Assembly: GCA_937928045.1 (NCBI GenBank)
Contig: CALFWO010000017.1
Span: 124,001 to 188,000, forward strand
Source of the DNA: an uncultured Saprospiraceae bacterium
Lineage (GTDB): Bacteria; Bacteroidota; Bacteroidia; Chitinophagales; Saprospiraceae
Reading direction: 5' to 3'
Length of the DNA stretch: 64,000 nt
This document shows, in pieces, positions 1 through 64,000 of the stretch. Position 1 is the first letter of the stretch. Each line of letters opens with the position of its first letter. Under the pieces are notes generated by a model. It was not told the DNA's origin. It worked only from the letters and a program-made list of their open reading frames with translations, and did not search any database. Position numbers and translations under genes: made by a program.

Positions 1-1
1 A

Positions 2-2974
2 TTTTCTTTTAAAGCGAATGACAATGGAGACAATGGCTCTTTAAATTTGAAGCCAAAGTTGCACAAGGGTGCAGCTCCAGTGAATTTGTTTTTCTTTAGC
101 AAAAATGATCGAGAAGTATTTAGTCATTTGCCAGGCTATACCAATCGAATTCCTAAAATTAAAAAAGGGGAATACCAATTTTATATTTTATACAACGACA
201 AGTCTTATCAAAAGGTTGAAATCCAAATTCAAGCGAATGGATCCAACTATCGCGATCTAGAAGAATTCGAAATATTACCACCTGATGAATATTCCGAAAA
301 AATAGATAGTATTCTTCAACATGCTGTAGTGGAAGAGGCGGATGAACTGACGGAAAGTCAATTGAGAAAGATATACCAAAACCTGCAAAAAGGAACACAC
401 CAAGGAATTGAAGGCACTGAAATATTTGGGAAAGTTACCGAATTCGGAACTGAGGATCCTATCATAGGAGCAAGTGTGGCTGCTTATAAAGATGGCGTTT
501 TTGTGACCGGAACTTCTACTGATTTTAATGGTGAATATAGAATTAATGCTGGCGGCGGATTTTTTGATTTAGAGTTCTCCTATATTGGTTATGCTTCAAA
601 AAGAATTAAAGATGTTTATGCAGGGTTTTTTCCAATTGATGTTGAATTTGATGAATTTGGTTCCATTCAATTAGAAGAAGTAGTAGTCGCGGCTTTCAAA
701 GTACCGCTGGTAGAACAAAACAATACTACTTCAAGCATGATGATAACTGCGGATGATATTAGTAACATGCCATTACGCAATCTTTCCGGGTTGGCCGGCA
801 GGGTGGCTGGAATCAGTATTTCCGAGGTTGGAAACGAAATTATGATTCGCGGAAGTAGAATCTCTGGAACATATTACTATATCGATGGAATTCGAGTTCA
901 AGATACGCAAACGATCAATTTGAATGAGGTCGACGATTATAGAATCGTAAATGGAGCAGAGGCGAAAGCGGTTTATGGAGTCGATCAAGTGGTGTTGATT
1001 CAAAGTAAGTCCAAAGCTAATCAAGCGTTTTATGAAGCCAGTTTGGCCGCTAGCGGAATAAGAGATAATTTTTCCGATGAGGCATTTTGGAAACCAACAT
1101 TAAGAACAAACCGTGAGGGTAAGATTAATTTTCAAACTCGTTTTCCAGACGACATCACAAAATGGAATTTGCATTACATTGGTGCAAAAGGAAAATATGC
1201 TGGATATAAAAATGCAACTATTAAATCCTTTAAACCTATCGCTTCCATTTTAAGTATTCCGAAGTTTATTGTAGCTGGTGATACGACTTTAGCAAATACC
1301 AGAACGCTGAATTATACGCAAGACAGTCTAGCACTAAGTACTATGTTCAGTGTTGAGCAAAACGGCGAATTGATTAATGCAACAAATGACTCAATTAAAT
1401 TCAAAGATTCAGATGTCAGTTTGTTTCCAGTTTCTTCCAACTTGACGGATTCCTTGACGATTACTTATGAGGTAAAACGTTCGGATGGTTATTTGGATGG
1501 TGAAAAAAGAGAACTACCAATTTTGCCAAAAGGATTATCAGTCGCAAAAGGTTTTTTTGATGTGCTGAATTCAGATACCAGTTTTATTTACCAACCAACT
1601 AGCTCAAATGGTGAGACTACCATTTATATAGATCGGAGTAAATTAAATGTGGTGCGTCGTTCTTTGACCACTATAAAAAAATACCAGTACCTATGCAATG
1701 AGCAATTGGCTTCAAAACTCCTCGCGTATCTACATGATAAAATTTTGGCGGAATATTTAGGAAAGCAATTTGTAGGAGAGAAGGAGATTCTAAAGATTAT
1801 TGATAAACTAAACCAAAGAAAAAATGAAGATAAACTATGGGGTTGGTGGAGAAACAATAAAACGAGTTATTGGATTACTGGCCATGTTGTCAAAGCACTG
1901 GTTAAAGCAAAATCTATGGGATATGAAGTGGACCTTCAAACAGAAGAGTTGGTTGCCAATTTAATTTTTAATCTTGAGGGCAGCACGAATATTCGCAGGA
2001 TGATAGATGCCATGCAGACATTAAAAAAGTTAGACTCCACTTTCAATCCCGAAAAGTATTTGGCTAAAATGGATAGCTTAGATAAAAGCAGTTTGTACAA
2101 TCGACTACGATATACAGAGTTGAAATTATCCTATGGTCAAAACGTTGATACTGATTGGATGAAGGAATTTAAGAAAGAAACACTTTTCGGAAATGTTTAT
2201 TATCAAGATACAACCGCTAGCAAGTGGCGTAATGATTTGTTTAGAAACACCATTCAATATTCTTTGATTGCTTATCGCATTCTAAGATTGATGAATGTTG
2301 AAGATGCTCAACTTAGGAAAATTCGACAATACTTTTTCGAAGCCAGGCAAAGCCGTTCTTGGCAAAATACCTACGAGAAAATTGCCATCATTGAAACCAT
2401 CATTCCTGAGTTGGTGAAAAATGAAGGAATAGGAAATGATGCTGTTGTATTTGTAGAAAGCGAAGTGCTTGATACCGTCAGTAATTTTCCTAGCGCAATT
2501 TATACAAATGACTCCAAGCCTATCAAAATTAGAAAAGAGGGAAAAGCGCCGGTATATTTTACCGCATATTCAAATGAATGGGTGGAAGCTCCGGCCTCAA
2601 AAAAAGATCATTTCAAGATTAGTACTCAGGTAATAAATGAAGCCCCGATTGCTGACGAATTCCAACTACGAGTCGACTTGATTGTTGAAAAGCAGGCGGA
2701 TTATGTAATGATTGAGATTCCAATTCCTGCAGGCACCATATACAATTCGAAAAGTCAACGTTGGCGGCATGAAGTACATCGAGAATACTACAATGATCGA
2801 GTGGTGATTTTCTGTAGGACCTTGTTAGTTGGAGACTACAATTTTTCTGTTGATTTATTCACAAAGTTCGAAGGAAACTATACCATCAATCCAGCGAAAG
2901 TGAGCTTGATGTATTTCCCAACATTTTACGGCAATAACGAAATAAAAAGGCTGAATATAAATCCTGAAAATTAA
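2..2974 (+). CDS. TonB-plug / alpha-2-macroglobulin fusion protein (5' partial)
   Basis: The frame is open to the left edge, so the true start lies outside the window; the TTG at 47 is not a credible start. Domains in order: an unassigned N-terminal part, a carboxypeptidase-regulatory-like beta-sandwich (from about base 420, motif TSTDFNGEYRI), a TonB receptor plug domain (about 680-1010, ending in a VYGVDQVVLIQSK-like strand), then the C-terminal half of an alpha-2-macroglobulin. The last part has the FWKP.L.TN..G ... FPDDIT.W signature and a thioester motif CNEQ, with its Cys codon at 1694. No TonB beta-barrel follows the plug. A2M-like proteins trap proteases through the thioester. This one is probably envelope-associated, and the plug may dock it to an outer-membrane partner (inference). 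Confidence 0.85.
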   Translation, partial: FSFKANDNGDNGSLNLKPKLHKGAAPVNLFFFSKNDREVFSHLPGYTNRIPKIKKGEYQFYILYNDKSYQKVEIQIQANGSNYRDLEEFEILPPDEYSEKIDSILQHAVVEEADELTESQLRKIYQNLQKGTHQGIEGTEIFGKVTEFGTEDPIIGASVAAYKDGVFVTGTSTDFNGEYRINAGGGFFDLEFSYIGYASKRIKDVYAGFFPIDVEFDEFGSIQLEEVVVAAFKVPLVEQNNTTSSMMITADDISNMPLRNLSGLAGRVAGISISEVGNEIMIRGSRISGTYYYIDGIRVQDTQTINLNEVDDYRIVNGAEAKAVYGVDQVVLIQSKSKANQAFYEASLAASGIRDNFSDEAFWKPTLRTNREGKINFQTRFPDDITKWNLHYIGAKGKYAGYKNATIKSFKPIASILSIPKFIVAGDTTLANTRTLNYTQDSLALSTMFSVEQNGELINATNDSIKFKDSDVSLFPVSSNLTDSLTITYEVKRSDGYLDGEKRELPILPKGLSVAKGFFDVLNSDTSFIYQPTSSNGETTIYIDRSKLNVVRRSLTTIKKYQYLCNEQLASKLLAYLHDKILAEYLGKQFVGEKEILKIIDKLNQRKNEDKLWGWWRNNKTSYWITGHVVKALVKAKSMGYEVDLQTEELVANLIFNLEGSTNIRRMIDAMQTLKKLDSTFNPEKYLAKMDSLDKSSLYNRLRYTELKLSYGQNVDTDWMKEFKKETLFGNVYYQDTTASKWRNDLFRNTIQYSLIAYRILRLMNVEDAQLRKIRQYFFEARQSRSWQNTYEKIAIIETIIPELVKNEGIGNDAVVFVESEVLDTVSNFPSAIYTNDSKPIKIRKEGKAPVYFTAYSNEWVEAPASKKDHFKISTQVINEAPIADEFQLRVDLIVEKQADYVMIEIPIPAGTIYNSKSQRWRHEVHREYYNDRVVIFCRTLLVGDYNFSVDLFTKFEGNYTINPAKVSLMYFPTFYGNNEIKRLNINPEN

Positions 2975-2994
2975 TTTTCGTTTACCTTCGCTCT

Positions 2995-3561
2995 ATGTCT
3001 GTTGCCGAATTCAAAGCTGTAATTTCCAAACAACTCCTCGTGGAACACTCCCGAGCGAATACAGAAATCGTGCAGGAATATATTGGTAGCGACCAAAACA
3101 AAATGAAAGCCCTGGTTGATATTTTACTTTTGGATACTACTGAAGAAGACAACTTAAAATTACATCAGCGAGGAGCGTATGCTTTGAATCTGATCGGCGA
3201 AAAAAACCCGGAAATGGTAAATCCTCACCTTAAGCAATTGTTTACTTTATTACCAAATCCTCCGCATGAGGCATTTTCAAGAGGAATAATGCGCATCTAT
3301 GCTTTTCATCCAGTACCACGAAAATGGCAGGGCGTTATGGTCGATCTCGGATTTACTTATCTCCAAGATCCCAAAACTCCAGTAGCAGTCAAGATTTTTA
3401 GCATGAGCGTTTTGCTTGCCATCGGGCGCCAAGAACAAGACCTTTTGCCAGAGTTAGAGATGACCATTAATGAGTATTATGAACATGGTACTGTGGGGTA
3501 CAAATCTAGAGCGAAGCGTACACTCAAGGAAATTCGAAAGATTTTAAATAGACAGAACTAG
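2995..3561 (+). CDS. HEAT-repeat-like hypothetical protein
   Basis: A 188-residue protein with no signal peptide, so probably cytoplasmic. Its pattern is helical pairs (for example ALVDILLLD, RGAYALNLIGEKNPEMV, VAVKIFSMSVLLAIG) like HEAT/ARM repeats, which usually bind proteins. No catalytic motif is seen. It follows the A2M fusion by 20 bases. A TACCTTCG sequence at 2983-2990, four bases before the ATG, resembles the Bacteroidota -7 box. If used, transcription would begin at or next to the start codon, giving a leaderless mRNA. The function is unknown. Confidence 0.7.
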   Translation: MSVAEFKAVISKQLLVEHSRANTEIVQEYIGSDQNKMKALVDILLLDTTEEDNLKLHQRGAYALNLIGEKNPEMVNPHLKQLFTLLPNPPHEAFSRGIMRIYAFHPVPRKWQGVMVDLGFTYLQDPKTPVAVKIFSMSVLLAIGRQEQDLLPELEMTINEYYEHGTVGYKSRAKRTLKEIRKILNRQN

Positions 3562-3658
3562 CAAAGCCATTATGATTGGATGAACCTTCCAACAATTCAA
3601 CTCCCTCGCTATAAACAAAACCCACTTTTCTGTACCTTTACCAGCCAACAGAAAGAAA

Positions 3659-4693
3659 ATGATTAGATATAACGATATCCGCATGGGGGCCATTGCCATT
3701 CACCGTGTCGGAAATAAGCATAGAGCAGAACGGAATTTTATCGCAGAAGGGACTTCAGACTTAGAAGTAGAGATCCGAGCAGCGCTCCTTTCTTACTTTT
3801 TGAAACCCCTAAAGCGCGAAGATCAACGCTATAGATTTGAATTGGATGAACGCACTGGCGCTAATGTGATTCGAAACGCGGCAGCAGAGATTTTTATAGA
3901 TCCCGAGTCGCTATACGAGCAATCGGTGATTATCCTTCACCACTTGTACAATCAATCTACGCATCCTAATATTAAATCTGGGGAATTGTATGTGGCTCAC
4001 TTTACGGACATCATTGTGGATGATGAGTTGGTGAATGCGATCGGCATATTTAAGTCGGAGCGTCGATCTGAATTTTTGAAAATCACTTCTGGTGGAACAC
4101 ACTTGGATTTGAAAATTCAAGATGGAATTAATCTTGGAAGATTAGATAAAGGCTGTTTGATTTTGGATGCTGCGGCTGGAGATAATTATCGTATACTTTC
4201 TGTGGACAACAACAACTATGACACTGAATATTGGCTGCGTTCTTTTCTGATGATGGAGCCAGTGAAAGATCAAGTTTTCCAAACCAAGAATTTCATGGAA
4301 CTTTGTAATTCATTTTCAGAGGAAGTGGTTGCTAAAGATGCTGGTAAAGGCGAACAGATGAAATTCATTGCAGATTCCGTTGATTACTTCGCGAACAATG
4401 AACAGTTTGATTTTGATAAATTCCGCGAAGAGATTCTTGTTGATGAACCCCGCGAAAGAAAATTCAAACAGTTTCAAGAAGATTATGAATTTCCGGAAAA
4501 TTACAGTTTTGAAATATCTCAGCCAGCCGTGAGTAAGGCTAGAAAGAAAATGAGTAATCTGATAAAATTGGATTCTGGTGTGCAAATAAAATTGGATCAT
4601 GCTTCCGAAGCTGCACAAAGCTACATGGAAAAAGGATTCGATGAACAGAAAGGCATGCACTATTACAAAGTGTTTTTCAACGAAGAATTATAA
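3659..4693 (+). CDS. Nucleoid-associated protein, NdpA/YejK-like (37-kDa NAP family)
   Basis: A 344-residue protein matching the 37-kD nucleoid-associated family. It opens with an IRYNDIRMGAIAIHRVGNK block. A middle block follows in which a conserved FTDIIVDDELVNAIGIFKSE core leads into a DLKIQDGINLGRLDKGCLI strand pair. Family members bind DNA and co-purify with the nucleoid. No signal or membrane segment is seen. TACCTTTA at 3633-3640 may be the -7 box. The stop codon overlaps the next ATG (TAATG), so translation of the two genes is probably coupled, although the partner is a membrane hydrolase-like protein with no obvious link. Confidence 0.8.
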   Translation: MIRYNDIRMGAIAIHRVGNKHRAERNFIAEGTSDLEVEIRAALLSYFLKPLKREDQRYRFELDERTGANVIRNAAAEIFIDPESLYEQSVIILHHLYNQSTHPNIKSGELYVAHFTDIIVDDELVNAIGIFKSERRSEFLKITSGGTHLDLKIQDGINLGRLDKGCLILDAAAGDNYRILSVDNNNYDTEYWLRSFLMMEPVKDQVFQTKNFMELCNSFSEEVVAKDAGKGEQMKFIADSVDYFANNEQFDFDKFREEILVDEPRERKFKQFQEDYEFPENYSFEISQPAVSKARKKMSNLIKLDSGVQIKLDHASEAAQSYMEKGFDEQKGMHYYKVFFNEEL

Positions 4694-6327
4694 TGACCAA
4701 TGATCCGGCGCATCATAAACCGGAAGTTAATGCCGTAGACGAGAAGGATGAGGGGAAAACATTGAAGGTGATCAAATCTTTGTTTGGTAACTTTCTACTA
4801 CTTTGCCTAGCTATCGTCTTGGTGCTATTCATCTATGGCATATGGCAACTCAAAGACCGTCATCCAGATGTTGGATTAGAACTCCAAGTCATACATTCGG
4901 AAGGGGCAATACAAGCTGGATTCGCAGCGCTTCCCATTAATCCTCAATATTACGATTCTTGGATTGACAATAATAAAAATGGAACCTTCGAAGAAGGCAC
5001 AGATTTTTATATGGATCTAAATGAAAATGATCAATTCGATGCGATCTGGATGGCTGGATTTCATTCCAATCGACCAATGTCTTCCATTCATGATACTTTG
5101 TTGGCCAGTGCAATGGTTTTACAAGTTGGGAAAAAATCGGTTGCATTATTGTCTTTGGATATTATCGGATTAGGAAATGATCAATGCTGGCAAATTCGAA
5201 AAGAGGTACGAGAGAAAACTGGAATTGATCATATTTATATTATTTCAACACACAATCATGAAGGCCCAGACCTCATTGGGCTATGGGGGAATAGTAAATA
5301 TAAATCAGGAGTTAATTCTAAATATTTAGAATATGTAATTGATCAATCTATTCTTAGTTTGACCTTAGCTTATCAAACGCGGCAGATGGCGCGGATCACT
5401 TTGGCTTCAGATAGCAGTTCTGCCATCGGTCTGTTGCAGGATACGCGTCCCCCGTATGTGGTAGATCCGATGATTAATATACTTCAAGCCAGGGCCATTT
5501 CCAATGATAAGGTATTGGGAACAGTTGTCAATTGGAGTAACCATGTAGAAACACTTTGGGATCAAAACCTAGCCTTGACGGCTGACTTTGTGCACTATTT
5601 GCGAAAAGGAATTTCTGAAGGAGTAGTCGATTCATCACAAACAATAGTTCCGAAGCAAGGAGGAGTGACACTCTTTGTTCCTGGTGCTATCGGGGGCCTG
5701 ATGACCACCAGCCCAGAATTATCAATAAGAAATCCATTGACCAAATCTTTTCATACCAAGCCTAGTTTTGAAAAAGCAGAGGCGCAGGGATATGCCTTGG
5801 CAAAGATTGTGCATGAATCCCTCAGCATGGATCACAATCAACCTTTTTTCCATACCACTTTACATTCTTATCAGCAGCCAATAGAACTACCATTGGAGAA
5901 TACCAACTTCAGGCTTGGTGCTTATTTGGGGTTGATCGATCGTGGTATGACTGGATGGATGAAGGTCCGATCCGAGATAGGATTTTGGCAATTGGGCCCA
6001 GCAAGTTTTGTGCACGTTCCTGGAGAATTGTATCCAGAATTGGCGATTGGAGGCATCGAAGAACCGACTCATGCAGACTATCCAAATGAAGCTTTGGAAG
6101 TGCCAGCGTTAAAAGAAGCTATGCCCGGTGAGCAGCGCTGGATCGTTGGGATGTCCAATGATATGATTGGCTATATTTTGCCGCGATCGCAATGGGATGC
6201 AAAAGCGCCATATACTTATGAGCAGACTAAGGCACCTTACGGAGAGGTGATGTCATTGGGGCCGCAAACCGCGCCAAAGATTCATGCTGCGCTGATGTCC
6301 TTGATAGCCGGTGGAGAGGAGGAATAA
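4693..6327 (+). CDS. Membrane-anchored neutral ceramidase-like protein
   Basis: A 544-residue protein with one hydrophobic segment at about residues 30-50 (NFLLLCLAIVLVLFIYG) and the rest presumably outside the inner membrane. The core resembles the N-terminal catalytic domain of neutral/alkaline non-lysosomal ceramidases: AGFAALPIN near the start, LLSLDIIGL, the metal-site-like THNHEGPD (ceramidases have THTH.GPG), then NWSNHVE and a G-rich FVPGAIGG. Ahead of it sits an insertion of two Asp-rich loops (DNNKNGTFEEG and DLNENDQFD) typical of calcium-binding EF-hand-like repeats. The ATG overlaps the preceding stop. It may hydrolyse sphingolipid or a related amide, but the substrate is not predictable. 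The family assignment is moderate. Confidence 0.65.
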   Translation: MTNDPAHHKPEVNAVDEKDEGKTLKVIKSLFGNFLLLCLAIVLVLFIYGIWQLKDRHPDVGLELQVIHSEGAIQAGFAALPINPQYYDSWIDNNKNGTFEEGTDFYMDLNENDQFDAIWMAGFHSNRPMSSIHDTLLASAMVLQVGKKSVALLSLDIIGLGNDQCWQIRKEVREKTGIDHIYIISTHNHEGPDLIGLWGNSKYKSGVNSKYLEYVIDQSILSLTLAYQTRQMARITLASDSSSAIGLLQDTRPPYVVDPMINILQARAISNDKVLGTVVNWSNHVETLWDQNLALTADFVHYLRKGISEGVVDSSQTIVPKQGGVTLFVPGAIGGLMTTSPELSIRNPLTKSFHTKPSFEKAEAQGYALAKIVHESLSMDHNQPFFHTTLHSYQQPIELPLENTNFRLGAYLGLIDRGMTGWMKVRSEIGFWQLGPASFVHVPGELYPELAIGGIEEPTHADYPNEALEVPALKEAMPGEQRWIVGMSNDMIGYILPRSQWDAKAPYTYEQTKAPYGEVMSLGPQTAPKIHAALMSLIAGGEEE

Positions 6328-6335
6328 TATGTAAC

Positions 6336-6959
6336 TTAGAATCGATACTTCAGCCCCAGATTTTCCAAAAATGCAAAATTAAAAATTGTTCGATATTGAC
6401 TATCGAAAAAAGGATTTATGTCTCTTTGTTTTCCCATCTGCAAACTAGGATTGATATAAATACTGAGTGAATTGGCAATTAAATACTCTGCTCCGATACT
6501 TAACTCCAATCCGTAATAATCAATATAACGATACCAACCTTCTGATAATGCTCCATCGATATTCCAATTGTAGGTTCCACTGTCTACATTGGTATCTTCA
6601 AAAAATAATTGAGACTGTGCAAAGAAATTGAACTTTTTATTGAGAATAAAATATCTGTTGATTCCTATTTTTAAATTATACTCTTTCATTTTTCCTTTTG
6701 CACCGGCACAATCAATACATGCCATTTTATTGTAGCCGGATTTATAAATGCCTTCTAGACTCATGCTGTAGGATTTTCCAAGCTTGTGTTCATAGGATAA
6801 ACCTAAGTGCATAATTGGGGAAAATCGAAGACCGTAATTAACCAATCTTGGTTGGAGTTGAACAAAAGAGATGCCGATCGCATTGTTTGGTGTTTTTTCT
6901 TGAGCTTGAAGATTAAGCGCAGAAACTAAAAAGAATATTAGGCAACCGATGTTTTTCAT
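6336..6959 (-). CDS. Outer-membrane beta-barrel-like protein
   Basis: The start is set at the Met that opens a signal peptide (MKNIGCLIFFLVSALNLQAQ), six codons inside the longer reading frame that begins at 6977. The mature part is about 185 residues of alternating strands ending in FLENLGLKYRF, with a terminal Phe, which is typical of small outer-membrane barrels. A CIDCAGAKGK loop near residue 80 carries two cysteines. The gene converges on the ceramidase-like gene with only 8 bases between stops. It has no confident family name. Confidence 0.65.
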   Translation of the reverse strand: MKNIGCLIFFLVSALNLQAQEKTPNNAIGISFVQLQPRLVNYGLRFSPIMHLGLSYEHKLGKSYSMSLEGIYKSGYNKMACIDCAGAKGKMKEYNLKIGINRYFILNKKFNFFAQSQLFFEDTNVDSGTYNWNIDGALSEGWYRYIDYYGLELSIGAEYLIANSLSIYINPSLQMGKQRDINPFFDSQYRTIFNFAFLENLGLKYRF

Positions 6960-7029
6960 GTTATAGCTTCTAGTCATCGACTAATTTCGCGAAAACATCT
7001 TACTAAGTGAAGAATCACTTTGGATTATA

Positions 7030-7140
7030 ATTCCCACGGAATCGCGAGAGCTGCTTGGAAAGTCCAATAGGGGCTCAATGGACTGAGCAGAATAGAGCGC
7101 TTGAAAAGGGGCGCTCCTGAGGTAATCAGGGGATTGCCCG
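7030..7140. repeat. Hairpin-rich intergenic element, copy 1 (possible structured RNA)
   Basis: This GC-richer block between divergent genes resembles a second copy at 13535-13632. Shared strings are ATTCCC[A/T]CGGA, GAGCTGC and AAGGGGCG, in the same order. It folds as consecutive short hairpins: 7055-7059 with 7063-7067, 7073-7077 with 7084-7088, 7095-7100 with 7111-7116, and 7116-7120 with 7126-7130. The first two are also possible in copy 2 with different stem sequences. No protein reading is credible. It may be a small RNA, a cis-regulatory leader or a REP-like repeat; the strand is undetermined. Confidence 0.45.
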
Positions 7141-7193
7141 AATAAATATTATGCGCAAATATCAGACAGCGCCAAAGATTTAAGTAGCGTTGT

Positions 7194-7201
7194 TATCTTT
7201 G
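7194..7201 (+). promoter_or_regulatory. Putative -7 box upstream of the TonB_C/TPR gene
   Basis: TATCTTTG matches the Bacteroidota TAnnTTTG -7 consensus exactly and sits 57 bases ahead of the GTG start. No clear TTTG lies 19-20 bases upstream, so the match is partial. If used, it excludes the 7030-7140 element from this mRNA. Confidence 0.4.
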
Positions 7202-7258
7202 ACGTCCCAAGCCGAAGTGGAGTAGTGTTGCTCCGAGTTTTCTGAAAAATAAGATACC

Positions 7259-8380
7259 GTGAGAATATTATTATTGTTATTAATATGTGTTGCGCCGTTT
7301 GTACTTCAAGCGCAAGATGAGCCATTGCGAATTGCTGATAAGAAACCCATACTGAAAAAATGTTTGCAAGTGGGTGATGAGATTCAGCGGGAGCAGTGCA
7401 CCAACGAGGGGATGCTTACATATCTTTATCAAAATATCATCTATCCCGATACGGCCTTAGCGCAAGGATTGGAAGGCATGGTCGTCGCAGAAATCGTAAT
7501 CGCCAAGTCAGGAATGGTCACTTCTCATAAAATATTGAAAGATATTGGTGCGGGATGCGGCGAGGAAGTGGGTCGGGTTTTGAATGAATTGACAAAGGTT
7601 GCTCCCATTTGGGCACCTGCTTTGAAAGGCGGACAGCCAATAGATTATGTGATGACGATTCCAGTGAAGTTTAAGATTCCAGAACCACCAGCTCCACCAT
7701 TGCCATACAATATTTATGGGGAAGCCGATACCGTATATCATACTTATACCTCTGCTCCGATGTTGGGGGAGAATATTCAAGTATTAGAGAAAAAAATATT
7801 GGATGAATTGAATTATCCAAAGGGATTTGAGGACAGTTGTTTTGTTGGAAGCATGGTGGCGCAATTGGTTGTGAGCAAAAAAGGAGAACTTAATATTCTA
7901 GAGATAATAGATTATGAAGACCTTGGGATTGATTTTCAATTTCAATTAATAGAATTGATTAATTCGACTTCTGGCCAATGGTCACCGGCGATGTACGATG
8001 GTCAGCCTGTGCACGCTTTCCATAATATTCGAGCAGTTTTCTCTCCGAAATCAGCGGTTTGTCAGACTTCAGCTTCGAACTTTGCTTCGGCGAATGAGAT
8101 GGCGCGATTGGGAGAGGTCAGATACCTGCAAGGAGATTTTGAAAGTGCATTGGAGCAATGGGGGAAGGCGATAGATCTATTTCCAAACAATGCTGAATTT
8201 CGTCTTTTGCGTGGTCAAGCTTTGATGGACAAAGGGGTTATGAAAGCACAGTGTTGCGAGGATTTGACTTTAGCCGGACGCAATGTGCCATTGGATCCAA
8301 TCCTGAGATCAGTACTTCCTTTGGTATGCCAAGCAGGAGCGCAGGATTCTGCAGTGGTGGATTCTTTGGGAAATGAATAG
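7259..8380 (+). CDS. Secreted protein with two TonB C-terminal domains and a TPR
   Basis: GTG start, chosen because it opens a signal peptide (MRILLLLLICVAPFVLQAQ). Residues about 55-145 form a good TonB_C domain (YPDTALAQGLEGMVVAEIVI, IGAGCGEEVGRVL, W.PALKGGQPIDYVMTIPVKFK). Residues about 170-265 are a degenerate second copy (LDELNYPKGFED, QWSPAMYDGQPV). Residues about 285-350 form a TPR-like pair (GEVRYLQGDFESALEQWGKAIDLFPNNAEF). There is no N-terminal transmembrane anchor beyond the signal, so it is unlikely to be a working ExbBD-linked TonB. It is probably a periplasmic adaptor that borrowed the fold. Confidence 0.75.
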   Translation: MRILLLLLICVAPFVLQAQDEPLRIADKKPILKKCLQVGDEIQREQCTNEGMLTYLYQNIIYPDTALAQGLEGMVVAEIVIAKSGMVTSHKILKDIGAGCGEEVGRVLNELTKVAPIWAPALKGGQPIDYVMTIPVKFKIPEPPAPPLPYNIYGEADTVYHTYTSAPMLGENIQVLEKKILDELNYPKGFEDSCFVGSMVAQLVVSKKGELNILEIIDYEDLGIDFQFQLIELINSTSGQWSPAMYDGQPVHAFHNIRAVFSPKSAVCQTSASNFASANEMARLGEVRYLQGDFESALEQWGKAIDLFPNNAEFRLLRGQALMDKGVMKAQCCEDLTLAGRNVPLDPILRSVLPLVCQAGAQDSAVVDSLGNE

Positions 8381-8453
8381 GTATTGACTTTGTTGATTAG
8401 GTGAATTCGGCCTGCCTGCCTGCTGGCAAAGGCATAGCAATCTTTCAACCCAA

Positions 8454-8484
8454 TAAAAAAGCCGACCGGAGGGTTCCGATCGGC
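8454..8484 (-). terminator. Rho-independent terminator of the SPOR gene
   Basis: The inverted repeat 8461-8484 (GCCGA.CGGA / TCCG.TCGGC, one mismatch) is flanked on the minus strand by a T-run (A6 at 8455-8460 on +). It lies 30 bases past the SPOR stop and could weakly serve the convergent + gene too. Confidence 0.75.
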
Positions 8485-8513
8485 TAGCTTTGGATTGCTG
8501 GGGTTTTTAAGGA

Positions 8514-9122
8514 TTATCTTTTGCGGTGAACATAAGCCTCAATACCTTCTGCTTGTAATTCTGCAGCAATGGTACGAGCCTCAGATTCTGAGATAAATCT
8601 ACCCGCAAGTACCGAAAAATATTTTGAGTAATCAAATTCTACTACTTCAGCTTTATCATAACCGATCTTTTTTAACCTTTGAGCCATAGCTTCTGCGTTC
8701 GGCGTCTTGCTATAAGATCCAGCCACTACTAAAAACTGGGCGCCTTTAGAAGGAGAATAGTTGGTCTTAGATGTTCTGGAGGTATTAGCTACTTGAGTCA
8801 CTTTTGGTTTAGATCGCTCCAATGGTGCTGCACCAGCTGGATTGGGTTCAGCATCACCGAAATCTCCTGCTAAATCCCTTTCTAGTCTTTCGATTTCTGC
8901 ATCTAGATCTTCTGGATCATTGCTGAGGTCAATGTCTGCCTCGCTGATATCTCCTTCTTCTAAATCCTCTTCCCACAGATCGCTATCGTCTGCCTCATTT
9001 TCTAATTCGTCAATTAAAGAAGTGTCTGAATTTTTCTGACATCCTTGGTAAGAGCTTATTAGCCAAGATGTTCCGAGCACCACGAATAGTGCGATTACCA
9101 AATACCTTAGTAGTGGTCCCAT
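8514..9122 (-). CDS. SPOR domain protein, inner-membrane anchored
   Basis: A 202-residue protein with an N-terminal transmembrane segment (LLRYLVIALFVVLGTSWLI), a strongly acidic linker (residues about 35-90, rich in D/E) and a C-terminal SPOR domain (about 128-202: FLVVAGSYSKTPNAEAMAQRL ... FSVLAGRFISESEARTIAAEL). SPOR domains bind denuded septal peptidoglycan, so a role at the division site or wall is likely. The start is supported by the membrane segment immediately after it. Three AGTGTTTTA-like repeats abut the start codon. A terminator follows. Confidence 0.85.
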   Translation of the reverse strand: MGPLLRYLVIALFVVLGTSWLISSYQGCQKNSDTSLIDELENEADDSDLWEEDLEEGDISEADIDLSNDPEDLDAEIERLERDLAGDFGDAEPNPAGAAPLERSKPKVTQVANTSRTSKTNYSPSKGAQFLVVAGSYSKTPNAEAMAQRLKKIGYDKAEVVEFDYSKYFSVLAGRFISESEARTIAAELQAEGIEAYVHRKR

Positions 9123-9150
9123 AGTGTTTTAAGTGTTTTAAAGTGTTTCA
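9123..9150. repeat. Three short tandem repeats abutting the SPOR start codon
   Basis: AGTGTTTTA at 9123-9131 and 9132-9140 and AGTGTTTCA at 9142-9150, directly next to the minus-strand ATG. On the mRNA these read as A-rich CACT repeats with no Shine-Dalgarno sequence. They could be an operator or a translation-enhancing leader. Confidence 0.5.
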
Positions 9151-9249
9151 GTATCGTTACTGGAATGTAAAATTAATAAAAATTGTAATACGTTGACTAC
9201 CATACGATAAAAAGACGATGATTAAAGTGAAATAGTGGCTTTTCGTTCG

Positions 9250-9446
9250 GTTGAAGTTTGTTGAAAGGTTGCTGAGCGGAGCCTCAGCATACCGTTGAAG
9301 TTGGTTGAAGTTAGCGTTTAAAATCTTTAATTTTAAAACGGTGATTAGTGGGCTTGTTAGGTTGAAATTGGTTGAAGTTTGTAATTCTAACTGCGTTCCA
9401 CAATTAAAAAATCATAGAATTTTTACAAATTTCAACCAACTTCAAC
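9250..9446. repeat. GTTGAAGTT(G/T)GTTGAA repeat cluster with an inverted copy
   Basis: Direct copies of a GTTGAAGTTGGTTGAAG-like motif occur at about 9250-9266, 9294-9312 and 9361-9379. A 16-base exact inverted match to 9294-9309 lies at 9431-9446, ending five bases from the dcd stop. A separate hairpin sits at 9271-9288 (GCTGAG/CTCAGC, extended by GGT/ACC). The cluster fills the whole spacer between the SPOR and dcd genes. No protein-coding reading is convincing. Confidence 0.65.
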
Positions 9447-9450
9447 TCCC

Positions 9451-9987
9451 TCAAAAAGTATTCTTCCACATCATACTCTCAACTGGTTTAATCGTTCGTT
9501 GATTGTATTTAGCGTTGCTTTTCTTATTGTAATAATTCTCGATATCGCCTTCAACCGCGAAATAGATGAGTTGTCCAATGGGCATCCCTGCATAGACGCG
9601 TACAGGATGGACACAGGAGATCTCTAAAGTCCATGTATTGCAAAAACCAACATCTCCTTTTCCGGCAGTTGCATGAATATCTATGCCCAATCGACCAACG
9701 CTGGATTTACCTTCCAGAAAAGGCACAGAATTATGTGTCTCTGTATATTCTTCTGTAACACCTAGATATAGCGTGCCGGGTTGAATGACGAATCCTTCTT
9801 CAGGTATTTCGAAATGTTTGACTTCATTGTGCTTCTTAGCGTCAAGTATTTCAGAAGTGTAAGTCGCTAAGTGTTTTCCTAAATGGACATCGTAAGAATT
9901 GGTGCCTAAGGCTTTTCGATCGAATGGTTCGATTACAATCTCTTTGGACTCGATAGATTTTAATATCTTTTTATCAGATAAGATCAT
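9451..9987 (-). CDS. dcd: dCTP deaminase (dUTPase-fold)
   Basis: A 178-residue protein with the Dcd family layout: MILSDKKILKSI at the start, GTNSYDVHLG, the nucleotide-binding block EGKSSVGRLGIDIHATAG, GFCNTWTLEI with the catalytic Glu, and GMPIGQL.Y near the end. Family members convert dCTP to dUTP for thymidylate synthesis; some are bifunctional and also release dUMP. It is cytoplasmic. It is encoded 10 bases downstream of the WD40 gene on the same strand, so the two probably share an mRNA. The stop adjoins an inverted-repeat arm. Confidence 0.9.
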   Translation of the reverse strand: MILSDKKILKSIESKEIVIEPFDRKALGTNSYDVHLGKHLATYTSEILDAKKHNEVKHFEIPEEGFVIQPGTLYLGVTEEYTETHNSVPFLEGKSSVGRLGIDIHATAGKGDVGFCNTWTLEISCVHPVRVYAGMPIGQLIYFAVEGDIENYYNKKSNAKYNQRTIKPVESMMWKNTF

Positions 9988-9997
9988 TTTTTTCTCT

Positions 9998-10927
9998 TTA
10001 ATTGTCAGACTTAGGCAAACCTGCTGGACTATTTTTTATATCCCATTGAATGATCTTTCGATCGTCGCTGGCTGAAAAAAGTCCGGCATCATTCCAAATA
10101 ACATTATTGACAGAATTCACATGGCCATCATGTTTCATTACATCAATAACTTTCAGCAGTGCAAAGGTACTTCTATCCCAGATTTTTATGGTACGATCTC
10201 GGCTTGCAGTTGCCAATAATTTTTGGCTAGGCGAAACTGCTATTGCGTTTATGGTATATAGATGAGCTTTGATAATCTCAGCTGAGGGTTGAAAGTCGGG
10301 ATATTTCCAGATTTTCAGCAAGGCATCACGACCGCCGCTGACCAATTGATCCCCCGTTGTATTCCAAATTGAGCAAAAGACAGAAGGATCATGAGCATTT
10401 TGATAAGCTGGGATCACCGGTGCAAGCAATTTGTGATCAATAAAGTGGACATGTCCTTCGCTGGTAGCTACCGCCAAAGTATTTTCAGAAGGATGAAGCT
10501 GAAAACTACGAATGGAATTGTTCCCCAGGCGAATTCTAATCAACTGTTCTCCTTTCCAATTCCACTTACACAAATAACCATCACCACCTCCAGTTAAGAA
10601 ATAATCGGGATGGACAAAAATGGCGAACAGCCCTTTTTCATGTGCCTTGATTACTCGGGGTTTCCATTTATCTTCCACCTTTTGCAAAAAGATAAGTTGG
10701 CCTACCAAGGTACCCGCCAAGATCGTATTCGAATGGCTAGCTAAAGTAAATATTCTGTTTTCAACTTTAGCAAGCAGATTCCCTTCGGCCGAATCATCCA
10801 TTTTCCAATTGACCAGCCAGCCATTTCCTCCGCCAGTTACCAAGCCCAGTTCTGGATGCCACATGAGCGCATAAACGGCGCCTCGATGTCCAAGGAATTC
10901 TCTTACTTTTTTCACCTCGATCTGCAT
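9998..10927 (-). CDS. WD40 repeat protein
   Basis: A 309-residue protein made almost entirely of WD40 blades: FLGHRGAVYALMWHPE, AHEKGLFAIFVHPDYFLTGGGDG, NSIRSFQLHPSENTLAVATSEG, DALLKIWKYPD, AHLYTINAIAVSPSQKLLATASRDRTIKIWD, GHVNSVNNVIW...SASDDRKIIQWD. About seven blades fit a closed propeller. There is no signal peptide, so it is a cytoplasmic scaffold. It sits immediately upstream of dcd with a 10-base gap. A functional link to nucleotide metabolism is only positional. Confidence 0.9.
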   Translation of the reverse strand: MQIEVKKVREFLGHRGAVYALMWHPELGLVTGGGNGWLVNWKMDDSAEGNLLAKVENRIFTLASHSNTILAGTLVGQLIFLQKVEDKWKPRVIKAHEKGLFAIFVHPDYFLTGGGDGYLCKWNWKGEQLIRIRLGNNSIRSFQLHPSENTLAVATSEGHVHFIDHKLLAPVIPAYQNAHDPSVFCSIWNTTGDQLVSGGRDALLKIWKYPDFQPSAEIIKAHLYTINAIAVSPSQKLLATASRDRTIKIWDRSTFALLKVIDVMKHDGHVNSVNNVIWNDAGLFSASDDRKIIQWDIKNSPAGLPKSDN

Positions 10928-11564
10928 GTGGTGAAATTACTAAAGAATCTTTGAATGGTTTTGGGTTGAACGGTGGTGGAGTACTGGTGCTTTGTACTTT
11001 GCGTTGAACAATTGGTTTGAAATGATGAGATATTTTTGGAGCTAGGCTTCAGGGAGATTTTTGTTGTTTTAAAAATGGTCAAAATGATCTTTCGAATGAT
11101 TTTTCAATTGGGGCCGAGCCCAATCAATATACTTGTTCGAATATTAGCGATTGTTCAACAGTTAGTTCGTCCTTAGCGAACCGTGCGGACCATTGTTCAA
11201 TGGAACATAGTTCAACGAACCATATTTTGCCATTCAACTTTTGCTTTCAAAGAGAAAGATCAAAACTACGGAGTTCGGAATGCTTGCTGTTTGAAGACGA
11301 TTGGCGAGCCTGCCTGTCGACAGACAGGCCTGCCTGTCGCAGAGAGGCCTGACTACCGGAGGTGGGTTTCAAACATTTCTAGACTTTTTTTCTATCTTTT
11401 TTGTGGCAATGACAAAAATGGAAAAAGCCAATTAAAAATGAATAACTCAATTCTTGTTGCAGGTTAAATAATAAAAACTTCATTGCGGCAATTTCCGACA
11501 ATTATCTGCTATCCATTGTTCACTATCAATTACTTAACTACTTTTACCAAACACATAATCACAT
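10928..11564. other. 637-base spacer with hairpins, no credible gene
   Basis: This region between divergent genes is full of inverted repeats: GTTCG/CGAAC at 11165-11169 and 11177-11181, CATTGTTCAATG at 11191-11202, and a GC-rich CCTGCCTG block at 11308-11351. A 94-codon reading frame through it (11183-11467) is repeat sequence and has no protein character. TACTTTTA at 11539-11546 could be the -7 box for the phosphopantetheinyl transferase. Confidence 0.6.
11308..11351. repeat. GC-rich CCTGCCTGTCG palindromic repeat
   Basis: CCTGCCTGTCGACAGACAGG forms a near-perfect 20-base palindrome (9 of 10 pairs) and is followed by a second CCTGCCTGTCGCAGAGAGGCCTG unit. A related CCTGCCTGCCTGCTGGC string occurs at about 8411-8427 after the TonB_C/TPR gene. 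Both resemble REP-like intergenic palindromes that are common in this phylum. Confidence 0.6.
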
Positions 11565-12203
11565 ATGCCCTTAGTCTTTCACAACACCTACACCAACTCC
11601 GTTGAAATCGGCCTCTGGAAAATCGAAGAGTCTGAACTTTGGTTCATTGAACAAATGGATCTCTTTCCGGATGAAGAGGAGATGATTGCAAAAATCGAAG
11701 GACATAGAAAATTAGAATGGCTTGCTGGTCGTTGGTTATTACATTGGATGTCCGGAAGGAAAATCCGTGGTGCTTGTCTTAAGGATGAATTCGGAAAACC
11801 TTACTTAGAGAACTCCAAATTGCAGATATCGATCTCGCACTCGCGGAAATTAGTCGCTGTGATGGCAGGTCCAAAAGCTGTAGGAATTGATATTCAATTA
11901 ATCGTTCCGAAGATTACGAGATTGGCACATAAATTTTTAAGAGAAAAAGAAGCAGCTTCTATTACTGAAAAACATCAATTAGCAATGATGCATGTTTATT
12001 GGGGAGCAAAAGAAAGTTTGTATAAAGGCTATGGTCGCAAAAAATTAGAATTTAAAGATCATATAAAAATAGATCCTTTTACCTTTGATTCAAATGGCGG
12101 GGACTTAATAGGTGTCGTAAGCAAAGAAGAGTATCAGCAAGCGTACTGGCTGAAATACCAAATGATCGACAACTATGTGTTGGTATACGGAATGGAAGAA
12201 TAA
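11565..12203 (+). CDS. 4'-phosphopantetheinyl transferase, Sfp/AcpT type
   Basis: A 212-residue protein that transfers the phosphopantetheine arm of CoA to a carrier-protein Ser. Magnesium and CoA motifs are visible: GIDI at residues 107-110 and WGAKESLYK at 146-154, with the Asp, Glu and Lys of the family. An ISISHS motif at about 88-93 is typical of the substrate pocket. The length fits the Sfp class. No carrier protein or synthase cluster adjoins, so it may serve fatty-acid ACP. A small membrane protein follows after 26 bases. Confidence 0.88.
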   Translation: MPLVFHNTYTNSVEIGLWKIEESELWFIEQMDLFPDEEEMIAKIEGHRKLEWLAGRWLLHWMSGRKIRGACLKDEFGKPYLENSKLQISISHSRKLVAVMAGPKAVGIDIQLIVPKITRLAHKFLREKEAASITEKHQLAMMHVYWGAKESLYKGYGRKKLEFKDHIKIDPFTFDSNGGDLIGVVSKEEYQQAYWLKYQMIDNYVLVYGMEE

Positions 12204-12229
12204 AAAGCAATAGATAAATATTAATATTC

Positions 12230-12694
12230 ATGATGAAATTTCTTTGGGGATTATTGGTCGGTGCATTTCTTGGAGCTATTGGAACGATGTGGTATGTAAA
12301 AAATAATATGGATCAATCCGTTGCAGAGCCAATAGCCGTAGACAACGAATTACCAGATGACTTTTCTGTCTTTTATGAAGCCTTTCATAAGGACAGCATT
12401 TATCAAATCAATCATGTGCTGTTTCCATTGCAAGGGTTACCAGCATATGCCGACTCAATCACAATGGCTGAAGGAACGTATCGCTTTGAGAAGGCGGATT
12501 GGACGATGCACAAGGAATTCCAAGATGCTGATGGGCAATTCAAAAGAGAATTTAAAATCCTAGGTGATGGATTCATCGTTGAACAAATCCGAGACAAACA
12601 AAATGGAATTGGCATGCAACGCAGATTTGCCAAACGAGGTCCAGAGTGGTATTTGATTTATTATGCTGAGATTAATTTTGTAGGGAAAGGATAA
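12230..12694 (+). CDS. Membrane-anchored small protein, DUF4348-like
   Basis: A 154-residue protein with an N-terminal hydrophobic anchor (FLWGLLVGAFLGAIGTMWYV) and an extracytoplasmic domain. The PDDFSVFYEAFHKDSIYQINHVLFPL block resembles the DUF4348 domain of Bacteroidota, in which an F..F..F.D..FQ...V.FPL pattern recurs; the second half contains WTMHKEF and a final WYLIYY. The start could be either of two adjacent ATGs (12230 or 12233). It is probably co-transcribed with the upstream transferase. The function is unknown. Confidence 0.65.
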   Translation: MMKFLWGLLVGAFLGAIGTMWYVKNNMDQSVAEPIAVDNELPDDFSVFYEAFHKDSIYQINHVLFPLQGLPAYADSITMAEGTYRFEKADWTMHKEFQDADGQFKREFKILGDGFIVEQIRDKQNGIGMQRRFAKRGPEWYLIYYAEINFVGKG

Positions 12695-12728
12695 GTTTAG
12701 AAAATACCTATCCTATTTAAGCACCAAT

Positions 12729-13391
12729 TTATTTATTAGTATCTTTTCCATTTAGCCGATACCCGAGGCCTAATCGAAATACCCGATTGGTAAATAAATT
12801 TAAATCAAATCCTCCCGTCATTCTCGCTTGGGGTGGAATATTTGGATCTAGAACGCTCGTCGAAACTGAACCCAATGATCCTCCAACGATAGAAGTACTA
12901 AGATCGATAAACAATTGATCGCTGAGAAAGTATTCTATTCCAGTAAATACTTTGACCTCTAAAATAAATGCATTTGATTTTTCGTCGAAACCTCGGGAAT
13001 CAGTAGGTGTAGTTTTAGTAAAAGTGCCGTTTAGGCTATAAGCTAATCCCCATTTTGCGTTAAATTTATTATTTGCTGAAGTCCAAAATATTCGATCTCG
13101 CTGCAATCGCACCGAAGCCTGAGTAGAAACTACTTCAGAAGAATCAGTCTGAGTTTGATAGTTCCATGCACCTAGTTGCCATTCATTGATCTTGCCATTT
13201 GGAGCAATTTTCGAAAATCCTATTACAGGCCAAAAGAAATCAAAGTTTTGTTTATTTAATTGAGCTTCGTTTGGACTAAGCTGTGTATTTAAATAGTAAC
13301 TATTTACATATGCTTTAAGACTTGTTTGAGCGCGGATAAAAGTGCTGGTAAAAATCAGTGTAAGGCAAATTAGAAGTGTTCGGCTTTTCAT
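12729..13391 (-). CDS. Outer-membrane beta-barrel-like protein
   Basis: A 220-residue protein with a signal peptide (MKSRTLLICLTLIFTSTFIRAQ) and a strand-rich mature part with repeated aromatic/polar alternation: QLGAWNYQTQTDS, KWGLAYSLNGTF, FTGIEYFLSDQLFIDLSTSIVGG, FRLGLGYRLNG. This fits a small outer-membrane barrel. It is convergent with the DUF4348-like gene. Its upstream side faces the second copy of the hairpin-rich element, as the other barrel gene faces copy 1. It has no recognised family. Confidence 0.65.
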   Translation of the reverse strand: MKSRTLLICLTLIFTSTFIRAQTSLKAYVNSYYLNTQLSPNEAQLNKQNFDFFWPVIGFSKIAPNGKINEWQLGAWNYQTQTDSSEVVSTQASVRLQRDRIFWTSANNKFNAKWGLAYSLNGTFTKTTPTDSRGFDEKSNAFILEVKVFTGIEYFLSDQLFIDLSTSIVGGSLGSVSTSVLDPNIPPQARMTGGFDLNLFTNRVFRLGLGYRLNGKDTNK

Positions 13392-13534
13392 ACAATTAGA
13401 AACGCAAAAAAATATATTTTAGTACAAATGATAAATATTGATTAATTCTAAGAAGTTAATTTTTATCGAGGATCTGCTAATAGGTAAATATTATTCGCTT
13501 ATGGAAATTTGATTTGTTTCGAAACGGAGCCATG

Positions 13535-13632
13535 ATTCCCTCGGAGCGCATGAGCTGCCGACAAGTTGGAAGACCGACTAATTAGGGAGACTAAGAAGGG
13601 GCGACTCTGAAGCTATATGAAGGAGGCACCCC
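13535..13632. repeat. Hairpin-rich intergenic element, copy 2
   Basis: Related to 7030-7140 by ATTCCCTCGGA, GAGCTGC and AAGGGGCG in the same order. Hairpins at 13565-13569 with 13574-13578 and 13582-13585 with 13591-13594 occupy the same places as the first two hairpins of copy 1, but with different stem bases. It lies at the left border of the AT-rich island and upstream, on the minus strand, of the beta-barrel gene. Confidence 0.45.
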
Positions 13633-13768
13633 AAAAGATTATTTTTGAAATTTTATATTTATTTAATAGTATCTAGAAAAATTAAGATCGAAAATTATCG
13701 TAAAGTTGGATTGTTGGGACTTATGTTCATTTAAAAGTAAAATAAAAATATTGACCACTACCCAGAGG

Positions 13769-13856
13769 GTCGCTATGCTCCAGTGCTCACTATTCGTTCG
13801 GCAGCGACTAAGGTCACGTTTGGTGATTTGGAATCACCAAACTTGCGCAGCGCTGG
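13769..13856. repeat. Nested-hairpin intergenic repeat
   Basis: GTCGCT (13769-13774) pairs with AGCGAC (13803-13808), and a perfect 11-base stem follows, 13818-13828 with 13832-13842 (loop TGG), then a GCGCAGCGC block. The GC content is clearly higher than the flanks. An 84-codon reading frame across it (13706-13960) has no protein features. It looks like a mobile intergenic palindrome or a transcription boundary; no transposase is nearby. Confidence 0.6.
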
Positions 13857-14033
13857 TGGTTATGATACATTTTATAAATTATAAGAGCTGTTTGGGTATT
13901 TTAAAAGATGAATTTGCCGCATTATTATTGCTTGTAGCCATTAAATTATTACTCCAATAAAAATGCTCCATTTATTTTATGGATTCTATCACAAATTATT
14001 TACAAATAATGATAACAAATATATTTCAAAATA

Positions 14034-14064
14034 CTTGACACGGGGGGGTAGTGTTATACATTTG
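14034..14064 (+). promoter_or_regulatory. Promoter of the toxin-like lipoprotein gene with a G7 tract in the spacer
   Basis: CTTG at 14034-14037 and TACATTTG at 14057-14064 are separated by 19 bases, the spacing of Bacteroidota promoters (TTTG-N19/20-TAnnTTTG). The spacer contains seven consecutive G at 14042-14048 in an otherwise AT-rich sequence. The predicted transcript starts at about 14071, after the ORF's first possible codon at 14067 and about 40 bases before the ATG at 14112, which supports the later start. Confidence 0.6.
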
Positions 14065-14111
14065 AGGTGTTATTCAATTATTCACCTATTTTTATAAAAC
14101 ATAACCTATTT

Positions 14112-16103
14112 ATGCAAAGTAACCGCCTAGTTACGTTTGCCTCCTTTTTCCTATTTTTTTCCTTTTTATTTTTTAGTAGTTGTTCAAAAGATGATGAACA
14201 GGAACTTCTATCAACTCAAAATCAAGTCTTAGACAATTCTAACGGACAGAGGTCACGAAATTTTGATGAACTTCATTCCAAATTCTTTCCGTTTGACAAT
14301 GGTCAAAGTCATAACTTTGTAGAAGATATTGGTACTGAGCATTCTGCCAAAGTTGAAAACATAGTCACTGTTGTCTATGATGAAATGATGAAAATGGAGA
14401 ATGAAGATCCTTTTGTAGAGATTGTTTCAAATAAAATTGGCCTTCCAATTTGGGATGGATTTTATCTTGTTACAGAACTGGAACATATGGAATTTATTCT
14501 TACCATTCCCTTTGCATTTGAAGGAAATGAGAATGTTTCAGGAATAGTTTATATATCTCAGATGGATAGAGGAGAGCCCTTAAATTTTCTTTTGATCGAA
14601 AGTCAAAATATTATTGACTATGTAGATGGTTTACAAGAATATGATGAGAATACTGCGTTTTTTGCCTTTTCGATAGCTATTCTTCAGGCAGGCATTTTTG
14701 AAACATTAAATAAGAGAATAATAAACTATTTTAATCGAGTTGACTACAATATTATGAGTGCAGCTGGTTCGAGAGATTGTTGGATAGATACGGAATGTGT
14801 ATGGGAGGCACCTGCTTCTAGTCCTACTTCTAGTCCTACTTCTAGTCCTGGGCCAATTGCTAGTGCAGTCGGACCTATAACTAATATTAGCACAGCTTAT
14901 AGTCTGATGTACACCGCGCTTGAACCCGCATGGGAATTAGATTGCTGGTACACATTTGTATGTAATTTTAGTAATTTTGGAGATTGGACCAATGGATATG
15001 ATATAAATAACACTAACGGAGGAAATACAAATAATGAAGGAAATGAATTTGGTAATGTGAACGTTAATAGTCACTTAAATCTGGAAGAAAGAGACTTTTT
15101 AGAAAATTGGATAAATTCATTTAGAAAAGCGCATGAATTGCCTTTCACCAATGGAGAGCTTGCGGACTGGGTTAATTATGATTGTATAACAGCAACTAAT
15201 CCTATGACATGTGCTATGACTTCGTTTCTTCTTAATTTTAGTCACGCTACGATATCTCCTTTATTGGAAGATCTTGATATAGATATTATAACTTTGTTGT
15301 CGCTTGTTGATGTGGCTACATGTTTAACGGCGGATAGTTTTGCTGATTGTGCTTGGGAAAGTATGGCAACGAAAAAGCACAATGAATTGCTTGCGCAATA
15401 TCCGGAGTATCAAAGCAATAATGTTGATTTAAATACCTACTTAAGTCAGTATGGTGCAATTCATTTCATGGCCACTGCCACATTATATGAATCCTATATT
15501 GATGAAGTGAATGAAAATCCTGATGATGAGTATCAATGGCAATTGGCTATGGAAGTATTTCGAGATGAATTAGCTCCTATTTTATTGGAATTTACTCCAG
15601 GAATTGGCGATCTAATAGGTTCTTATAATGACTTTCAAGCGGGAAGCTACTTTTGGGGATGTGTAGGGATTATTTCTGCGATTGTACCCGGAGATGAAAT
15701 TATTAAAGTCATAAGAAAAGCTGATAATATTCGTGATGGATGGAAAAAAGTGAAAAAAGTATTTACTTTATGGAACAAGCTGTTTTCTACAATTGGTGGC
15801 CAGAGGATATTGAATAATATGCCTCAAAGTTGGAAAAACCTGCCAGGATCAAAATTGTCTAACAATAGCAAAGGTTTAAAATGGAAAAAAGGCCCACATC
15901 ATGAAATAAGAGTAATGGACGCTGACCCAAATTCTATTCGAAGTTGGCATCAACAGAAATATGTTAGGATGAAAAAGAATGGAAATTTTCTTGGAACTGA
16001 TGGAATTTATCACCAAAATGATGGAAGTGATGCGTTTCAGATATTAACTCACTTACCAGTTGATGATGTAACTGATAGCTGGTTGACTAACTTTTTTAAT
16101 TAA
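14112..16103 (+). CDS. Surface lipoprotein with polymorphic-toxin-like C-terminus
   Basis: The start is set at the Met opening a lipoprotein signal (FLFFSFLFFSSC, Cys 24). SKDDEQE after the Cys fits the Bacteroidota surface-export signal K-(D/E)2. The protein is 663 residues. The N-terminal 230 residues are unassigned, then comes a Ser/Pro/Thr linker with three SPTS units (about 235-246). A pretoxin-like segment follows at about 494-530 (FTPGIGDLIGSYNDFQAGSYFWG ending in VPGDEIIK), and a C-terminal cap at about 587-663 with WKKGPHHEIRV and HQQKYVRM. The pretoxin plus variable tip is the layout of polymorphic toxins. The tip is His-rich, perhaps a nuclease (inference). The next gene overlaps the stop and is the likely immunity gene. 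Confidence 0.65.
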   Translation: MQSNRLVTFASFFLFFSFLFFSSCSKDDEQELLSTQNQVLDNSNGQRSRNFDELHSKFFPFDNGQSHNFVEDIGTEHSAKVENIVTVVYDEMMKMENEDPFVEIVSNKIGLPIWDGFYLVTELEHMEFILTIPFAFEGNENVSGIVYISQMDRGEPLNFLLIESQNIIDYVDGLQEYDENTAFFAFSIAILQAGIFETLNKRIINYFNRVDYNIMSAAGSRDCWIDTECVWEAPASSPTSSPTSSPGPIASAVGPITNISTAYSLMYTALEPAWELDCWYTFVCNFSNFGDWTNGYDINNTNGGNTNNEGNEFGNVNVNSHLNLEERDFLENWINSFRKAHELPFTNGELADWVNYDCITATNPMTCAMTSFLLNFSHATISPLLEDLDIDIITLLSLVDVATCLTADSFADCAWESMATKKHNELLAQYPEYQSNNVDLNTYLSQYGAIHFMATATLYESYIDEVNENPDDEYQWQLAMEVFRDELAPILLEFTPGIGDLIGSYNDFQAGSYFWGCVGIISAIVPGDEIIKVIRKADNIRDGWKKVKKVFTLWNKLFSTIGGQRILNNMPQSWKNLPGSKLSNNSKGLKWKKGPHHEIRVMDADPNSIRSWHQQKYVRMKKNGNFLGTDGIYHQNDGSDAFQILTHLPVDDVTDSWLTNFFN

Positions 16104-16597
16104 TGAAAAATATAAATTCTTTCATATTACTTAATAATCTATATCAAGATCTTTCTAGGTTAAGAACAGATTATGATACCGGATTTGAAGAATTGATTAA
16201 TGGTTCAGAAATAATGAAAAATGATTTTTTTGACCAGAAATGGTTGAATGAGTTGTTGTCAGACAATTCAATTAATTTATTCAAAGTTTTCAAGGCAGAA
16301 TGGTCAATGTTGTTAAAATCGAAATCATATGCTTGTATTGGAGTATATATGCAGCTTGATAAAGATTGGATTGGAATATTAAATAATTCATTATTAACGC
16401 TTATTTGTTCGGTGGAACAGGATTTAATTCTTTCTGGAAAGGAGTTTCAAAAGATTGAACAACATAATAAAATTATTGTGAATTGCGATGGAGAGAATTT
16501 ATTAAAAATCACAGATCGTATATTTAAACTAAGTCTTAAGGAGAGCAGTATGGTCAATCCATTTTTAAATTTAAATTTTGAGAAAAAATCAACCTAG
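16103..16597 (+). CDS. Putative immunity protein for the upstream toxin
   Basis: A 164-residue protein, AT-rich and with no signal peptide, so cytoplasmic. Its ATG overlaps the toxin stop (TAATG), giving tight translational coupling. No family is recognised; the predicted mix is helical at the N-terminus (NNLYQDLSRLRTDY) with strands later (SYACIGVYMQLDKDWIGIL). The call rests on position, size and overlap, the usual arrangement of immunity genes. A strong terminator follows 21 bases later, closing a two-gene operon. The alternative is an unrelated small protein. Confidence 0.5.
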   Translation: MKNINSFILLNNLYQDLSRLRTDYDTGFEELINGSEIMKNDFFDQKWLNELLSDNSINLFKVFKAEWSMLLKSKSYACIGVYMQLDKDWIGILNNSLLTLICSVEQDLILSGKEFQKIEQHNKIIVNCDGENLLKITDRIFKLSLKESSMVNPFLNLNFEKKST

Positions 16598-16618
16598 TAG
16601 TTCTGAATTAGGTTCTCG

Positions 16619-16649
16619 CCCGGAACTAACTTTCAAGATTAGTTCCGGG
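16619..16649 (+). terminator. Terminator of the toxin-immunity operon
   Basis: A perfect 11-base stem CCCGGAACTAA (16619-16629) with TTAGTTCCGGG (16639-16649), a 9-base loop, then TTTGTTT. It lies 21 bases after the putative immunity stop. Confidence 0.85.
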
Positions 16650-16675
16650 TTTGTTTATCAATATTTAAAGAAATA

Positions 16676-17051
16676 ATGCGAATTCTAATTTTAGCAACAG
16701 TTTTTATTCTTCAATCCTGCCTCTACACCTATGGTCTTTCCCTGGCCGAAACAATTTATCTATCCTCTAATCCATCTCCTAGAAACTAAACATCACTCTC
16801 AAAATTCTGCAATCAAATATCACTCTTATCGACACCTTGAACTTTTACAAAGAAGAGTTACTCCCAATAAGTGAAGGAATCTCATTCTTCTTGAGAATCA
16901 TAAAAAACAAAACCTAGCAGCTGACCAAAAAATATTCTTCATGTCTTCAAATGAAAAAGAAAAATCACTGACCCTAAATGAAATAAAAACAATGAAAAGT
17001 GAAATGCTAAACGATATCATAGAAGTATTTTTCTTGGAGAATTCGTTTTAA
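16676..17051 (+). pseudogene. Decayed small lipoprotein gene (frameshift plus in-frame stop)
   Basis: An ATG at 16676 opens a 37-residue peptide with a lipoprotein signal (MRILILATVFILQSC) that stops at 16789. In another frame, coding-like sequence continues from about 16791 (HSYRHLELLQRRV), is cut by TGA at 16872, and resumes in that same frame to a stop at 17051 (LLENHKKQNLAADQKIFF, then LTLNEIKTMKSEMLNDIIEVFF). One frameshift and one stop would restore a lipoprotein of about 125 residues. It lies behind the toxin operon and may be a relic of an old island gene. The alternative is chance reading frames. Confidence 0.35.
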
Positions 17052-17640
17052 AATATACTAAACGCAAGTTAGTTCGACTCTTTTAAAAATAGTCTTCCTC
17101 TGGCACGTTTTGAATTCTTATGTTAGTTTTACATAGATTTGACGATTGCCTATTAATTTATTCTATTTGGAAACTAATTCAAGAATAAGCAATTGAAATA
17201 ACTATCAAATGGCTGAGCTTATTAATTATTGCTAGTTGATTATTAACAATGATTTTTGTTGGGAAAATAATATATCCTTAATATACCATGTTTTATTTTG
17301 GCCCATTGATTTCATAATAGCATATCTGCTTTTGGTAATTTATTTATCTGTAATAATGAAACTAAATATTTTGGGAATTTGGAGATTAGTATTTTTTTAC
17401 CGAATTGTGGCTTTTGTTTCTTTATTTTTAAAGGGCTACAGATACGTACTGGGAATATGGGAATATTCACGTTTAGGTTTCTCTATTGATCGAATTATAG
17501 GATCAGGATGCAGGAAAATGTTCAATTCTTATCCTTCCTACTATCCTTTATATTTATGTATAGATATTTAAACCAGATATCCCAATCGGCGTATTAATTT
17601 CAAAGATCTTTAGAATTTTTAACTACTTGTAATTAAAACT
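17052..17640. other. AT-rich spacer without a supported gene
   Basis: Nearly 600 very AT-rich bases. A TTG-started frame at 17236-17571 reads as hydrophobic, low-complexity sequence with no ATG until codon 41 and no ribosome-binding context, so it is not called. No hairpin terminator or promoter of note was seen. Confidence 0.5.
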
Positions 17641-18315
17641 ATGATCAAAGTGGATTATAAAATACATAGGCTAATAATCTGGTATATGGCCATTTTTGCC
17701 TTGTCAGTTACATCTTGCAAGAATAATGTTTCCGAGCAGGAAATTATACGAAATGCTGCGGTAACATCATTTTTTGGTTCGTTCACATTAGAGGAAATCG
17801 AGAAAAGTAAGGCAAGGGGCGCACATATTTATATTGATTCACTATTGACCTATCGGGATTTCTATCTCACTGATTTTGATTATGGTATTTTTGATTCCAG
17901 TTATTTAAATATTGCAAAATGGCCGGTAATTGTTGATACTTCCAAAATTGTGATTCCTGATTCGTTGAAAGAAGTTGTGAAGTATATTCCAGATAATTAT
18001 GATTTTGATAATGATTTGAGTAGTGTTATTTATTTTAGTCCTGTAATGCCTACAGTATATCCAGATTCATTTTATTGGAAGGAGCTGCACATTTTTTCTA
18101 TTGTGGACGATGGTATTCTGCAAATGAGAATGTACAAGAATGAATTTTTGATAGGAACAGTAAATGATTCAGGGGCGTTTGTTGAATCACGCAGATGGCA
18201 TAAAGGATGGGGTGATCCAGCATATAGTTTCTCAAGTGATCCGAGTCTTCCAGGATACGGTGCAAGGATGCGCAAGAAGCTTAATTTAAAATTAACAAAT
18301 TCTAAAAGTGATTGA
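17641..18315 (+). CDS. Hypothetical lipoprotein
   Basis: A 224-residue protein with a lipoprotein signal (IIWYMAIFALSVTSC, Cys about 26) and a KNNVSEQE segment after the Cys. The mature part has YIDSLLTYRDFYLTDFDYGIFDSSY, then a strand-rich second half ending in a basic tail (RMRKKLNLKLTNSKSD). No family is recognised. It is the last gene of the AT-rich island and has its own terminator. It could be another island cargo gene or an immunity-type lipoprotein, but nothing in the sequence shows this. Confidence 0.6.
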   Translation: MIKVDYKIHRLIIWYMAIFALSVTSCKNNVSEQEIIRNAAVTSFFGSFTLEEIEKSKARGAHIYIDSLLTYRDFYLTDFDYGIFDSSYLNIAKWPVIVDTSKIVIPDSLKEVVKYIPDNYDFDNDLSSVIYFSPVMPTVYPDSFYWKELHIFSIVDDGILQMRMYKNEFLIGTVNDSGAFVESRRWHKGWGDPAYSFSSDPSLPGYGARMRKKLNLKLTNSKSD

Positions 18316-18366
18316 AATAGTCTTCAGATGAAATCAAATACTTGAATTCAATAAAGGTTATTTCTG

Positions 18367-18399
18367 CACAGCTAATTGTCTTAATGATAGTTAGCTGTG
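18367..18399 (+). terminator. Terminator after the island lipoprotein
   Basis: CACAGCTAATTGTC (18367-18380) pairs with GATAGTTAGCTGTG (18386-18399) with two wobbles and a TTAAT loop, followed by TCCTTTT. Confidence 0.75.
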
Positions 18400-18568
18400 T
18401 CCTTTTGTCGGCCTAACAGTCAATAAGTTTTAAATTTTGACTTCCTAGGTTAACTCGTCAAAAAAATTATTATTTATCCCTTATCAATTGAACTTTCAAG
18501 TAGACACACGCAGATTCTTCAACTTTTGACTTTCACGTAGAAAACACGTTGATTCGTCCAATTCTCAA

Positions 18569-19534
18569 TTAATAATACTTCCGCCCCCCAACCAAATACC
18601 CCTCAACATAATCCCGCGCCCCATCCTCCAATCCAGTCCAAGCCTCCCCATACCCAGCATCCTCCAACTTCTTCATCTTCGCCTCCGTAAAATACTGATA
18701 GTTCCCACGAATATCCGCCGGCGTATCAATAAACTCAATATTCTCTTCAACCCCCATTGCCGCAAAAGTCGCCTTTCCTAAATCTAAAAAAGTTCGTGCC
18801 TTTCCAGTCCCAATGTTATACAAACCTGAAGGCGCATCATGATCTCTAAAAAACAAACAAGCCTTCACCAAATCTTTAACATAAACAAAGTCGCGGCTCT
18901 GGTGGCCATCAGCAATCCCTTCCTTATGCGAACGAAATAATTTCAACTTACCCGTTTTGCGGATTTGATTATAAGCATGAAAAATTACGGAAGCCATTCG
19001 GCCCTTGTGGTATTCATTCGGCCCATAAACATTAAAGAATTTAAGGCCAGCCCATTTTGGTGGAGTCTCTTTTTGTTTTTCCACCCAAAGGTCAAAATCT
19101 TGCTTGCTTTGGCCGTAAGGATTTAGTGGCTTTAATTTTTTAATAGACTTTTTGTCATCGTAGCCGAAGTCACCATTTCCATAGGTGGCTGCGCTGGAGG
19201 CATAGACCAATGGAATTTGGTGCTCGGTACAAATATTCCAAATGGCTTTAGAATAAGCCACGTTTAATTCATCAAAAATATCGGTGCTTTGTTCAGTTGT
19301 GTCCGTACGTGCACCAAGGTGATAAACGAATTCAATGTTACCCGCCATCTTTTCAAACAAGGGTAAAAAGATACTGCGGTGCACCCATTCGCGAACGCGT
19401 TTTTTGTCGAGATTTATTTCTTTGTGGTGCTTGTAGAAATCATCTACCACCATAATATTTCTAATGCCCAAATCATTTAGTCCACGGACCAAACAAGAGC
19501 CAATAAATCCGGACGCGCCCGTTACTATGATCAT
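18569..19534 (-). CDS. hldD: ADP-L-glycero-D-manno-heptose 6-epimerase
   Basis: A 321-residue short-chain dehydrogenase/epimerase that makes ADP-L-glycero-beta-D-manno-heptose for the LPS core. Visible: the Rossmann NAD(P) motif TGASGFIG (residues 5-12), YHLGARTDTTE, YASSAATYG, catalytic Tyr140 and Lys144 in NPYGQSKQ, and the HldD-typical KFFNVYGPNEYHKG and DGHQSRDFVYVKD. The length is normal. The ATG overlaps the gcvP stop (ATGA), so the two genes are translationally coupled although their pathways are unrelated. Confidence 0.92.
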   Translation of the reverse strand: MIIVTGASGFIGSCLVRGLNDLGIRNIMVVDDFYKHHKEINLDKKRVREWVHRSIFLPLFEKMAGNIEFVYHLGARTDTTEQSTDIFDELNVAYSKAIWNICTEHQIPLVYASSAATYGNGDFGYDDKKSIKKLKPLNPYGQSKQDFDLWVEKQKETPPKWAGLKFFNVYGPNEYHKGRMASVIFHAYNQIRKTGKLKLFRSHKEGIADGHQSRDFVYVKDLVKACLFFRDHDAPSGLYNIGTGKARTFLDLGKATFAAMGVEENIEFIDTPADIRGNYQYFTEAKMKKLEDAGYGEAWTGLEDGARDYVEGYLVGGRKYY

Positions 19535-22452
19535 GCAGCAGAAGTTTCGTTTGTTTCAGTTCCGTTTGAAGATACCTCTTCATAACTTTCGATTGGAGGA
19601 CAAGTGCAGATTAAATTTCTGTCTCCAGCAGCATTGTCTACTCTTGCAACAGTTGCCCAAAACTTAGAACCATTTCTTAAATATGGCAATGGATAGGCTG
19701 CAGCAGATCGGCTGTATGGAAAGTCCCAATCGTCTGAAGTAATTTGCGCTAAAGTGTGAGGAGCGTTGACCAATACATTATTGTCAGCCGGGAATTCTCC
19801 GCGGGCAACTTGATCGATCTCTTGACGAATTCCCAACATCGCATCGCAAAAGCGATCCAATTCTGCTAGACTTTCACTCTCGGTAGGTTCGATCATAATC
19901 GTGCCGGCAACAGGGAATGACAAAGTCGGCGCATGGAATCCATAATCTATCAATCGTTTTGCGACATCCTCCGCACTAATTCCTAATGCCTTGAATTGTC
20001 TCAAATCTAATATCAATTCGTGCGCTACGCGATCCTTTGATCCAGTATACAACACAGGATATGATCCTTCCAATTTAGCTTTAATATAGTTGGCACTTAG
20101 GATGGCAACCTTTGTAGAACGCGTCAATCCTTCCAATCCCAACATCTTGATATACGCATAAGAGATCAATAAGATACTTGCCGATCCCCATGGCGCAGAT
20201 GATACCGCATTGACACCTTTTTTCCCTCCGGTTTTTGCCCAAGGGTGCTTTGGTAAGAATGGTGCTAAGCTATCATTTACACAGATTGGTCCCATTCCTG
20301 GGCCTCCACCCCCGTGAGGAATCGCAAAGGTCTTGTGTAAATTTAAATGGCAAACATCTGCGTTGATCGCTCCCGGAGAAGTCAATCCAACTTGTGCATT
20401 CATGTTTGCGCCATCCATATATACTTTTCCGCCATGCTTATGAATCAAGGCACAAATTTCTTTGATGGCCACTTCGAATACACCATGAGTAGAAGGGTAG
20501 GTGACCATCAAAGCAGCTAAGTTCGCACTGTGCAATTCCGCCTTGGCTTTCAAATCATCTACTAAAATATTTCCTTCGTCATCGCATTTGACAACGACCA
20601 CTTTCATTCCGGCCATTACAGCAGAAGCTGGATTCGTACCATGCGCAGAAGATGGAATTAAGGCCACATTTCTGTGGGCTTCGTTTCTACTCTGGTGATA
20701 AGCGCGGATCGTCAATAGTCCGGTATATTCTCCCTGAGCTCCGGAGTTTGGTTGCAAAGAGCAAGCATCAAATCCGGTGATGGTACATAAGTACTTTTCG
20801 AGTTCGGAAAAAATTTGTTGGTAACCTTTCACCTGATTCGCTGGAACCATTGGGTGAATATTTGCAAATTCTGGCCAACTCACTGGCATCAACTCCGAGG
20901 CTGCATTCAGCTTCATGGTACATGATCCTAATGCGATCATCGAGTGTACCAATGACAGATCTTTATTTTCTAAGCGCTTGATGTAGCGCATCATTTCTGT
21001 TTCCGTTGGGTAGGAAGAAAAAACTGGATGAGTCATGTATTCGCTGTAACGAACCATGGCTTTTGTCACCTTCAATGTTTTTTTAGCATTCTTACCTTTC
21101 CCTAATTTTTTTCTTAAAGCTTTTGCAAAGATGGCAGTCAATCGATTTACTTCATCAACTTCTACTGTTTCATCCAAAGTTATTTGAACAATATTTTTTT
21201 GATAAAATAAATTGGTCTTACCGGCTAAAGCCAATTTCTTAATATTAGCTAATTGTTTGTCGGTAACGGTGTAGCTTAAGGTATCAAAGTAGCCTTTGTT
21301 GTTTTGCTTCATTCCTAAATCGGCCAACTGATCTTCTAATAGTCTGGTCATGGAATGAATATGTTGAGCGATTCCTTTGATGCCAGTTGGTCCGTGATAA
21401 ACCGCATACATACCTGCCATCGTCGCCAATAATGCTTGAGCGGTACATATGTTTGAAGTTGCTTTTTCTCTTCTGATATGTTGCTCTCTAGTTTGCAAAG
21501 CCATCCGCAATGCGCGCTTGCCTAGACGGTCTACAGAAACACCGATGATTCTTCCCGGAATAATTCTTTTATAATCTTCATGCGTAGCGAAAAATGCAGC
21601 ATGCGGTCCACCATATCCTAAAGGCACACCAAATCGTTGCGTATTACCCACCACGGCATCAGCACCCCATTCTCCCGGAGGAGTTAATAGCGCAAGAGAC
21701 AATAAGTCTACAGCGACCGTTGTAAAAATTTGCTGCGCTTTTAACTTGGCTACAAACTTTCTGTAATCCTCCACTGCTCCTTCCATATTTGGAAATTGCA
21801 ACAATACCCCAAAGGTTTTATCGGAAGCTTTGTACGTTTTCCAATCTCCAAATACGACGTTTAGATTTAATGGTTCGGCTCTTGTAAGAATGACGGCTTT
21901 GGTAGCTTCCAATACGCCGTTGTCTACAAAAAATTCATTCTTTGGCTCTTGCTTGTTCCGCTTATTCTTCAAAGCGTAAAACATGGCCATGGCTTCTGCT
22001 GCGGCAGTTCCCTCATCCAACAAAGAAGCGTTGGCAATAGGAAGTCCAGTCAAGTCAGAAACCATTGTCTGAAAATTCAACAAAGCCTCCAACCTTCCCT
22101 GAGCGATTTCTGCTTGGTAAGGCGTATACTGCGTATACCATCCTGGATTCTGGAAAATATTCCTAGCAATCACAGATGGCGTAATCGTTTGGTGATAGCC
22201 TTGTCCGATATAACTTTTGAATACTTTATTCTTGTCGGCTACTGCTTTAAGATCAGTCAAGTATTGATATTCTGACTGAGCAGCAGGAATATCCATTTTT
22301 TTCTTTGATCTAATGTTTTTAGGAACTGTCTGATCGATTAGTTCTTCTAAATTCTTAGTCTTGATTGATCTAAGCATGATCGCTTCTTGATCCTGATCTA
22401 TACCAACATGTCTGTTGACAAAATGATCTCTTTTGATGGTTTTATTGCTCAT
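19531..22452 (-). CDS. gcvP: Glycine dehydrogenase (decarboxylating), P protein
   Basis: A 973-residue single-chain P protein of the glycine cleavage system. It decarboxylates glycine with pyridoxal phosphate and passes the aminomethyl group to the H protein. The two homologous halves are fused. The N-terminal half opens with FVNRHVGIDQDQEAIML and has SYIGQGYHQTITPSVI; the C-terminal half holds the PLP Lys707 in NLHKTFAIPHGGGGPGMGP and ends in GDRNLICTCPP. The length is normal for the fused form. The T, H and L genes are not nearby. The stop overlaps the hldD start. Confidence 0.95.
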   Translation of the reverse strand: MSNKTIKRDHFVNRHVGIDQDQEAIMLRSIKTKNLEELIDQTVPKNIRSKKKMDIPAAQSEYQYLTDLKAVADKNKVFKSYIGQGYHQTITPSVIARNIFQNPGWYTQYTPYQAEIAQGRLEALLNFQTMVSDLTGLPIANASLLDEGTAAAEAMAMFYALKNKRNKQEPKNEFFVDNGVLEATKAVILTRAEPLNLNVVFGDWKTYKASDKTFGVLLQFPNMEGAVEDYRKFVAKLKAQQIFTTVAVDLLSLALLTPPGEWGADAVVGNTQRFGVPLGYGGPHAAFFATHEDYKRIIPGRIIGVSVDRLGKRALRMALQTREQHIRREKATSNICTAQALLATMAGMYAVYHGPTGIKGIAQHIHSMTRLLEDQLADLGMKQNNKGYFDTLSYTVTDKQLANIKKLALAGKTNLFYQKNIVQITLDETVEVDEVNRLTAIFAKALRKKLGKGKNAKKTLKVTKAMVRYSEYMTHPVFSSYPTETEMMRYIKRLENKDLSLVHSMIALGSCTMKLNAASELMPVSWPEFANIHPMVPANQVKGYQQIFSELEKYLCTITGFDACSLQPNSGAQGEYTGLLTIRAYHQSRNEAHRNVALIPSSAHGTNPASAVMAGMKVVVVKCDDEGNILVDDLKAKAELHSANLAALMVTYPSTHGVFEVAIKEICALIHKHGGKVYMDGANMNAQVGLTSPGAINADVCHLNLHKTFAIPHGGGGPGMGPICVNDSLAPFLPKHPWAKTGGKKGVNAVSSAPWGSASILLISYAYIKMLGLEGLTRSTKVAILSANYIKAKLEGSYPVLYTGSKDRVAHELILDLRQFKALGISAEDVAKRLIDYGFHAPTLSFPVAGTIMIEPTESESLAELDRFCDAMLGIRQEIDQVARGEFPADNNVLVNAPHTLAQITSDDWDFPYSRSAAAYPLPYLRNGSKFWATVARVDNAAGDRNLICTCPPIESYEEVSSNGTETNETSAA

Positions 22453-22631
22453 TCTCTCTTAGTGATGATGAATTCTTCTTTCAATTGGTGTTAGCGCTTC
22501 AAAGATACATAGCCTATGCATGTTTTTCGGCATGAAATTGTTTGACTGGAGTAAAAAAATACCGACCAAATCTCAACTGCGTAAGCCAGTAGTCAGTATA
22601 AGGCCGGTATAAGTCAAAATCCTTGAATTCT

Positions 22632-22662
22632 TTTGTGTTTTGGGCAATTTTTGGTACATTTT
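22632..22662 (+). promoter_or_regulatory. Promoter of the cohesin/SprB-repeat protein gene
   Basis: TTTG at 22632-22635 and TACATTTT at 22655-22662 are separated by 19 bases, close to the TTTG-N19-TAnnTTTG consensus. The ATG is 48 bases downstream, giving a leader of about 40 bases. Confidence 0.6.
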
Positions 22663-22709
22663 ATGATCCTTATTAAGGGTGAACAGATCACAATCACAAA
22701 TAATATCCC

Positions 22710-25124
22710 ATGAGACTTAGTTTTCTAAGCCTTCTAGTCTTTCTGGCTAGTGGCTCCATTACAGCACAATCTTGTTTTTTTGCGTCTGCTTCAAGCATTG
22801 AAGCGACCCCAGGTTCCAATGTTTGTATCAAAGTCAATACTCATAACTATGAGGATATCGTCGGCATGCAATGGACCATGAATTGGGATTCCACTGTACT
22901 TTCTTATTCCTCTACCACGGATTATGGATTGGAAGGTTTGGTAGCACAAAATTTTGGTACCACCTTGGTTTCAATAGGTGTGCTCAATTTTACTTGGGCC
23001 AACCCTGGTTTTACCGGAACCTCAGAACCAGACCGTTTACATGCATTTTCTGTATGTTTTGATGTCATTGGTTCTTTGGATGATTCCACTGGAATTGATT
23101 TTACAAGTTCTCATACAGAGATCGAAGTGATTGATGGATCTTTTACGCCAATTCCTTTTCAAAAAATTCCTGGAGAGGTGGTTGTAAAAGGAATTGTAAA
23201 CGGTGGTGAAAAACTTCGTTCAGGAGCCTGCATTACCAGTCCATCTTGTCTTAATGGGCAAGAAGGAAATATTAGATTGGTGGTAGAAGGTGGACAAGAT
23301 CCTATTTCTATAAATTGGACTGGACCAGATGGATTCACTTCTACCGACTATGATCATACTGATTTAGCTCCAGGAACATATACCGTCAATATTCAAGATG
23401 GTGTAGGTTTTGAACGTTCAGATGAATATGTCGTTGAAGATTTAATTCCCAGTTTGGATTCAGCAATTGTGAATGATGTCAGATGTTTTGGTCAGCAAAA
23501 TGGATCAATCAATATCAATGTTCACCAAGGAACTAAACCTTACACTTATGAATGGAGTAATGGATTGACCTTCGAAGATATTTCAAGTTTGTTGCCCGGT
23601 ATGTATAGCGTAACTTTTACCGATAGTATTGGATGCACTGGATCGGCTTCTTTTGAAATCGGGCAACCAGATTCAATCATTGTTTCAGAACCAATTTTAA
23701 CTTGTCCGGGATTTCAAATGGACAATGGAACTGCCTCACTAAATGTAACTGGAGGTGAAATGCCTTATGTATTTTTCTGGTCTACTGGTGATCAAACCAG
23801 TGATCCAACGCTTGGTGATCTTGCTGAGGGCGATTATATGGTCACTATGACCGATGGGAATAATTGTCCGTTTATTATTCGTGATTTTACTTTAGAAACG
23901 GGAATTGATTCTTTGCAAACGGCCTACTTTACTTGCGGTGGATCTGATGTTCCGCTGACGATATATGCGCCAAATGCTATTGCTTACAATTGGAGTCCAG
24001 CCGGTTTATTGGATTGCGCGGATTGTCCAGTTCCGAATGTTAATACTACGATGGATACTACAATAAATGTTATTGTAACTACAACAACTGGATGCACTCA
24101 ATCTGCCACATTAAATATTCAAACAGATGATAATTGTGTATGGCCAGGGGATAACAATAATGATGGAATTGCCAATTACTTAGACTTGCTTTGGATTGGA
24201 ATTGCCAACGGGAATACTGGACCAGCACGATCATCGATGTCCACCAATTGGCAAGGACAAGGCGCAGATGATTGGATGACAACAACCATGGTTTCATTGA
24301 TCGACTATAAGTACATCGACAGTGATGGGAATGGAACCATAGATGAAATGGATATCAATGCCATTAATGCCAATTATGATCAAGAACATAATTTCTTACC
24401 GCCTAGCATTTGGGGGGGCAATCGATCCGATGTTCCACCTTTAACGGTAAGCATAGCAGATACTGTTGAAGACAATACTTCGCTAGCTTTGGATGTATTA
24501 TTAGGATCAACAGATGATGCTATTGCATCTGCACATGGATTGGCTTTTCAAATTCAATTTGATCCTACGTTGATTGTTCCATCTTCAATATCATTTGAAA
24601 TAGACGGTTGGTTAGGTACTGATCTTTGGCAGGTAAATCAATTAAATGCTGCCAACGGAATATTTGAAATTGGGATCACAAGAAATGATGGACAAGGAAT
24701 TAGTGGTGCTGGAAAAATAGGAACATTGAATATGGAATTCAATACAGTTGCTTCAGCTACAGCAACGAACATTACTATTTTGAATACTTATCTTATCAAT
24801 GAAAATGAAGGCCCAATAGAAGTTGCTGGTCAAACAAGCAGCACTATCGTAGTCGATGAAATCATTAGTAATGTTAAGGAATTAGATCCAGCCAACTACA
24901 ACGAATTGATTAGTCCCAACCCCTTCGGTAATAGTATTGCTGTACAAAGCGATCGTCAGATTGATCGTTATGAATGGATCAACCTTCAAGGTCAATTAAT
25001 ACAGTCGGGTAATTTTCCTATAGGAGCTCAGATAGATTTTGTAGGAACAGATGCTCAAGGTATTTATTTACTTAGGTTGATTGGAAGAGATGGAGTGACT
25101 ATTCATAGACTGATGAAGTCTTAA
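22710..25124 (+). CDS. T9SS-exported cohesin/SprB-repeat/dockerin protein
   Basis: An 804-residue secreted protein with signal peptide LSLLVFLASGSITAQ. Order: a cohesin-like domain (about 20-155), SprB-type repeats (about 170-395; TVNIQDGVG, MYSVTFTDSIGCTGSASFEI, GDYMVTMTDGNNC), a dockerin-like calcium pair (about 476-555; WPGDNNNDGIANYLDLL and DSDGNGTIDEMDINAINANY), a second cohesin-like domain (about 570-690) and a type A T9SS sorting domain starting NELISPNPFGNSI and ending HRLMKS. SprB repeats are known from a gliding adhesin. Having cohesin and dockerin in one chain suggests self-assembly at the cell surface (inference). Confidence 0.8.
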   Translation: MRLSFLSLLVFLASGSITAQSCFFASASSIEATPGSNVCIKVNTHNYEDIVGMQWTMNWDSTVLSYSSTTDYGLEGLVAQNFGTTLVSIGVLNFTWANPGFTGTSEPDRLHAFSVCFDVIGSLDDSTGIDFTSSHTEIEVIDGSFTPIPFQKIPGEVVVKGIVNGGEKLRSGACITSPSCLNGQEGNIRLVVEGGQDPISINWTGPDGFTSTDYDHTDLAPGTYTVNIQDGVGFERSDEYVVEDLIPSLDSAIVNDVRCFGQQNGSININVHQGTKPYTYEWSNGLTFEDISSLLPGMYSVTFTDSIGCTGSASFEIGQPDSIIVSEPILTCPGFQMDNGTASLNVTGGEMPYVFFWSTGDQTSDPTLGDLAEGDYMVTMTDGNNCPFIIRDFTLETGIDSLQTAYFTCGGSDVPLTIYAPNAIAYNWSPAGLLDCADCPVPNVNTTMDTTINVIVTTTTGCTQSATLNIQTDDNCVWPGDNNNDGIANYLDLLWIGIANGNTGPARSSMSTNWQGQGADDWMTTTMVSLIDYKYIDSDGNGTIDEMDINAINANYDQEHNFLPPSIWGGNRSDVPPLTVSIADTVEDNTSLALDVLLGSTDDAIASAHGLAFQIQFDPTLIVPSSISFEIDGWLGTDLWQVNQLNAANGIFEIGITRNDGQGISGAGKIGTLNMEFNTVASATATNITILNTYLINENEGPIEVAGQTSSTIVVDEIISNVKELDPANYNELISPNPFGNSIAVQSDRQIDRYEWINLQGQLIQSGNFPIGAQIDFVGTDAQGIYLLRLIGRDGVTIHRLMKS

Positions 25125-25214
25125 TCTATGTAGTTCCACTGATTCACGACTAAATCGAATATTTTTGATGTTACTCTGTTGAATTTGTAGTAATTTGTAA
25201 AAGAATTGCGAGGA

Positions 25215-26519
25215 ATGCTTGACAGAACCTATTACAGCCTGATATTTACCTTTTTACTCTGCTTACTATTGACTAGTAATCAAACCAAAGCGCAGTGTAA
25301 TAATGTTGTCGATTTATCAACGGATTGTGATTTCTTATTTCTATTAGACGGGACTTTAGTAGCTGACGGATTTTGTTCTCGTCTTCCAGAGGATAACCCA
25401 ATCGAAGAATTAACGCCATTCTGCCTTAATCTTTCAAGTTCTGAAAACTCGGGATTTTTTTTAATTGAACCTACTACAACGACCCTTAAGTTGAAAATCA
25501 AACCCTTGGTTTGTACCACTGTAGAAGTTCCCGGTCAAGGATTTTCAACAGGCATGCAAGCTGCAATTTTTACGGATTGTAATTTTGATAATGCAGTTGC
25601 CTGTTCTCCGCTTTGTAGCGATGGCGAATTTACCGTTGGCGGAGATGACTTTGTGCCATTTCAAACCTATTTGCTAGTTTTTGACGGTTGTAATGGTTCT
25701 ATTTGCGACTTTGAAATAGAAGTGCAATCTGGTGCTTTGAGTAATATTATTCCCTTAGTTGAACCAATCTTAAATTCTCCAGAAGAAGTTTGTACCAATG
25801 AATCGAATAGAATTGAAGTTCAAGGATTACCAGCATTGACATCAGGTGTTTGGACCATGGATGGTATTGATGTTTTTACGACCTTATTTAATGGTAAAGC
25901 CATAGCAATAGATAATTGGGGAGCCCCTGGCTTGAGAGAAATTTGTGCAGAAATAAAAGATCCGCAGTCAGGTGAAATGTACTTTGATTCTTGCTGGAAT
26001 GTTAATGTATTGCCTGCACCGATCATCAATAATTTCCCTCAAGATTCGTTACTTTGTTTTGACGATAAACTAAATTTGTTTATTGAAGGATTCAATTACT
26101 CTAGTATTCTTTGGTCAGGTCCTGGATTGAGTTGCAATAGTTGTCCAACGCCAACTTTGACGATGCCCGATTCTTCAATTGTGATTACTGCCACGGCTTC
26201 GAATGGTTTCGACTGCGAAAGTTCGATAGAACTATTCATAGACCTTTTGGATGATCCTAGCTGTTTTGTAAGTACGAATGAAAATGCTCAATATTTGCCA
26301 ATTGACATCGCTCCTAATCCTTTTCAAAATTACTTTCAGATCGAGTTGATAGCACCTAGCATTGTTCACATTTATAGTGCTTCTGGACAATTGGTTTTTG
26401 AAGGAGAAAACATTGAAGGTGATCTGCGCTTAGAGACTTCCAGTTGGTCCAATGGAATATATCTTATCCAAGTTCAATCGGAAATAGGAGTTGGGTCGCA
26501 AAGATTATTAAAGCTTTAG
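25215..26519 (+). CDS. T9SS-exported surface protein
   Basis: The start is set at the ATG opening a signal peptide (YSLIFTFLLCLLLTSNQTKAQ), three codons inside the TTG-started frame. It is 434 residues. The mature part is Cys-rich (about 20 cysteines) and beta-rich, with two Ig-like stretches (about 185-265 and 270-345), and ends in a type A T9SS sorting domain (APNPFQNYFQIEL ... GIYLIQVQS..GVGSQRLLKL). It lies 90 bases after another T9SS cargo gene on the same strand and ahead of a strong terminator, so it may be co-expressed with it. Its ligand is unknown. Confidence 0.75.
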   Translation: MLDRTYYSLIFTFLLCLLLTSNQTKAQCNNVVDLSTDCDFLFLLDGTLVADGFCSRLPEDNPIEELTPFCLNLSSSENSGFFLIEPTTTTLKLKIKPLVCTTVEVPGQGFSTGMQAAIFTDCNFDNAVACSPLCSDGEFTVGGDDFVPFQTYLLVFDGCNGSICDFEIEVQSGALSNIIPLVEPILNSPEEVCTNESNRIEVQGLPALTSGVWTMDGIDVFTTLFNGKAIAIDNWGAPGLREICAEIKDPQSGEMYFDSCWNVNVLPAPIINNFPQDSLLCFDDKLNLFIEGFNYSSILWSGPGLSCNSCPTPTLTMPDSSIVITATASNGFDCESSIELFIDLLDDPSCFVSTNENAQYLPIDIAPNPFQNYFQIELIAPSIVHIYSASGQLVFEGENIEGDLRLETSSWSNGIYLIQVQSEIGVGSQRLLKL

Positions 26520-26600
26520 ACAAGATTTTTTTTCTAAAACAGCCAATAGTTCGTATCGAAGTTCATTTTGGCTAAATTTAAATAGCTCTGCGCAAGTTGA

Positions 26601-26638
26601 AATAAGAAAGGCGAACCTTTGGGTTCGCCTTTCTTATT
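26601..26638. terminator. Bidirectional terminator between the T9SS gene and metK
   Basis: A perfect 17-base stem, 26601-26617 with 26622-26638, and a TTTG loop. It has A-rich and T-rich shoulders on both sides, so it can stop both convergent genes. Confidence 0.9.
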
Positions 26639-26654
26639 GTAGTTTGAGGACTGA

Positions 26655-27905
26655 TTACTTTAAACCAAATTCTTTTTTGATCTTCTTGGCGTAATCCAAT
26701 TTTTCCCAAGTGAAAGTCTCATAAGTTTTCTTCTTTCCTTTGGCATTTGTTACCACGATTTTTCCAGGTTTTCTACCCATATGGCCATAAGCCGCAGTAG
26801 GGGAGAAGATTGGATTGGTCAAACCAAATCTTTTAATAATCGCAGCTGGGCGCATATCAAAAATCTTATCCAATTTTTTGGCGATTGCGCCATCCGTCAT
26901 TCCTTCTACTTTGCAAGTTCCGTAAGTGTCAACATAAAGACCTACTGGCTTTGCTACACCAATCGCATAAGCAACTTGTACCAAGCACTGTTCTGCTAAT
27001 CCTGCAGCCACAACATTCTTCGCCATATGTCTGGTAGCATATGCTGCAGAACGATCTACTTTCGAAGAATCTTTTCCAGAGAAAGCACCACCTCCATGGG
27101 CTCCTTTTCCTCCGTAGGTATCGACAATAATTTTTCTTCCTGTTAATCCAGTATCACCATGTGGTCCTCCAATAACGAACTTTCCAGTAGGGTTAACGTG
27201 TAGGATGTATTTTTTATCAAACAATTTGCGAAGCTTGGCAGGCAACTTCTTGATTACTCTCGGAAGTAATATTTTTTGAACATCAGTTTTGATCTTTTTA
27301 AGCATCTTAGGCTCTTTGTCAAAATCATCATGCTGAGTAGAAACAACAATCGTATTTATTCCTAAAGGTCTGTGATCATCACTGTATTCTAGTGTGACTT
27401 GAGATTTAGAATCCGGACGCAAGTATTTCATTTGCTTACCACCTTTTCTCAAGGCAGCCAATTCTTCTAAAATCAAATGGGAGATTTCAAGTGCCAAAGG
27501 CATATAGTTGCTTGATTCGCTGGTGGCATATCCGAACATCATACCTTGATCACCAGCTCCCATATTTTCATCACTTTTCCCTACATCTACTCCTTGAGCA
27601 ATATCTGCTGATTGCTCGTGAATCGCAGAAAGTACGCCACAAGAATCTGCATCGAATTGATATTCTGATTTTGTATATCCAATTCGCTTGATAACTTTTC
27701 TCACGGTCGATTGCACATCCACATATGCTTTGGATCTAACTTCACCTGACACTACTGCAAGACCGGTTGTCACTAGTGTTTCACATGCTACTTTAGATTT
27801 AGGATCCTGTGCTAAAAATGCATCCAAGATTGCATCAGAAATTTGATCTGCTACTTTGTCAGGATGTCCTTCAGATACGGATTCGGAAGTAAATAAGTAT
27901 GCCAT
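26655..27905 (-). CDS. metK: S-adenosylmethionine synthase
   Basis: A 416-residue enzyme making S-adenosylmethionine from methionine and ATP. Motifs: [20 protein letters not shown] at the N-terminus, [12 protein letters not shown], the phosphate loop [13 protein letters not shown] and [18 protein letters not shown]. It is slightly longer than the E. coli enzyme (384) because of a basic insertion around residues 195-225, common in this phylum. TACATTTG at 27953-27960 (minus) is a consensus -7 box. The short leader shows no SAM-riboswitch layout. Confidence 0.96.
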
Positions 27906-27952
27906 TGTATTTTTTGAGAATTATGGAAAAACAAGCTGTCACCTTTGCGTTG

Positions 27953-27960
27953 CAAATGTA
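27953..27960 (-). promoter_or_regulatory. -7 box of metK
   Basis: On the minus strand this reads TACATTTG, an exact TAnnTTTG match 48 bases ahead of the metK ATG. No clear TTTG sits 19-20 bases further upstream. Confidence 0.5.
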
Positions 27961-28005
27961 CTGATACTCTGAAATATGTGGACTATTTTTTAGGAATTAA
28001 ACCTA

Positions 28006-28626
28006 TTATTTTATCTCGCAATAGAGAAGTGGTGTTTGATCTGACATTTTTGAGAAATTTCCTTCTAATACATCTCCAATTTGTACTGGTCCAACACCAG
28101 CTGGGGTGCCAGTGTAGATGAGGTCACCCATTTGTAGTTTAAAGAACTTAGAAACATAAGTGATAAGATAGTTGAAGTCGAAAATGAGGTCCTGGGTATT
28201 TCCAATTTGCACGGTCTCTCCATTCTTTTTTAACTCAAATTGCAATCCATTATCCTCCACTAAATCTAGTGGTACAAATTCACTAAGCGAAGCAGAGCCA
28301 TCAAAGGCTTTGGCAATTTCCCATGGATGTCCTTTCTCCTTGCATTGCTTCTGAATATCTCTGGCAGTGAAATCAATACCAAGAGCGACTTCTTTGTAAT
28401 ATTCTTTTGCAAATTCTGGTTGCACATGACGTCCATTTTTACAAATCTTCAGGACTACCTCAATTTCGTGGTGAAGATCTTTAGTGAACTCAGGATAGTA
28501 TAAAGGCTTCTTATTAATTAATAGAGCCGAAGAAGGCTTCATGAAAATTAAAGGTTGCTTTGGCACCGGATTATTCAATTCTTTTGCGTGGTCTTTATAG
28601 TTGCGACCAATACAAATGATTTTCAT
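28006..28626 (-). CDS. Fumarylacetoacetate hydrolase family protein
   Basis: A 206-residue single-domain FAH-fold protein, the short YcgM-like form that hydrolyses or decarboxylates acylpyruvates or oxaloacetate with Mg2+. Motifs: IGRNYKDHAKELNNP at the start, metal-binding Glu residues in HHEIEVVLKI, GIDFTARDIQ, and the C-terminal GDLIYTGTPAGVGPV. It is cytoplasmic. It lies 3 bases downstream of trpS on the same strand, so the two are probably co-transcribed. The exact substrate cannot be read from sequence. Confidence 0.85.
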   Translation of the reverse strand: MKIICIGRNYKDHAKELNNPVPKQPLIFMKPSSALLINKKPLYYPEFTKDLHHEIEVVLKICKNGRHVQPEFAKEYYKEVALGIDFTARDIQKQCKEKGHPWEIAKAFDGSASLSEFVPLDLVEDNGLQFELKKNGETVQIGNTQDLIFDFNYLITYVSKFFKLQMGDLIYTGTPAGVGPVQIGDVLEGNFSKMSDQTPLLYCEIK

Positions 28627-28629
28627 GAT

Positions 28630-29640
28630 TTAAAATTTAACATTACTTAAGCCAGCGATATCCTTAACTTCTTTGAGTGTTTCCTGAGCTCTTTTTCTAA
28701 TGACCGAAGAGCTGTATTTTATTTGAGACTTTACTTCTTTTTTGTTGGTCAAAAGTTCTGCTCTTTTCGCTTGAATTGGTGCTAATAATTTTACAAGTGC
28801 ATCGCCAGTTTCTCCTTTTAGTTCAGCGTATTTTAAACTGCCTGCCTCAAACTGATCCATTAAGGTTTTATGTTGGTCCATTGCTCCACATGCAGCCAAA
28901 ATGCTAAACAAATTTTCAACACCAGCACTCATTGTTGATCCATCGCTATCTCCAGTATCAGTAACCGCGGATTTAATTTGCTTAAGAATTCTACTCGGGT
29001 CGGAGAACATTGAAATGTAATGTTTCTCACCAGCAGATTTACTCATTTTACGCGTTGGATCTGCAGTGGACATAACCTTTGCAGTCTTGGTGTGTAGGGT
29101 TTCCGGCATTACGAAGTATTCTTTCTTCATCTGAAGATTGAATCGCTGAGCAATGCTTCTAGACAATTCTAAATGTTGTTCTTGGTCTTTTCCTACCGGC
29201 ACAAAATCTGCCTTATAAATTAAAATATCTGCAGCTTGCAGAACAGGATAGTCAAATAGTCCAGCAGAAATAAAACCGTCGGCTTTTTCACTGGAGTCTT
29301 TTGACTTGTCTTTGAACTGGGTCATCTGACTTAATCGCCCGTAGCCACAAAAGCAATTAAAAATCCAGGAAAGTTCTGCATGCTCAGGTATCATAGACTG
29401 AATAAAAAGATTTTCAGTTTTAACACCCATTGCCATCAAGTTGATGATCAAATTCCAAGTATTCTCTTTGAGCTTTTTTGGATCGTATGGCATGGTCATC
29501 GCATGATAGTCTACTACGCCATAAAAGCATTTATATTTATCTTGTAGATCTACCCAATTTCTGATGGCTCCAAAGTAATTTCCAATATGGACATCCCCAG
29601 TAGGTTGGATGCATGAGAGTACGGTTTTTTGATCTTCCAT
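28630..29640 (-). CDS. trpS: Tryptophan-tRNA ligase
   Basis: A 336-residue class I aminoacyl-tRNA synthetase charging tRNA-Trp. The HIGH motif appears as PTGDVHIGNYFGAI near residue 13 and the KMSKS motif in DPTRKMSKSAGE near 200. DYHAMT and GKDQEQHLELSR are further TrpS hallmarks. The length is normal. It sits between the RidA gene (5-base gap upstream) and the FAH gene (3-base gap), forming a tight three-gene minus-strand operon. Confidence 0.95.
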   Translation of the reverse strand: MEDQKTVLSCIQPTGDVHIGNYFGAIRNWVDLQDKYKCFYGVVDYHAMTMPYDPKKLKENTWNLIINLMAMGVKTENLFIQSMIPEHAELSWIFNCFCGYGRLSQMTQFKDKSKDSSEKADGFISAGLFDYPVLQAADILIYKADFVPVGKDQEQHLELSRSIAQRFNLQMKKEYFVMPETLHTKTAKVMSTADPTRKMSKSAGEKHYISMFSDPSRILKQIKSAVTDTGDSDGSTMSAGVENLFSILAACGAMDQHKTLMDQFEAGSLKYAELKGETGDALVKLLAPIQAKRAELLTNKKEVKSQIKYSSSVIRKRAQETLKEVKDIAGLSNVKF

Positions 29641-29645
29641 TGAAC

Positions 29646-30035
29646 TTATCCTTTAGGTAATGCTGCAATAATAGAAATTTCTACGTTAGCATCTTTTGGT
29701 AATCGAGCTACTTCCACCAATTCTCTTGCTGGTGCTGTTTCATCGTCAAAGTATGTTGCATAAACGGTATTGATTCGGCTATAATTATTCATATCCGAGA
29801 CAAATACAGAGCACTTTATAATATCTTCGAATCCAATAGAAGCATTGTCAAGTAAGGCTTTTATGTTCTTCATCACTTGATGGGTCTCTTGCTCAATATC
29901 TTCTTGAATCATCTGACCGGTTGTCGGATCTAAAGCGATCTGACCGCTAGCATAAAGTACTCCATTGAAGGCAACGGAATGATTGTATGGTCCTACTGGA
30001 GCAGGAGCATTCGGGCTGTTCATTATCTTTTTCAT
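29646..30035 (-). CDS. RidA family reactive-imine deaminase
   Basis: A 129-residue YjgF/YER057c/UK114 protein that hydrolyses reactive 2-aminoacrylate-type imines. Visible: GPYNHSVAFNGVLYASGQIA near the start, the middle KCSVFVSDMNNYSRIN, and the conserved Arg in VEVARLPKDANVEI. It is the first gene of the RidA-trpS-FAH group. It would protect PLP enzymes, a loose but sensible fit with amino-acid genes such as gcvP nearby. Confidence 0.9.
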   Translation of the reverse strand: MKKIMNSPNAPAPVGPYNHSVAFNGVLYASGQIALDPTTGQMIQEDIEQETHQVMKNIKALLDNASIGFEDIIKCSVFVSDMNNYSRINTVYATYFDDETAPARELVEVARLPKDANVEISIIAALPKG

Positions 30036-30055
30036 AAGGAAAGGTTTAGTAACAC

Positions 30056-30088
30056 AAAAAGCCCCTCATATACATATGGGAGCCTTTT
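30056..30088 (-). terminator. Terminator after rpmF
   Basis: On the minus strand AAAAGGCTCCCATATG can pair imperfectly with ATATGAGGGGCTTTTT and is followed by Ts. It lies between the rpmF stop and the RidA start, separating the two transcription units. Confidence 0.5.
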
Positions 30089-30112
30089 GAAATGTCTTAA
30101 TGAAGCATAGAT

Positions 30113-30310
30113 CTACTCTTCGAGCTCTTCAGCTGATTTGATGATCATTTGACCTTTGTAATACATACTTCCGTCTACCATATACGCTCTGTGGTACTGG
30201 TGGATTTCTCCTGTATTCGGGCACGTAGCTAATTGAGGAGTTGTCGCCTTGTAATGAGTACGACGCTTTCTCTTACGCTGCTTCGAAATTTTACTTTTAG
30301 GATGTGCCAT
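30113..30310 (-). CDS. rpmF: 50S ribosomal protein L32
   Basis: A 65-residue basic protein. [20 protein letters not shown] is the L32 N-terminus, followed by [14 protein letters not shown]; only one Cys of the zinc motif found in some L32 forms remains. The start is fixed by the invariant MAHPK. It lies 13 bases downstream of the DUF177 gene, the classic DUF177-rpmF pair. The usual plsX and fabH do not follow. Confidence 0.95.
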
Positions 30311-30323
30311 GACTATATTTTAT

Positions 30324-30851
30324 TTACTTCAAATCTTTTAATACGTCCCAAATGGGATTGTTTGGAGGTTCTTCATCGTTATCTTCTTCGAACTGTTGAT
30401 TCAGCCGATCAAGTATAGAAGTATTACAAGGCAATGCTTCTTCTTGATCACAATCATACACTTTAATCAATGGAATTGAAAGACAAATGTATTCGTAAGC
30501 AAATTTTGATACATCTAAGATTGTTTCCTCTCTGCTGATGTATACAAGATCAGATTCCGTGTCATCACTTTCATTCTCATATTTTATAATGAGTGTATAA
30601 TTACCTTCAAAAGGGAGATCGATATCGGCTGTACAGCGATCACAAGCCATTGGTGTTTTCCCTTTAAGGTCAAAACCAAGTATGATCATATCTGAGCGTT
30701 TGTCAAACTCCAAACTCAACTGGACTTTTCCAGTACGAATCGGACTATTTTCAAAATGTTGAAAAAAAGTCTCATCTATTTGATAATCAAACTGATGTAT
30801 TCCGACTTTCAATCCTGAAATTGGGATCAAAAATGGCTTCAACGATTCCAT
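30324..30851 (-). CDS. DUF177 (YceD) family protein
   Basis: A 175-residue protein of the YceD/DUF177 family, linked to large-subunit rRNA accumulation and normally encoded just before rpmF, as here. Hallmarks: the mid-protein PMACDRCTADIDLPFEG, the acidic stretch that follows, and the C-terminal half with CNTSILDRLNQQFEED. It is cytoplasmic. TATCTTTG at 30880-30887 (minus) is a consensus -7 box 29 bases ahead of the start and should drive both genes. Confidence 0.88.
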   Translation of the reverse strand: MESLKPFLIPISGLKVGIHQFDYQIDETFFQHFENSPIRTGKVQLSLEFDKRSDMIILGFDLKGKTPMACDRCTADIDLPFEGNYTLIIKYENESDDTESDLVYISREETILDVSKFAYEYICLSIPLIKVYDCDQEEALPCNTSILDRLNQQFEEDNDEEPPNNPIWDVLKDLK

Positions 30852-30879
30852 AACTAAAGAACTTCTTTTTTTAGCCGGG

Positions 30880-30887
30880 CAAAGATA
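30880..30887 (-). promoter_or_regulatory. -7 box of the DUF177-rpmF operon
   Basis: The minus strand reads TATCTTTG, an exact TAnnTTTG match, 29 bases before the ATG. The -33 element is not clear. Confidence 0.5.
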
Positions 30888-31071
30888 CAGTTATTTGCAT
30901 AAAAATGGTACCCTTGAGGTAAAATGATCCATTTTAATCAATTAACCACTTTTGGCCACTTAAAACGACTAGTAAATCAACAGATTTTACGATGCTTTTA
31001 TCAAGGTTAATAGATTAAAATTAGAATTTGATTCATACTAAAAGCTTCAAACAATTTCAGGCTGAGAGTAC

Positions 31072-32454
31072 CTAGATCATTTTTTCAGGTCTTACCCATT
31101 GGTCAAATTCCTTTTCAGTTAGAAAATCTAATTCAACCGCAACCTGTTTCAATGTTTTATTTTCTTTGTATGCTTTTTTGGCAATTGTTGCCGCATTGTC
31201 GTATCCGATCTTGGTGTTTAGTGCAGTAACCAGCATCAAAGAATTGTTCAAATTTTCTTTGATCACTTTATGATTTGCTTCTAATCCTCTTGCACAGTTT
31301 AAATCGAATGATCTGGATGCATCTCCAATAAGTTTGGCAGACATCAAAAAGTTGAAAATCATCATAGGTTTAAAAACATTCAATTCGAAATGTCCTGTTG
31401 CACCTCCGATGTTTATCGCGACATCATTTCCCATCACCTGGGCACAAGCCATCGTCAATGCCTCTGATTGTGTTGGGTTAACTTTTCCCGGCATGATAGA
31501 AGATCCAGGTTCGTTTGCAGGAATTATTAATTCACCAATTCCGCAACGTGGGCCTGAAGCTAACATTCGGATATCGTTACCAATTTTCATTAAAGATACT
31601 GCAACTGTTTTGAGCGCACCATGACTTTCAACTATTGCATCATGCGCCGCAAGTGCTTCAAATTTGTTTTTGGCAGTTACAAAGGGTAAACCTGTCAACT
31701 TAGCAATGTTTTTCGCAACCAATTTGTCGTATCCTTTAGGAGTATTCAAACCCGTTCCAACAGCAGTTCCACCTAATGCTAATTCTGACAAGTGCTTTAA
31801 GGTGTTTTTAATGGCTTTAATTCCATGATCAAGTTGAGAAACATATCCACTTAATTCTTGTCCAACTGTGATTGGAGTTGCATCCATAAAATGAGTTCGA
31901 CCAATTTTTACAACATTTTTAAAGGTCTTAGATTTTTGCTTTAAAGTGTCTCTTAATTGTGTCAATCCAGGAATGGTATTTTCGATTAAAATCTGATATG
32001 CAGCAATGTGCATCGCAGTTGGAAAAGTATCATTGGAAGATTGCGATTTATTGACATCGTCGTTTGGGTGTAGCACTTTTTTTTCATCTGTCAATTTTCC
32101 TCCTTTCAAGACATGACCACGGTTTGCAATTACCTCGTTTACATTCATGTTTGATTGCGTACCTGACCCAGTTTGCCAAACAACCAAAGGGAATTGATCG
32201 TCAAGTTTTCCTTGTAAAATTTCATCGCAAACTTTGCCAATTATCACCGCTTTTTTCTTGGGTAATGCGCCGAGCGCTGCATTCGTAGAAGCCGCCGCTT
32301 TTTTAAGCGTAGCAAAGGCTTTGATTACTTCTATTGGCATTTTTTGACCGCCAATTTTAAAGTTAGATTTTGATCTTTCTGTTTGCGCTGCCCAATACGC
32401 TTTCGCTGGTACCTTTACAAAACCGATACTGTCTTTTTCTTTTCTAAATTTCAT
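31072..32454 (-). CDS. fumC: Fumarate hydratase, class II
   Basis: A 460-residue TCA-cycle enzyme interconverting fumarate and malate. The superfamily signature [15 protein letters not shown] lies at about 314-328. Other class II marks: [14 protein letters not shown] near 93-106, [12 protein letters not shown] and [11 protein letters not shown]. The length is normal and no iron-sulfur cysteines are expected. The start is supported by the conserved [10 protein letters not shown]-terminus. A -7 box lies 30 bases upstream. It is divergent from the superoxide dismutase fusion. Confidence 0.95.
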
Positions 32455-32483
32455 ATTTGTTGCTATGTGATAATTGTATTTGA

Positions 32484-32491
32484 CAAAGGTA
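32484..32491 (-). promoter_or_regulatory. -7 box of fumC
   Basis: The minus strand reads TACCTTTG, an exact TAnnTTTG match, 30 bases ahead of the fumC ATG. No clear -33 element. Confidence 0.5.
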
Positions 32492-32744
32492 AAAATATGC
32501 AGCCAATCCTTTCATTAATTTTTAAGCGAAGTAAGTGGAATTATTTTTTTTTGTTCAAAAACGAACCCTATTAAGAAGTTTTCGTATTAGCTGTAAATCA
32601 ATTGCTGTTTTTCACTTTTTAAAGATTGAAAATTAGGCTTGTTTTTTTGCAAAAATAGATCTTCAAAATCACTTCAATTGAGGTGGTGAATTGAACTCTT
32701 GAAACGACTAGTTTTAGCGATAAAACAAACTAAAAATAAAAGCG

Positions 32745-32776
32745 TTTGATTATACATTAGAACATTTTTATATTTG
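32745..32776 (+). promoter_or_regulatory. Promoter of the superoxide dismutase fusion
   Basis: TTTG at 32745-32748 and TATATTTG at 32769-32776 are separated by 20 bases, an excellent match to the Bacteroidota consensus. The ATG is 53 bases further on. Confidence 0.7.
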
Positions 32777-32828
32777 ATCTAAATTTGGCTCCAATTAATG
32801 GAGTTTCTAAAAACAAAAATTATAACTA

Positions 32829-34274
32829 ATGGCATTCAAACTTCCGGAATTACCTTATGCAGTAAATTCTTTGGAACCACATTTCGATGAAAAAACCATG
32901 TCTATACATCATGGAAAACATCACAACGGTTACACTAATAAATTAAACGCAGCTATCGCCGGAACTCGCTTAGAAAAATTATCTATTGAAGATATTTTGG
33001 CAAAGGCGGGTAAACATGGCGCAGGGGTAAGAAATAACGGCGGTGGTTTTTACAACCACTCTTTATTTTGGAAAATCCTTTCTCCTAAAGGAGGAGGAAA
33101 ACCTTCTTCACGATCAAAGTTAGGTAGAGCATTTAATCGTGCTTTCAAAACTTACGATGATTTTAAAACACAATTTGCTGCTGCCGCTGGAACTAGATTT
33201 GGTTCGGGGTGGGCTTGGTTGTGTGTTAATCGATCGGGCAGCTTATTTATTACGTCAACACCCAATCAAGATAATCCCTTGATGGATGTAGCTGAGAAAA
33301 AGGGAACTCCAATTTTAGGATTGGATGTTTGGGAACATGCCTATTACTTAAAGTATCAGAATAAGAGACCTGATTACGTACAGGCCTTTTTTAAACTCAT
33401 AAATTGGGAACAAGTAGCGGCGAATTATGATGCTGCTGTTGCTAAGAAATCTACATCAATCAGAACTACTTCTACTAAAAATTCTACTAGAATGAAATCT
33501 ACTGCAAAAAAGGCTACTGCGAAAAAGGCGACTGCCAAAAAAGCAACGGCCAAAAAGGCTAAAGCCAAAAAAGCTACTGCCAAAAAAACAACGGCTAAAA
33601 AAACTGTAGCTAAAAAGAAGACAACTGCAAAGAAGTCTACTGCTAAAAAAGCAACAACAAGAAAGCCAGCGGCGAAGAAGACAACTGCAAAGAAGTCTAC
33701 TGCCAAAAAAGCAACAACAAGGAAGCCAGCGGCGAAGAAGACAACTGCAAAGAAGTCTACTGCTAAAAAAACAACAACAAGGAAGCCAGCGGCGAAGAAG
33801 ACAACTGCAAAGAAGTCTACTGCTAAAAAAGCAACAACAAGAAAGGCAGCAGCGAAGAAGACAACAGCAAAGAAGTCTACTGCTAAAAAAGCAACAACGA
33901 GAAAGACAGCGGCGAAGAAGACAACTGCAAAGAAGTCTACTGCTAAAAAAGCAACAACAAGAAAGACAGCAGCAAAGAAGACAACTGCAAAGAAGTCTAC
34001 TGCAAAGAAGGCAACTGCAAAGAAGGTGACTAAAAGGAAGCCAGCAGCGAAGAAGACGACTGCAAAGAAGTCTACTGCAAAGAAAGCAACTGCAAAGAAG
34101 GTGACTAAAAGGAAGCCAGCAGCGAAGAAGACGACTGCAAAGAAGTCTACGGCAAAGAAAGCAACTGCAAAGAAGGTGACTAAAAAGAAGCCAGTAGCGA
34201 AGAAGAAGGCAACTACTAGAAAGCCAGCTCGTAAAAAAGTTAGCTTAAGAAAATCGGCAGCTAAGAAAAAGTAA
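32829..34274 (+). CDS. Fe/Mn superoxide dismutase fused to a histone H1-like Lys-rich tail
   Basis: A 481-residue protein. Residues 1-202 are a complete Fe/Mn SOD with metal ligands His27, His77, Asp166 and His170 ([25 protein letters not shown]) and a Gln in TPNQDNPL that favours the Mn type. From about 206 to the end runs a tail almost wholly of Lys, Ala, Thr, Ser, Arg and Pro in [13 protein letters not shown]-type repeats, like histone H1/Hc1 tails. No signal peptide is present, so it should be cytoplasmic and DNA-bound, scavenging superoxide at the nucleoid (inference). The frame is uninterrupted across the junction and the tail shares the SOD promoter. SOD alone is about 200 residues. 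Confidence 0.9.
33616..34200 (+). repeat. In-frame tandem repeats coding for the Lys-rich tail
   Basis: About six units of 60 bases (20 codons, [20 protein letters not shown]-type) run from 33616 to about 33980. They are followed by 75-base units marked by GGTGAC at 34025, 34100 and 34175. All periods are multiples of three, so copy-number change would keep the frame and vary the tail length. Confidence 0.9.
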
Positions 34275-34292
34275 TTTTACTTACTATAAAAC

Positions 34293-34322
34293 AAAGGGTT
34301 TGGAACTAGTTTCAAACCCTTT
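34293..34322 (+). terminator. Terminator of the SOD fusion gene
   Basis: AAAGGGTTTG (34293-34302) pairs with CAAACCCTTT (34313-34322) and is followed by a run of T, 18 bases after the stop. Confidence 0.85.
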
Positions 34323-34559
34323 TTTTATTTCAATCAGAATGAATTGTAAAAGTTTGAAAAGCAAAATTTCTCCAAATTGTCACTTTCTCAATTTCATTTT
34401 ACGACGATTATGAGATTGGTTGAGTATCAAAGGGTTGAATATTATGTTATTTATGGCTATCTTGAACAAGTTATAATCCTAATGAAATAAGAAATTATGC
34501 GCCATAAATAGCATAGAATTTTCCTAAAAATTAGGTTTTTCTTATTAAAACCCTGTGAC

Positions 34560-34631
34560 ATGATCATTTTTGGAATTCTTATTCTAATTCTGGGTGTATT
34601 TAGTTACGAATTTGTAAATGAACCTGGATAA
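34560..34631 (+). CDS. Possible 23-residue membrane micropeptide
   Basis: ATG to TAA encodes a very hydrophobic peptide (IIFGILILILGVFSY, then EFVNEPG). It sits alone in the 385-base gap between two terminators. No promoter or ribosome-binding site stands out. The rest of the gap holds only a 9-base inverted repeat (34449-34457 with 34501-34509). It could be a genuine small membrane protein or chance. Confidence 0.25.
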   Translation: MIIFGILILILGVFSYEFVNEPG

Positions 34632-34648
34632 TGTACTAAACCAAATGG

Positions 34649-34682
34649 AAAGGGTCTTTCAACCGAAGTTGAAAGACCCTTT
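34649..34682. terminator. Bidirectional terminator before the 34.7-kb lipoprotein
   Basis: A perfect 15-base stem, 34649-34663 with 34668-34682, a CGAA loop, and A/T-rich shoulders on both sides. It ends the minus-strand lipoprotein gene. Confidence 0.9.
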
Positions 34683-34706
34683 TATTTTTAATCATTTACT
34701 GTCTTA

Positions 34707-35201
34707 CTATTCACCTTGAACAGCTTCAAACATCCGTTCAGCTTCTGATTTAGTAAAAGTTCCAATTAAACCTGCTTGGAATCGGTATTCCGTATCTCCC
34801 TTAACTTTTACAAACCTGAAATCATATGAGCTTTGAGTGGAGTCAATCTTGTTTTCAAAAATGAATCCATTGTCTTGTTCTGATACAATCTTTTCGAAGT
34901 ATGGCAAAGTTTTTACCTCTGTCATCATTGTGTTTTTTAATCGACTAATGTCTGTTGTTTGGGCATCAGAAGCGAAAATTTGGACATAATAGTTATCTGG
35001 ACCTTTTATGGATATATCCTTTTGAACGATTAAATCCATTGTTTGGATCTGGTTGCTGTCAGGTGCGAGAATAGTTATAGGTATTCCTCCCTTCTTTAAT
35101 AAATTCAACGGCTGCAAGCCAGATGTCGAACTTCCGGTCGAACAAGAAGTAAATAAGATGGCAGATATGGTGGTCAAAAGTAATAGTCTCATAAGTTTCA
35201 T
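34707..35201 (-). CDS. Hypothetical lipoprotein
   Basis: A 164-residue protein with a lipoprotein signal (LLLLTTISAILFTSC) and a Ser/Gly/Thr-rich start to the mature chain, then one compact domain: GIPITILAPDSNQIQTMDLIVQKDISI, GPDNYYVQIFASDAQ, LPYFEKIVSEQDNGFIFENKID, FRFVKVKGDTEYRFQAGL. No named family is recognised; the layout suggests a small periplasmic or outer-membrane-attached domain. It is monocistronic, with its own terminator. Confidence 0.7.
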   Translation of the reverse strand: MKLMRLLLLTTISAILFTSCSTGSSTSGLQPLNLLKKGGIPITILAPDSNQIQTMDLIVQKDISIKGPDNYYVQIFASDAQTTDISRLKNTMMTEVKTLPYFEKIVSEQDNGFIFENKIDSTQSSYDFRFVKVKGDTEYRFQAGLIGTFTKSEAERMFEAVQGE

Positions 35202-35282
35202 TTCGACGGAAAAGATATGTGTTTAATCCGGAACGGCAAAAGTAGAATGGATTTGAAAAGAATTTAATTTAGTGGATGCAAT

Positions 35283-35318
35283 AAAAAAGGTGCTAGAAAA
35301 TTTCTAGCACCTTTTTTT
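35283..35318 (-). terminator. Terminator of the thioredoxin-fold operon
   Basis: A near-perfect palindrome with an A-run on the left, GGTGCTAGAAA / TTTCTAGCACC, and a T-run on the right. It follows the minus-strand redoxin gene by 14 bases and is symmetric, so it could act both ways. Confidence 0.88.
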
Positions 35319-35331
35319 ACTTTCAGCAATT

Positions 35332-36030
35332 TTAGGATTTTACTGTTTTTATTGAGCATCCGATTGCCTTTGTAAAATTAGGATCTGGCTTTTCTCCTTT
35401 TTTTAATGCTTCAATGGCATTTTCAAGATACTTAATTTTTACGCCATCAGCATCCCTCGCATTGTCATCAATTGCACCAATGTATTGAACGGTAAGGTCC
35501 TTATCCAACAAGAATACATGTGGAGTCCTTGTGGCTCCGTATTGAGGATATATTTTTTGACCTTCATCGAAGAGGTAGTTAAAAGGAAACGCTTTTTCCA
35601 TTGCCCGCTTTTTCATTTCACCAAAGCCATCCTTAGGCTGTGCTTCAGGGTCATTGGGATTGATAGCAACAACAGGGTAACCCTGAGCTGCATATTTTTT
35701 ATGTAGCTCAATCAAGCGATCTTCATACATCACAGAATAAGGACAATGATTACAAGTGAATGTAATTACGTAACCTTTTGCGTCGTCCATTCCTGCCAGG
35801 CTATGCATTTTTTCATCAACACCTTTCAAGTTAAAATCAGTTGCTTTATCACCGACTGCATAGCCGGTAACTTTCATATCCATAGAAGCTTTTACCGCCT
35901 TGGGAGATTGATTAACAATCTTTGTATTGTCTTGGTTATTTTTTTGAGAGGTGTCACTCACACTATTTTCCGAACATGCTACAAGTAGGAGCATGCAGAA
36001 AACAAGCAGGAAATTTGGAACATTTTTCAT
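35332..36030 (-). CDS. Thioredoxin-family lipoprotein (redoxin)
   Basis: A 232-residue protein with a lipoprotein signal (FCMLLLVACS, Cys19), a Ser/Asn/Gln linker and an AhpC/TSA-Redoxin domain (about 58-215). The active site is TCNHCPY with Cys93 and Cys96; NHCP is a CxxC variant seen in Bacteroidota redoxins. VVAINPNDPEAQPKDGF and TRTPHVFLLD (cis-Pro loop) follow. It is periplasm-facing. It lies 18 bases downstream of the TlpA-like gene on the same strand, so the two form a redox pair. Confidence 0.85.
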   Translation of the reverse strand: MKNVPNFLLVFCMLLLVACSENSVSDTSQKNNQDNTKIVNQSPKAVKASMDMKVTGYAVGDKATDFNLKGVDEKMHSLAGMDDAKGYVITFTCNHCPYSVMYEDRLIELHKKYAAQGYPVVAINPNDPEAQPKDGFGEMKKRAMEKAFPFNYLFDEGQKIYPQYGATRTPHVFLLDKDLTVQYIGAIDDNARDADGVKIKYLENAIEALKKGEKPDPNFTKAIGCSIKTVKS

Positions 36031-36048
36031 TGTGTAATTTTTAATTAT

Positions 36049-36570
36049 TTAAGATTGATCTGAGGACAAGTTGGAAATTAGATGTTGAATGTCTTCAAAT
36101 GAATTTAGTTGTCCTTCATGAAAGTTATGGTTTCCCCCGCTATTGATGATGGTAGCTGGAATAGCACCAGACCAATTTGGGTTTACTTTATCGATCCAAG
36201 TATTTGCATCCGGGTCATCCAGAACAATTACTTCACCATTGAGTGGATTTTCCTTTAAAAATGGAATTAGTTTGCTTTCTATTTGATTGGGGAAGTCAAG
36301 ACTAATGTAGTAAAGCGAAAATGCCTTGTTTTTATTTTGTTCAGCCAGTTGCTCTAATAATGGCAGTTCTTCGACACATGGTTTGCACCAAGTCGCCCAA
36401 AAATTTATAACTCTTAGCGTATCGTCTTTTATAGCCAAGATTTTCTCAATCTCTGAAAAGTCAACTTGTGGAATTTTTTTCGGTTGTTCTGGTGCTGATT
36501 CATTACAACTGAAAAAACTTAATACCAAAAGGGAGGTTAACAGCGGCCAAAAAATAGTTTTGATTTTCAT
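36049..36570 (-). CDS. TlpA-like thioredoxin lipoprotein
   Basis: The start is moved to the Met opening a lipoprotein signal (LLTSLLVLSFFSC, Cys22), 16 codons inside the longer frame. It is 173 residues. The thioredoxin fold has the active site WATWCKPC (Cys62, Cys65), then LLEQLAEQNK and cis-Pro in GAIPATII. Such proteins reduce periplasmic disulfides, for example for cytochrome maturation or copper handling. It precedes the redoxin gene. A CPBP membrane protein gene is 128 bases upstream. Confidence 0.85.
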   Translation of the reverse strand: MKIKTIFWPLLTSLLVLSFFSCNESAPEQPKKIPQVDFSEIEKILAIKDDTLRVINFWATWCKPCVEELPLLEQLAEQNKNKAFSLYYISLDFPNQIESKLIPFLKENPLNGEVIVLDDPDANTWIDKVNPNWSGAIPATIINSGGNHNFHEGQLNSFEDIQHLISNLSSDQS

Positions 36571-36697
36571 ATTGTAGAGATGTTCGATGATCACCATACG
36601 TTGCATTGGGCATTTCATCGGATAAACATCAACAAATGCCGAATAGTTCGTTTAAAGGTATTAAAGAAAGCTAGAAATCCAATGAATTCATTGGGTC

Positions 36698-37627
36698 TTA
36701 ACTTTCCCTGAGGTGAAAAGCTATAAGTGCAGCAATATCCATTAAAAAGGCGATTCCCATATGAATCATTATACCTCCCCAAATAGATCTGCTGTAGTAG
36801 GCGAATATTCCTAGAATATAACCACCAAAGAAAGAAGAAATACACTCACCTAGCGGCTTTCCAAAATGTATTACACAGTACATCACTGCCATGGGTAAAA
36901 CAACCCTATGTCCCAAGTAGCGAACTAAGCCAATAATCATCATACCGCGAAGAAGCCATTCGAGCACAATAAATCCCATCAGGTAAAATGGTTCATAAAG
37001 CAAAAAATATTTGTAATAACCACTTTTGAAATATTCAATACGAAGTCTAGGGTATGCTTTTAGAAAGTCTGCTTGTGTTGCGGCTAACCCTATCAATGGA
37101 ACCATGATTAGTAGCATAATAGCATAGGGCTTCCAATTAAAACCTTTTGTGGTCATTCCATACCAACTGCTTTTTTCTTTATCAAAAAACTTATAAAAAC
37201 CAGCTATTCCAGTAAGGAATATTACTACTCCAATAAAAGCTCTCAACCATTTTCTAAAAGCATATTTTTCAATGTTTGTTAATCCATTTGGAACGAGTAG
37301 TTCGTAAAAATGAAAATAGACTTTAAAACTGAGTAAGAATAGTATGAATATACTTGTGGTCCAAAACATCCGATCTTTAAGACCAGGTATTTTTTTATTA
37401 AATATCCAATATAGAAAAATGACATAATAGTAGGCAGAAGCGTAGTAGAGGAAGTAGTAAAAAAGAGAAAGGAGATTTCCTCTTTGTTGGTCTAAGATAC
37501 CATCTTCAAAATCGAATTTATAGTTCAGGAAAATCGCAATGCTGAGACCGATTATTGTCGTGCTGTAGATTTTAAAGTCAAAATCTAACTTCCAAAAAGC
37601 CTTAATGTATTTTACTATTTCCTTCAT
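36698..37627 (-). CDS. CPBP-family integral membrane protein with altered catalytic motif
   Basis: A 309-residue protein with about eight hydrophobic helices. The CPBP (CAAX-protease/bacteriocin-processing, Abi) core occupies about 205-305: VLEWLLRGMM at 221-230, HFGKPLGECISSFFGGYILG at 254-273 and IWGGIMIHMGIAFLMD at 282-297. The usual EExxxR is E-W-L-L-R here (Glu223, Trp224, Arg227), so one catalytic Glu is missing, while His254 and His289 remain. It may be an inactive or altered protease homologue. Confidence 0.75.
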   Translation of the reverse strand: MKEIVKYIKAFWKLDFDFKIYSTTIIGLSIAIFLNYKFDFEDGILDQQRGNLLSLFYYFLYYASAYYYVIFLYWIFNKKIPGLKDRMFWTTSIFILFLLSFKVYFHFYELLVPNGLTNIEKYAFRKWLRAFIGVVIFLTGIAGFYKFFDKEKSSWYGMTTKGFNWKPYAIMLLIMVPLIGLAATQADFLKAYPRLRIEYFKSGYYKYFLLYEPFYLMGFIVLEWLLRGMMIIGLVRYLGHRVVLPMAVMYCVIHFGKPLGECISSFFGGYILGIFAYYSRSIWGGIMIHMGIAFLMDIAALIAFHLRES

Positions 37628-37880
37628 AATTAATATTCAAATGTGAAATTAGAAATTTAATTAATAGATAAATCAATGTATTTGAATAACTAATGAATTT
37701 TATTTTCTATTACCGAAAATCGGCCTGAATTTTGATTTGAATTCATAGCTTTTATACCCATCTATTTTATTCCCCTTCAAATTTGTACTTATTTTTTGCT
37801 TTAACCTTTCAGGCTATGGTGACTTTAGATTTCTGTTTTGAAATCAAGGATCCTCAGTCTCAAAAAAACTAAATGATCTA

Positions 37881-38783
37881 ATGAAAAAATTTCTACTTAC
37901 CTGCTTTGCACTTTCAGTCGCAATTATTGCATTTGCGCAAGTTGAGGGAACCACTGTTACCGCAACAAATGATGGATATCTTTTTGACGTTGCTATTAAA
38001 ACTAATGCAAATGATCTTAATTTGGACAACGGACAAATAATAGGATCGCGAATTGAAGTTTACAACAATACTTCGGATACAGAAGTATTGGTACTTGAAA
38101 ATCACCAAAGCCCAAATTTTCAAGTTCACTTGGAAAAAGGTAATCATTATACAATGATGGTTCGGAAAGAAGGATACTTTAATAAGCGTATGGACGCATT
38201 TGTTGACGTTGATGATTGTATTCTTTGCTTCAAAGGATTAGGAAACGTAATGCCTAATGTAGACGATGCTATGACTGACAATCAAAATTCTGGAGCGTTA
38301 TTGGCGGAGGTAGTAATGGATAAAATTCAGTTGAATAAAATTATACAGGTTGAGAATATCTATTACGATTTAGATCGCTGGGAAATACGTCCTGATGCTG
38401 CAGTTGAATTGAATAATGTAATTCAAGTGCTTAGAAATCACCCTGGAATTATTATGGAACTTGGTTCTCATACCGATGCGAGAGGAAGAGATGAATATAA
38501 CTTAACCTTGTCGGAAAAAAGAGCAAAAGCAGCAGTTGAATACATTCAAGAAAAAGGAAACATCGAACCTTCGAGAATTGTAGGCAAAGGTTACGGTGAA
38601 ACAAACCTGGTGAATAATTGTGGAAATGGTGTCAAGTGCTCGGATAGAAGTCATCAAAAAAATAGAAGAACTGAATTGAGAATTACTGGAATTCAAAATG
38701 CTTCAGATGTTGTCTTTCAAAGTTTACGGTCAATTATAATGGAAGAGGCAGCAAATGGGAATCAAGTGCTTTCTTCTAAATAA
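37881..38783 (+). CDS. OmpA-family outer-membrane protein
   Basis: A 300-residue protein with signal peptide MKKFLLTCFALSVAIIAFAQ. Residues about 35-115 form a carboxypeptidase-regulatory-like/Ig fold (NNTSDTEVLVLENHQSPNFQVHLEKG.HYTMMVRKEGYF). Residues about 155-275 are an OmpA C-terminal peptidoglycan-binding domain: IYYDLDRWEIRPDA, ELGSHTDARGRDEYNL, LSEKRAKAAVEYI, and NRRTELRI with the conserved Asp and Arg. It anchors the outer membrane to the wall. A short tail of about 25 residues follows. A terminator follows the gene. Confidence 0.88.
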   Translation: MKKFLLTCFALSVAIIAFAQVEGTTVTATNDGYLFDVAIKTNANDLNLDNGQIIGSRIEVYNNTSDTEVLVLENHQSPNFQVHLEKGNHYTMMVRKEGYFNKRMDAFVDVDDCILCFKGLGNVMPNVDDAMTDNQNSGALLAEVVMDKIQLNKIIQVENIYYDLDRWEIRPDAAVELNNVIQVLRNHPGIIMELGSHTDARGRDEYNLTLSEKRAKAAVEYIQEKGNIEPSRIVGKGYGETNLVNNCGNGVKCSDRSHQKNRRTELRITGIQNASDVVFQSLRSIIMEEAANGNQVLSSK

Positions 38784-38827
38784 AAATATAATTTTAACCT
38801 CGAAAACCGGTTTTAAAAACCATGTCT

Positions 38828-38855
38828 AGCGTTGATGATAAGAATCATCAACGCT
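38828..38855 (+). terminator. Terminator of the OmpA-family gene
   Basis: A perfect 12-base stem AGCGTTGATGAT (38828-38839) with ATCATCAACGCT (38844-38855), an AAGA loop, then a T-run. Confidence 0.9.
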
Positions 38856-38959
38856 TTTTATTTTGATATATGGCGCATGTAGGACTATTCCATTGGTTTT
38901 TGCGAGATACCATAAGAATTTCATAATTTAAGTTGTTAGTAAGTCATTAATTATTGCTT

Positions 38960-39994
38960 ATGAAGTATCTAGTGTTAATTGCTTTGTCGTTGTCATTTGT
39001 TCTTATGTCTAATGATGATCCAGAATTTATTAAACAAACCACTCTGAAAAATTCTAATAAAATAGATCAACCAGAGGAGCTGGGAAAAGTGGTGTGGTTA
39101 AGAAATCTAGAAGATGGCATTCAATTGTCAGAGCAAAAGGGTAAACCCATTTTGTTGCTTTTTCAGGAAGTTCCAGGCTGTGCTACATGTCAACATTATG
39201 GTCAAGGTGTACTCAGTCATCCGCTAATTGTTGAAGCCATTGAGACAGCGTTTATTCCTGTCGCTATATTTAATAATAAAGGAGGGGAGGATGCCAAAAT
39301 CCTTAAGTACTTTAGAGAACCTTCTTGGAATAATCCAGTGGTTCGCATCATCAATAGTGATAAAAAGGATATTGCTAAAAGGGTAGCTGGGAATTACGGC
39401 AAATTGGCCCTCGTATCAGCTATGAAAGTAGCACTTCAAAAAAGTCAAAATCCTATTCCTGAATATTTAAATATTTTAGAACGTGAATTCCAAGGAGAGC
39501 AAAATGGATTAAGAGAAGCTACAGTTTCGATGTATTGTTTTTGGACTGGAGAAAAGAATCTTGCTGGTCTTCCAGGGGTAATAGAAACTCAGCCTGGTTT
39601 TATGGGAGGAAAAGAAGTCGTACAAATAAAGTACGACCCCGTGGAAATTGAATATGCGGATGTCCTAAAATTCGCTGAGGCAAATGATTGTGCTAGCCAT
39701 GTTTTTACTAGAAATATCAAGGAAGAAGAGGTGGCCAAAAAGATAGTCGGAAATTCAATTTCTAAAAGTTCGAATTTTAAGCTAGATAACACCCCCAAGT
39801 ATTATTTGTCTAAAACTGACTACCAGTATATTCCAATGACTGGGTTGCAAGCAGTGTTGGTAAATGCAGAAATTGGTAAAGGATTTAATCCGGAATTCCT
39901 ATTATCGCCAAGACAATTGGAATATTTCAAAAGAAAGAAAATAAAAAAATCTTTTATCAATGTTCCTTTAGAAATAGCTTGGAGTTGGGAATGA
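38960..39994 (+). CDS. Thioredoxin-like / MsrA-like fusion protein
   Basis: The start is set at the ATG opening a signal-like segment (MKYLVLIALSLSFVLM), two codons inside a TTG-started frame. It is 345 residues. The N-terminal domain (about 40-165) is thioredoxin-like with PGCATC (Cys74, Cys77) and a GKPILLLFQE strand. The C-terminal domain (about 185-325) resembles peptide-methionine (S)-S-oxide reductase: ATVSMYCFWTGEKNLAGLPGV, QPGFMGGKEVVQIKYDPVEI. The MsrA motif GCFWC is YCFWT, which keeps the nucleophilic Cys193 but not the second Cys, and the HAE region is degenerate. It may repair oxidised Met in the envelope (inference). Confidence 0.75.
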   Translation: MKYLVLIALSLSFVLMSNDDPEFIKQTTLKNSNKIDQPEELGKVVWLRNLEDGIQLSEQKGKPILLLFQEVPGCATCQHYGQGVLSHPLIVEAIETAFIPVAIFNNKGGEDAKILKYFREPSWNNPVVRIINSDKKDIAKRVAGNYGKLALVSAMKVALQKSQNPIPEYLNILEREFQGEQNGLREATVSMYCFWTGEKNLAGLPGVIETQPGFMGGKEVVQIKYDPVEIEYADVLKFAEANDCASHVFTRNIKEEEVAKKIVGNSISKSSNFKLDNTPKYYLSKTDYQYIPMTGLQAVLVNAEIGKGFNPEFLLSPRQLEYFKRKKIKKSFINVPLEIAWSWE

Positions 39995-40076
39995 AAAAAG
40001 ACAGTAGCGAAACGGTTTGTCCAAATGCAGTAGCCCCGCATAAGGCTGTTGTCGTTTTGTACTTTGTTAGCAACAG

Positions 40077-40730
40077 TCATTTTTCCTTTTTTAATGTTTT
40101 TATGTCAATAATTAATTGATTGATTGAGGTCTTGTTTAAACCATTATAAATCCCTCTGATATGTCTATTTTTATCAATAAGCACAAAATTTTCGGTGTGT
40201 AAAAAATCATTTTCCTCTTTCTCTAGTCCTAAATTTTCTTCCACAAAATAATCCTTTCTACCCAATCTATATATTTCTTCTTGTTTCCCAGTAACTAAGT
40301 GCCATTTATGAGAAATAATTCCTTTATCTTTTGCGTATTGTTTCAAAACGGAAACAGAGTCCCTTTCAGGAGTAACAGAATGTGACAATAAAAGAACATC
40401 TTCATCTTTTAAAAATTCATCCTGTAGTTCCATCATATTTGCAGTCATCTTAGGGCAAATACCTGGGCAGATAGTAAAGAAAAAATCCACCACGTATATT
40501 TTATTCTTGAAGCTTTTTTCTGTAATAATGTCTCCTTCTTGATTGGTAAGGTTAAAAGACGATATACGATGAAATGTGTCTAAAACATTGTCAGTAGGAT
40601 TAATCCAATGTGGAGTAAAAGTAGCTTCATCATAAAATGGAAGCGTTTCGACTCTACTATTGTTTTGTAGTGATTCGTTACAAGCGAATAAACTAATGAT
40701 AAATGAATAAAGAATTATTTTACTGTTCAT
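40077..40730 (-). CDS. SCO1/SenC family copper chaperone
   Basis: A 217-residue protein with a lipoprotein-type signal (YSFIISLFAC, Cys17). The thioredoxin-fold SCO domain has the copper-binding ICPGICP (Cys88, Cys92) in FFFTICPGICPKMTANM, plus SHSVTPERDS and a conserved His in FLHTENFVLID. The family delivers copper to cytochrome c oxidase or acts as a thiol oxidoreductase. The start overlaps the stop of the MORN-like gene by 11 bases, so it is the last gene of a three-gene minus-strand operon. Confidence 0.9.
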   Translation of the reverse strand: MNSKIILYSFIISLFACNESLQNNSRVETLPFYDEATFTPHWINPTDNVLDTFHRISSFNLTNQEGDIITEKSFKNKIYVVDFFFTICPGICPKMTANMMELQDEFLKDEDVLLLSHSVTPERDSVSVLKQYAKDKGIISHKWHLVTGKQEEIYRLGRKDYFVEENLGLEKEENDFLHTENFVLIDKNRHIRGIYNGLNKTSINQLIIDIKTLKKEK

Positions 40731-41346
40731 ATATTATATTTTCATCTTCCAATCCAAAACAAAGCGCTGCTTTTTTCAATCCAAAAATTCTACCTTCTTT
40801 GGCTTCATAGTTGGCAAACAAATCACCGTTTTTTCTAAATGCTTTCTGAATACCTTCTTCTCTCCCCATATTAAGATTCAACTTTTTGAAAAGCTCACCT
40901 GTTGTATACCATTTTTTTTGTTCACCGTGTGCTCTACCAGAATTATAATTTAGATGAGCAATTAAGAGATGACTCGCATCGGAAGACCAAGTTTTTCTTT
41001 CTCCATGTAGTTTTCCTTCATTATAATTTGACACTTGTTTATAATGACCATCAGGATACCATTGAATGGATTGATTTTGTTTTTTCCCATTTAGGATGCC
41101 GATTTTTTCTTTCAGAGTGCTATCCGGGTAAATACTAACGGCGTAACCTGAATACAATTGATCGTTCAATGTCAAAAGTGATTTCTTATTATTGTATTGA
41201 AGTTCTGATTTATCAACAGTTGTATTCGGTAATTCTATTGAGGTGTCAATATGAATTGGAGTAAGCGAATGTTGAGTTTTTTCCTTCTTATCGCAACTTG
41301 AAAGTAAAATACCAAATGAAAATATTATCAAAAAAACATACTTCAT
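40720..41346 (-). CDS. MORN-variant repeat lipoprotein (YwqK-like)
   Basis: A 208-residue protein with a lipoprotein signal (FLIIFSFGILLSSC). At least five degenerate MORN_2 repeats follow: LKEKIGILNGKKQNQSIQWYPDG, YKQVSNYNEGKLHGERKTW, LIAHLNYNSGRAHGEQKKW, LFKKLNLNMGREEGIQKAF, LFANYEAKEGRIFGLKKAA. Such repeats are often labelled YwqK antitoxin-like, but the lipid anchor and context argue against a toxin-antitoxin role here. It lies between the YHYH and SCO1 genes, so a part in metal or respiratory assembly is more likely (inference). Confidence 0.78.
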   Translation of the reverse strand: MKYVFLIIFSFGILLSSCDKKEKTQHSLTPIHIDTSIELPNTTVDKSELQYNNKKSLLTLNDQLYSGYAVSIYPDSTLKEKIGILNGKKQNQSIQWYPDGHYKQVSNYNEGKLHGERKTWSSDASHLLIAHLNYNSGRAHGEQKKWYTTGELFKKLNLNMGREEGIQKAFRKNGDLFANYEAKEGRIFGLKKAALCFGLEDENIIYEQ

Positions 41347-41429
41347 TTTATGAAATTTAAAAAAATAGTCACCAAGAATTAATTAAACTAACTCTTGATA
41401 ATTCCTTTTGAAAGAATTATTATTTCTAA

Positions 41430-42326
41430 TTACATGATGGTATTTGGTGTTCCTTGTAAATCAACTCCAAATAAAAGAATATAAGAACCGATATAGAATT
41501 CATTAATAATATGGTAGTGATAAAATTCTTCTCCATCACTATGCTGTGTAGAGGAAGAGTGTCCTCCTGATGCATCTAAATCAGTTGGATGGTCACCTGT
41601 AGAATTACATTTTCTTCCGTAAATTAAAAACCCATCTTGAAGTATGCCAACCAATTTTTCGTCATCATGAGAAAGTAGAGTATTTTCAGTTACATCTGAC
41701 GATTCCAGATGGTAATGATAGCCTGTAGGTCCCATGTGTCCACCTGCGTAATCAAAACCTGATGCGACATTTTCCGATAAAGAGATATTAGGACCTTCCT
41801 CATCATTGAAGATAGGGGCTCCAGAAACGGAAATACCAATAGCTCCCAAACCAGTTGCAGAAGTGTTTGAAGCTTTTTTTGGTGAAGCCGGAACTGTAAC
41901 AGTATAACTACCTTCATTAATTGTACCTGGCGACATTTCAGATACGCTGGCAACAACAGGGTCAATGTAAAGACTATTACTTGTTGCCCAGTAAGGCGAA
42001 GTATGATGTGGTAAACCATTCGATTCAATAGTTATTTCATTACCATCAAATGATACGGTTACAGCATCAGGATTAAATTCGTCAAATGCAGCTATTGGTG
42101 TACTCCCCTCAGGAGATGAACTACTTGCATCATCTGGGTCGGAATTATCAGCTACATAATCAGTTGGTTGGTCACATGCTGACTGACTGACATCTGGATT
42201 ACCTAATCCATCACCATCTGCATCTTCATACCAGGTGGTTTCGATACAAGGCTCATCATCTTTACAAGATGACACTAAGACAACTGCTCCTAAAAGGACT
42301 AAAATCGAAATTGTTAAATACTTCAT
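41430..42326 (-). CDS. YHYH-domain surface lipoprotein
   Basis: The start is moved to the Met opening a lipoprotein signal (ILVLLGAVVLVSSC), ten codons inside the longer frame. It is 298 residues. KDDE after the Cys fits the surface-export signal. A thrombospondin-type-3-like calcium loop (YEDADGDGLGNPDV) and an acidic linker precede the YHYH domain, which has GPTGYHYHLE and EEFYHYHI as the two YHYH motifs. The function of the domain is unknown; the histidine pairs suggest metal binding. It is first in the YHYH-MORN-SCO1 operon. Confidence 0.85.
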   Translation of the reverse strand: MKYLTISILVLLGAVVLVSSCKDDEPCIETTWYEDADGDGLGNPDVSQSACDQPTDYVADNSDPDDASSSSPEGSTPIAAFDEFNPDAVTVSFDGNEITIESNGLPHHTSPYWATSNSLYIDPVVASVSEMSPGTINEGSYTVTVPASPKKASNTSATGLGAIGISVSGAPIFNDEEGPNISLSENVASGFDYAGGHMGPTGYHYHLESSDVTENTLLSHDDEKLVGILQDGFLIYGRKCNSTGDHPTDLDASGGHSSSTQHSDGEEFYHYHIINEFYIGSYILLFGVDLQGTPNTIM

Positions 42327-42675
42327 TTTATGTTTTTTTTGTAAGTAAGAAATCATGTCTTTTCATTAGACACTTTTTTTGTCAATTTCCTTCGGTCATT
42401 GTCTACTTTATTAAAGACAATTTACGGCGCAAATGACCTACCTATATTTTGTTTTTTTTTTCTGATTGTTGCTAACTACTGTATTGGTTCAGATTTTATT
42501 AAAAGCGGCTAGGTTCTTAATTCTTAACAAGCTGAAACAATTATTTCGAATTATCATTACGAATATTAAATTCTCTTAAATTGAGACTCGGATGATCTTG
42601 ATTCTCAAGTTTCAAGACCTGTCTAGTGGTAAAAGTGTTTATTTTGGCTTTATTAGTCAGCCCTAATTGTCAAGT
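42327..42675. other. 349-base divergent spacer
   Basis: An AT-rich spacer between the YHYH operon and the AMP-ligase gene. It must hold both promoters, but no exact TTTG-N19/20-TAnnTTTG match was found. T-runs at 42328-42337, 42368-42376 and 42451-42461 are the only feature of note. Confidence 0.5.
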
Positions 42676-44199
42676 ATGAATTTATTTAGCAATAGAATTA
42701 TTGAATTGATTGATCAATTGGACCGAGATCAAGTGTTACTCAATAATGGACATGTAGTATTTAGTGCCGGAGATCTAGTCAAAGAAAGTAAGGCTTTGGC
42801 CTCTCAACTCATTTCTAATGGCATGAAAATCAAAGACCGAGTTGTCATTGCTGCTGAGCCAGGAGTGGACTTTGTGAAAATCATGTTTGCAACTATGATG
42901 ATTGGCGCAGAGGTCGCCATAATCGATCCAGAGATGGGTCGAGAAAACTATAAAAATAAATTAAATCAATTTAAACCAAGTTGGGTTTTTCTGGATTCTA
43001 GAATACATATTCTTCAACGTAATGTCATTCTTAGAAGAGTGTATTTTTGGTGGCGCAAAAATGGGTTGTATTTTCCACCTAGCACCACTATTAGAAAAAT
43101 ATTGACTGGCCCCAAATTTCCAATGTTGGGCCGCCATCTTCACTTGGCTAATTTTGATTTAAGTAGTCCTAAGGCCGAAATTGTGTTGCAACCTGTGATG
43201 AATGATCCGGGTTATCTGATTACTTATACTAGTGGAACAACTGATGAACCTAAGGGCGTTTTTCATGGTATAAATGGATTGACCAATTCTATTTTGCAAG
43301 TTGCCGAATTGCTGAAATCCGATCAACCACAAACATTAGCAACTCATCTGCCACATTTTATGTTGATAGGTGCTTGTGCAGGAATCGAAGTTAAACTTTG
43401 GAAATCAACAGATAGTGCTAAGCAACGACTTGAATTTATCGTAAAGAATAATATTACTACGCTATTTGGACCTCCTGCTGAATATTTAATGCTTTTTAAA
43501 TATTGCAAAATTAAAAACATAGCCTTGCCTAATTCATTGAAGCATGTTCTTTTGGGTTCGGCACCAGTTCACAAATCATTCTTGGAACGATTGATTCAGT
43601 TTTTACCAGAAAGTACAAAGATCACTTGTATCTATGGAATGACTGAGAATCTAGTAGCTTGTACAATCGATGGAAGGGAAAAACTGGTTTATGAAAGCCA
43701 AGGAGATCCATTGGGAAAGCCTATTGTAAATGTAGAATTCAAATTTGGGCCTGACCATGAAATATTCATAAAGTCTCCGCAATTGTTTAAAAGATATCAT
43801 CATAAAAAAAGTCGGCCGGAGTGGCATGCAACTGGTGACTTAGGTCATCTTGATGACAATGGAAATTTAATTTTAACTGGACGAAAAAAGGAGATGATTA
43901 TCCGTCGTAATTTTAATTTGTATCCTGCCTTGTATGAACCAACTATAAAAAAAATCGCTGGAGTAGATGAAGCTGTTCTCATTGGTAGATATTCTGAAGA
44001 ATTAGCTGATGAAGAAGTGTTTCTAATTATTGAATCAGCTAATAAAATGAGGACTGAAAATATTCGAAAGCAGATTGAAGTTGGTGAATTTTCAATTGAT
44101 AAAGAAGCTTGGCCAGATCACATTCTGTTTAGGAAAATTCCGAGAAAAGGAAGGCAACAGAAAATTGATCGAAAAGGCCTAGTGTCAGATTTACTTTGA
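42676..44199 (+). CDS. AMP-binding acyl-CoA/acyl-AMP ligase
   Basis: The start is set at the ATG three codons inside a TTG-started frame. It is 507 residues. It belongs to the adenylate-forming superfamily: phosphate loop YTSGTTDEPKGV, CIYGMTENL, and TGDLGHLDDNGNLILTGRKKEMI near 390-410. The region before the phosphate loop is compact, and a WWRKNGLYFPPSTTIRK insert is unusual. The substrate is unclear; fatty acids or a hydroxy acid are likely, since there is no carrier domain. It is cytoplasmic and monocistronic, with a terminator after it. Confidence 0.82.
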   Translation: MNLFSNRIIELIDQLDRDQVLLNNGHVVFSAGDLVKESKALASQLISNGMKIKDRVVIAAEPGVDFVKIMFATMMIGAEVAIIDPEMGRENYKNKLNQFKPSWVFLDSRIHILQRNVILRRVYFWWRKNGLYFPPSTTIRKILTGPKFPMLGRHLHLANFDLSSPKAEIVLQPVMNDPGYLITYTSGTTDEPKGVFHGINGLTNSILQVAELLKSDQPQTLATHLPHFMLIGACAGIEVKLWKSTDSAKQRLEFIVKNNITTLFGPPAEYLMLFKYCKIKNIALPNSLKHVLLGSAPVHKSFLERLIQFLPESTKITCIYGMTENLVACTIDGREKLVYESQGDPLGKPIVNVEFKFGPDHEIFIKSPQLFKRYHHKKSRPEWHATGDLGHLDDNGNLILTGRKKEMIIRRNFNLYPALYEPTIKKIAGVDEAVLIGRYSEELADEEVFLIIESANKMRTENIRKQIEVGEFSIDKEAWPDHILFRKIPRKGRQQKIDRKGLVSDLL

Positions 44200-44214
44200 G
44201 GAAATAAATTGAAT

Positions 44215-44258
44215 AGTAAACCAATATCCGTGAAAGTATTCAAGGGTATTGGTTTACT
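44215..44258. terminator. Terminator between the AMP ligase and the PUR/Myb-like gene
   Basis: A perfect 12-base stem AGTAAACCAATA (44215-44226) with TATTGGTTTACT (44247-44258) and a 20-base loop that may pair further. It lies between two convergent genes and may act in both directions. Confidence 0.7.
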
Positions 44259-44281
44259 ATTTGTTGTACAAGTGTTGCGTT

Positions 44282-44752
44282 TTATTTGCTTTCGCTGACT
44301 AAGTATTCTAATTCTTTTTCACTCATTAATTCAAGTTTTTTCAATCGAGCTAAAACGCCACCTTTATTACGTTGAAGAGTGATGGTCAATTCCTCAATTG
44401 TTGCTCCCTTCTTAAAAAATTCTGTTAGCAAGACATCTTCTGCTTTCGACCATTTTTTGAATACATTCGAATGAGTTTTCTGAACAGCTGCCTTCGGAGT
44501 TTTATTAGTTGGCTGCTTTCCTTTTTTGATCGGATTAAACATCAATAGCGATTTCATCATTGCTGCGGCGAAGGGCGCTACCTCATGTTCGAATAATACA
44601 ATGCTTCGTCTATCCATTACCCCATCGCTATCTTTCTGCGCTTGAGTAATTACCAAGTAGTTATTTCCTTTTTCCGTTTGCTTTACGTTTAAATAAAAAC
44701 TTCTATTTAAGCTATTGACAACTTCTTTGTTTAATGTTGAACTATTTTTCAT
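44282..44752 (-). CDS. PUR-like (DUF3276) plus Myb/SANT-like DNA-binding protein
   Basis: A 156-residue protein. The N-terminal half (about 15-70; SFYLNVKQTEKGNNYLVITQAQ, RSIVLFEHEVAPFAAAM) matches the PUR-alpha-like DUF3276 fold that binds single-stranded nucleic acid in Bacteroidota. After a basic linker (KKGKQPTNKTPKAAVQK), residues about 100-145 form a Myb/SANT-like helix-turn-helix: KKWSKAEDVLLTEFFKKGATIEEL, RNKGGVLARLKKLEL. It is probably a transcriptional or nucleoid factor. DUF3276 proteins are usually single-domain, so the fusion is notable. Confidence 0.72.
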   Translation of the reverse strand: MKNSSTLNKEVVNSLNRSFYLNVKQTEKGNNYLVITQAQKDSDGVMDRRSIVLFEHEVAPFAAAMMKSLLMFNPIKKGKQPTNKTPKAAVQKTHSNVFKKWSKAEDVLLTEFFKKGATIEELTITLQRNKGGVLARLKKLELMSEKELEYLVSESK

Positions 44753-45082
44753 GACCTAAAATTTAATGAGTTAAGTAATTTGATTCGATACATTGACGGA
44801 TATTTGGGAGATCTTCAAGCTTTTAGGAATTATTTTTTTATTGAAAATCTATAAGTGCCTGATAGACAGCTTTGAATAGGGTGTGAAATTTCAAGATTAA
44901 AAAAAATATAACATTTAATCTAACAGAATTAATTGATGATATTTGGATTCTATTGGATTACTTTCTTGGAGACTTTTTGGTGGAGCAAAGGAACTTAGTA
45001 TTACCGGTTATTCCTTAAAAGCGACCGTTTGTCCGATCTTCAAGTACACTTCGTTATCTTTAATTATCTTGCTTGTCGACCT
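44753..45082. other. 330-base spacer upstream of the sensor-kinase cluster
   Basis: It holds the divergent promoters of the PUR/Myb-like gene and the sensor cluster. A 125-codon frame starting at 44943 overlaps the first sensor gene in another frame and is not a gene. No clear consensus promoter was recognised. Confidence 0.5.
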
Positions 45083-48000
45083 ATGCGCCAATATTTTTTA
45101 TTGTACCTATTCTTGGGAATCCTTTTTAGCTATTCCCCAAATAGTCTTTCTGCCCAGATTGTATTGGAAAGTCACGTATTGCAATTTGAAGAAGGATTGG
45201 CAGAAAGAAAAGTTTATACATCAGCGCGGGATAGTTTTGGGTTTTTCTACATTTTTACTGAGCACTTTATTCAAAGATGGGACGGAAGGACGTTTATTGA
45301 TATTTCAATACCTGAATTAGATAAAACCTGGGAGTTTGATCAAGTCGTCAAAAAAGTAGTCACTAATTCTGTTGGAGGTATAGACATTTTTCCAAAAGAT
45401 ATATCGGATTTTTATTGGCAGATTTCAAATAAAGAAAATAAAGTAAAGAAGATTAAAGTCTCAAAAAATGTGAATTGGTATCCAAACCAGTTCAGTAGTT
45501 TTGCGTTGGATGAAAAAACAGGAGAGGTCTACCTGCTCAAAGATCAGCAACTGATTGAGGTTTGTCACTTAAATGATAAGGCAGAAATACCTTTGAAAAT
45601 TTTCAAAATCGAAGCGGGACATCTTGTTCAATATCCGGATAATGGTGTTTTGATTAAAAATAATAGAACCAGGCAAGCTGTCAATTTTCCCGGTAGCCAC
45701 TTAGTACAAACCAACGCTGGAATTATTTATTCAATCAATAGCAAAAAGATATGGAAGTGGACTAAGGAAGGATTTGAATTCGTTCATTCCTTTGTTGATG
45801 AATATGAGTTTGTTGGATTTGTGAAGTCAGATGGTCTAGATAATGTGCTAGTTGCTAGACAAGATACTGTTCGTAAAATTAATGATATTTCGATAATAAG
45901 TGATCTTGGAAAAGTAACTCAGATGAATGAAGCTTTGAGTTACAATGAAAAAATTCTTGATATCGTAGCGGATGACTTTTTTTCGGACTGGCTCGTGTCG
46001 GCCTATACTGGGATTAATATATATAAATACAATCAACCAGGATTCGATGCTTATCAAGTTAATAGAACAGTTAAGAAAGGAAGTTTTGGGCAAGTTATTC
46101 CATCTGTGATTCCGTTGCCTGAAAGAAATGGTGTTTTATTTTTCACGGAGACGAAAGGAATATATCGATATAAAAGCAGAGCGGGTTATAAAAATTTGAT
46201 GGTTGACAATCCAGCTTGGTCAGATATTTTCAAGAGTAATCAAAAAATTATCGAAGAAAGGCCAGGCATATATTGGTTGTATAGTTTTACTTATAAGAAT
46301 GAAACCAACTTAAAGTATTTTGATTATTCAAATAAAATTGTTAAAAATTATTTAATTCCATTTAAAATAAATGACCTAATAAAAGTTGAAGACAAGCAAC
46401 TGTTGCTTGCGGGCTATGATAAAAAAGGGAATGGATATTTGTCATTATTTCATATAGAAACAAAGGAATTGAAGCCTCTTTTTAAAGGAAACAACTTGAC
46501 GAAAGATGCTTTGTTTGTTTTGTATAAGGATAAAATGACAAACTTAATATATGTAGGCGGAATGAATGGGTTGTTCGTTTTGGATAATGATTTTCAATTA
46601 TTGAATCATTTTGATGATGCCAAGCAAGAAGAGAATAGGTTGTCAAATCCATTTGTTCGTTCGGTTTTAAGGAGAGGAGATTACTTATACATCGGAACGA
46701 ATGGTGGAGGTCTAAATGTAATGAACCTCTCTACTAAAAAAGTAAATTATATTTTAAATACATCAAATGGTTTGTCCGACAATATTCCGGTGGCAATGGA
46801 AATCGATGAATTTGAAAATCTTTGGGTAGGAACTTATAATGGGTTAAATGTAATCGATAAAGAATTGAATATAATTCGAAGGTTCTATTATCATGAAGGT
46901 TTACCATCCCGGGAGTTTAATACAAAAGCTAGTGCAAGTTTACCAAATGGCAATCTTTTTTTCGGTACCATAAATGGGCTTGTAAAGGTCAATCCTAAAA
47001 AGGCTTTAAATCGAAAAAGTAGTGCGGGAATAGTTATTGAGAGAATTCAAGCGCATTACGATAATCGAGTAGAGGAAATCAACCCTATGTTGGAAGATTA
47101 TCAAATCTATAACAATTGCGATTCAATAGAAGTGGAGTTTAATCTACCAGATTTTTATCAATATCCACGAATTCCTAATGAATTGGTTATTCACCCCAGT
47201 GCTAGAGATTATGGCGATGTAAGTTTTGGTGTAGATAGGATTACAATTTCGAATATGAGCAGAGGTGATTATTTGCTACCGATTATGGACAATAAATCTG
47301 GAAAAATTGTAAATGTTAAATTTCGCAATACGCTGAATTACTTTTTTATCGCGAAAACAATTGGGCTCCTTTTGGGGATATTGCTTTTAGGTGGTTTTTT
47401 GATTAAAAATATTACTCAAAGACAAAGAAAGGTTGAGGAAGAGAAGACGAAGATAAATCAAAAAATTTCAGAGTTGGAATTAAATGCTTTACGTTCTCAA
47501 ATGAATCCACATTTTATTTTTAATGCAATGGGTTCAGTTCAGTATTTTATCCAAGATAACGATAAGGAAAAAGCGGATGATTATCTATCTGATTTTGCCC
47601 ATTTGATGAGACTGATTTTAGAATCCTCCAAATCTGCACTCATTTCAATCGAAGATGAAATTAACTTATTGAAATTATATTTAGGGTTAGAAAAAATGCG
47701 CTTCTCAGATAAATTTGATTTTCAAATTTTATTAGATGATCACCTAGACATGAATATCGAAATTCCACCAATGATCATTCAACCATTTTTGGAAAACGCA
47801 ATCAATCATGGAATATATCATTTAAATAATAGGAAGGGAGAAGTGCATTTAAGATTTATTATGACCGGGAAAGAATTAATTTGTGAAATTGAAGACAATG
47901 GAATTGGAAGAATGGCTTCAAAGGAATTGCGTAGGAAAAATCATAAATCAAGAAGTACACAAATTCTAGAGGAAAGAATTCAGACCTTAAATAAAATAAA

Positions 48001-48097
48001 AACTGTTGGAGTGGCTGTAGAAACATTAGATTTGACAGACGGGAATAGGCCTAGAGGAACGAAGGTAGTTGTAAAGTTTAAATATCTAAATGATTAA
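45083..48097 (+). CDS. LytS-type sensor histidine kinase with beta-propeller (sensor 1)
   Basis: The start is moved to the Met opening a signal peptide (YFLLYLFLGILFSYSPNSLSAQ), 18 codons inside the longer frame. It is 1004 residues. Order: a two-component-regulator propeller (about 30-665; IYVGGMNGLFVLD, LYIGTNGGGLNVM, LWVGTYNGLNVID), a degenerate Y_Y_Y domain, a transmembrane helix (TIGLLLGILLLGGFLI), a coiled linker, and a His_kinase domain with His810 in MNPHFIFN. The HATPase C-terminus has FLENAINHGIYH and ENGIGR-like NGIGRMA. It senses an extracytoplasmic ligand. The downstream LytTR protein is the likely partner. Its stop overlaps the next ATG by 8 bases. Confidence 0.88.
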   Translation: MRQYFLLYLFLGILFSYSPNSLSAQIVLESHVLQFEEGLAERKVYTSARDSFGFFYIFTEHFIQRWDGRTFIDISIPELDKTWEFDQVVKKVVTNSVGGIDIFPKDISDFYWQISNKENKVKKIKVSKNVNWYPNQFSSFALDEKTGEVYLLKDQQLIEVCHLNDKAEIPLKIFKIEAGHLVQYPDNGVLIKNNRTRQAVNFPGSHLVQTNAGIIYSINSKKIWKWTKEGFEFVHSFVDEYEFVGFVKSDGLDNVLVARQDTVRKINDISIISDLGKVTQMNEALSYNEKILDIVADDFFSDWLVSAYTGINIYKYNQPGFDAYQVNRTVKKGSFGQVIPSVIPLPERNGVLFFTETKGIYRYKSRAGYKNLMVDNPAWSDIFKSNQKIIEERPGIYWLYSFTYKNETNLKYFDYSNKIVKNYLIPFKINDLIKVEDKQLLLAGYDKKGNGYLSLFHIETKELKPLFKGNNLTKDALFVLYKDKMTNLIYVGGMNGLFVLDNDFQLLNHFDDAKQEENRLSNPFVRSVLRRGDYLYIGTNGGGLNVMNLSTKKVNYILNTSNGLSDNIPVAMEIDEFENLWVGTYNGLNVIDKELNIIRRFYYHEGLPSREFNTKASASLPNGNLFFGTINGLVKVNPKKALNRKSSAGIVIERIQAHYDNRVEEINPMLEDYQIYNNCDSIEVEFNLPDFYQYPRIPNELVIHPSARDYGDVSFGVDRITISNMSRGDYLLPIMDNKSGKIVNVKFRNTLNYFFIAKTIGLLLGILLLGGFLIKNITQRQRKVEEEKTKINQKISELELNALRSQMNPHFIFNAMGSVQYFIQDNDKEKADDYLSDFAHLMRLILESSKSALISIEDEINLLKLYLGLEKMRFSDKFDFQILLDDHLDMNIEIPPMIIQPFLENAINHGIYHLNNRKGEVHLRFIMTGKELICEIEDNGIGRMASKELRRKNHKSRSTQILEERIQTLNKIKTVGVAVETLDLTDGNRPRGTKVVVKFKYLND

Positions 48098-51065
48098 ATT
48101 CTGGCAAAATATAACCATATTTTTTTTACTCTCGATCTTCTCGCTTTTTGATATAAACGCGCAACAAAGATCTTGGGTTAACTTTACAACAGAAGATGGT
48201 TTACCAACCAATTATTGTTACGGAGCAATCGAAGCGGACGATGGAACGATTTGGATGTTTACAGAAGATGGATTAGTCAAGTTTAACGGAAATAACTTTC
48301 AAGCATTTACGGCTGCAAATGGGCTTACTGGAAATGATTTTTATCTTGCTGAAAGAGATCGAGCAGGAAGAGTGATATTATCCTCATTCGGAAATGGGAT
48401 AGATGTTATTGAAAATGATAAGCTTATTACCATTCCTGAAACTGAAAACAAACTCTATTTCAATCCAAAGAATAAGGCGGTTGTTTATTCTGGTGACGCC
48501 TACATGTCCTCTAAAAATGAAGCTTATTGTCTTAGTCCGGAAAACCGATGGACCTCGCCCATTTCATTAGAAGTAGATAAGCAAAAATCAATATTTGAAT
48601 TCCCCTTGTCGCCATATGGTTTAAGCATTGACTATAAAAATGCTAATATAGTTTTTCAAAATGAATCGAATGTAAATTTAATTTTCAATTTAAAGGAGTT
48701 AATCGATGATCAGAATAGTTTCATAATTGAGACTAGGTTTGATCACAAGTTTAATCGAATTATTTGCATTTTTAAAAAGGGATTCGTGATTTTTCATACG
48801 ACCAATAGACAGTTGGAAATCTTTACTTGGGAGCAATTTGGATTGGGAAATAATAATACTGCAAATGCGCAATATGTTCATCCTTTTCTATTCCTACAAA
48901 CAGAAAAGGGATTTTTGAAAATGGATTCAACTAGTCGTATTGTTGATAAATTCATTGTTGGAAGCTTATCGGATGAAGTGGAGTTAAGACGGGTGATTTC
49001 AGATGGTGAGGGAAATATTTGGGCTGGATCAAGAGATCACGGAGTGTTTTTTCTGAGTAGTCAAAATAGGGCTGGAAATGTAATCGCTCGTTCTTCAAAA
49101 GAAACAGGTGTCTTTGAAAAATTAGTCAAATTAACCCATAATAAATTGGTCGCTTTTTCAGAACAAGGAAAGGTGTTTTTGATAATTGATAATGTAATTG
49201 TGAAAGTAATTGACTTGAGTCAGTATGGACTATTCGAAGACGCCATTTTATTACCTAATGGAAAAATTTTGGCCAGTTTTGATTCAGATGTTTTCGAATT
49301 GGATGCTAATCTTAACGAGGAATTTTACTTTAATGGATTAAATAAAGATGATTTGTCCTCGTTGAATCATACCTTAGAAGACACCGAACTAAAATCATTT
49401 AAACTAAATTATCGAAGAATAGCATGGGATCATTCTTCTAATTCAGTTTTATTGAATAGATATGAAGTGATTCAGTGTTCAAAGGAAAATAATGGTTTTG
49501 AAATTCACGACCATCCAATTTTTGCTAAAGATTTCTACAAGTCTGAATCGAAAGGCGTTTGGTTTTCAGCAGTAGGAGGAATTTTTAAATTTTCTAATAA
49601 TAAAATTAATACATTTTTACTTGATGAAAAATTGAAATACATTGATCAAATTTATGAACAAGAAAATTTGTTGTGGGTTTCTACTCAAGAAGGTTTTTTG
49701 TACCATATAGACATTTCAGATAAAAAAATCCTAAAGGAGTCCAAAGTTCAATTTATTAATGAAATAGTGCCAGGATATGGAAACACCACCTTCATTTGTA
49801 CTGATTTTGGCTTGTTAAAATACAAAGATGAAGAACTGGTTTATACTTGGAAAAAGTCTGGTGGACTTTCTGGAAATCAAATATTTGATGCATTAGAAAC
49901 TGATGATGGAATATTTGTGGCTTCAAATTTGGGTTTAGATAAGATTCCCAATGCCATGTATGCTGAAAGCAACCAAGATTTTGAGTTTGAACTTCAAGAT
50001 GTTTTAGTGAATAATCAGTCCATTAATTATGACGATGGAAATATTGATTTAAGCAATACAGAGAATAATATTCAGTTTTCGTTCAATTTGAAAGATTATA
50101 CAAGTGGTGGGGATATCCAATATTTTACCAGAATGCTCCCGATGCAGAAAGAATGGGAGTTGAGGGAAAAAGGGATGGTAACCTACCTTGGGTTGGCATC
50201 TGATGACTATAATTTTGAGTTGAAGGCTAGAAGATTTAATGGTCAAGAAGTGTTTTATGAAAAACAAATTAATGTTTCCATTCGACCACCTTGGTATAAG
50301 AACCCTTGGACCTACATTGTTGCGATTACACTCGGTTTTCTTGGCTTTTATTTTACCAATAAGAAACAACAGAAGAATAGAAGAGAAGCTTTTGCTTACG
50401 AAAAGGAAATTGCAAAGCGAATTTCAGAATTGCAGTTATCAGCCCTGCGTTCTCAAATGAATCCTCATTTTATTTTCAATGCATTGGGTGCTATTCAGTT
50501 TTTTGTTCAAACCAAGGAGACAGAGAAGGCTGATGATTATTTGTCTCAATTTGCTTTGCTAATGCGTAAATATTTGGAGGCTTCTAAGGAGCCAGAAATT
50601 TCATTGAAAGATGAAATGGAATTGCTGAAACTTTATACCGATATTGAAGAAATGAGATTTGATCATCAGTTTAAAGTCAACTTTGATTGTGATAAAACAA
50701 TAGATCAATTGGATGTAAAGTTACCTTCGGTATTAATTCAACCTTTTGTGGAAAACTCTATTTTGCATGGTTTGCAACCTAGCAAGCGATCCGATGGTCG
50801 CCTCAATGTTTCCATTCGTCCGAAGGAGGGTGATCTTGTCGTTAAATTAACGGATAATGGCATTGGGTTGGAGAAAGCAAAGCGGTTCAAAGATCCTTTG
50901 CATAAGTCCCGAGGCCTTGAAAATATTGATTCAAGAATTGATACGTTAAAAGCAGCAAATGGGATAGATATTATTATTGATCGTTCAATTCCGTTTCCAG
51001 AGGATGAACATTTTCCAGGACACGAAGTTCAAATAACCTTTAAAAATTTACTTAATGAGACTTAA
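48090..51065 (+). CDS. LytS-type sensor histidine kinase with beta-propeller (sensor 2)
   Basis: A 991-residue paralogue of the upstream kinase, with signal peptide IFFLLSIFSLFDINAQ and the same order. A propeller (about 25-645) starts with FTTEDGLPTNYCYGAIEADDG. A Y_Y_Y domain follows at about 650-735. Then come a transmembrane helix (WTYIVAITLGFLGFYF) and a His_kinase with His793 in SQMNPHFIFNALG. The HATPase part has FVENSILHGL and NGIGLEKAK. Its ATG lies inside sensor 1 (8-base overlap) and its end overlaps the regulator gene by 11 bases, so all three are co-translated. Two sensors for one regulator may form a heterodimer. Confidence 0.88.
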   Translation: MIKFWQNITIFFLLSIFSLFDINAQQRSWVNFTTEDGLPTNYCYGAIEADDGTIWMFTEDGLVKFNGNNFQAFTAANGLTGNDFYLAERDRAGRVILSSFGNGIDVIENDKLITIPETENKLYFNPKNKAVVYSGDAYMSSKNEAYCLSPENRWTSPISLEVDKQKSIFEFPLSPYGLSIDYKNANIVFQNESNVNLIFNLKELIDDQNSFIIETRFDHKFNRIICIFKKGFVIFHTTNRQLEIFTWEQFGLGNNNTANAQYVHPFLFLQTEKGFLKMDSTSRIVDKFIVGSLSDEVELRRVISDGEGNIWAGSRDHGVFFLSSQNRAGNVIARSSKETGVFEKLVKLTHNKLVAFSEQGKVFLIIDNVIVKVIDLSQYGLFEDAILLPNGKILASFDSDVFELDANLNEEFYFNGLNKDDLSSLNHTLEDTELKSFKLNYRRIAWDHSSNSVLLNRYEVIQCSKENNGFEIHDHPIFAKDFYKSESKGVWFSAVGGIFKFSNNKINTFLLDEKLKYIDQIYEQENLLWVSTQEGFLYHIDISDKKILKESKVQFINEIVPGYGNTTFICTDFGLLKYKDEELVYTWKKSGGLSGNQIFDALETDDGIFVASNLGLDKIPNAMYAESNQDFEFELQDVLVNNQSINYDDGNIDLSNTENNIQFSFNLKDYTSGGDIQYFTRMLPMQKEWELREKGMVTYLGLASDDYNFELKARRFNGQEVFYEKQINVSIRPPWYKNPWTYIVAITLGFLGFYFTNKKQQKNRREAFAYEKEIAKRISELQLSALRSQMNPHFIFNALGAIQFFVQTKETEKADDYLSQFALLMRKYLEASKEPEISLKDEMELLKLYTDIEEMRFDHQFKVNFDCDKTIDQLDVKLPSVLIQPFVENSILHGLQPSKRSDGRLNVSIRPKEGDLVVKLTDNGIGLEKAKRFKDPLHKSRGLENIDSRIDTLKAANGIDIIIDRSIPFPEDEHFPGHEVQITFKNLLNET

Positions 51066-51816
51066 GGCGATAATAGTAGATGATGAACCGAAATTAAGAA
51101 CTGTTTTAGAAATAAAATTGAAAGAGAAGTGTCCCGATATTGAATTGGTCGGAATGGCTGGTAATGTGCCCGAAGGTTTTGAATTAATCAATCAACATAA
51201 ACCTGATCTTATTTTTTTAGACATAGCAATGCCAGGAGAATCAGGTTTTGACCTGATCAGTAAGTTTGATAAAATTGATTTTGATATCATTTTTGTTACT
51301 GGATTTAATGAATATGCAATTGATGCACTTCGAGTAAGTGCAATTGATTATTTGTTGAAGCCGGTTAGAACGTCGGACTTAGTCGAAGCAGTAGAAAAGG
51401 CAGTGAAAAGAAAAGAAGAAAGAGTAATTATGTCGCGTTATGATGTCTTACAACATAACCTGAATCACTTGGGAGATCAAAAATCTAAAATTGCAATCCC
51501 TGGAGCTCAATCCTATGAATTTATTACCGTCGAAGAAATAATTAGATGTGAAGGTTGGCAAAAGTATACCAGAATATTTTTAAAAAACGGAACTACTATT
51601 GTTAGCTCATATAACTTGGGAGTCTATCGAAAAATTCTAAAAACTTATGACTTTTATGATTGCCACAAATCACATTTGATCAATCGAACTCATATCAAAA
51701 GATACCTTAGAGAAGGAACGGTAGTCATGTCGGATGATTCCAATGTTCCAGTCAGTCGTAGAAAAAAGGAAGAATTTGTAGAGCAAGTTATTAAAAATAT
51801 GAACATCGCAGGTTAA
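51055..51816 (+). CDS. LytTR-family response regulator
   Basis: A 253-residue protein. The receiver (about 1-120) has DDEP, phospho-acceptor Asp56 in IFLDIAMP, the Thr of FVTGFNEYAIDA, and Lys102 in DYLLKPVR. The LytTR DNA-binding domain (about 145-250) has the GWQKYTRIFLKNG strand, LKTYDFYDCHKSHLINRTHIKRY, and the basic VSRRKKEEF end. It should be phosphorylated by the two LytS-like sensors encoded just upstream, and may control the TonB receptor gene 66 bases downstream. Confidence 0.93.
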   Translation: MRLKAIIVDDEPKLRTVLEIKLKEKCPDIELVGMAGNVPEGFELINQHKPDLIFLDIAMPGESGFDLISKFDKIDFDIIFVTGFNEYAIDALRVSAIDYLLKPVRTSDLVEAVEKAVKRKEERVIMSRYDVLQHNLNHLGDQKSKIAIPGAQSYEFITVEEIIRCEGWQKYTRIFLKNGTTIVSSYNLGVYRKILKTYDFYDCHKSHLINRTHIKRYLREGTVVMSDDSNVPVSRRKKEEFVEQVIKNMNIAG

Positions 51817-51882
51817 CTTTTACCAAATTGGCAACCCTACCAATTTGCTTGGGTCTATACAGTTGAAACCTAATTCAATTGT

Positions 51883-54267
51883 ATGAAAACATCATCTTCT
51901 TTTTGTTGTTGTCTATTATTCACTTTGATGCCTTTTTTGGCCTCTTCACAAAACATAACCCAGACAATTCGTGGAGTAATCATTGATAAGGATATTAAAG
52001 TTCCTTTGATTGGAGCTAATATTTCTATTTTAAAGACAGTTCCTTTTCTAGGAGCCAGTTCTGATCTTGAAGGAAGATTTAAAATTGAAAATGTTCCTGT
52101 AGGCCGACATAGTATTCAAGTTAGTTATATTGGATATGAACCTCAAACGTTGAATAGTGTGCTTGTAAATTCTGGAAAAGAATTAGTACTTAATATTGAG
52201 TTGCAAGAATCAATGAATCAATTAGAAGAGATTGTTGTTAAGGCTTCCGAAGATCATGATAAATCAAAAGCACTAAATGAATTTGCTACTGTAAGTGCCA
52301 GAACATTTTCAGTTGAAGAAACCGCTCGATACGCTTTCTCTGCTTTTGATCCATCGAGGATGGCTCAAAATTTCGCCGGAGTGAGTGTTGGTGCGACTGA
52401 TGATTTATCCAACGAAATAGTTATTAGAGGAAATAGCCCCTCAGGAGTATTATGGAGAATGGAAGGAATCGAAATTGCAAACCCAAATCACTTCTCTTCA
52501 ATGGGGAGTTCAGGTGGAGGGATCAGCATGTTAAGTAGTAGTACCTTGTCTAATTCTGACTTTTATACCGGAGCCTTTCCATCAGAATTTGGTAATGCAC
52601 TTTCCGGAGTTTTTGACCTGAAGTTGAGAAAAGGTAATAATGAAAAAATGGAGTACTCATTAATGCTCGGTGCGCTTGGTATCGAAGCCGCTATAGAAGG
52701 ACCATTTTCAAAGAAAAGTAAAGCTTCCTATTTATTCAACTACAGGTATTCGACATTAGGACTCCTTGGCGCCATTGGACTAAATCCAGTAGGTGACATT
52801 CTTCCTAAGTACCAGGACCTTTCTTTCAAAGTAAACATTCCTACTAAGAATGCAGGTATATTTTCTTTATTCGGTTTGGGAGGTACCAATGTTGCAGAAT
52901 TTATTCCTGAAAAGGATAGCTCAATTTGGCAAAATGATGGAGTAGGGTTTAGAGAGCCTCAAGTAATAGGAATGGGTGGTATAAGCCATCGATTGTTGTT
53001 GAATGAAAAAAGTTATTTGCATTCTACCATATTGGTTACGCATGAAAATACAAAGGAGAAGGTTTATGATTTGCTACCAGAGAAAAATTATATAGAAGAA
53101 ATCTTTTTTCAAGATGATATTCAAAAATCTGCAGTTCGTTTTCGATCTAGTTATCATTTGAAATTGAATTCAAAAAATACTTTTCAGATGGGTGCAATTA
53201 TTGGTTATCAAGAATTCAAATTCAAATCAGAAGAATTGGTTGAAGAACGCAATGAGCTGAAAACATTTTTTGATAACCAAGGAAGCAGTTATTTGTTACA
53301 ATCATTTCTGCAATGGAAATTTCGAATCAATAAAGAACTTACTTTGAATTCAGGATTTCATTACAGTTTGATGGGCTTGAATAACAAAATGGTTGTTGAA
53401 CCTCGTGCCGCACTTTCTTGGCAGGCAACTAAGAAAAGTAGATTCTCACTTTCAGCCGGCTTGCACAGTAAGATGGAACCTTTGGCCTTGTACTTATTTG
53501 AAGGAGAATTTGATGACGGTAGAGTAATAAACTCTAAAAAGCACTTAGACTTTACGAGAGCATTCCATGGAGTTGTAGCATATGATTTTACAATTAATCC
53601 TAATATGCGTTTTAAGACTGAGTTATATTATCAATATATTTTTAATGTTCCTCTAGAGAACAGAATTGGAAGTACCAAGTCTATATTGAATGCAATAGAT
53701 GTTTGGGACCTAATTGGTATTGAAGAGGCGGTGGCAAAGGGCACTGGTACCAACAAAGGAATTGATTTGACCATCGAGCGTTTTTTTAGTAATCGATATT
53801 ATTTTATGCTTTCAGGTTCATTATTTGAGTCAACCTACAGTACGCTAGAAGGTAAAGTATATAGCACAAGATTCAATGGGAATTATCAAGCTAATCTTCT
53901 TGGAGGTAAAGAGTTTTCAATAAGCAAGAAAGGAAACAAGACTTTCGGAATCAATGGGAAATTAATTTTGTCAGGAGGCAATAGATTTACACCAGTAGAT
54001 TTGGAAGCGTCACAAGAAGCAGGATATACTATCCGAAAAGAAGCTCAAGCCTATGAAGATCGAACCGCAGCTTATATGAGATTTGATTTAGGTTTAAGTT
54101 TTAGAGTCAATTCCAAATCCTTGACTCAAACTATCATGCTAGACTTTCAGAATCTAACCAATCGGCAAAACATATATGCTGAATATTTTGACGAGAATAC
54201 AAATCAACTTGAATCTTATACAATGACAGGATTTTTCCCGAATCTAAATTACCGATTGGAGTTTTAG
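51883..54267 (+). CDS. TonB-dependent receptor with carboxypeptidase-regulatory-like domain
   Basis: A 794-residue protein with a Cys-rich signal peptide (FCCCLLFTLMPFLASSQ). The N-terminal extension (about 28-115; IRGVIIDKDIKVPLIGANISI, SYIGYEPQT) is the CarbopepD_reg_2 domain seen in Bacteroidota receptors, followed by a plug (about 140-240; IVIRGNSPSGVLWRMEGIEIANPNHFS) and a beta-barrel ending NLNYRLEF with a terminal Phe. It imports a scarce substrate across the outer membrane. No SusD-like partner is encoded, so sugar uptake is not implied. It follows the LytTR regulator by 66 bases and is probably its target. Confidence 0.9.
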   Translation: MKTSSSFCCCLLFTLMPFLASSQNITQTIRGVIIDKDIKVPLIGANISILKTVPFLGASSDLEGRFKIENVPVGRHSIQVSYIGYEPQTLNSVLVNSGKELVLNIELQESMNQLEEIVVKASEDHDKSKALNEFATVSARTFSVEETARYAFSAFDPSRMAQNFAGVSVGATDDLSNEIVIRGNSPSGVLWRMEGIEIANPNHFSSMGSSGGGISMLSSSTLSNSDFYTGAFPSEFGNALSGVFDLKLRKGNNEKMEYSLMLGALGIEAAIEGPFSKKSKASYLFNYRYSTLGLLGAIGLNPVGDILPKYQDLSFKVNIPTKNAGIFSLFGLGGTNVAEFIPEKDSSIWQNDGVGFREPQVIGMGGISHRLLLNEKSYLHSTILVTHENTKEKVYDLLPEKNYIEEIFFQDDIQKSAVRFRSSYHLKLNSKNTFQMGAIIGYQEFKFKSEELVEERNELKTFFDNQGSSYLLQSFLQWKFRINKELTLNSGFHYSLMGLNNKMVVEPRAALSWQATKKSRFSLSAGLHSKMEPLALYLFEGEFDDGRVINSKKHLDFTRAFHGVVAYDFTINPNMRFKTELYYQYIFNVPLENRIGSTKSILNAIDVWDLIGIEEAVAKGTGTNKGIDLTIERFFSNRYYFMLSGSLFESTYSTLEGKVYSTRFNGNYQANLLGGKEFSISKKGNKTFGINGKLILSGGNRFTPVDLEASQEAGYTIRKEAQAYEDRTAAYMRFDLGLSFRVNSKSLTQTIMLDFQNLTNRQNIYAEYFDENTNQLESYTMTGFFPNLNYRLEF

Positions 54268-54288
54268 AATCTTGATGATGTTTTTAGT

Positions 54289-54317
54289 GAAGTGCTTCAA
54301 CTATTTTGAGGCACTTC
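54289..54317. terminator. Bidirectional terminator between TonB receptor and hydrolase-OsmC genes
   Basis: GAAGTGCTTCAA (54289-54300) pairs with TTGAGGCACTTC (54306-54317) with one wobble and a CTATT loop. The stem lies 21 bases past one stop and 2 bases from the other. Confidence 0.8.
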
Positions 54318-54319
54318 CT

Positions 54320-55546
54320 TTACCTTTTTATTACGTCAAGTATCTCTGTGGAAATTCGTGTTTCAGCATGCAAGGTTCTATGGACTGGACATTTATTAGC
54401 AATTTCCATAAGTCTATTCACTTGATCGCTAGTAAGGTTGCCTTCGAATTCGATCAATCTATTAAACTGGTCAATTCTCGCTCCTTTGTCCATGCAAGAA
54501 TCACAATCTGTCATATACTTTTTGCCATGACTTATATGAACTTCTACTTCTTTTAAATCCCAACCCTTGCGCTTCGCATACATTTGTATGGTCATTGCTG
54601 TGCAGGACGCAAGTGACGCACTTAGTAGTTCATAAGGAGAAGGCCCAAAATCATCTCCTCCAACATCTAAAGGTTCATCGGCTATCAATCCATGCTTACC
54701 TGCTTTGATTTCAGTGGTGAAAATATCAACATCTTCCAAGCGAGCCATAACTTGTTCACGTGTTTCCAATGCTGCTTTATCTGGAAGGGAAATATATCTA
54801 TTGGCCCATGCTGCGATCAGGTTACCTGCATAGACTGCGTCGTTTTTTCTACTTAACATATGATCCGCTCCATCCAATGTTACAAAACTTTTTGGGTGAT
54901 GAGCTGCGTGAAAAATTCTAGCCGCATTTTCTATCTCAACAATGGTATCCTGCGGAGAATGAAGCACGACCAATGCCTTGCGCATGTTACTCAAGATTTT
55001 AAACATATTCTTAGAAGCTAGATCATCTAAGAATTGTTTCTTGATCGTGAATTTTCTTCCGCCAACAGAAACAACTGCTTGTCCATTTTTTTCAATATCT
55101 TCAATACTGCTTTCCAATAGATGACTAACATGCTCTGGTTCCGATGGCGCACCAATCGTAGCAACCGCTTTGACCGAATCCAATCTCGATGCTGCAAAAA
55201 TGGAAGCTGCTCCTCCTAAAGAATGCCCTACAATCAATGCCGGAGCTTTATAGTCATTCGTCAAAAATTCTGCGGCTGCAATCAAATCTTCAACATTGGA
55301 AGTAAAAGTGGTATCTGCAAAATCTCCTTCACTATCTCCCAAGCCCGTAAAGTCAAATCTGAGCACTCCAAAACCAGATAATGTTAGCGCTCGACTGATA
55401 TGTCTAGTGGCGGATAAGTTCTTGTTTCCAGTGAACACATGTGCAAATATTGCAAAGTTATGGGGATGTTGATCCGCTGGCAATTCCATTCTTGCCGCTA
55501 AAGAATAACCATTACTATTGATGAAGGATACTTTTTTTGTTCGCAT
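54320..55546 (-). CDS. Alpha/beta hydrolase - OsmC fusion protein
   Basis: A 408-residue bifunctional protein. Residues about 1-255 are an alpha/beta hydrolase (FAHVFTGNKN oxyanion region, nucleophile in VGHSLGGAAS, a late Asp/His pair in TLDGADHMLSRK). Residues about 275-405 are an OsmC-type peroxidase (FGPSPYELLSASLASCTAMTI with one reactive Cys, IANKCPVHRTL with the second). This fusion is known in proteobacteria and Bacteroidota. The OsmC part reduces organic hydroperoxides; the hydrolase may cleave lipid esters. It is cytoplasmic, and the terminator overlaps the end. Confidence 0.9.
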   Translation of the reverse strand: MRTKKVSFINSNGYSLAARMELPADQHPHNFAIFAHVFTGNKNLSATRHISRALTLSGFGVLRFDFTGLGDSEGDFADTTFTSNVEDLIAAAEFLTNDYKAPALIVGHSLGGAASIFAASRLDSVKAVATIGAPSEPEHVSHLLESSIEDIEKNGQAVVSVGGRKFTIKKQFLDDLASKNMFKILSNMRKALVVLHSPQDTIVEIENAARIFHAAHHPKSFVTLDGADHMLSRKNDAVYAGNLIAAWANRYISLPDKAALETREQVMARLEDVDIFTTEIKAGKHGLIADEPLDVGGDDFGPSPYELLSASLASCTAMTIQMYAKRKGWDLKEVEVHISHGKKYMTDCDSCMDKGARIDQFNRLIEFEGNLTSDQVNRLMEIANKCPVHRTLHAETRISTEILDVIKR

Positions 55547-55669
55547 TATTGTCTTATGTTATATTTCTAATTTCAGAATTGACGGAAGCATTTTTTTCAG
55601 TTTCAAGCATGCCTAATTTAATTTCCGTACTTTTAGGGTCCCTTAAATTGTAAAATTTAATTCGAAAAA

Positions 55670-56155
55670 ATGAACTCGTTAAAATTAACTTTTTGTTGTC
55701 TATTTTTTGCCTCTTTTCTGTTCATAGGATGTGCTGATGGTGAAAAAGACGATGTTAGATCAAAAGCAAGACAAAACATTCCTGAAAGCTCAGCAATTGC
55801 GACGCCTCCACCAGCAACTGCAGGTGCGACCAATCCGGGTGTATCTCATTACATCTGTTCTAACAATTGTGTTGGATCCGGAGGAGATAGCCAAGGGAAT
55901 TGTCCTGTTTGTGGTAATGCTTATGAGCACAATGCTGCTTTTCATAATAATACTGCTGCTCCAACCGCTACAACTACTGCTCCGACTCCTAGTAATGCTC
56001 CTCCGGGTGCACCAGCGGTACCAGAACCTGCTCAAAATGCAAATGGTGTATGGCATTATACCTGCTCAGCTGGATGCGCTGGTGGTGCTGGAAGAGCTGG
56101 CTCTTGCGGAAGCTGTGGTGGCGAATTGGCCCATAACACCGCTTATCATAACTAG
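55670..56155 (+). CDS. Lipoprotein with two CxxC metal-binding-like repeats
   Basis: A 161-residue protein with a lipoprotein signal (FFASFLFIGC, Cys about 21) and an ADGEKDD tail. It has two copies of a zinc-ribbon/heavy-metal-binding-like unit, HYICSNNC...NCPVCGNAYEHNAAFHN (about 62-94) and HYTCSAGC...SCGSCGGELAHNTAYHN (about 127-160), separated by a Thr/Ala/Pro-rich linker. Each has four Cys (CxxxC then CxxC) plus a His cluster ending H-N. This suggests a small envelope metal-binding protein, perhaps binding Zn or Cu. A terminator follows. Confidence 0.78.
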   Translation: MNSLKLTFCCLFFASFLFIGCADGEKDDVRSKARQNIPESSAIATPPPATAGATNPGVSHYICSNNCVGSGGDSQGNCPVCGNAYEHNAAFHNNTAAPTATTTAPTPSNAPPGAPAVPEPAQNANGVWHYTCSAGCAGGAGRAGSCGSCGGELAHNTAYHN

Positions 56156-56215
56156 TACCAAGAATTTGAAAGGGCTAAGATTCATTTTTAGCTAAAGGAT
56201 TCGGGTATTCAAAAT

Positions 56216-56249
56216 AAAATCCGTTATAGTTCTGACTATAACGGATTTT
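56216..56249 (+). terminator. Terminator of the CxxC lipoprotein gene
   Basis: A perfect 15-base stem AAAATCCGTTATAGT (56216-56230) with ACTATAACGGATTTT (56235-56249), a TCTG loop, followed by T. Confidence 0.9.
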
Positions 56250-56395
56250 TTCATTTAGCATTAAAATTCTATTGTTCGAGATCGACTAAAATTCTTATGA
56301 TATGCGAAACAAAACTATCCGTGGCATCTCAATTTAATGATGAAAGAAAAGAGCTTGAGCTATGATTAGCCCAGGCTCTTAAAATCACGACTTAG

Positions 56396-56415
56396 TAATT
56401 TGTAATTACAAATTA
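56396..56415. repeat. Perfect 20-base palindrome over the end of the 56.4-kb gene
   Basis: TAATTTGTAATTACAAATTA equals its own reverse complement. It contains the stop codon of the minus-strand secreted-protein gene. It could be a weak terminator or a protein-binding site. Confidence 0.6.
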
Positions 56416-56738
56416 GATTCTATTCTAATTGGTAAGTGGAAAATTTTGTTAATAAGAATAGGACTCACTTCCATCTTTCTATAATTTAGTAAAGATTTGA
56501 TTTCGAAATCGAAAGGACTTTCGTTCGTAGTAAGAACAACCAATTCGCTGTTGTCATTAATGGTGAAGCTTACGGTGATAGAGAAGTCTTTTTTGGTTCC
56601 GTCCCAGATAGAGCTGGCTTCAACTATTTCAGATAATTGCTTAGTCATTTCTGATTTTGGATCTTCCGTGTCTGGAGAGAAAGCATTTGAACTTAGCCCT
56701 GTGATTAATAGGCATACTGATAAAAAGATCGTTTTCAT
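56406..56738 (-). CDS. Small secreted protein of unknown function
   Basis: A 110-residue protein with signal peptide MKTIFLSVCLLITGLSSNAFS. The mature part is one small strand-rich domain (FSITVSFTINDNSELVVLTTNESPFDFEI) and ends PIRIESNL. No family is recognised. The middle resembles the short TonB-C-like/secretin-type beta pairs common in Bacteroidota small secreted proteins, but this is weak. It is monocistronic; a 20-base palindrome covers the stop. Confidence 0.6.
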   Translation of the reverse strand: MKTIFLSVCLLITGLSSNAFSPDTEDPKSEMTKQLSEIVEASSIWDGTKKDFSITVSFTINDNSELVVLTTNESPFDFEIKSLLNYRKMEVSPILINKIFHLPIRIESNL

Positions 56739-56754
56739 TTGTGGTGTTTTTTAA

Positions 56755-57060
56755 TTAAAAATTTGTTGTTCGCTTAAAGGACTTTTACAACGTTGATTAG
56801 TTGCATCCAAATTTGTGAGAGATGTTAAAATCGGCACCAACGAATTAATAAAAACGACGAACATATATTATTTAACATTCATGTTTTTTAAATTTAGAAT
56901 AAATGTCAATTTATTTTTTACTAAAAAAATTAGGATTCTCTAAGAATTCTTCGATCCTATTAAAGGAAATGATAATGTATGAATAATGTTGGCAGCCTTT
57001 TTGTAATCCACTTATCGGACCCCTCTTGTCTAATAACCATACTAATAATCAACCTACACA
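56755..57060. other. 306-base divergent AT-rich spacer
   Basis: It lies between the small secreted protein and the T9SS protein gene. No exact Bacteroidota promoter match was found; TTTTTGTAATCC at about 56998-57009 is the nearest to a box. No RNA or repeat is evident. Confidence 0.5.
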
Positions 57061-59322
57061 ATGAGAGGGATTTTTACCACGCTTTTAACAATCACAATTA
57101 GCCTGTCCATTTCTTCCCAAACAATCTGGTCAGTTCAAGACGGAAATTGGAATGACCAAACCACATGGAATTTAGATCGAATTCCAAATACCGATGACTT
57201 TGTTAAAGTTTCTCATGTTGTCAGTCTGAATGTGGAAGATCAAGTTATAGAAGAACTTGAGATTAGTAATTATGCAAATTCTACTGCAGGATTGAGTATT
57301 ACCTTAGAAGGTGCTTTTCACGTCAATTCAGTAATAAATATTTTTAGTGGAAATCACAATAATGATGTCGCATTAATCCTCAATTCTAATTCGCAAATTT
57401 TTACTGATACCTTATTTGTTCAAAGGGAAATTTCTAATGAGACAAAGAATACGGCTGGAATTTATATTAATGATAATTCGCTGCTGACGGTTAACGAAAT
57501 TTTTACATATGAATATGATGGTCCAACAGATAATTCCGAGGATGAAAAGGAAATTGTCATAAGAGGCAATGGACGAGTTTCGGTTGGTAGTGACGTGAAT
57601 ATCAATATCAATTCTGGAAGTGCTTTTTCTTTTGAATTGCAAAATCGAGCTTCCTTTGATTGCGGTCGAAATTTTAATTATCACTTTAATCAAGCAGATT
57701 CTACAGCTTTTTTCTTGTCAGAGCAGAGTTCTCTAGTTGTACATGGAGAAGCTAATTTTACTAATAATTCTTTGACAAGTAAACAATTGAATCTTAATTT
57801 TAACGGATTTGTTGATGCTAAGAAAGAATTAAATATTACAACGAATGAAGCTTCAGCAGTTACCAATTTAAATATGAATTCTGATTCTAGCGAAGTATGG
57901 GTCGGAGAAAAATTAGGACTGTATTCATTTTATGATCAATCCGTTTTTATCAAGATGACACATAAGAGTCACTTCTATGTTAAAAACTTAGTAGACCGGC
58001 CGAATGGTTTTGGAAATTTAACAATGGGAGCGCATGCCATTTGGGAATATGCCGGTAATGGTGTTCAACCAATTGCACTTAGTACAGGGTCTGGAGCAGA
58101 CAAGTTCCAATTTTCAAATATTGTTTTTGCACCAAGTGAAACTGGTGTAATGAAATTACAGGGTGATCTTACTATTACTAAAAGCCTAGATTTGAGTAGA
58201 GGCATAATTGAAACCAATGATAACGCTATGTTGATCATTGAAGATGGTGCCCAAATAATCGGAGCTTCAGAAAAAAGTTATGTCCAAGGTCCAATGAAAA
58301 AAATAAATTTAAATGGAACAGACCCTTTTGTCTTCCCATTAGGACACAATGGAAAGTATGCTCCGATGGCTATTCAGGATGCCTCTGGTAGAGGAGCTGG
58401 AGGAGAATACACTGCAAAATATTTGAATTGCCCTCCGCCATGGGGTGGAGAACTTGCAGTAAACTTAACGCAAATCTCAGACGAAGATCATTGGGTTTTA
58501 GAAAGAACACCTGGAAAAGATGTTAATGTCATACTTCATTGGTCTGATGCCGAAGCCCAAGGAATTCAGGATCTTTCCACGCTTGCAGTAGCAATGTATA
58601 ATCCTGATGCTATTCAATATCCAGGCTTTCCCGCTGGATGGACTAGTATTGGAAATGGTGGAACTACAGGAGGAGTAGGAAATGGTGTAAGTGGATCAAT
58701 TATGAATATTGGAACTTGTCCACCACCGTGGGGAATTGAGCACTTTTCAATAGGATCTACTTCAAATAGTAATGCGCTTCCTGTTGAAATGGAGAGTTTT
58801 TCAGCTAAACTCGTTGGAGAAACTGTTGATGTGAAATGGAGAACTATTAATGAGGCTAATGCAGATTACTTTATCGTCGAAAAAAGTTACGACGGAGCAT
58901 CTTTTTTTGAAATTGATAGAGTTGGAGATCAAGATCAAACAAGTACTTTTGGAACATATGGAGTGACAGATATCAAACCACAGTTCGGGAGCAATTATTA
59001 TCGAATTGTACAAGTAGATTTCGATGGTATGTCGGCTTTTACGGATGTAAAAATAGTTGACTATACACCTGTTTCTGATATTATTTCTTTTCCAAACCCG
59101 ACTAACGAATACGTTACAATAACTGGAAACATTGCTTCGAAAGCAGAATTCATTGATGTAATGAATTCAAATGGATCCGTACTATTTACAAAAGAAATTC
59201 AATCCAAAGATCAATTGATTGAAATGTCATTGTCAGAATTAAATATTAAAATATCTGGAATCTATTTTATTAAAATTTCCAGTGGAGGTAGAGCTGAAAC
59301 CGTTCGCATTGTAAAAAATTAG
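57061..59322 (+). CDS. T9SS-exported surface protein A of a paralogous pair
   Basis: A 753-residue protein with signal peptide TLLTITISLSISSQ. The N-terminal 40 residues (WSVQDGNWNDQTTWNLDRIPNTDDFVKVSH) resemble the G8/autotransporter-like opening of Bacteroidota surface proteins. A long parallel-beta region follows. Then comes a conserved block at about 405-580 with YVQGPMKKI, FPLGHNGKYAP, and two CPPPWG motifs. After it come a fibronectin-III-like stretch (about 580-660) and a type A T9SS sorting domain (FPNPTNEYVTITG...GRAETVRIVKN). The likely role is as a surface adhesin or structural protein. A terminator separates it from its paralogue. Confidence 0.8.
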   Translation: MRGIFTTLLTITISLSISSQTIWSVQDGNWNDQTTWNLDRIPNTDDFVKVSHVVSLNVEDQVIEELEISNYANSTAGLSITLEGAFHVNSVINIFSGNHNNDVALILNSNSQIFTDTLFVQREISNETKNTAGIYINDNSLLTVNEIFTYEYDGPTDNSEDEKEIVIRGNGRVSVGSDVNININSGSAFSFELQNRASFDCGRNFNYHFNQADSTAFFLSEQSSLVVHGEANFTNNSLTSKQLNLNFNGFVDAKKELNITTNEASAVTNLNMNSDSSEVWVGEKLGLYSFYDQSVFIKMTHKSHFYVKNLVDRPNGFGNLTMGAHAIWEYAGNGVQPIALSTGSGADKFQFSNIVFAPSETGVMKLQGDLTITKSLDLSRGIIETNDNAMLIIEDGAQIIGASEKSYVQGPMKKINLNGTDPFVFPLGHNGKYAPMAIQDASGRGAGGEYTAKYLNCPPPWGGELAVNLTQISDEDHWVLERTPGKDVNVILHWSDAEAQGIQDLSTLAVAMYNPDAIQYPGFPAGWTSIGNGGTTGGVGNGVSGSIMNIGTCPPPWGIEHFSIGSTSNSNALPVEMESFSAKLVGETVDVKWRTINEANADYFIVEKSYDGASFFEIDRVGDQDQTSTFGTYGVTDIKPQFGSNYYRIVQVDFDGMSAFTDVKIVDYTPVSDIISFPNPTNEYVTITGNIASKAEFIDVMNSNGSVLFTKEIQSKDQLIEMSLSELNIKISGIYFIKISSGGRAETVRIVKN

Positions 59323-59339
59323 TAACAGAATTTTATTGG

Positions 59340-59375
59340 ATAAAAGGGAAGTGTTTTGCAACACTTCCCTTTTAT
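59340..59375 (+). terminator. Terminator between the two paralogous T9SS genes
   Basis: A perfect 16-base stem, 59340-59355 with 59360-59375, a TTGC loop, and a T-run within the right arm. Confidence 0.9.
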
Positions 59376-59474
59376 AATTTATAGTGTTTCAAAAGTCATC
59401 ATTCTTTGTGTTTTATGGCAACATTTTTGCCTGATAAAGTACAGTCCCCCAGATTATGCACCGAAAATATTCTG

Positions 59475-61745
59475 ATGAAGAAAATTCTATTCTTTGGACT
59501 CTTACTATTCCTTTGTTCTAATTCACTATTTGCTCAATTTAAAACTACCAATCAATCTGGAGAATGGGAAAATCCAGAAATTTGGACGCCCTCAGGTGTT
59601 CCTTCTGGCACTGATGAAGTGGTTGTAAATCATGAAGTAAGTGTAGAATCAAGTCTAACTATTGAAGTAACCAGTTTAAGGATAGAAAATATATCTAATA
59701 CAGAACCTGCTTATTTAAGATTGAATTCAGGAGCTGATTTTCTTATTGGTAAAGATTTAAACGTTGTGTCAGCTGACTTTAATTCAATTGCTGGTATGGA
59801 AATCTCATTAGGATCTTCAATGTTAGTTGATGGAAACGCATTTATTTCACGTTTGGCGACAAATAATTCTGCTTCCGGGACATTTAATATTAGATTACTT
59901 TCAAACGGAATTTTGAATGTCATGGGTAGTTTCCATGTCCAATATGAAGGATCAAGCATGAATGAATCAACGGTTGAATTTGAACTTGGAGGAGGAGCTA
60001 ATTTGATTTCAAATGGACCATTTAATAAAACGGTTTCAGGAGATGGGAATTTTCAGTGGCTACAAACAGGAGTTTCACTTTTTGATTGCCGACAAACTTA
60101 TACATGTACTTATCAGCTGGGTAATTCATTGAGTTTTGATGTTAGTTTCCAGTCAACATTCAAAGTATCTGGAACGGCATCCTTTTTTAACTATCGAACG
60201 CAGCCTTCCCAAGTAGTTTTTTCTTGCAAGGGCCTCGCTGATTTTGGACAGAATTTAATCGTAAATAGTTTGTCTAACTCTGGAGGTTTTCTTTTTGAAT
60301 TTGATAATCCTAATGCTCAGCTTAGAATTGCAGGTAATGTTAATATAGATGCTGGAGCACCAGATAATGTTGAATTATTTTTGTCAAATTGGGCAAAATT
60401 ATACCTGGGTGGAAACATAACTAGGATAGGAGGATTTGGGAATTTGATCATGTCCTCAAATGCAAGATTTGTTTACACCGGTGGTGGAATTCAAACATTG
60501 GTTGATCCAATAGGTGAGGGAACAGATGCATTTACTCCTACAAATATTGATATTGAAATTCCTGAAGGAGATTCTATTGTCTTGCAAAAAGACTTTGAAA
60601 TAAAATGGAATTTGAATTTGAAGTCTGGAATTATTATTAGTAAAAATAATGCAAAACTAATTGTGGGCGATGGTGCTAATATTACCGGTGGCTCGCCTAC
60701 AGCATATATTGAAGGACCTGTTCAGAAAATTAATATCACTAGTGATTCCCCTTTTACTTTTCCCTTAGGACATCAAGGGGTCTATGCTCCGTTAACTTTG
60801 GAAACAGTTGGTTCCAGATCAGCTGGTGGTCTATATGAGGCCAAATACTTAAATTGTCCTCCACCTTGGCCGGGAACGCAAGCGGTAAATATTGAACAAC
60901 TTTCAAGTCAAGAATTTTGGGAATTAAGAAGAACAGAGAGTTCAGAAGATGTAAATGTTAGACTTCACTGGACGGATGCAACCGCACAAGGAATTACGGA
61001 TACTGAAGATCTTGTTGTAGCGATGTATAATCCTGATCCTATTCAGTTTCCAACCTTTCCAGCAGGATGGACAAGTATTGGTCAAGAAGGTCTAGTTGGC
61101 GGTGTAGGAAATGGAGTTTCTGGTTCTATTCAGAATATTGGAACATGTCCTCCGCCTTGGGGTATAGAGTTGTTCACTTTTGCCTCAACTTCTAACAGCA
61201 ATTCACTTCCAGTCGAAATGGAATTGTTTGAAGCGAAAATTCTTACTGAAGTAGTTGAATTGACCTTTGAAACGGTTAATGAAATTAATGTTGAGTCCTT
61301 CGTGGTCGAAAAATCTAATGATGGAGTTAATTTCACACCATTTGAACTTGTTACACCAAAAGGTGGAGAAGGTCAAATTTATAATCTTAAAGATCTAGAT
61401 CCTCAAGTTGGATTGAATTACTACAGAATTAAGAAAGTCGATCAAGACGGAATGTACGCATACACGGCGATTAGATCTGTTGATTTTAAGTCAACCAGTG
61501 AAATTCTGGCTTTTCCAAACCCAGCATCTGATCAAATAATTCTTAAGGGAAAATGGCTAAATTCAGCTAATGAGTTAGTGATTTATGATTCTAATGGCCT
61601 TTTGATTTATAGAGAAAAATTAATTGGTCAAAAGCATTCTATTCAATATGAATTAGAAAGTCTAAACATTTATAAATCAGGAATATATGTACTCGAAGTT
61701 CGGGCAGGAAGTAGAATGGAGCAGATCAAATTGGTCAAGCCGTAA
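59475..61745 (+). CDS. T9SS-exported surface protein B of a paralogous pair
   Basis: The start is moved to the Met opening a signal peptide (KKILFFGLLLFLCSNSLFAQ), 23 codons inside the longer frame. It is 756 residues. It has the same layout as protein A: a WENPEIWTPSGVPSGTDEVVVNH opening, a parallel-beta region, YIEGPVQKI, FPLGHQGVYAP, two CPPPW motifs, a fibronectin-like stretch, and a T9SS sorting domain ending RMEQIKLVKP. The two arose by duplication, but the N-terminal halves have diverged much more than the C-terminal block. A weak terminator follows. Confidence 0.8.
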   Translation: MKKILFFGLLLFLCSNSLFAQFKTTNQSGEWENPEIWTPSGVPSGTDEVVVNHEVSVESSLTIEVTSLRIENISNTEPAYLRLNSGADFLIGKDLNVVSADFNSIAGMEISLGSSMLVDGNAFISRLATNNSASGTFNIRLLSNGILNVMGSFHVQYEGSSMNESTVEFELGGGANLISNGPFNKTVSGDGNFQWLQTGVSLFDCRQTYTCTYQLGNSLSFDVSFQSTFKVSGTASFFNYRTQPSQVVFSCKGLADFGQNLIVNSLSNSGGFLFEFDNPNAQLRIAGNVNIDAGAPDNVELFLSNWAKLYLGGNITRIGGFGNLIMSSNARFVYTGGGIQTLVDPIGEGTDAFTPTNIDIEIPEGDSIVLQKDFEIKWNLNLKSGIIISKNNAKLIVGDGANITGGSPTAYIEGPVQKINITSDSPFTFPLGHQGVYAPLTLETVGSRSAGGLYEAKYLNCPPPWPGTQAVNIEQLSSQEFWELRRTESSEDVNVRLHWTDATAQGITDTEDLVVAMYNPDPIQFPTFPAGWTSIGQEGLVGGVGNGVSGSIQNIGTCPPPWGIELFTFASTSNSNSLPVEMELFEAKILTEVVELTFETVNEINVESFVVEKSNDGVNFTPFELVTPKGGEGQIYNLKDLDPQVGLNYYRIKKVDQDGMYAYTAIRSVDFKSTSEILAFPNPASDQIILKGKWLNSANELVIYDSNGLLIYREKLIGQKHSIQYELESLNIYKSGIYVLEVRAGSRMEQIKLVKP

Positions 61746-61782
61746 TCAGTAATTCTGAATACTGACATTTAAATGTCTCTGC

Positions 61783-61821
61783 AGCAAAACTTATGATAAC
61801 ATTTTTCTCAGAAGTTTTGCT
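61783..61821 (+). terminator. Possible terminator after surface protein B
   Basis: AGCAAAACTT (61783-61792) pairs with AAGTTTTGCT (61812-61821) across a 19-base loop, then TTTCT. The long loop makes it weaker than the others here. Confidence 0.5.
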
Positions 61822-61943
61822 TTCTAAATTGTTCTTAATCAACAAGATAGAAGTGAATTTTAAGTTCTATTACTATTTGCCAAAGCTGTGGAATAGTCTT
61901 TGCATATCCACATTAGGGGGCCTTTCGCCTCTTGACCCAATTG

Positions 61944-61959
61944 ATCACCTATAGGTGAT
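61944..61959. promoter_or_regulatory. 16-base perfect palindrome upstream of the TPR kinase (possible operator)
   Basis: ATCACCTATAGGTGAT is its own reverse complement and ends 13 bases before the ATG of the sensor kinase gene. It could bind a dimeric regulator or form a leader hairpin that hides the ribosome-binding region. Confidence 0.45.
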
Positions 61960-61972
61960 TAAATATCATTTG

Positions 61973-64000
61973 ATGATAACAAGAATCACAATCTTATTGC
62001 TTTTGCTAAGTAACTCATTATCCGCTTCGGAAAGTGATGGGTTAGATAGTTTGTTGGCGTTGCATGAGCAATCTGTATTTGATGAAGATCATTCTCAGAT
62101 AATGGAGAATTGTTTTCAATTGGGGAGGCAATACTTTCACTTAGAAGATTTTAAAAATTCCATTAAGTATTATAAAAAGGCTATTAAGAAAGCCAGAGAG
62201 CTTTCAAATGAAGAATTTCTGGCTAAAAGTTATTATTACTTAGGATGGGTAAATAGCAGAACTAGCAACTACAGTGAAGCTTTGAGTTATTATATGGAAG
62301 CTTCAAAGTATTCTTTTGAAAATGTTGAAGAATTGTCTTTGGCAAGGGTATATTCTGGAATTTCAAGCATTTACAGATCGTTAGGTGAATATGAGAAAGC
62401 ATACAGTACTGAGATGAAGGTATTGTCAGAATTTGAAGAGAAGAATGATACTTCAGCTATTGCAGGATGTTATTACAATATTGGGACAATATTTTTCTAC
62501 CAAAAACAATTCGGAGCATCTCTTGAAAATTATCAAAAAGCATTTGACCTAGTTAAACTTTTGGATGCGCCTAGATTGCAATATTCTTGTCTAGGTGGAT
62601 TAGGCTCAGTGTATGCAGAACTTGAACAAAAAGGAAAGGCCAATGAATACAACATGGCAGCCTTGGAACTTGCTCGAGATATCGGATACAAAACGGGCAT
62701 TGGTTATTCGCTTGGTAATCTAGCTTCTCAGCATGAAAAAGAAAAGAATTACAAAGAAGCTAAAAATCTTCTAAATCAATCCCTTAATATCAAAAAAGAA
62801 ATTGGAGACTCATGGGGGGTAGTTGGATCTCTTACTAGTTTGGGAAAGATTGCTATTGTTGAGAAAAAATTCGATGATGCACTTGATTACTTAAAAGAAG
62901 CATTAGAACTTTCTATAGAAATTGATTCAAAACCTAGACAATCTGATTTGAATCAAGAGCTTTCCATCCTTTATGATGAAATGGGAAATAAAGAATTGTC
63001 TTTATTATATCTCCAGAAATACGTTGCGCTTAAGGATGTTATTTTGAATGAAAAGACCCTCGAGGAAATGGGACGTTCAAAAGGTAAATATGAAGTCCAG
63101 AAAAGAGAGCATGAAATTTCCATGTTGAAAAAAGAGAATGAATTATTAGGAGCTACTAAGAAAATTCAAAAACTTCAGATATATCTTTTTGCCATTGCAG
63201 GTATTTTCTTACTCATGTTTACGGGATGGTTTATGAAGCAATTGAAGTTCTCGAGAAATATGAATGCGTTACTTGAAGAGAAAAATGATCTTTTGAATTC
63301 GAAGAATGACGAGATTAATGTCACGAATAAGAGGTTGGAAGTCTCTAATCAGAATTTGACTCAATTTGCTTATGTAGCTTCTCATGATTTGAAAGAACCG
63401 TTGAGGATGATACATTCATATACATCACTTTTAAAAAGAAAGTACGGTTCTTCCTTTGACGATACCGGTCATGAGTTTATGTACTATATAACTGATGCGG
63501 TTGGAAGAATGCAAACTTTGCTAGATGATTTACTAGATTTTTCTCGAGCCGATGGATCTGTAGGAGATGCCGATTTAATCAATGTTAATGACGCCACTGA
63601 TATTGTAAATGCAAACCTTAGACATCGATTTGAAGAAGATAACTCAGTTTTAATTATCCATAAAGAAAATATGCCTATTGTGCGGGCTCACAGAACGCAA
63701 CTCGTTCAATTGTTCCAAAATCTAGTTTCTAACGGACTTAAGTTTAAAGCCGACAGAGATCCGGTAGTTGAGGTAGATTGCAGAAAGGAAAATGATAAAT
63801 ATATTTTCTCAGTAAAAGACAACGGTATTGGAATCTCAAAAAAGAATCAAGCTAGAGTTTTTGAAATGTTTGGAAGATTGCACACGAAAGAAGAATACGA
63901 AGGGACCGGAATAGGCCTTGCGACTTGTGAAAGAATTGTAAATAGTCTTGGCGGAGAGATTTGGTTGACCTCTGAAGAAGGAGTGGGAACCACTTTTTTA
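61973..64000 (+). CDS. TPR sensor histidine kinase (3' partial)
   Basis: It runs off the right edge after 676 codons. Signal peptide ITILLLLLSNSLSA, then about seven TPR units (about 40-365; EDFKNSIKYYKKAIKKARELS, YSEALSYYMEASKYS, KEAKNLLNQSLNIKKEIGD). Then come a transmembrane helix (IYLFAIAGIFLLMFTGWFM), a coiled coil (LEEKNDLLNSKNDEINVTNKRLE), HisKA with His471 in YVASHDLKEPLRM, and HATPase with FQNLVSNGLKF, DNGIGISKKN and GTGIGLATC. This is a Bacteroidota hybrid-type sensor of the phytochrome-like HisKA class. Its regulator, if encoded nearby, lies beyond the window. Confidence 0.9.
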   Translation, partial: MITRITILLLLLSNSLSASESDGLDSLLALHEQSVFDEDHSQIMENCFQLGRQYFHLEDFKNSIKYYKKAIKKARELSNEEFLAKSYYYLGWVNSRTSNYSEALSYYMEASKYSFENVEELSLARVYSGISSIYRSLGEYEKAYSTEMKVLSEFEEKNDTSAIAGCYYNIGTIFFYQKQFGASLENYQKAFDLVKLLDAPRLQYSCLGGLGSVYAELEQKGKANEYNMAALELARDIGYKTGIGYSLGNLASQHEKEKNYKEAKNLLNQSLNIKKEIGDSWGVVGSLTSLGKIAIVEKKFDDALDYLKEALELSIEIDSKPRQSDLNQELSILYDEMGNKELSLLYLQKYVALKDVILNEKTLEEMGRSKGKYEVQKREHEISMLKKENELLGATKKIQKLQIYLFAIAGIFLLMFTGWFMKQLKFSRNMNALLEEKNDLLNSKNDEINVTNKRLEVSNQNLTQFAYVASHDLKEPLRMIHSYTSLLKRKYGSSFDDTGHEFMYYITDAVGRMQTLLDDLLDFSRADGSVGDADLINVNDATDIVNANLRHRFEEDNSVLIIHKENMPIVRAHRTQLVQLFQNLVSNGLKFKADRDPVVEVDCRKENDKYIFSVKDNGIGISKKNQARVFEMFGRLHTKEEYEGTGIGLATCERIVNSLGGEIWLTSEEGVGTTFL

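Follow-up and report, generated by a model that had tools for sequence, protein, structure and literature searches.

What are the two intergenic stretches (c1 and c2 of Table 1) that share the blocks ATTCCC.CGGA, GAGCTGC and AAGGGGCG in the same order? They lie in a contig of an uncultured Saprospiraceae bacterium, within the 64,000 nucleotides analysed here (the window, with a GC content of 36.6%), and a sequence-only reading had taken them for the two copies of an element with a selected RNA fold, placed upstream of beta-barrel genes. The shared blocks are there as claimed, and the pattern GAGCTGC-N25..55-AGGGGCG, which occurs twice in the window, was found in none of 100 shuffles. With composition-weighted scores, the best partner of the second region within the window was the first (38.3 bits, the next being 28.9), and the best partner of the first was a nearby gene end (48.8 bits), followed by the second region. 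Plain alignment of the two intergenic regions, matched by 54 of 500 and 11 of 500 shuffles under two scoring schemes, is weaker evidence, so the decisive evidence is the repeat family described below. We consider it probable (roughly 0.6) that c1, c2 and a third stretch, c3, are degenerate copies of a structured repeat of about 110 nt that codes for nothing, is dispersed between the genes of Saprospira-like Bacteroidota and behaves like the REP/BIME repeats.

From two stretches to a dispersed family

A sequence-only model made from c1 and c2 alone (R1) was searched in three genomes of the genus. It found three further places in the window's own genome (E 2.6e-6 to 5.7e-6, with a fourth at 0.005) and three in the congener G159 (E 7e-5 to 0.002), and had no match in the congener G066. 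The further copies were better preserved than c1 and c2. The consensus, as obtained by reading, runs GCGTGAGYTGCCTGGAAG, variable hairpins, GGNCCGA NN GAATA NN GAG YCTGGAAGGGARCGACC, a variable hairpin, and finally GGCACGCC CAAA. A structural model from eight copies (R2, with 18 candidates scored per genome) matched in 25 of 198 genomes of the taxonomic family, representing 19 of its 112 genera. Across the phylum, with eight candidates scored per genome, a model from 95 copies (R3) matched in at least seven of 395 genomes and at least five of 171 genera, two other families included, and the 388 phylum genomes without a match double as a control. The alignment of 95 copies behind R3 (A8) omits L084 (a short 3′ part), L101 (cut off), L110, L111 and L113 (near-identical orthologues of L106, L107 and L108) and loci repeating the same copies, and keeps L112 despite its near-identity to L109; alignment A5 is without L022, the same copy being entered as L064.

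Copy numbers differ widely. At E 0.001, R3 has 20 matches in the genome of the window (G000), five in G159, none in G066, 86 in G082, 77 in G172 and 17 in G062, and at least 123 in G057 (Saprospira grandis Lewin) and at least 131 in G152, for each of which 150 of more than 1,500 candidates were scored. G066 belongs to the window's genus and is 81% complete, so that its lack of copies, against the 20 of G000, indicates a patchy distribution within the genus. Chance similarity of two stretches is ruled out by the composition-weighted scores, the R1 matches and the fold common to 95 copies. The exact three-block pattern was rejected as a finder of the family: it picked out only c1 and c2 among 199 family genomes, and its matches in three places in other phyla (L004–L006) are not copies, with no R3 match at E 1. 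Carriage by phages or viruses was also rejected, as the one IMG/VR contig that matched a 17-letter pattern did so inside a long ORF and was not an R3 match; a second pattern had no match in IMG/VR, nor had one copy used as a query against phage records.

When eight genomes were each compared with themselves, homology between copies mostly stopped at the borders of the element (GCGTG...CACGCCCAAA), the exceptions being L072/L075, L069/L080, L125/L128 and an upstream hairpin in G057. The copies L072 and L075 (both in G082) share about 80 bp more on the downstream side, with 87% identity over 198 bp, and may be part of a larger duplication; some other shared repeats were seen elsewhere in the self-compared loci. 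G082 and G172, which belong to one genus, had one common site (L077/L100) among the 18 and 17 loci compared, themselves part of 86 and 77 copies, and at this site the copies agree in the core but not in the hairpins. Within Saprospira, positions are stable: all four G057 copies examined against G152 lie at orthologous sites.

Table 1. Repeat copies and adjoining features in the window
Feature	Coordinates	Strand	Remarks
Repeat copy c1	7028..7138	+	Conserved core starts GCGAG at 7044; R2 and R3 matches
Repeat copy c2	13532..13632	+	Core starts GCATG at 13548; R2 and R3 matches
Third, weaker repeat copy c3	13753..13873	-	R3 25.9 bits, E 7.3e-5 in the window
Neighbour gene of c1, 213 aa	6336..6977	-	Outside the repeat; no Pfam match
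Gene 4693–6327, partial duplicate of its 3′ end	7163..7222	+	Aligns to 6265–6316 and to G159 L008

In the window itself, R3 finds three copies. The earlier proposal of a two-copy element was thus right about the copies and wrong about their number, as there is a weaker third one and all belong to a larger family. Copy c1 scored 78 bits with R2 (over 7028–7140) and 51.2 bits with R3 (E 1.7e-11 in the window), and c2 84.2 and 39.7 bits (E 1.7e-8), respectively. The third copy, 120 bp from c2 and in the opposite orientation, contains CCGA-AC-GAATA-GT-GAG and CGACCC, and overlaps a putative ORF of 84 aa (13706–13960). Both c1 and c2 are degenerate, and are among the most worn copies of the family: each has five of 18 core pairs unformed in A8 (one of them a gap), which puts them at the bottom of the 95 copies (66 of which have none or one), although this count is partly an effect of the alignment, the R3 alignment forming four of the five closing pairs of c1 (one as G-U) and three of the five of c2, and leaving three of 20 pairs of c1 non-standard. 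A broken closing helix in c1, which we had considered, is accordingly rejected. The window copies are probably no longer active.

As the sequence-only reading had noted, c1 and c2 lie upstream of minus-strand genes (by 51 and 141 nt, respectively), but the label 'beta-barrel' was given from the appearance of the sequences: neither product has a Pfam match at E 0.01, and the two have no detectable relation to each other (BLASTP E = 0.2). The gene next to c1 has matches in two of 60 relatives, namely its own genome and, at 24%, G159. At the corresponding locus of G159 (L008), which has no copy by R2 or R3, the counterpart of gene 4693–6327 (544 aa) directly adjoins a TonB-domain gene; in the window the 213-aa gene and c1 intervene, and then comes a partial duplicate of the end of the first gene, after which the TonB-domain gene follows at 7259. 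This duplicate is the trace of a rearrangement by which a segment with the 213-aa gene and c1 was added. It resembles the version in the congener (86% over 36 nt) more closely than the gene end as it now stands (75% over 40 nt).

The fold, and whether it is one of RNA or of DNA

The repeat, at about 110 nt, has a fixed core, a closing helix of 5 bp that itself covaries, an irregular long helix and hypervariable hairpins, making four helices in the model and two further hairpins (B and C). In the 95 copies, 96.5% of 1,659 cells hold standard pairs (77.6% in shuffles, and 45.6–55.0% with slid partners), changes occur on both sides in 17 of 18 pairs, double-changed cells number 263 (shuffle mean 50; slid 22–50), and the covariation score is 0.486 (0.140 in shuffles and at most 0.118 when slid); these alignments were fitted to the model, which inflates the pairing figures. 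For that reason the hairpins outside R2 were tested on raw sequences, leaving out the 19 of 95 copies without an anchor: hairpin C (at least 2 bp) was present in 59 of 76 copies (shuffle mean 21, maximum 31), and 39 of the 76 had hairpin B (of 4 bp or more), against a shuffle mean of 15 and a maximum of 24.

Compensatory change in the fold is massive across the 95 copies, and this, with the orthologous copies considered below, carries the idea of a selected fold with paired changes far beyond the two stretches on which it was first based; a lack of covariation, which would have spoken against it, is not what was found. The particular hairpins first proposed (TTGGA/TCCAA, GTTGG/CCGAC, GCTCA/TGAGC and TTAG/CTAA) fared less well. 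Most of them do not correspond to helices of the family: when the 95 copies are aligned, the strand GAGCTGCcTGGAAG finds its partner in a distant downstream GGAAGGGarC, and not in its neighbour. Some of the double changes could also stem from exchange between copies.

Is the folded strand RNA? The chief rival to a dispersed repeat is that the copies are functional RNA within transcripts, intercistronic or leader structures that set mRNA ends, stability or read-through and are kept by the host at gene boundaries, a reading that we regard as rather unlikely. Favouring it, G-U cells exceed A-C cells in model-aligned copies (41:12, 31:3 and 40:1), although the covariance model itself favours G-U and, in the Saprospira sets, the excess sits almost wholly at one pair. 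In strand-neutral folds of whole orthologous copies we counted 74 double Watson–Crick changes, 17 other double changes, and single changes giving 75 GU, 104 AC and 221 others. When whole orthologous copies were folded freely, broken pairs numbered 144, against 36 preserved through a single change and 36 through a double one, which tells against our preferred reading. For orthologous core pairs of three Saprospira plasmids (ordered comparisons in 18 hand-listed groups, again with a fitted alignment that inflates pairing), double Watson–Crick changes numbered 96, double unpaired seven, single GU four, single AC six and others 10. The GU:AC excess is thus not borne out as proof of an RNA strand, and of the claim of a selected RNA fold it is the fold that stands: in orthologous core pairs, single changes giving G-U are as scarce as those giving A-C (four and six). 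The scarcity of core G-U intermediates lends no support to a plain single-stranded RNA; a hairpin in DNA, a requirement in both strands or exchange between copies would each fit it.

Place and core helices are retained by orthologous copies between strains, as host-kept functional RNA would lead one to expect. In 45 comparisons of orthologous plasmid copies, change amounted to 15.3% in loops, 8.1% in stems and 6.8% in flanks; that the flanks (mostly coding) changed less than the stems is a point against our preferred reading.

Placement among genes and the alternating order in Saprospira grandis

Copies of the repeat are placed independently of gene orientation. Among the 62 of 72 copies for which both neighbours were called, the four gene arrangements (+,+), (+,-), (-,+) and (-,-) numbered 18, 17, 14 and 13, and clustering of the proteins around copies gave no recurring family as a common partner. 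Between co-directional genes, sense and antisense copies were even, at 40 and 42 on the S. grandis chromosome stretches and 17 and 20 on the three Saprospira plasmids, which weighs against functional RNA, as does the absence of any conserved promoter or terminator seen by eye in the flanks. The consistent sense position upstream of one gene class that marks a riboswitch or leader was not found. In support of an RNA working at gene boundaries, the 3′ end of 11 of the 18 R3 copies on the S. grandis Lewin plasmid lies near a stop or start codon (4–10 nt past the former or 16–59 nt before the latter). Few copies fall within genes: the midpoint is inside a called ORF of at least 120 aa for 12 of 146 S. 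grandis copies.

In Saprospira grandis, a predatory bacterium, the family is present in large numbers. With one copy as a query against plasmid records, matches were confined to three Saprospira plasmids, with 11–17 places in each, and a copy at 33627–33757 of contig 2 of G057 shares its coordinates with one on NC_016936.1. R3 has 57 matches in the three plasmids (150 kb), most of them within inter-plasmid alignments, and 107 (at E 0.1) in 400 kb of the S. grandis chromosome, taken as two 200-kb stretches. In the same 400 kb a genus-specific nhmmer profile gave 146 copies after the merging of split matches, or one per 2.7 kb, and its strand agreed with that of R3 for 107 of 107. Nested in several Saprospira copies is another repeat, shorter at about 45–50 nt and of the form ACAACAAG-hairpin-CGCAGTTCGACGACCAAAGGGAGTAAC or nearly so, as at L159 20322–20529 and 30643–30809 and near 6.5, 21 and 24 kb of the G057 chromosome. 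Copies in this genus can also have an extra 5′ hairpin of the GGCGGCGAAGCCGCC type upstream of the core (L106, L107 and L108), and in many an A-rich stretch follows the 3′ CCCC.

In S. grandis, most copies are oriented opposite to their neighbours. At spacings of at least 300 bp this was so for 54 of 64 pairs in one chromosomal stretch and 60 of 68 in the other (binomial P of 1e-8 and 3e-11, respectively), 114 of 132 together, and for 17 of 18, 17 of 17 and 15 of 16 pairs on the three plasmids, which are orthologous and hence not independent. At lag 2 only 15 of 68 and 16 of 74 were opposite, so that the alternating order persists. With R3 matches alone, by which copies are missed, the figures were 37 of 49 and 43 of 56. 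When the called genes that flank and separate a pair of copies were all on the same strand, the pair was still opposite in 31 of 35 cases (P 2e-6), and gene direction therefore does not explain the alternation. Divergent gaps held 19 plus and six minus copies on the chromosome, and five plus and 13 minus on the plasmids. A minus copy tends to be followed at a short distance by a plus one, and a plus copy at a long distance by a minus one (S. grandis neighbour copies, L159–L161 and L162–L181). In sparser genomes, no alternation was seen among the copies listed (55 of 86 in G082 and 13 of 17 in G062), with 18 of 32 and four of 12 pairs opposite, respectively.

It is possible, although we put it forward with some doubt, that in Saprospira about 1,600 copies (by extrapolation from the 146 in 400 kb) mark gene boundaries alternately, with most genes or short runs of genes bounded by inverted copies, that this genome-wide order is kept by selection irrespective of gene direction, and that the family elsewhere, the window included, consists of sparse or worn relatives. 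If so, the order may act by neighbouring copies pairing with each other, as RNA or as DNA, or by loops being anchored.

How the repeat may spread, and other explanations

On the preferred reading of a dispersed structured repeat, the folded single strand, whether RNA or single-stranded DNA, would be recognised by selection or by a protein that handles the element; a trans-acting protein may well recognise the fold, and copies would spread by element copying into intergenic gaps, in either orientation and without genes of their own. Where the family thrives (Saprospira, G082 and G172), core helices would then be kept by compensatory change as loops and hairpins drift. Movement is inferred because the distribution is patchy and sister genomes share few sites. 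No empty site with exact ends came to light, nothing the size of the element having been gained or lost in the BLAST-aligned parts of the three Saprospira plasmids, and a search for Y1_Tnp identified no mobilising protein. The alternating orientation in Saprospira is not something that random spread predicts. As to the earlier remark that the stretches might prove to be transposon remnants, they are indeed worn copies of a dispersed repeat, but no transposase is tied to it.

Might the repeat be of the REP/BIME kind, with a RAYT (Y1/HUH) transposase to mobilise it? The life-style is the same, with many folded intergenic copies, and BIMEs too alternate in orientation (PMC2817692). Yet Y1_Tnp is present in 21 of 25 genomes with the repeat and in 17 of 20 without it (scored as presence per genome), the match in G000 is a fragment with two stop codons, and within 8 nt of the closing helix the foot tags GTAG, GGAG and CGTC occur in none, seven and two of the 95 copies, respectively; known REPs, moreover, are palindromes of 20–40 bp, one end of which carries GTAG or CGTC (PMC3733652). 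We think such a RAYT-driven origin improbable.

A guide-RNA scaffold, or some relative of a catalogued RNA such as HEARO (omega RNA) or IMES-2, is less probable still. HEARO (RF02033) is a structured RNA that can occur without its gene; none of 30 relatives has a match even at E 0.1 (the threshold being 83 bits), and no recurring nuclease gene was seen near the copies. IMES-2 RNA (RF02035) is of similar length and one copy, L055, scores 25.8 bits over the full model, but this, the best score, is below the threshold of 54.7, which was reached in none of 15 genomes, and the next two matches, L104 and L105, are not R3 matches. Finally, a cis-regulatory RNA of outer-membrane beta-barrel genes, suggested by c1 and c2 each lying upstream of a gene of that look, is refuted as a general property of the family and hardly credible, as no gene class or orientation is preferred, the two proteins are unrelated by BLASTP, and the conserved strand of the family reads away from both genes.

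Known systems compared

Rfam 15 had no model at its gathering threshold in the window or in 20 loci with copies, and in this respect the repeat adds a large, strongly covarying family to what is catalogued. No paper on intergenic repeats in Saprospira turned up among the articles searched. The small mobile repeats known as REPINs, RUP, RU-1/2/3 and the bcr type are short, dispersed, gene-free and intergenic, and are thought to be non-autonomous; our repeat is like them in these ways, and differs in that its ends are only a covarying closing helix of 5 bp. The genome announcement of S. grandis WH (PMC10508125) does not mention such repeats.

The closest likeness is to the REP/BIME system. Like its members, the repeat is present in many intergenic, folded and gene-free copies per genome, and in S. 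grandis (not among the listed copies of G082 and G062) its neighbours alternate. Its way of working is that of a REP/BIME system, yet we do not class it as such, because the foot tags are rare and the Y1 family is equally common in genomes without the repeat. In form, too, it differs, with about 110 nt, several helices and hypervariable hairpins in place of the single palindrome of 20–40 bp of the REPs. The purpose of REP-like repeats for a genome becomes directly testable here, in a cultured bacterium with complete genomes. BIMEs are tight clusters, whereas the alternation in S. grandis spans kilobases and genes, a measurable long-range order of a kind that random insertion does not yield.
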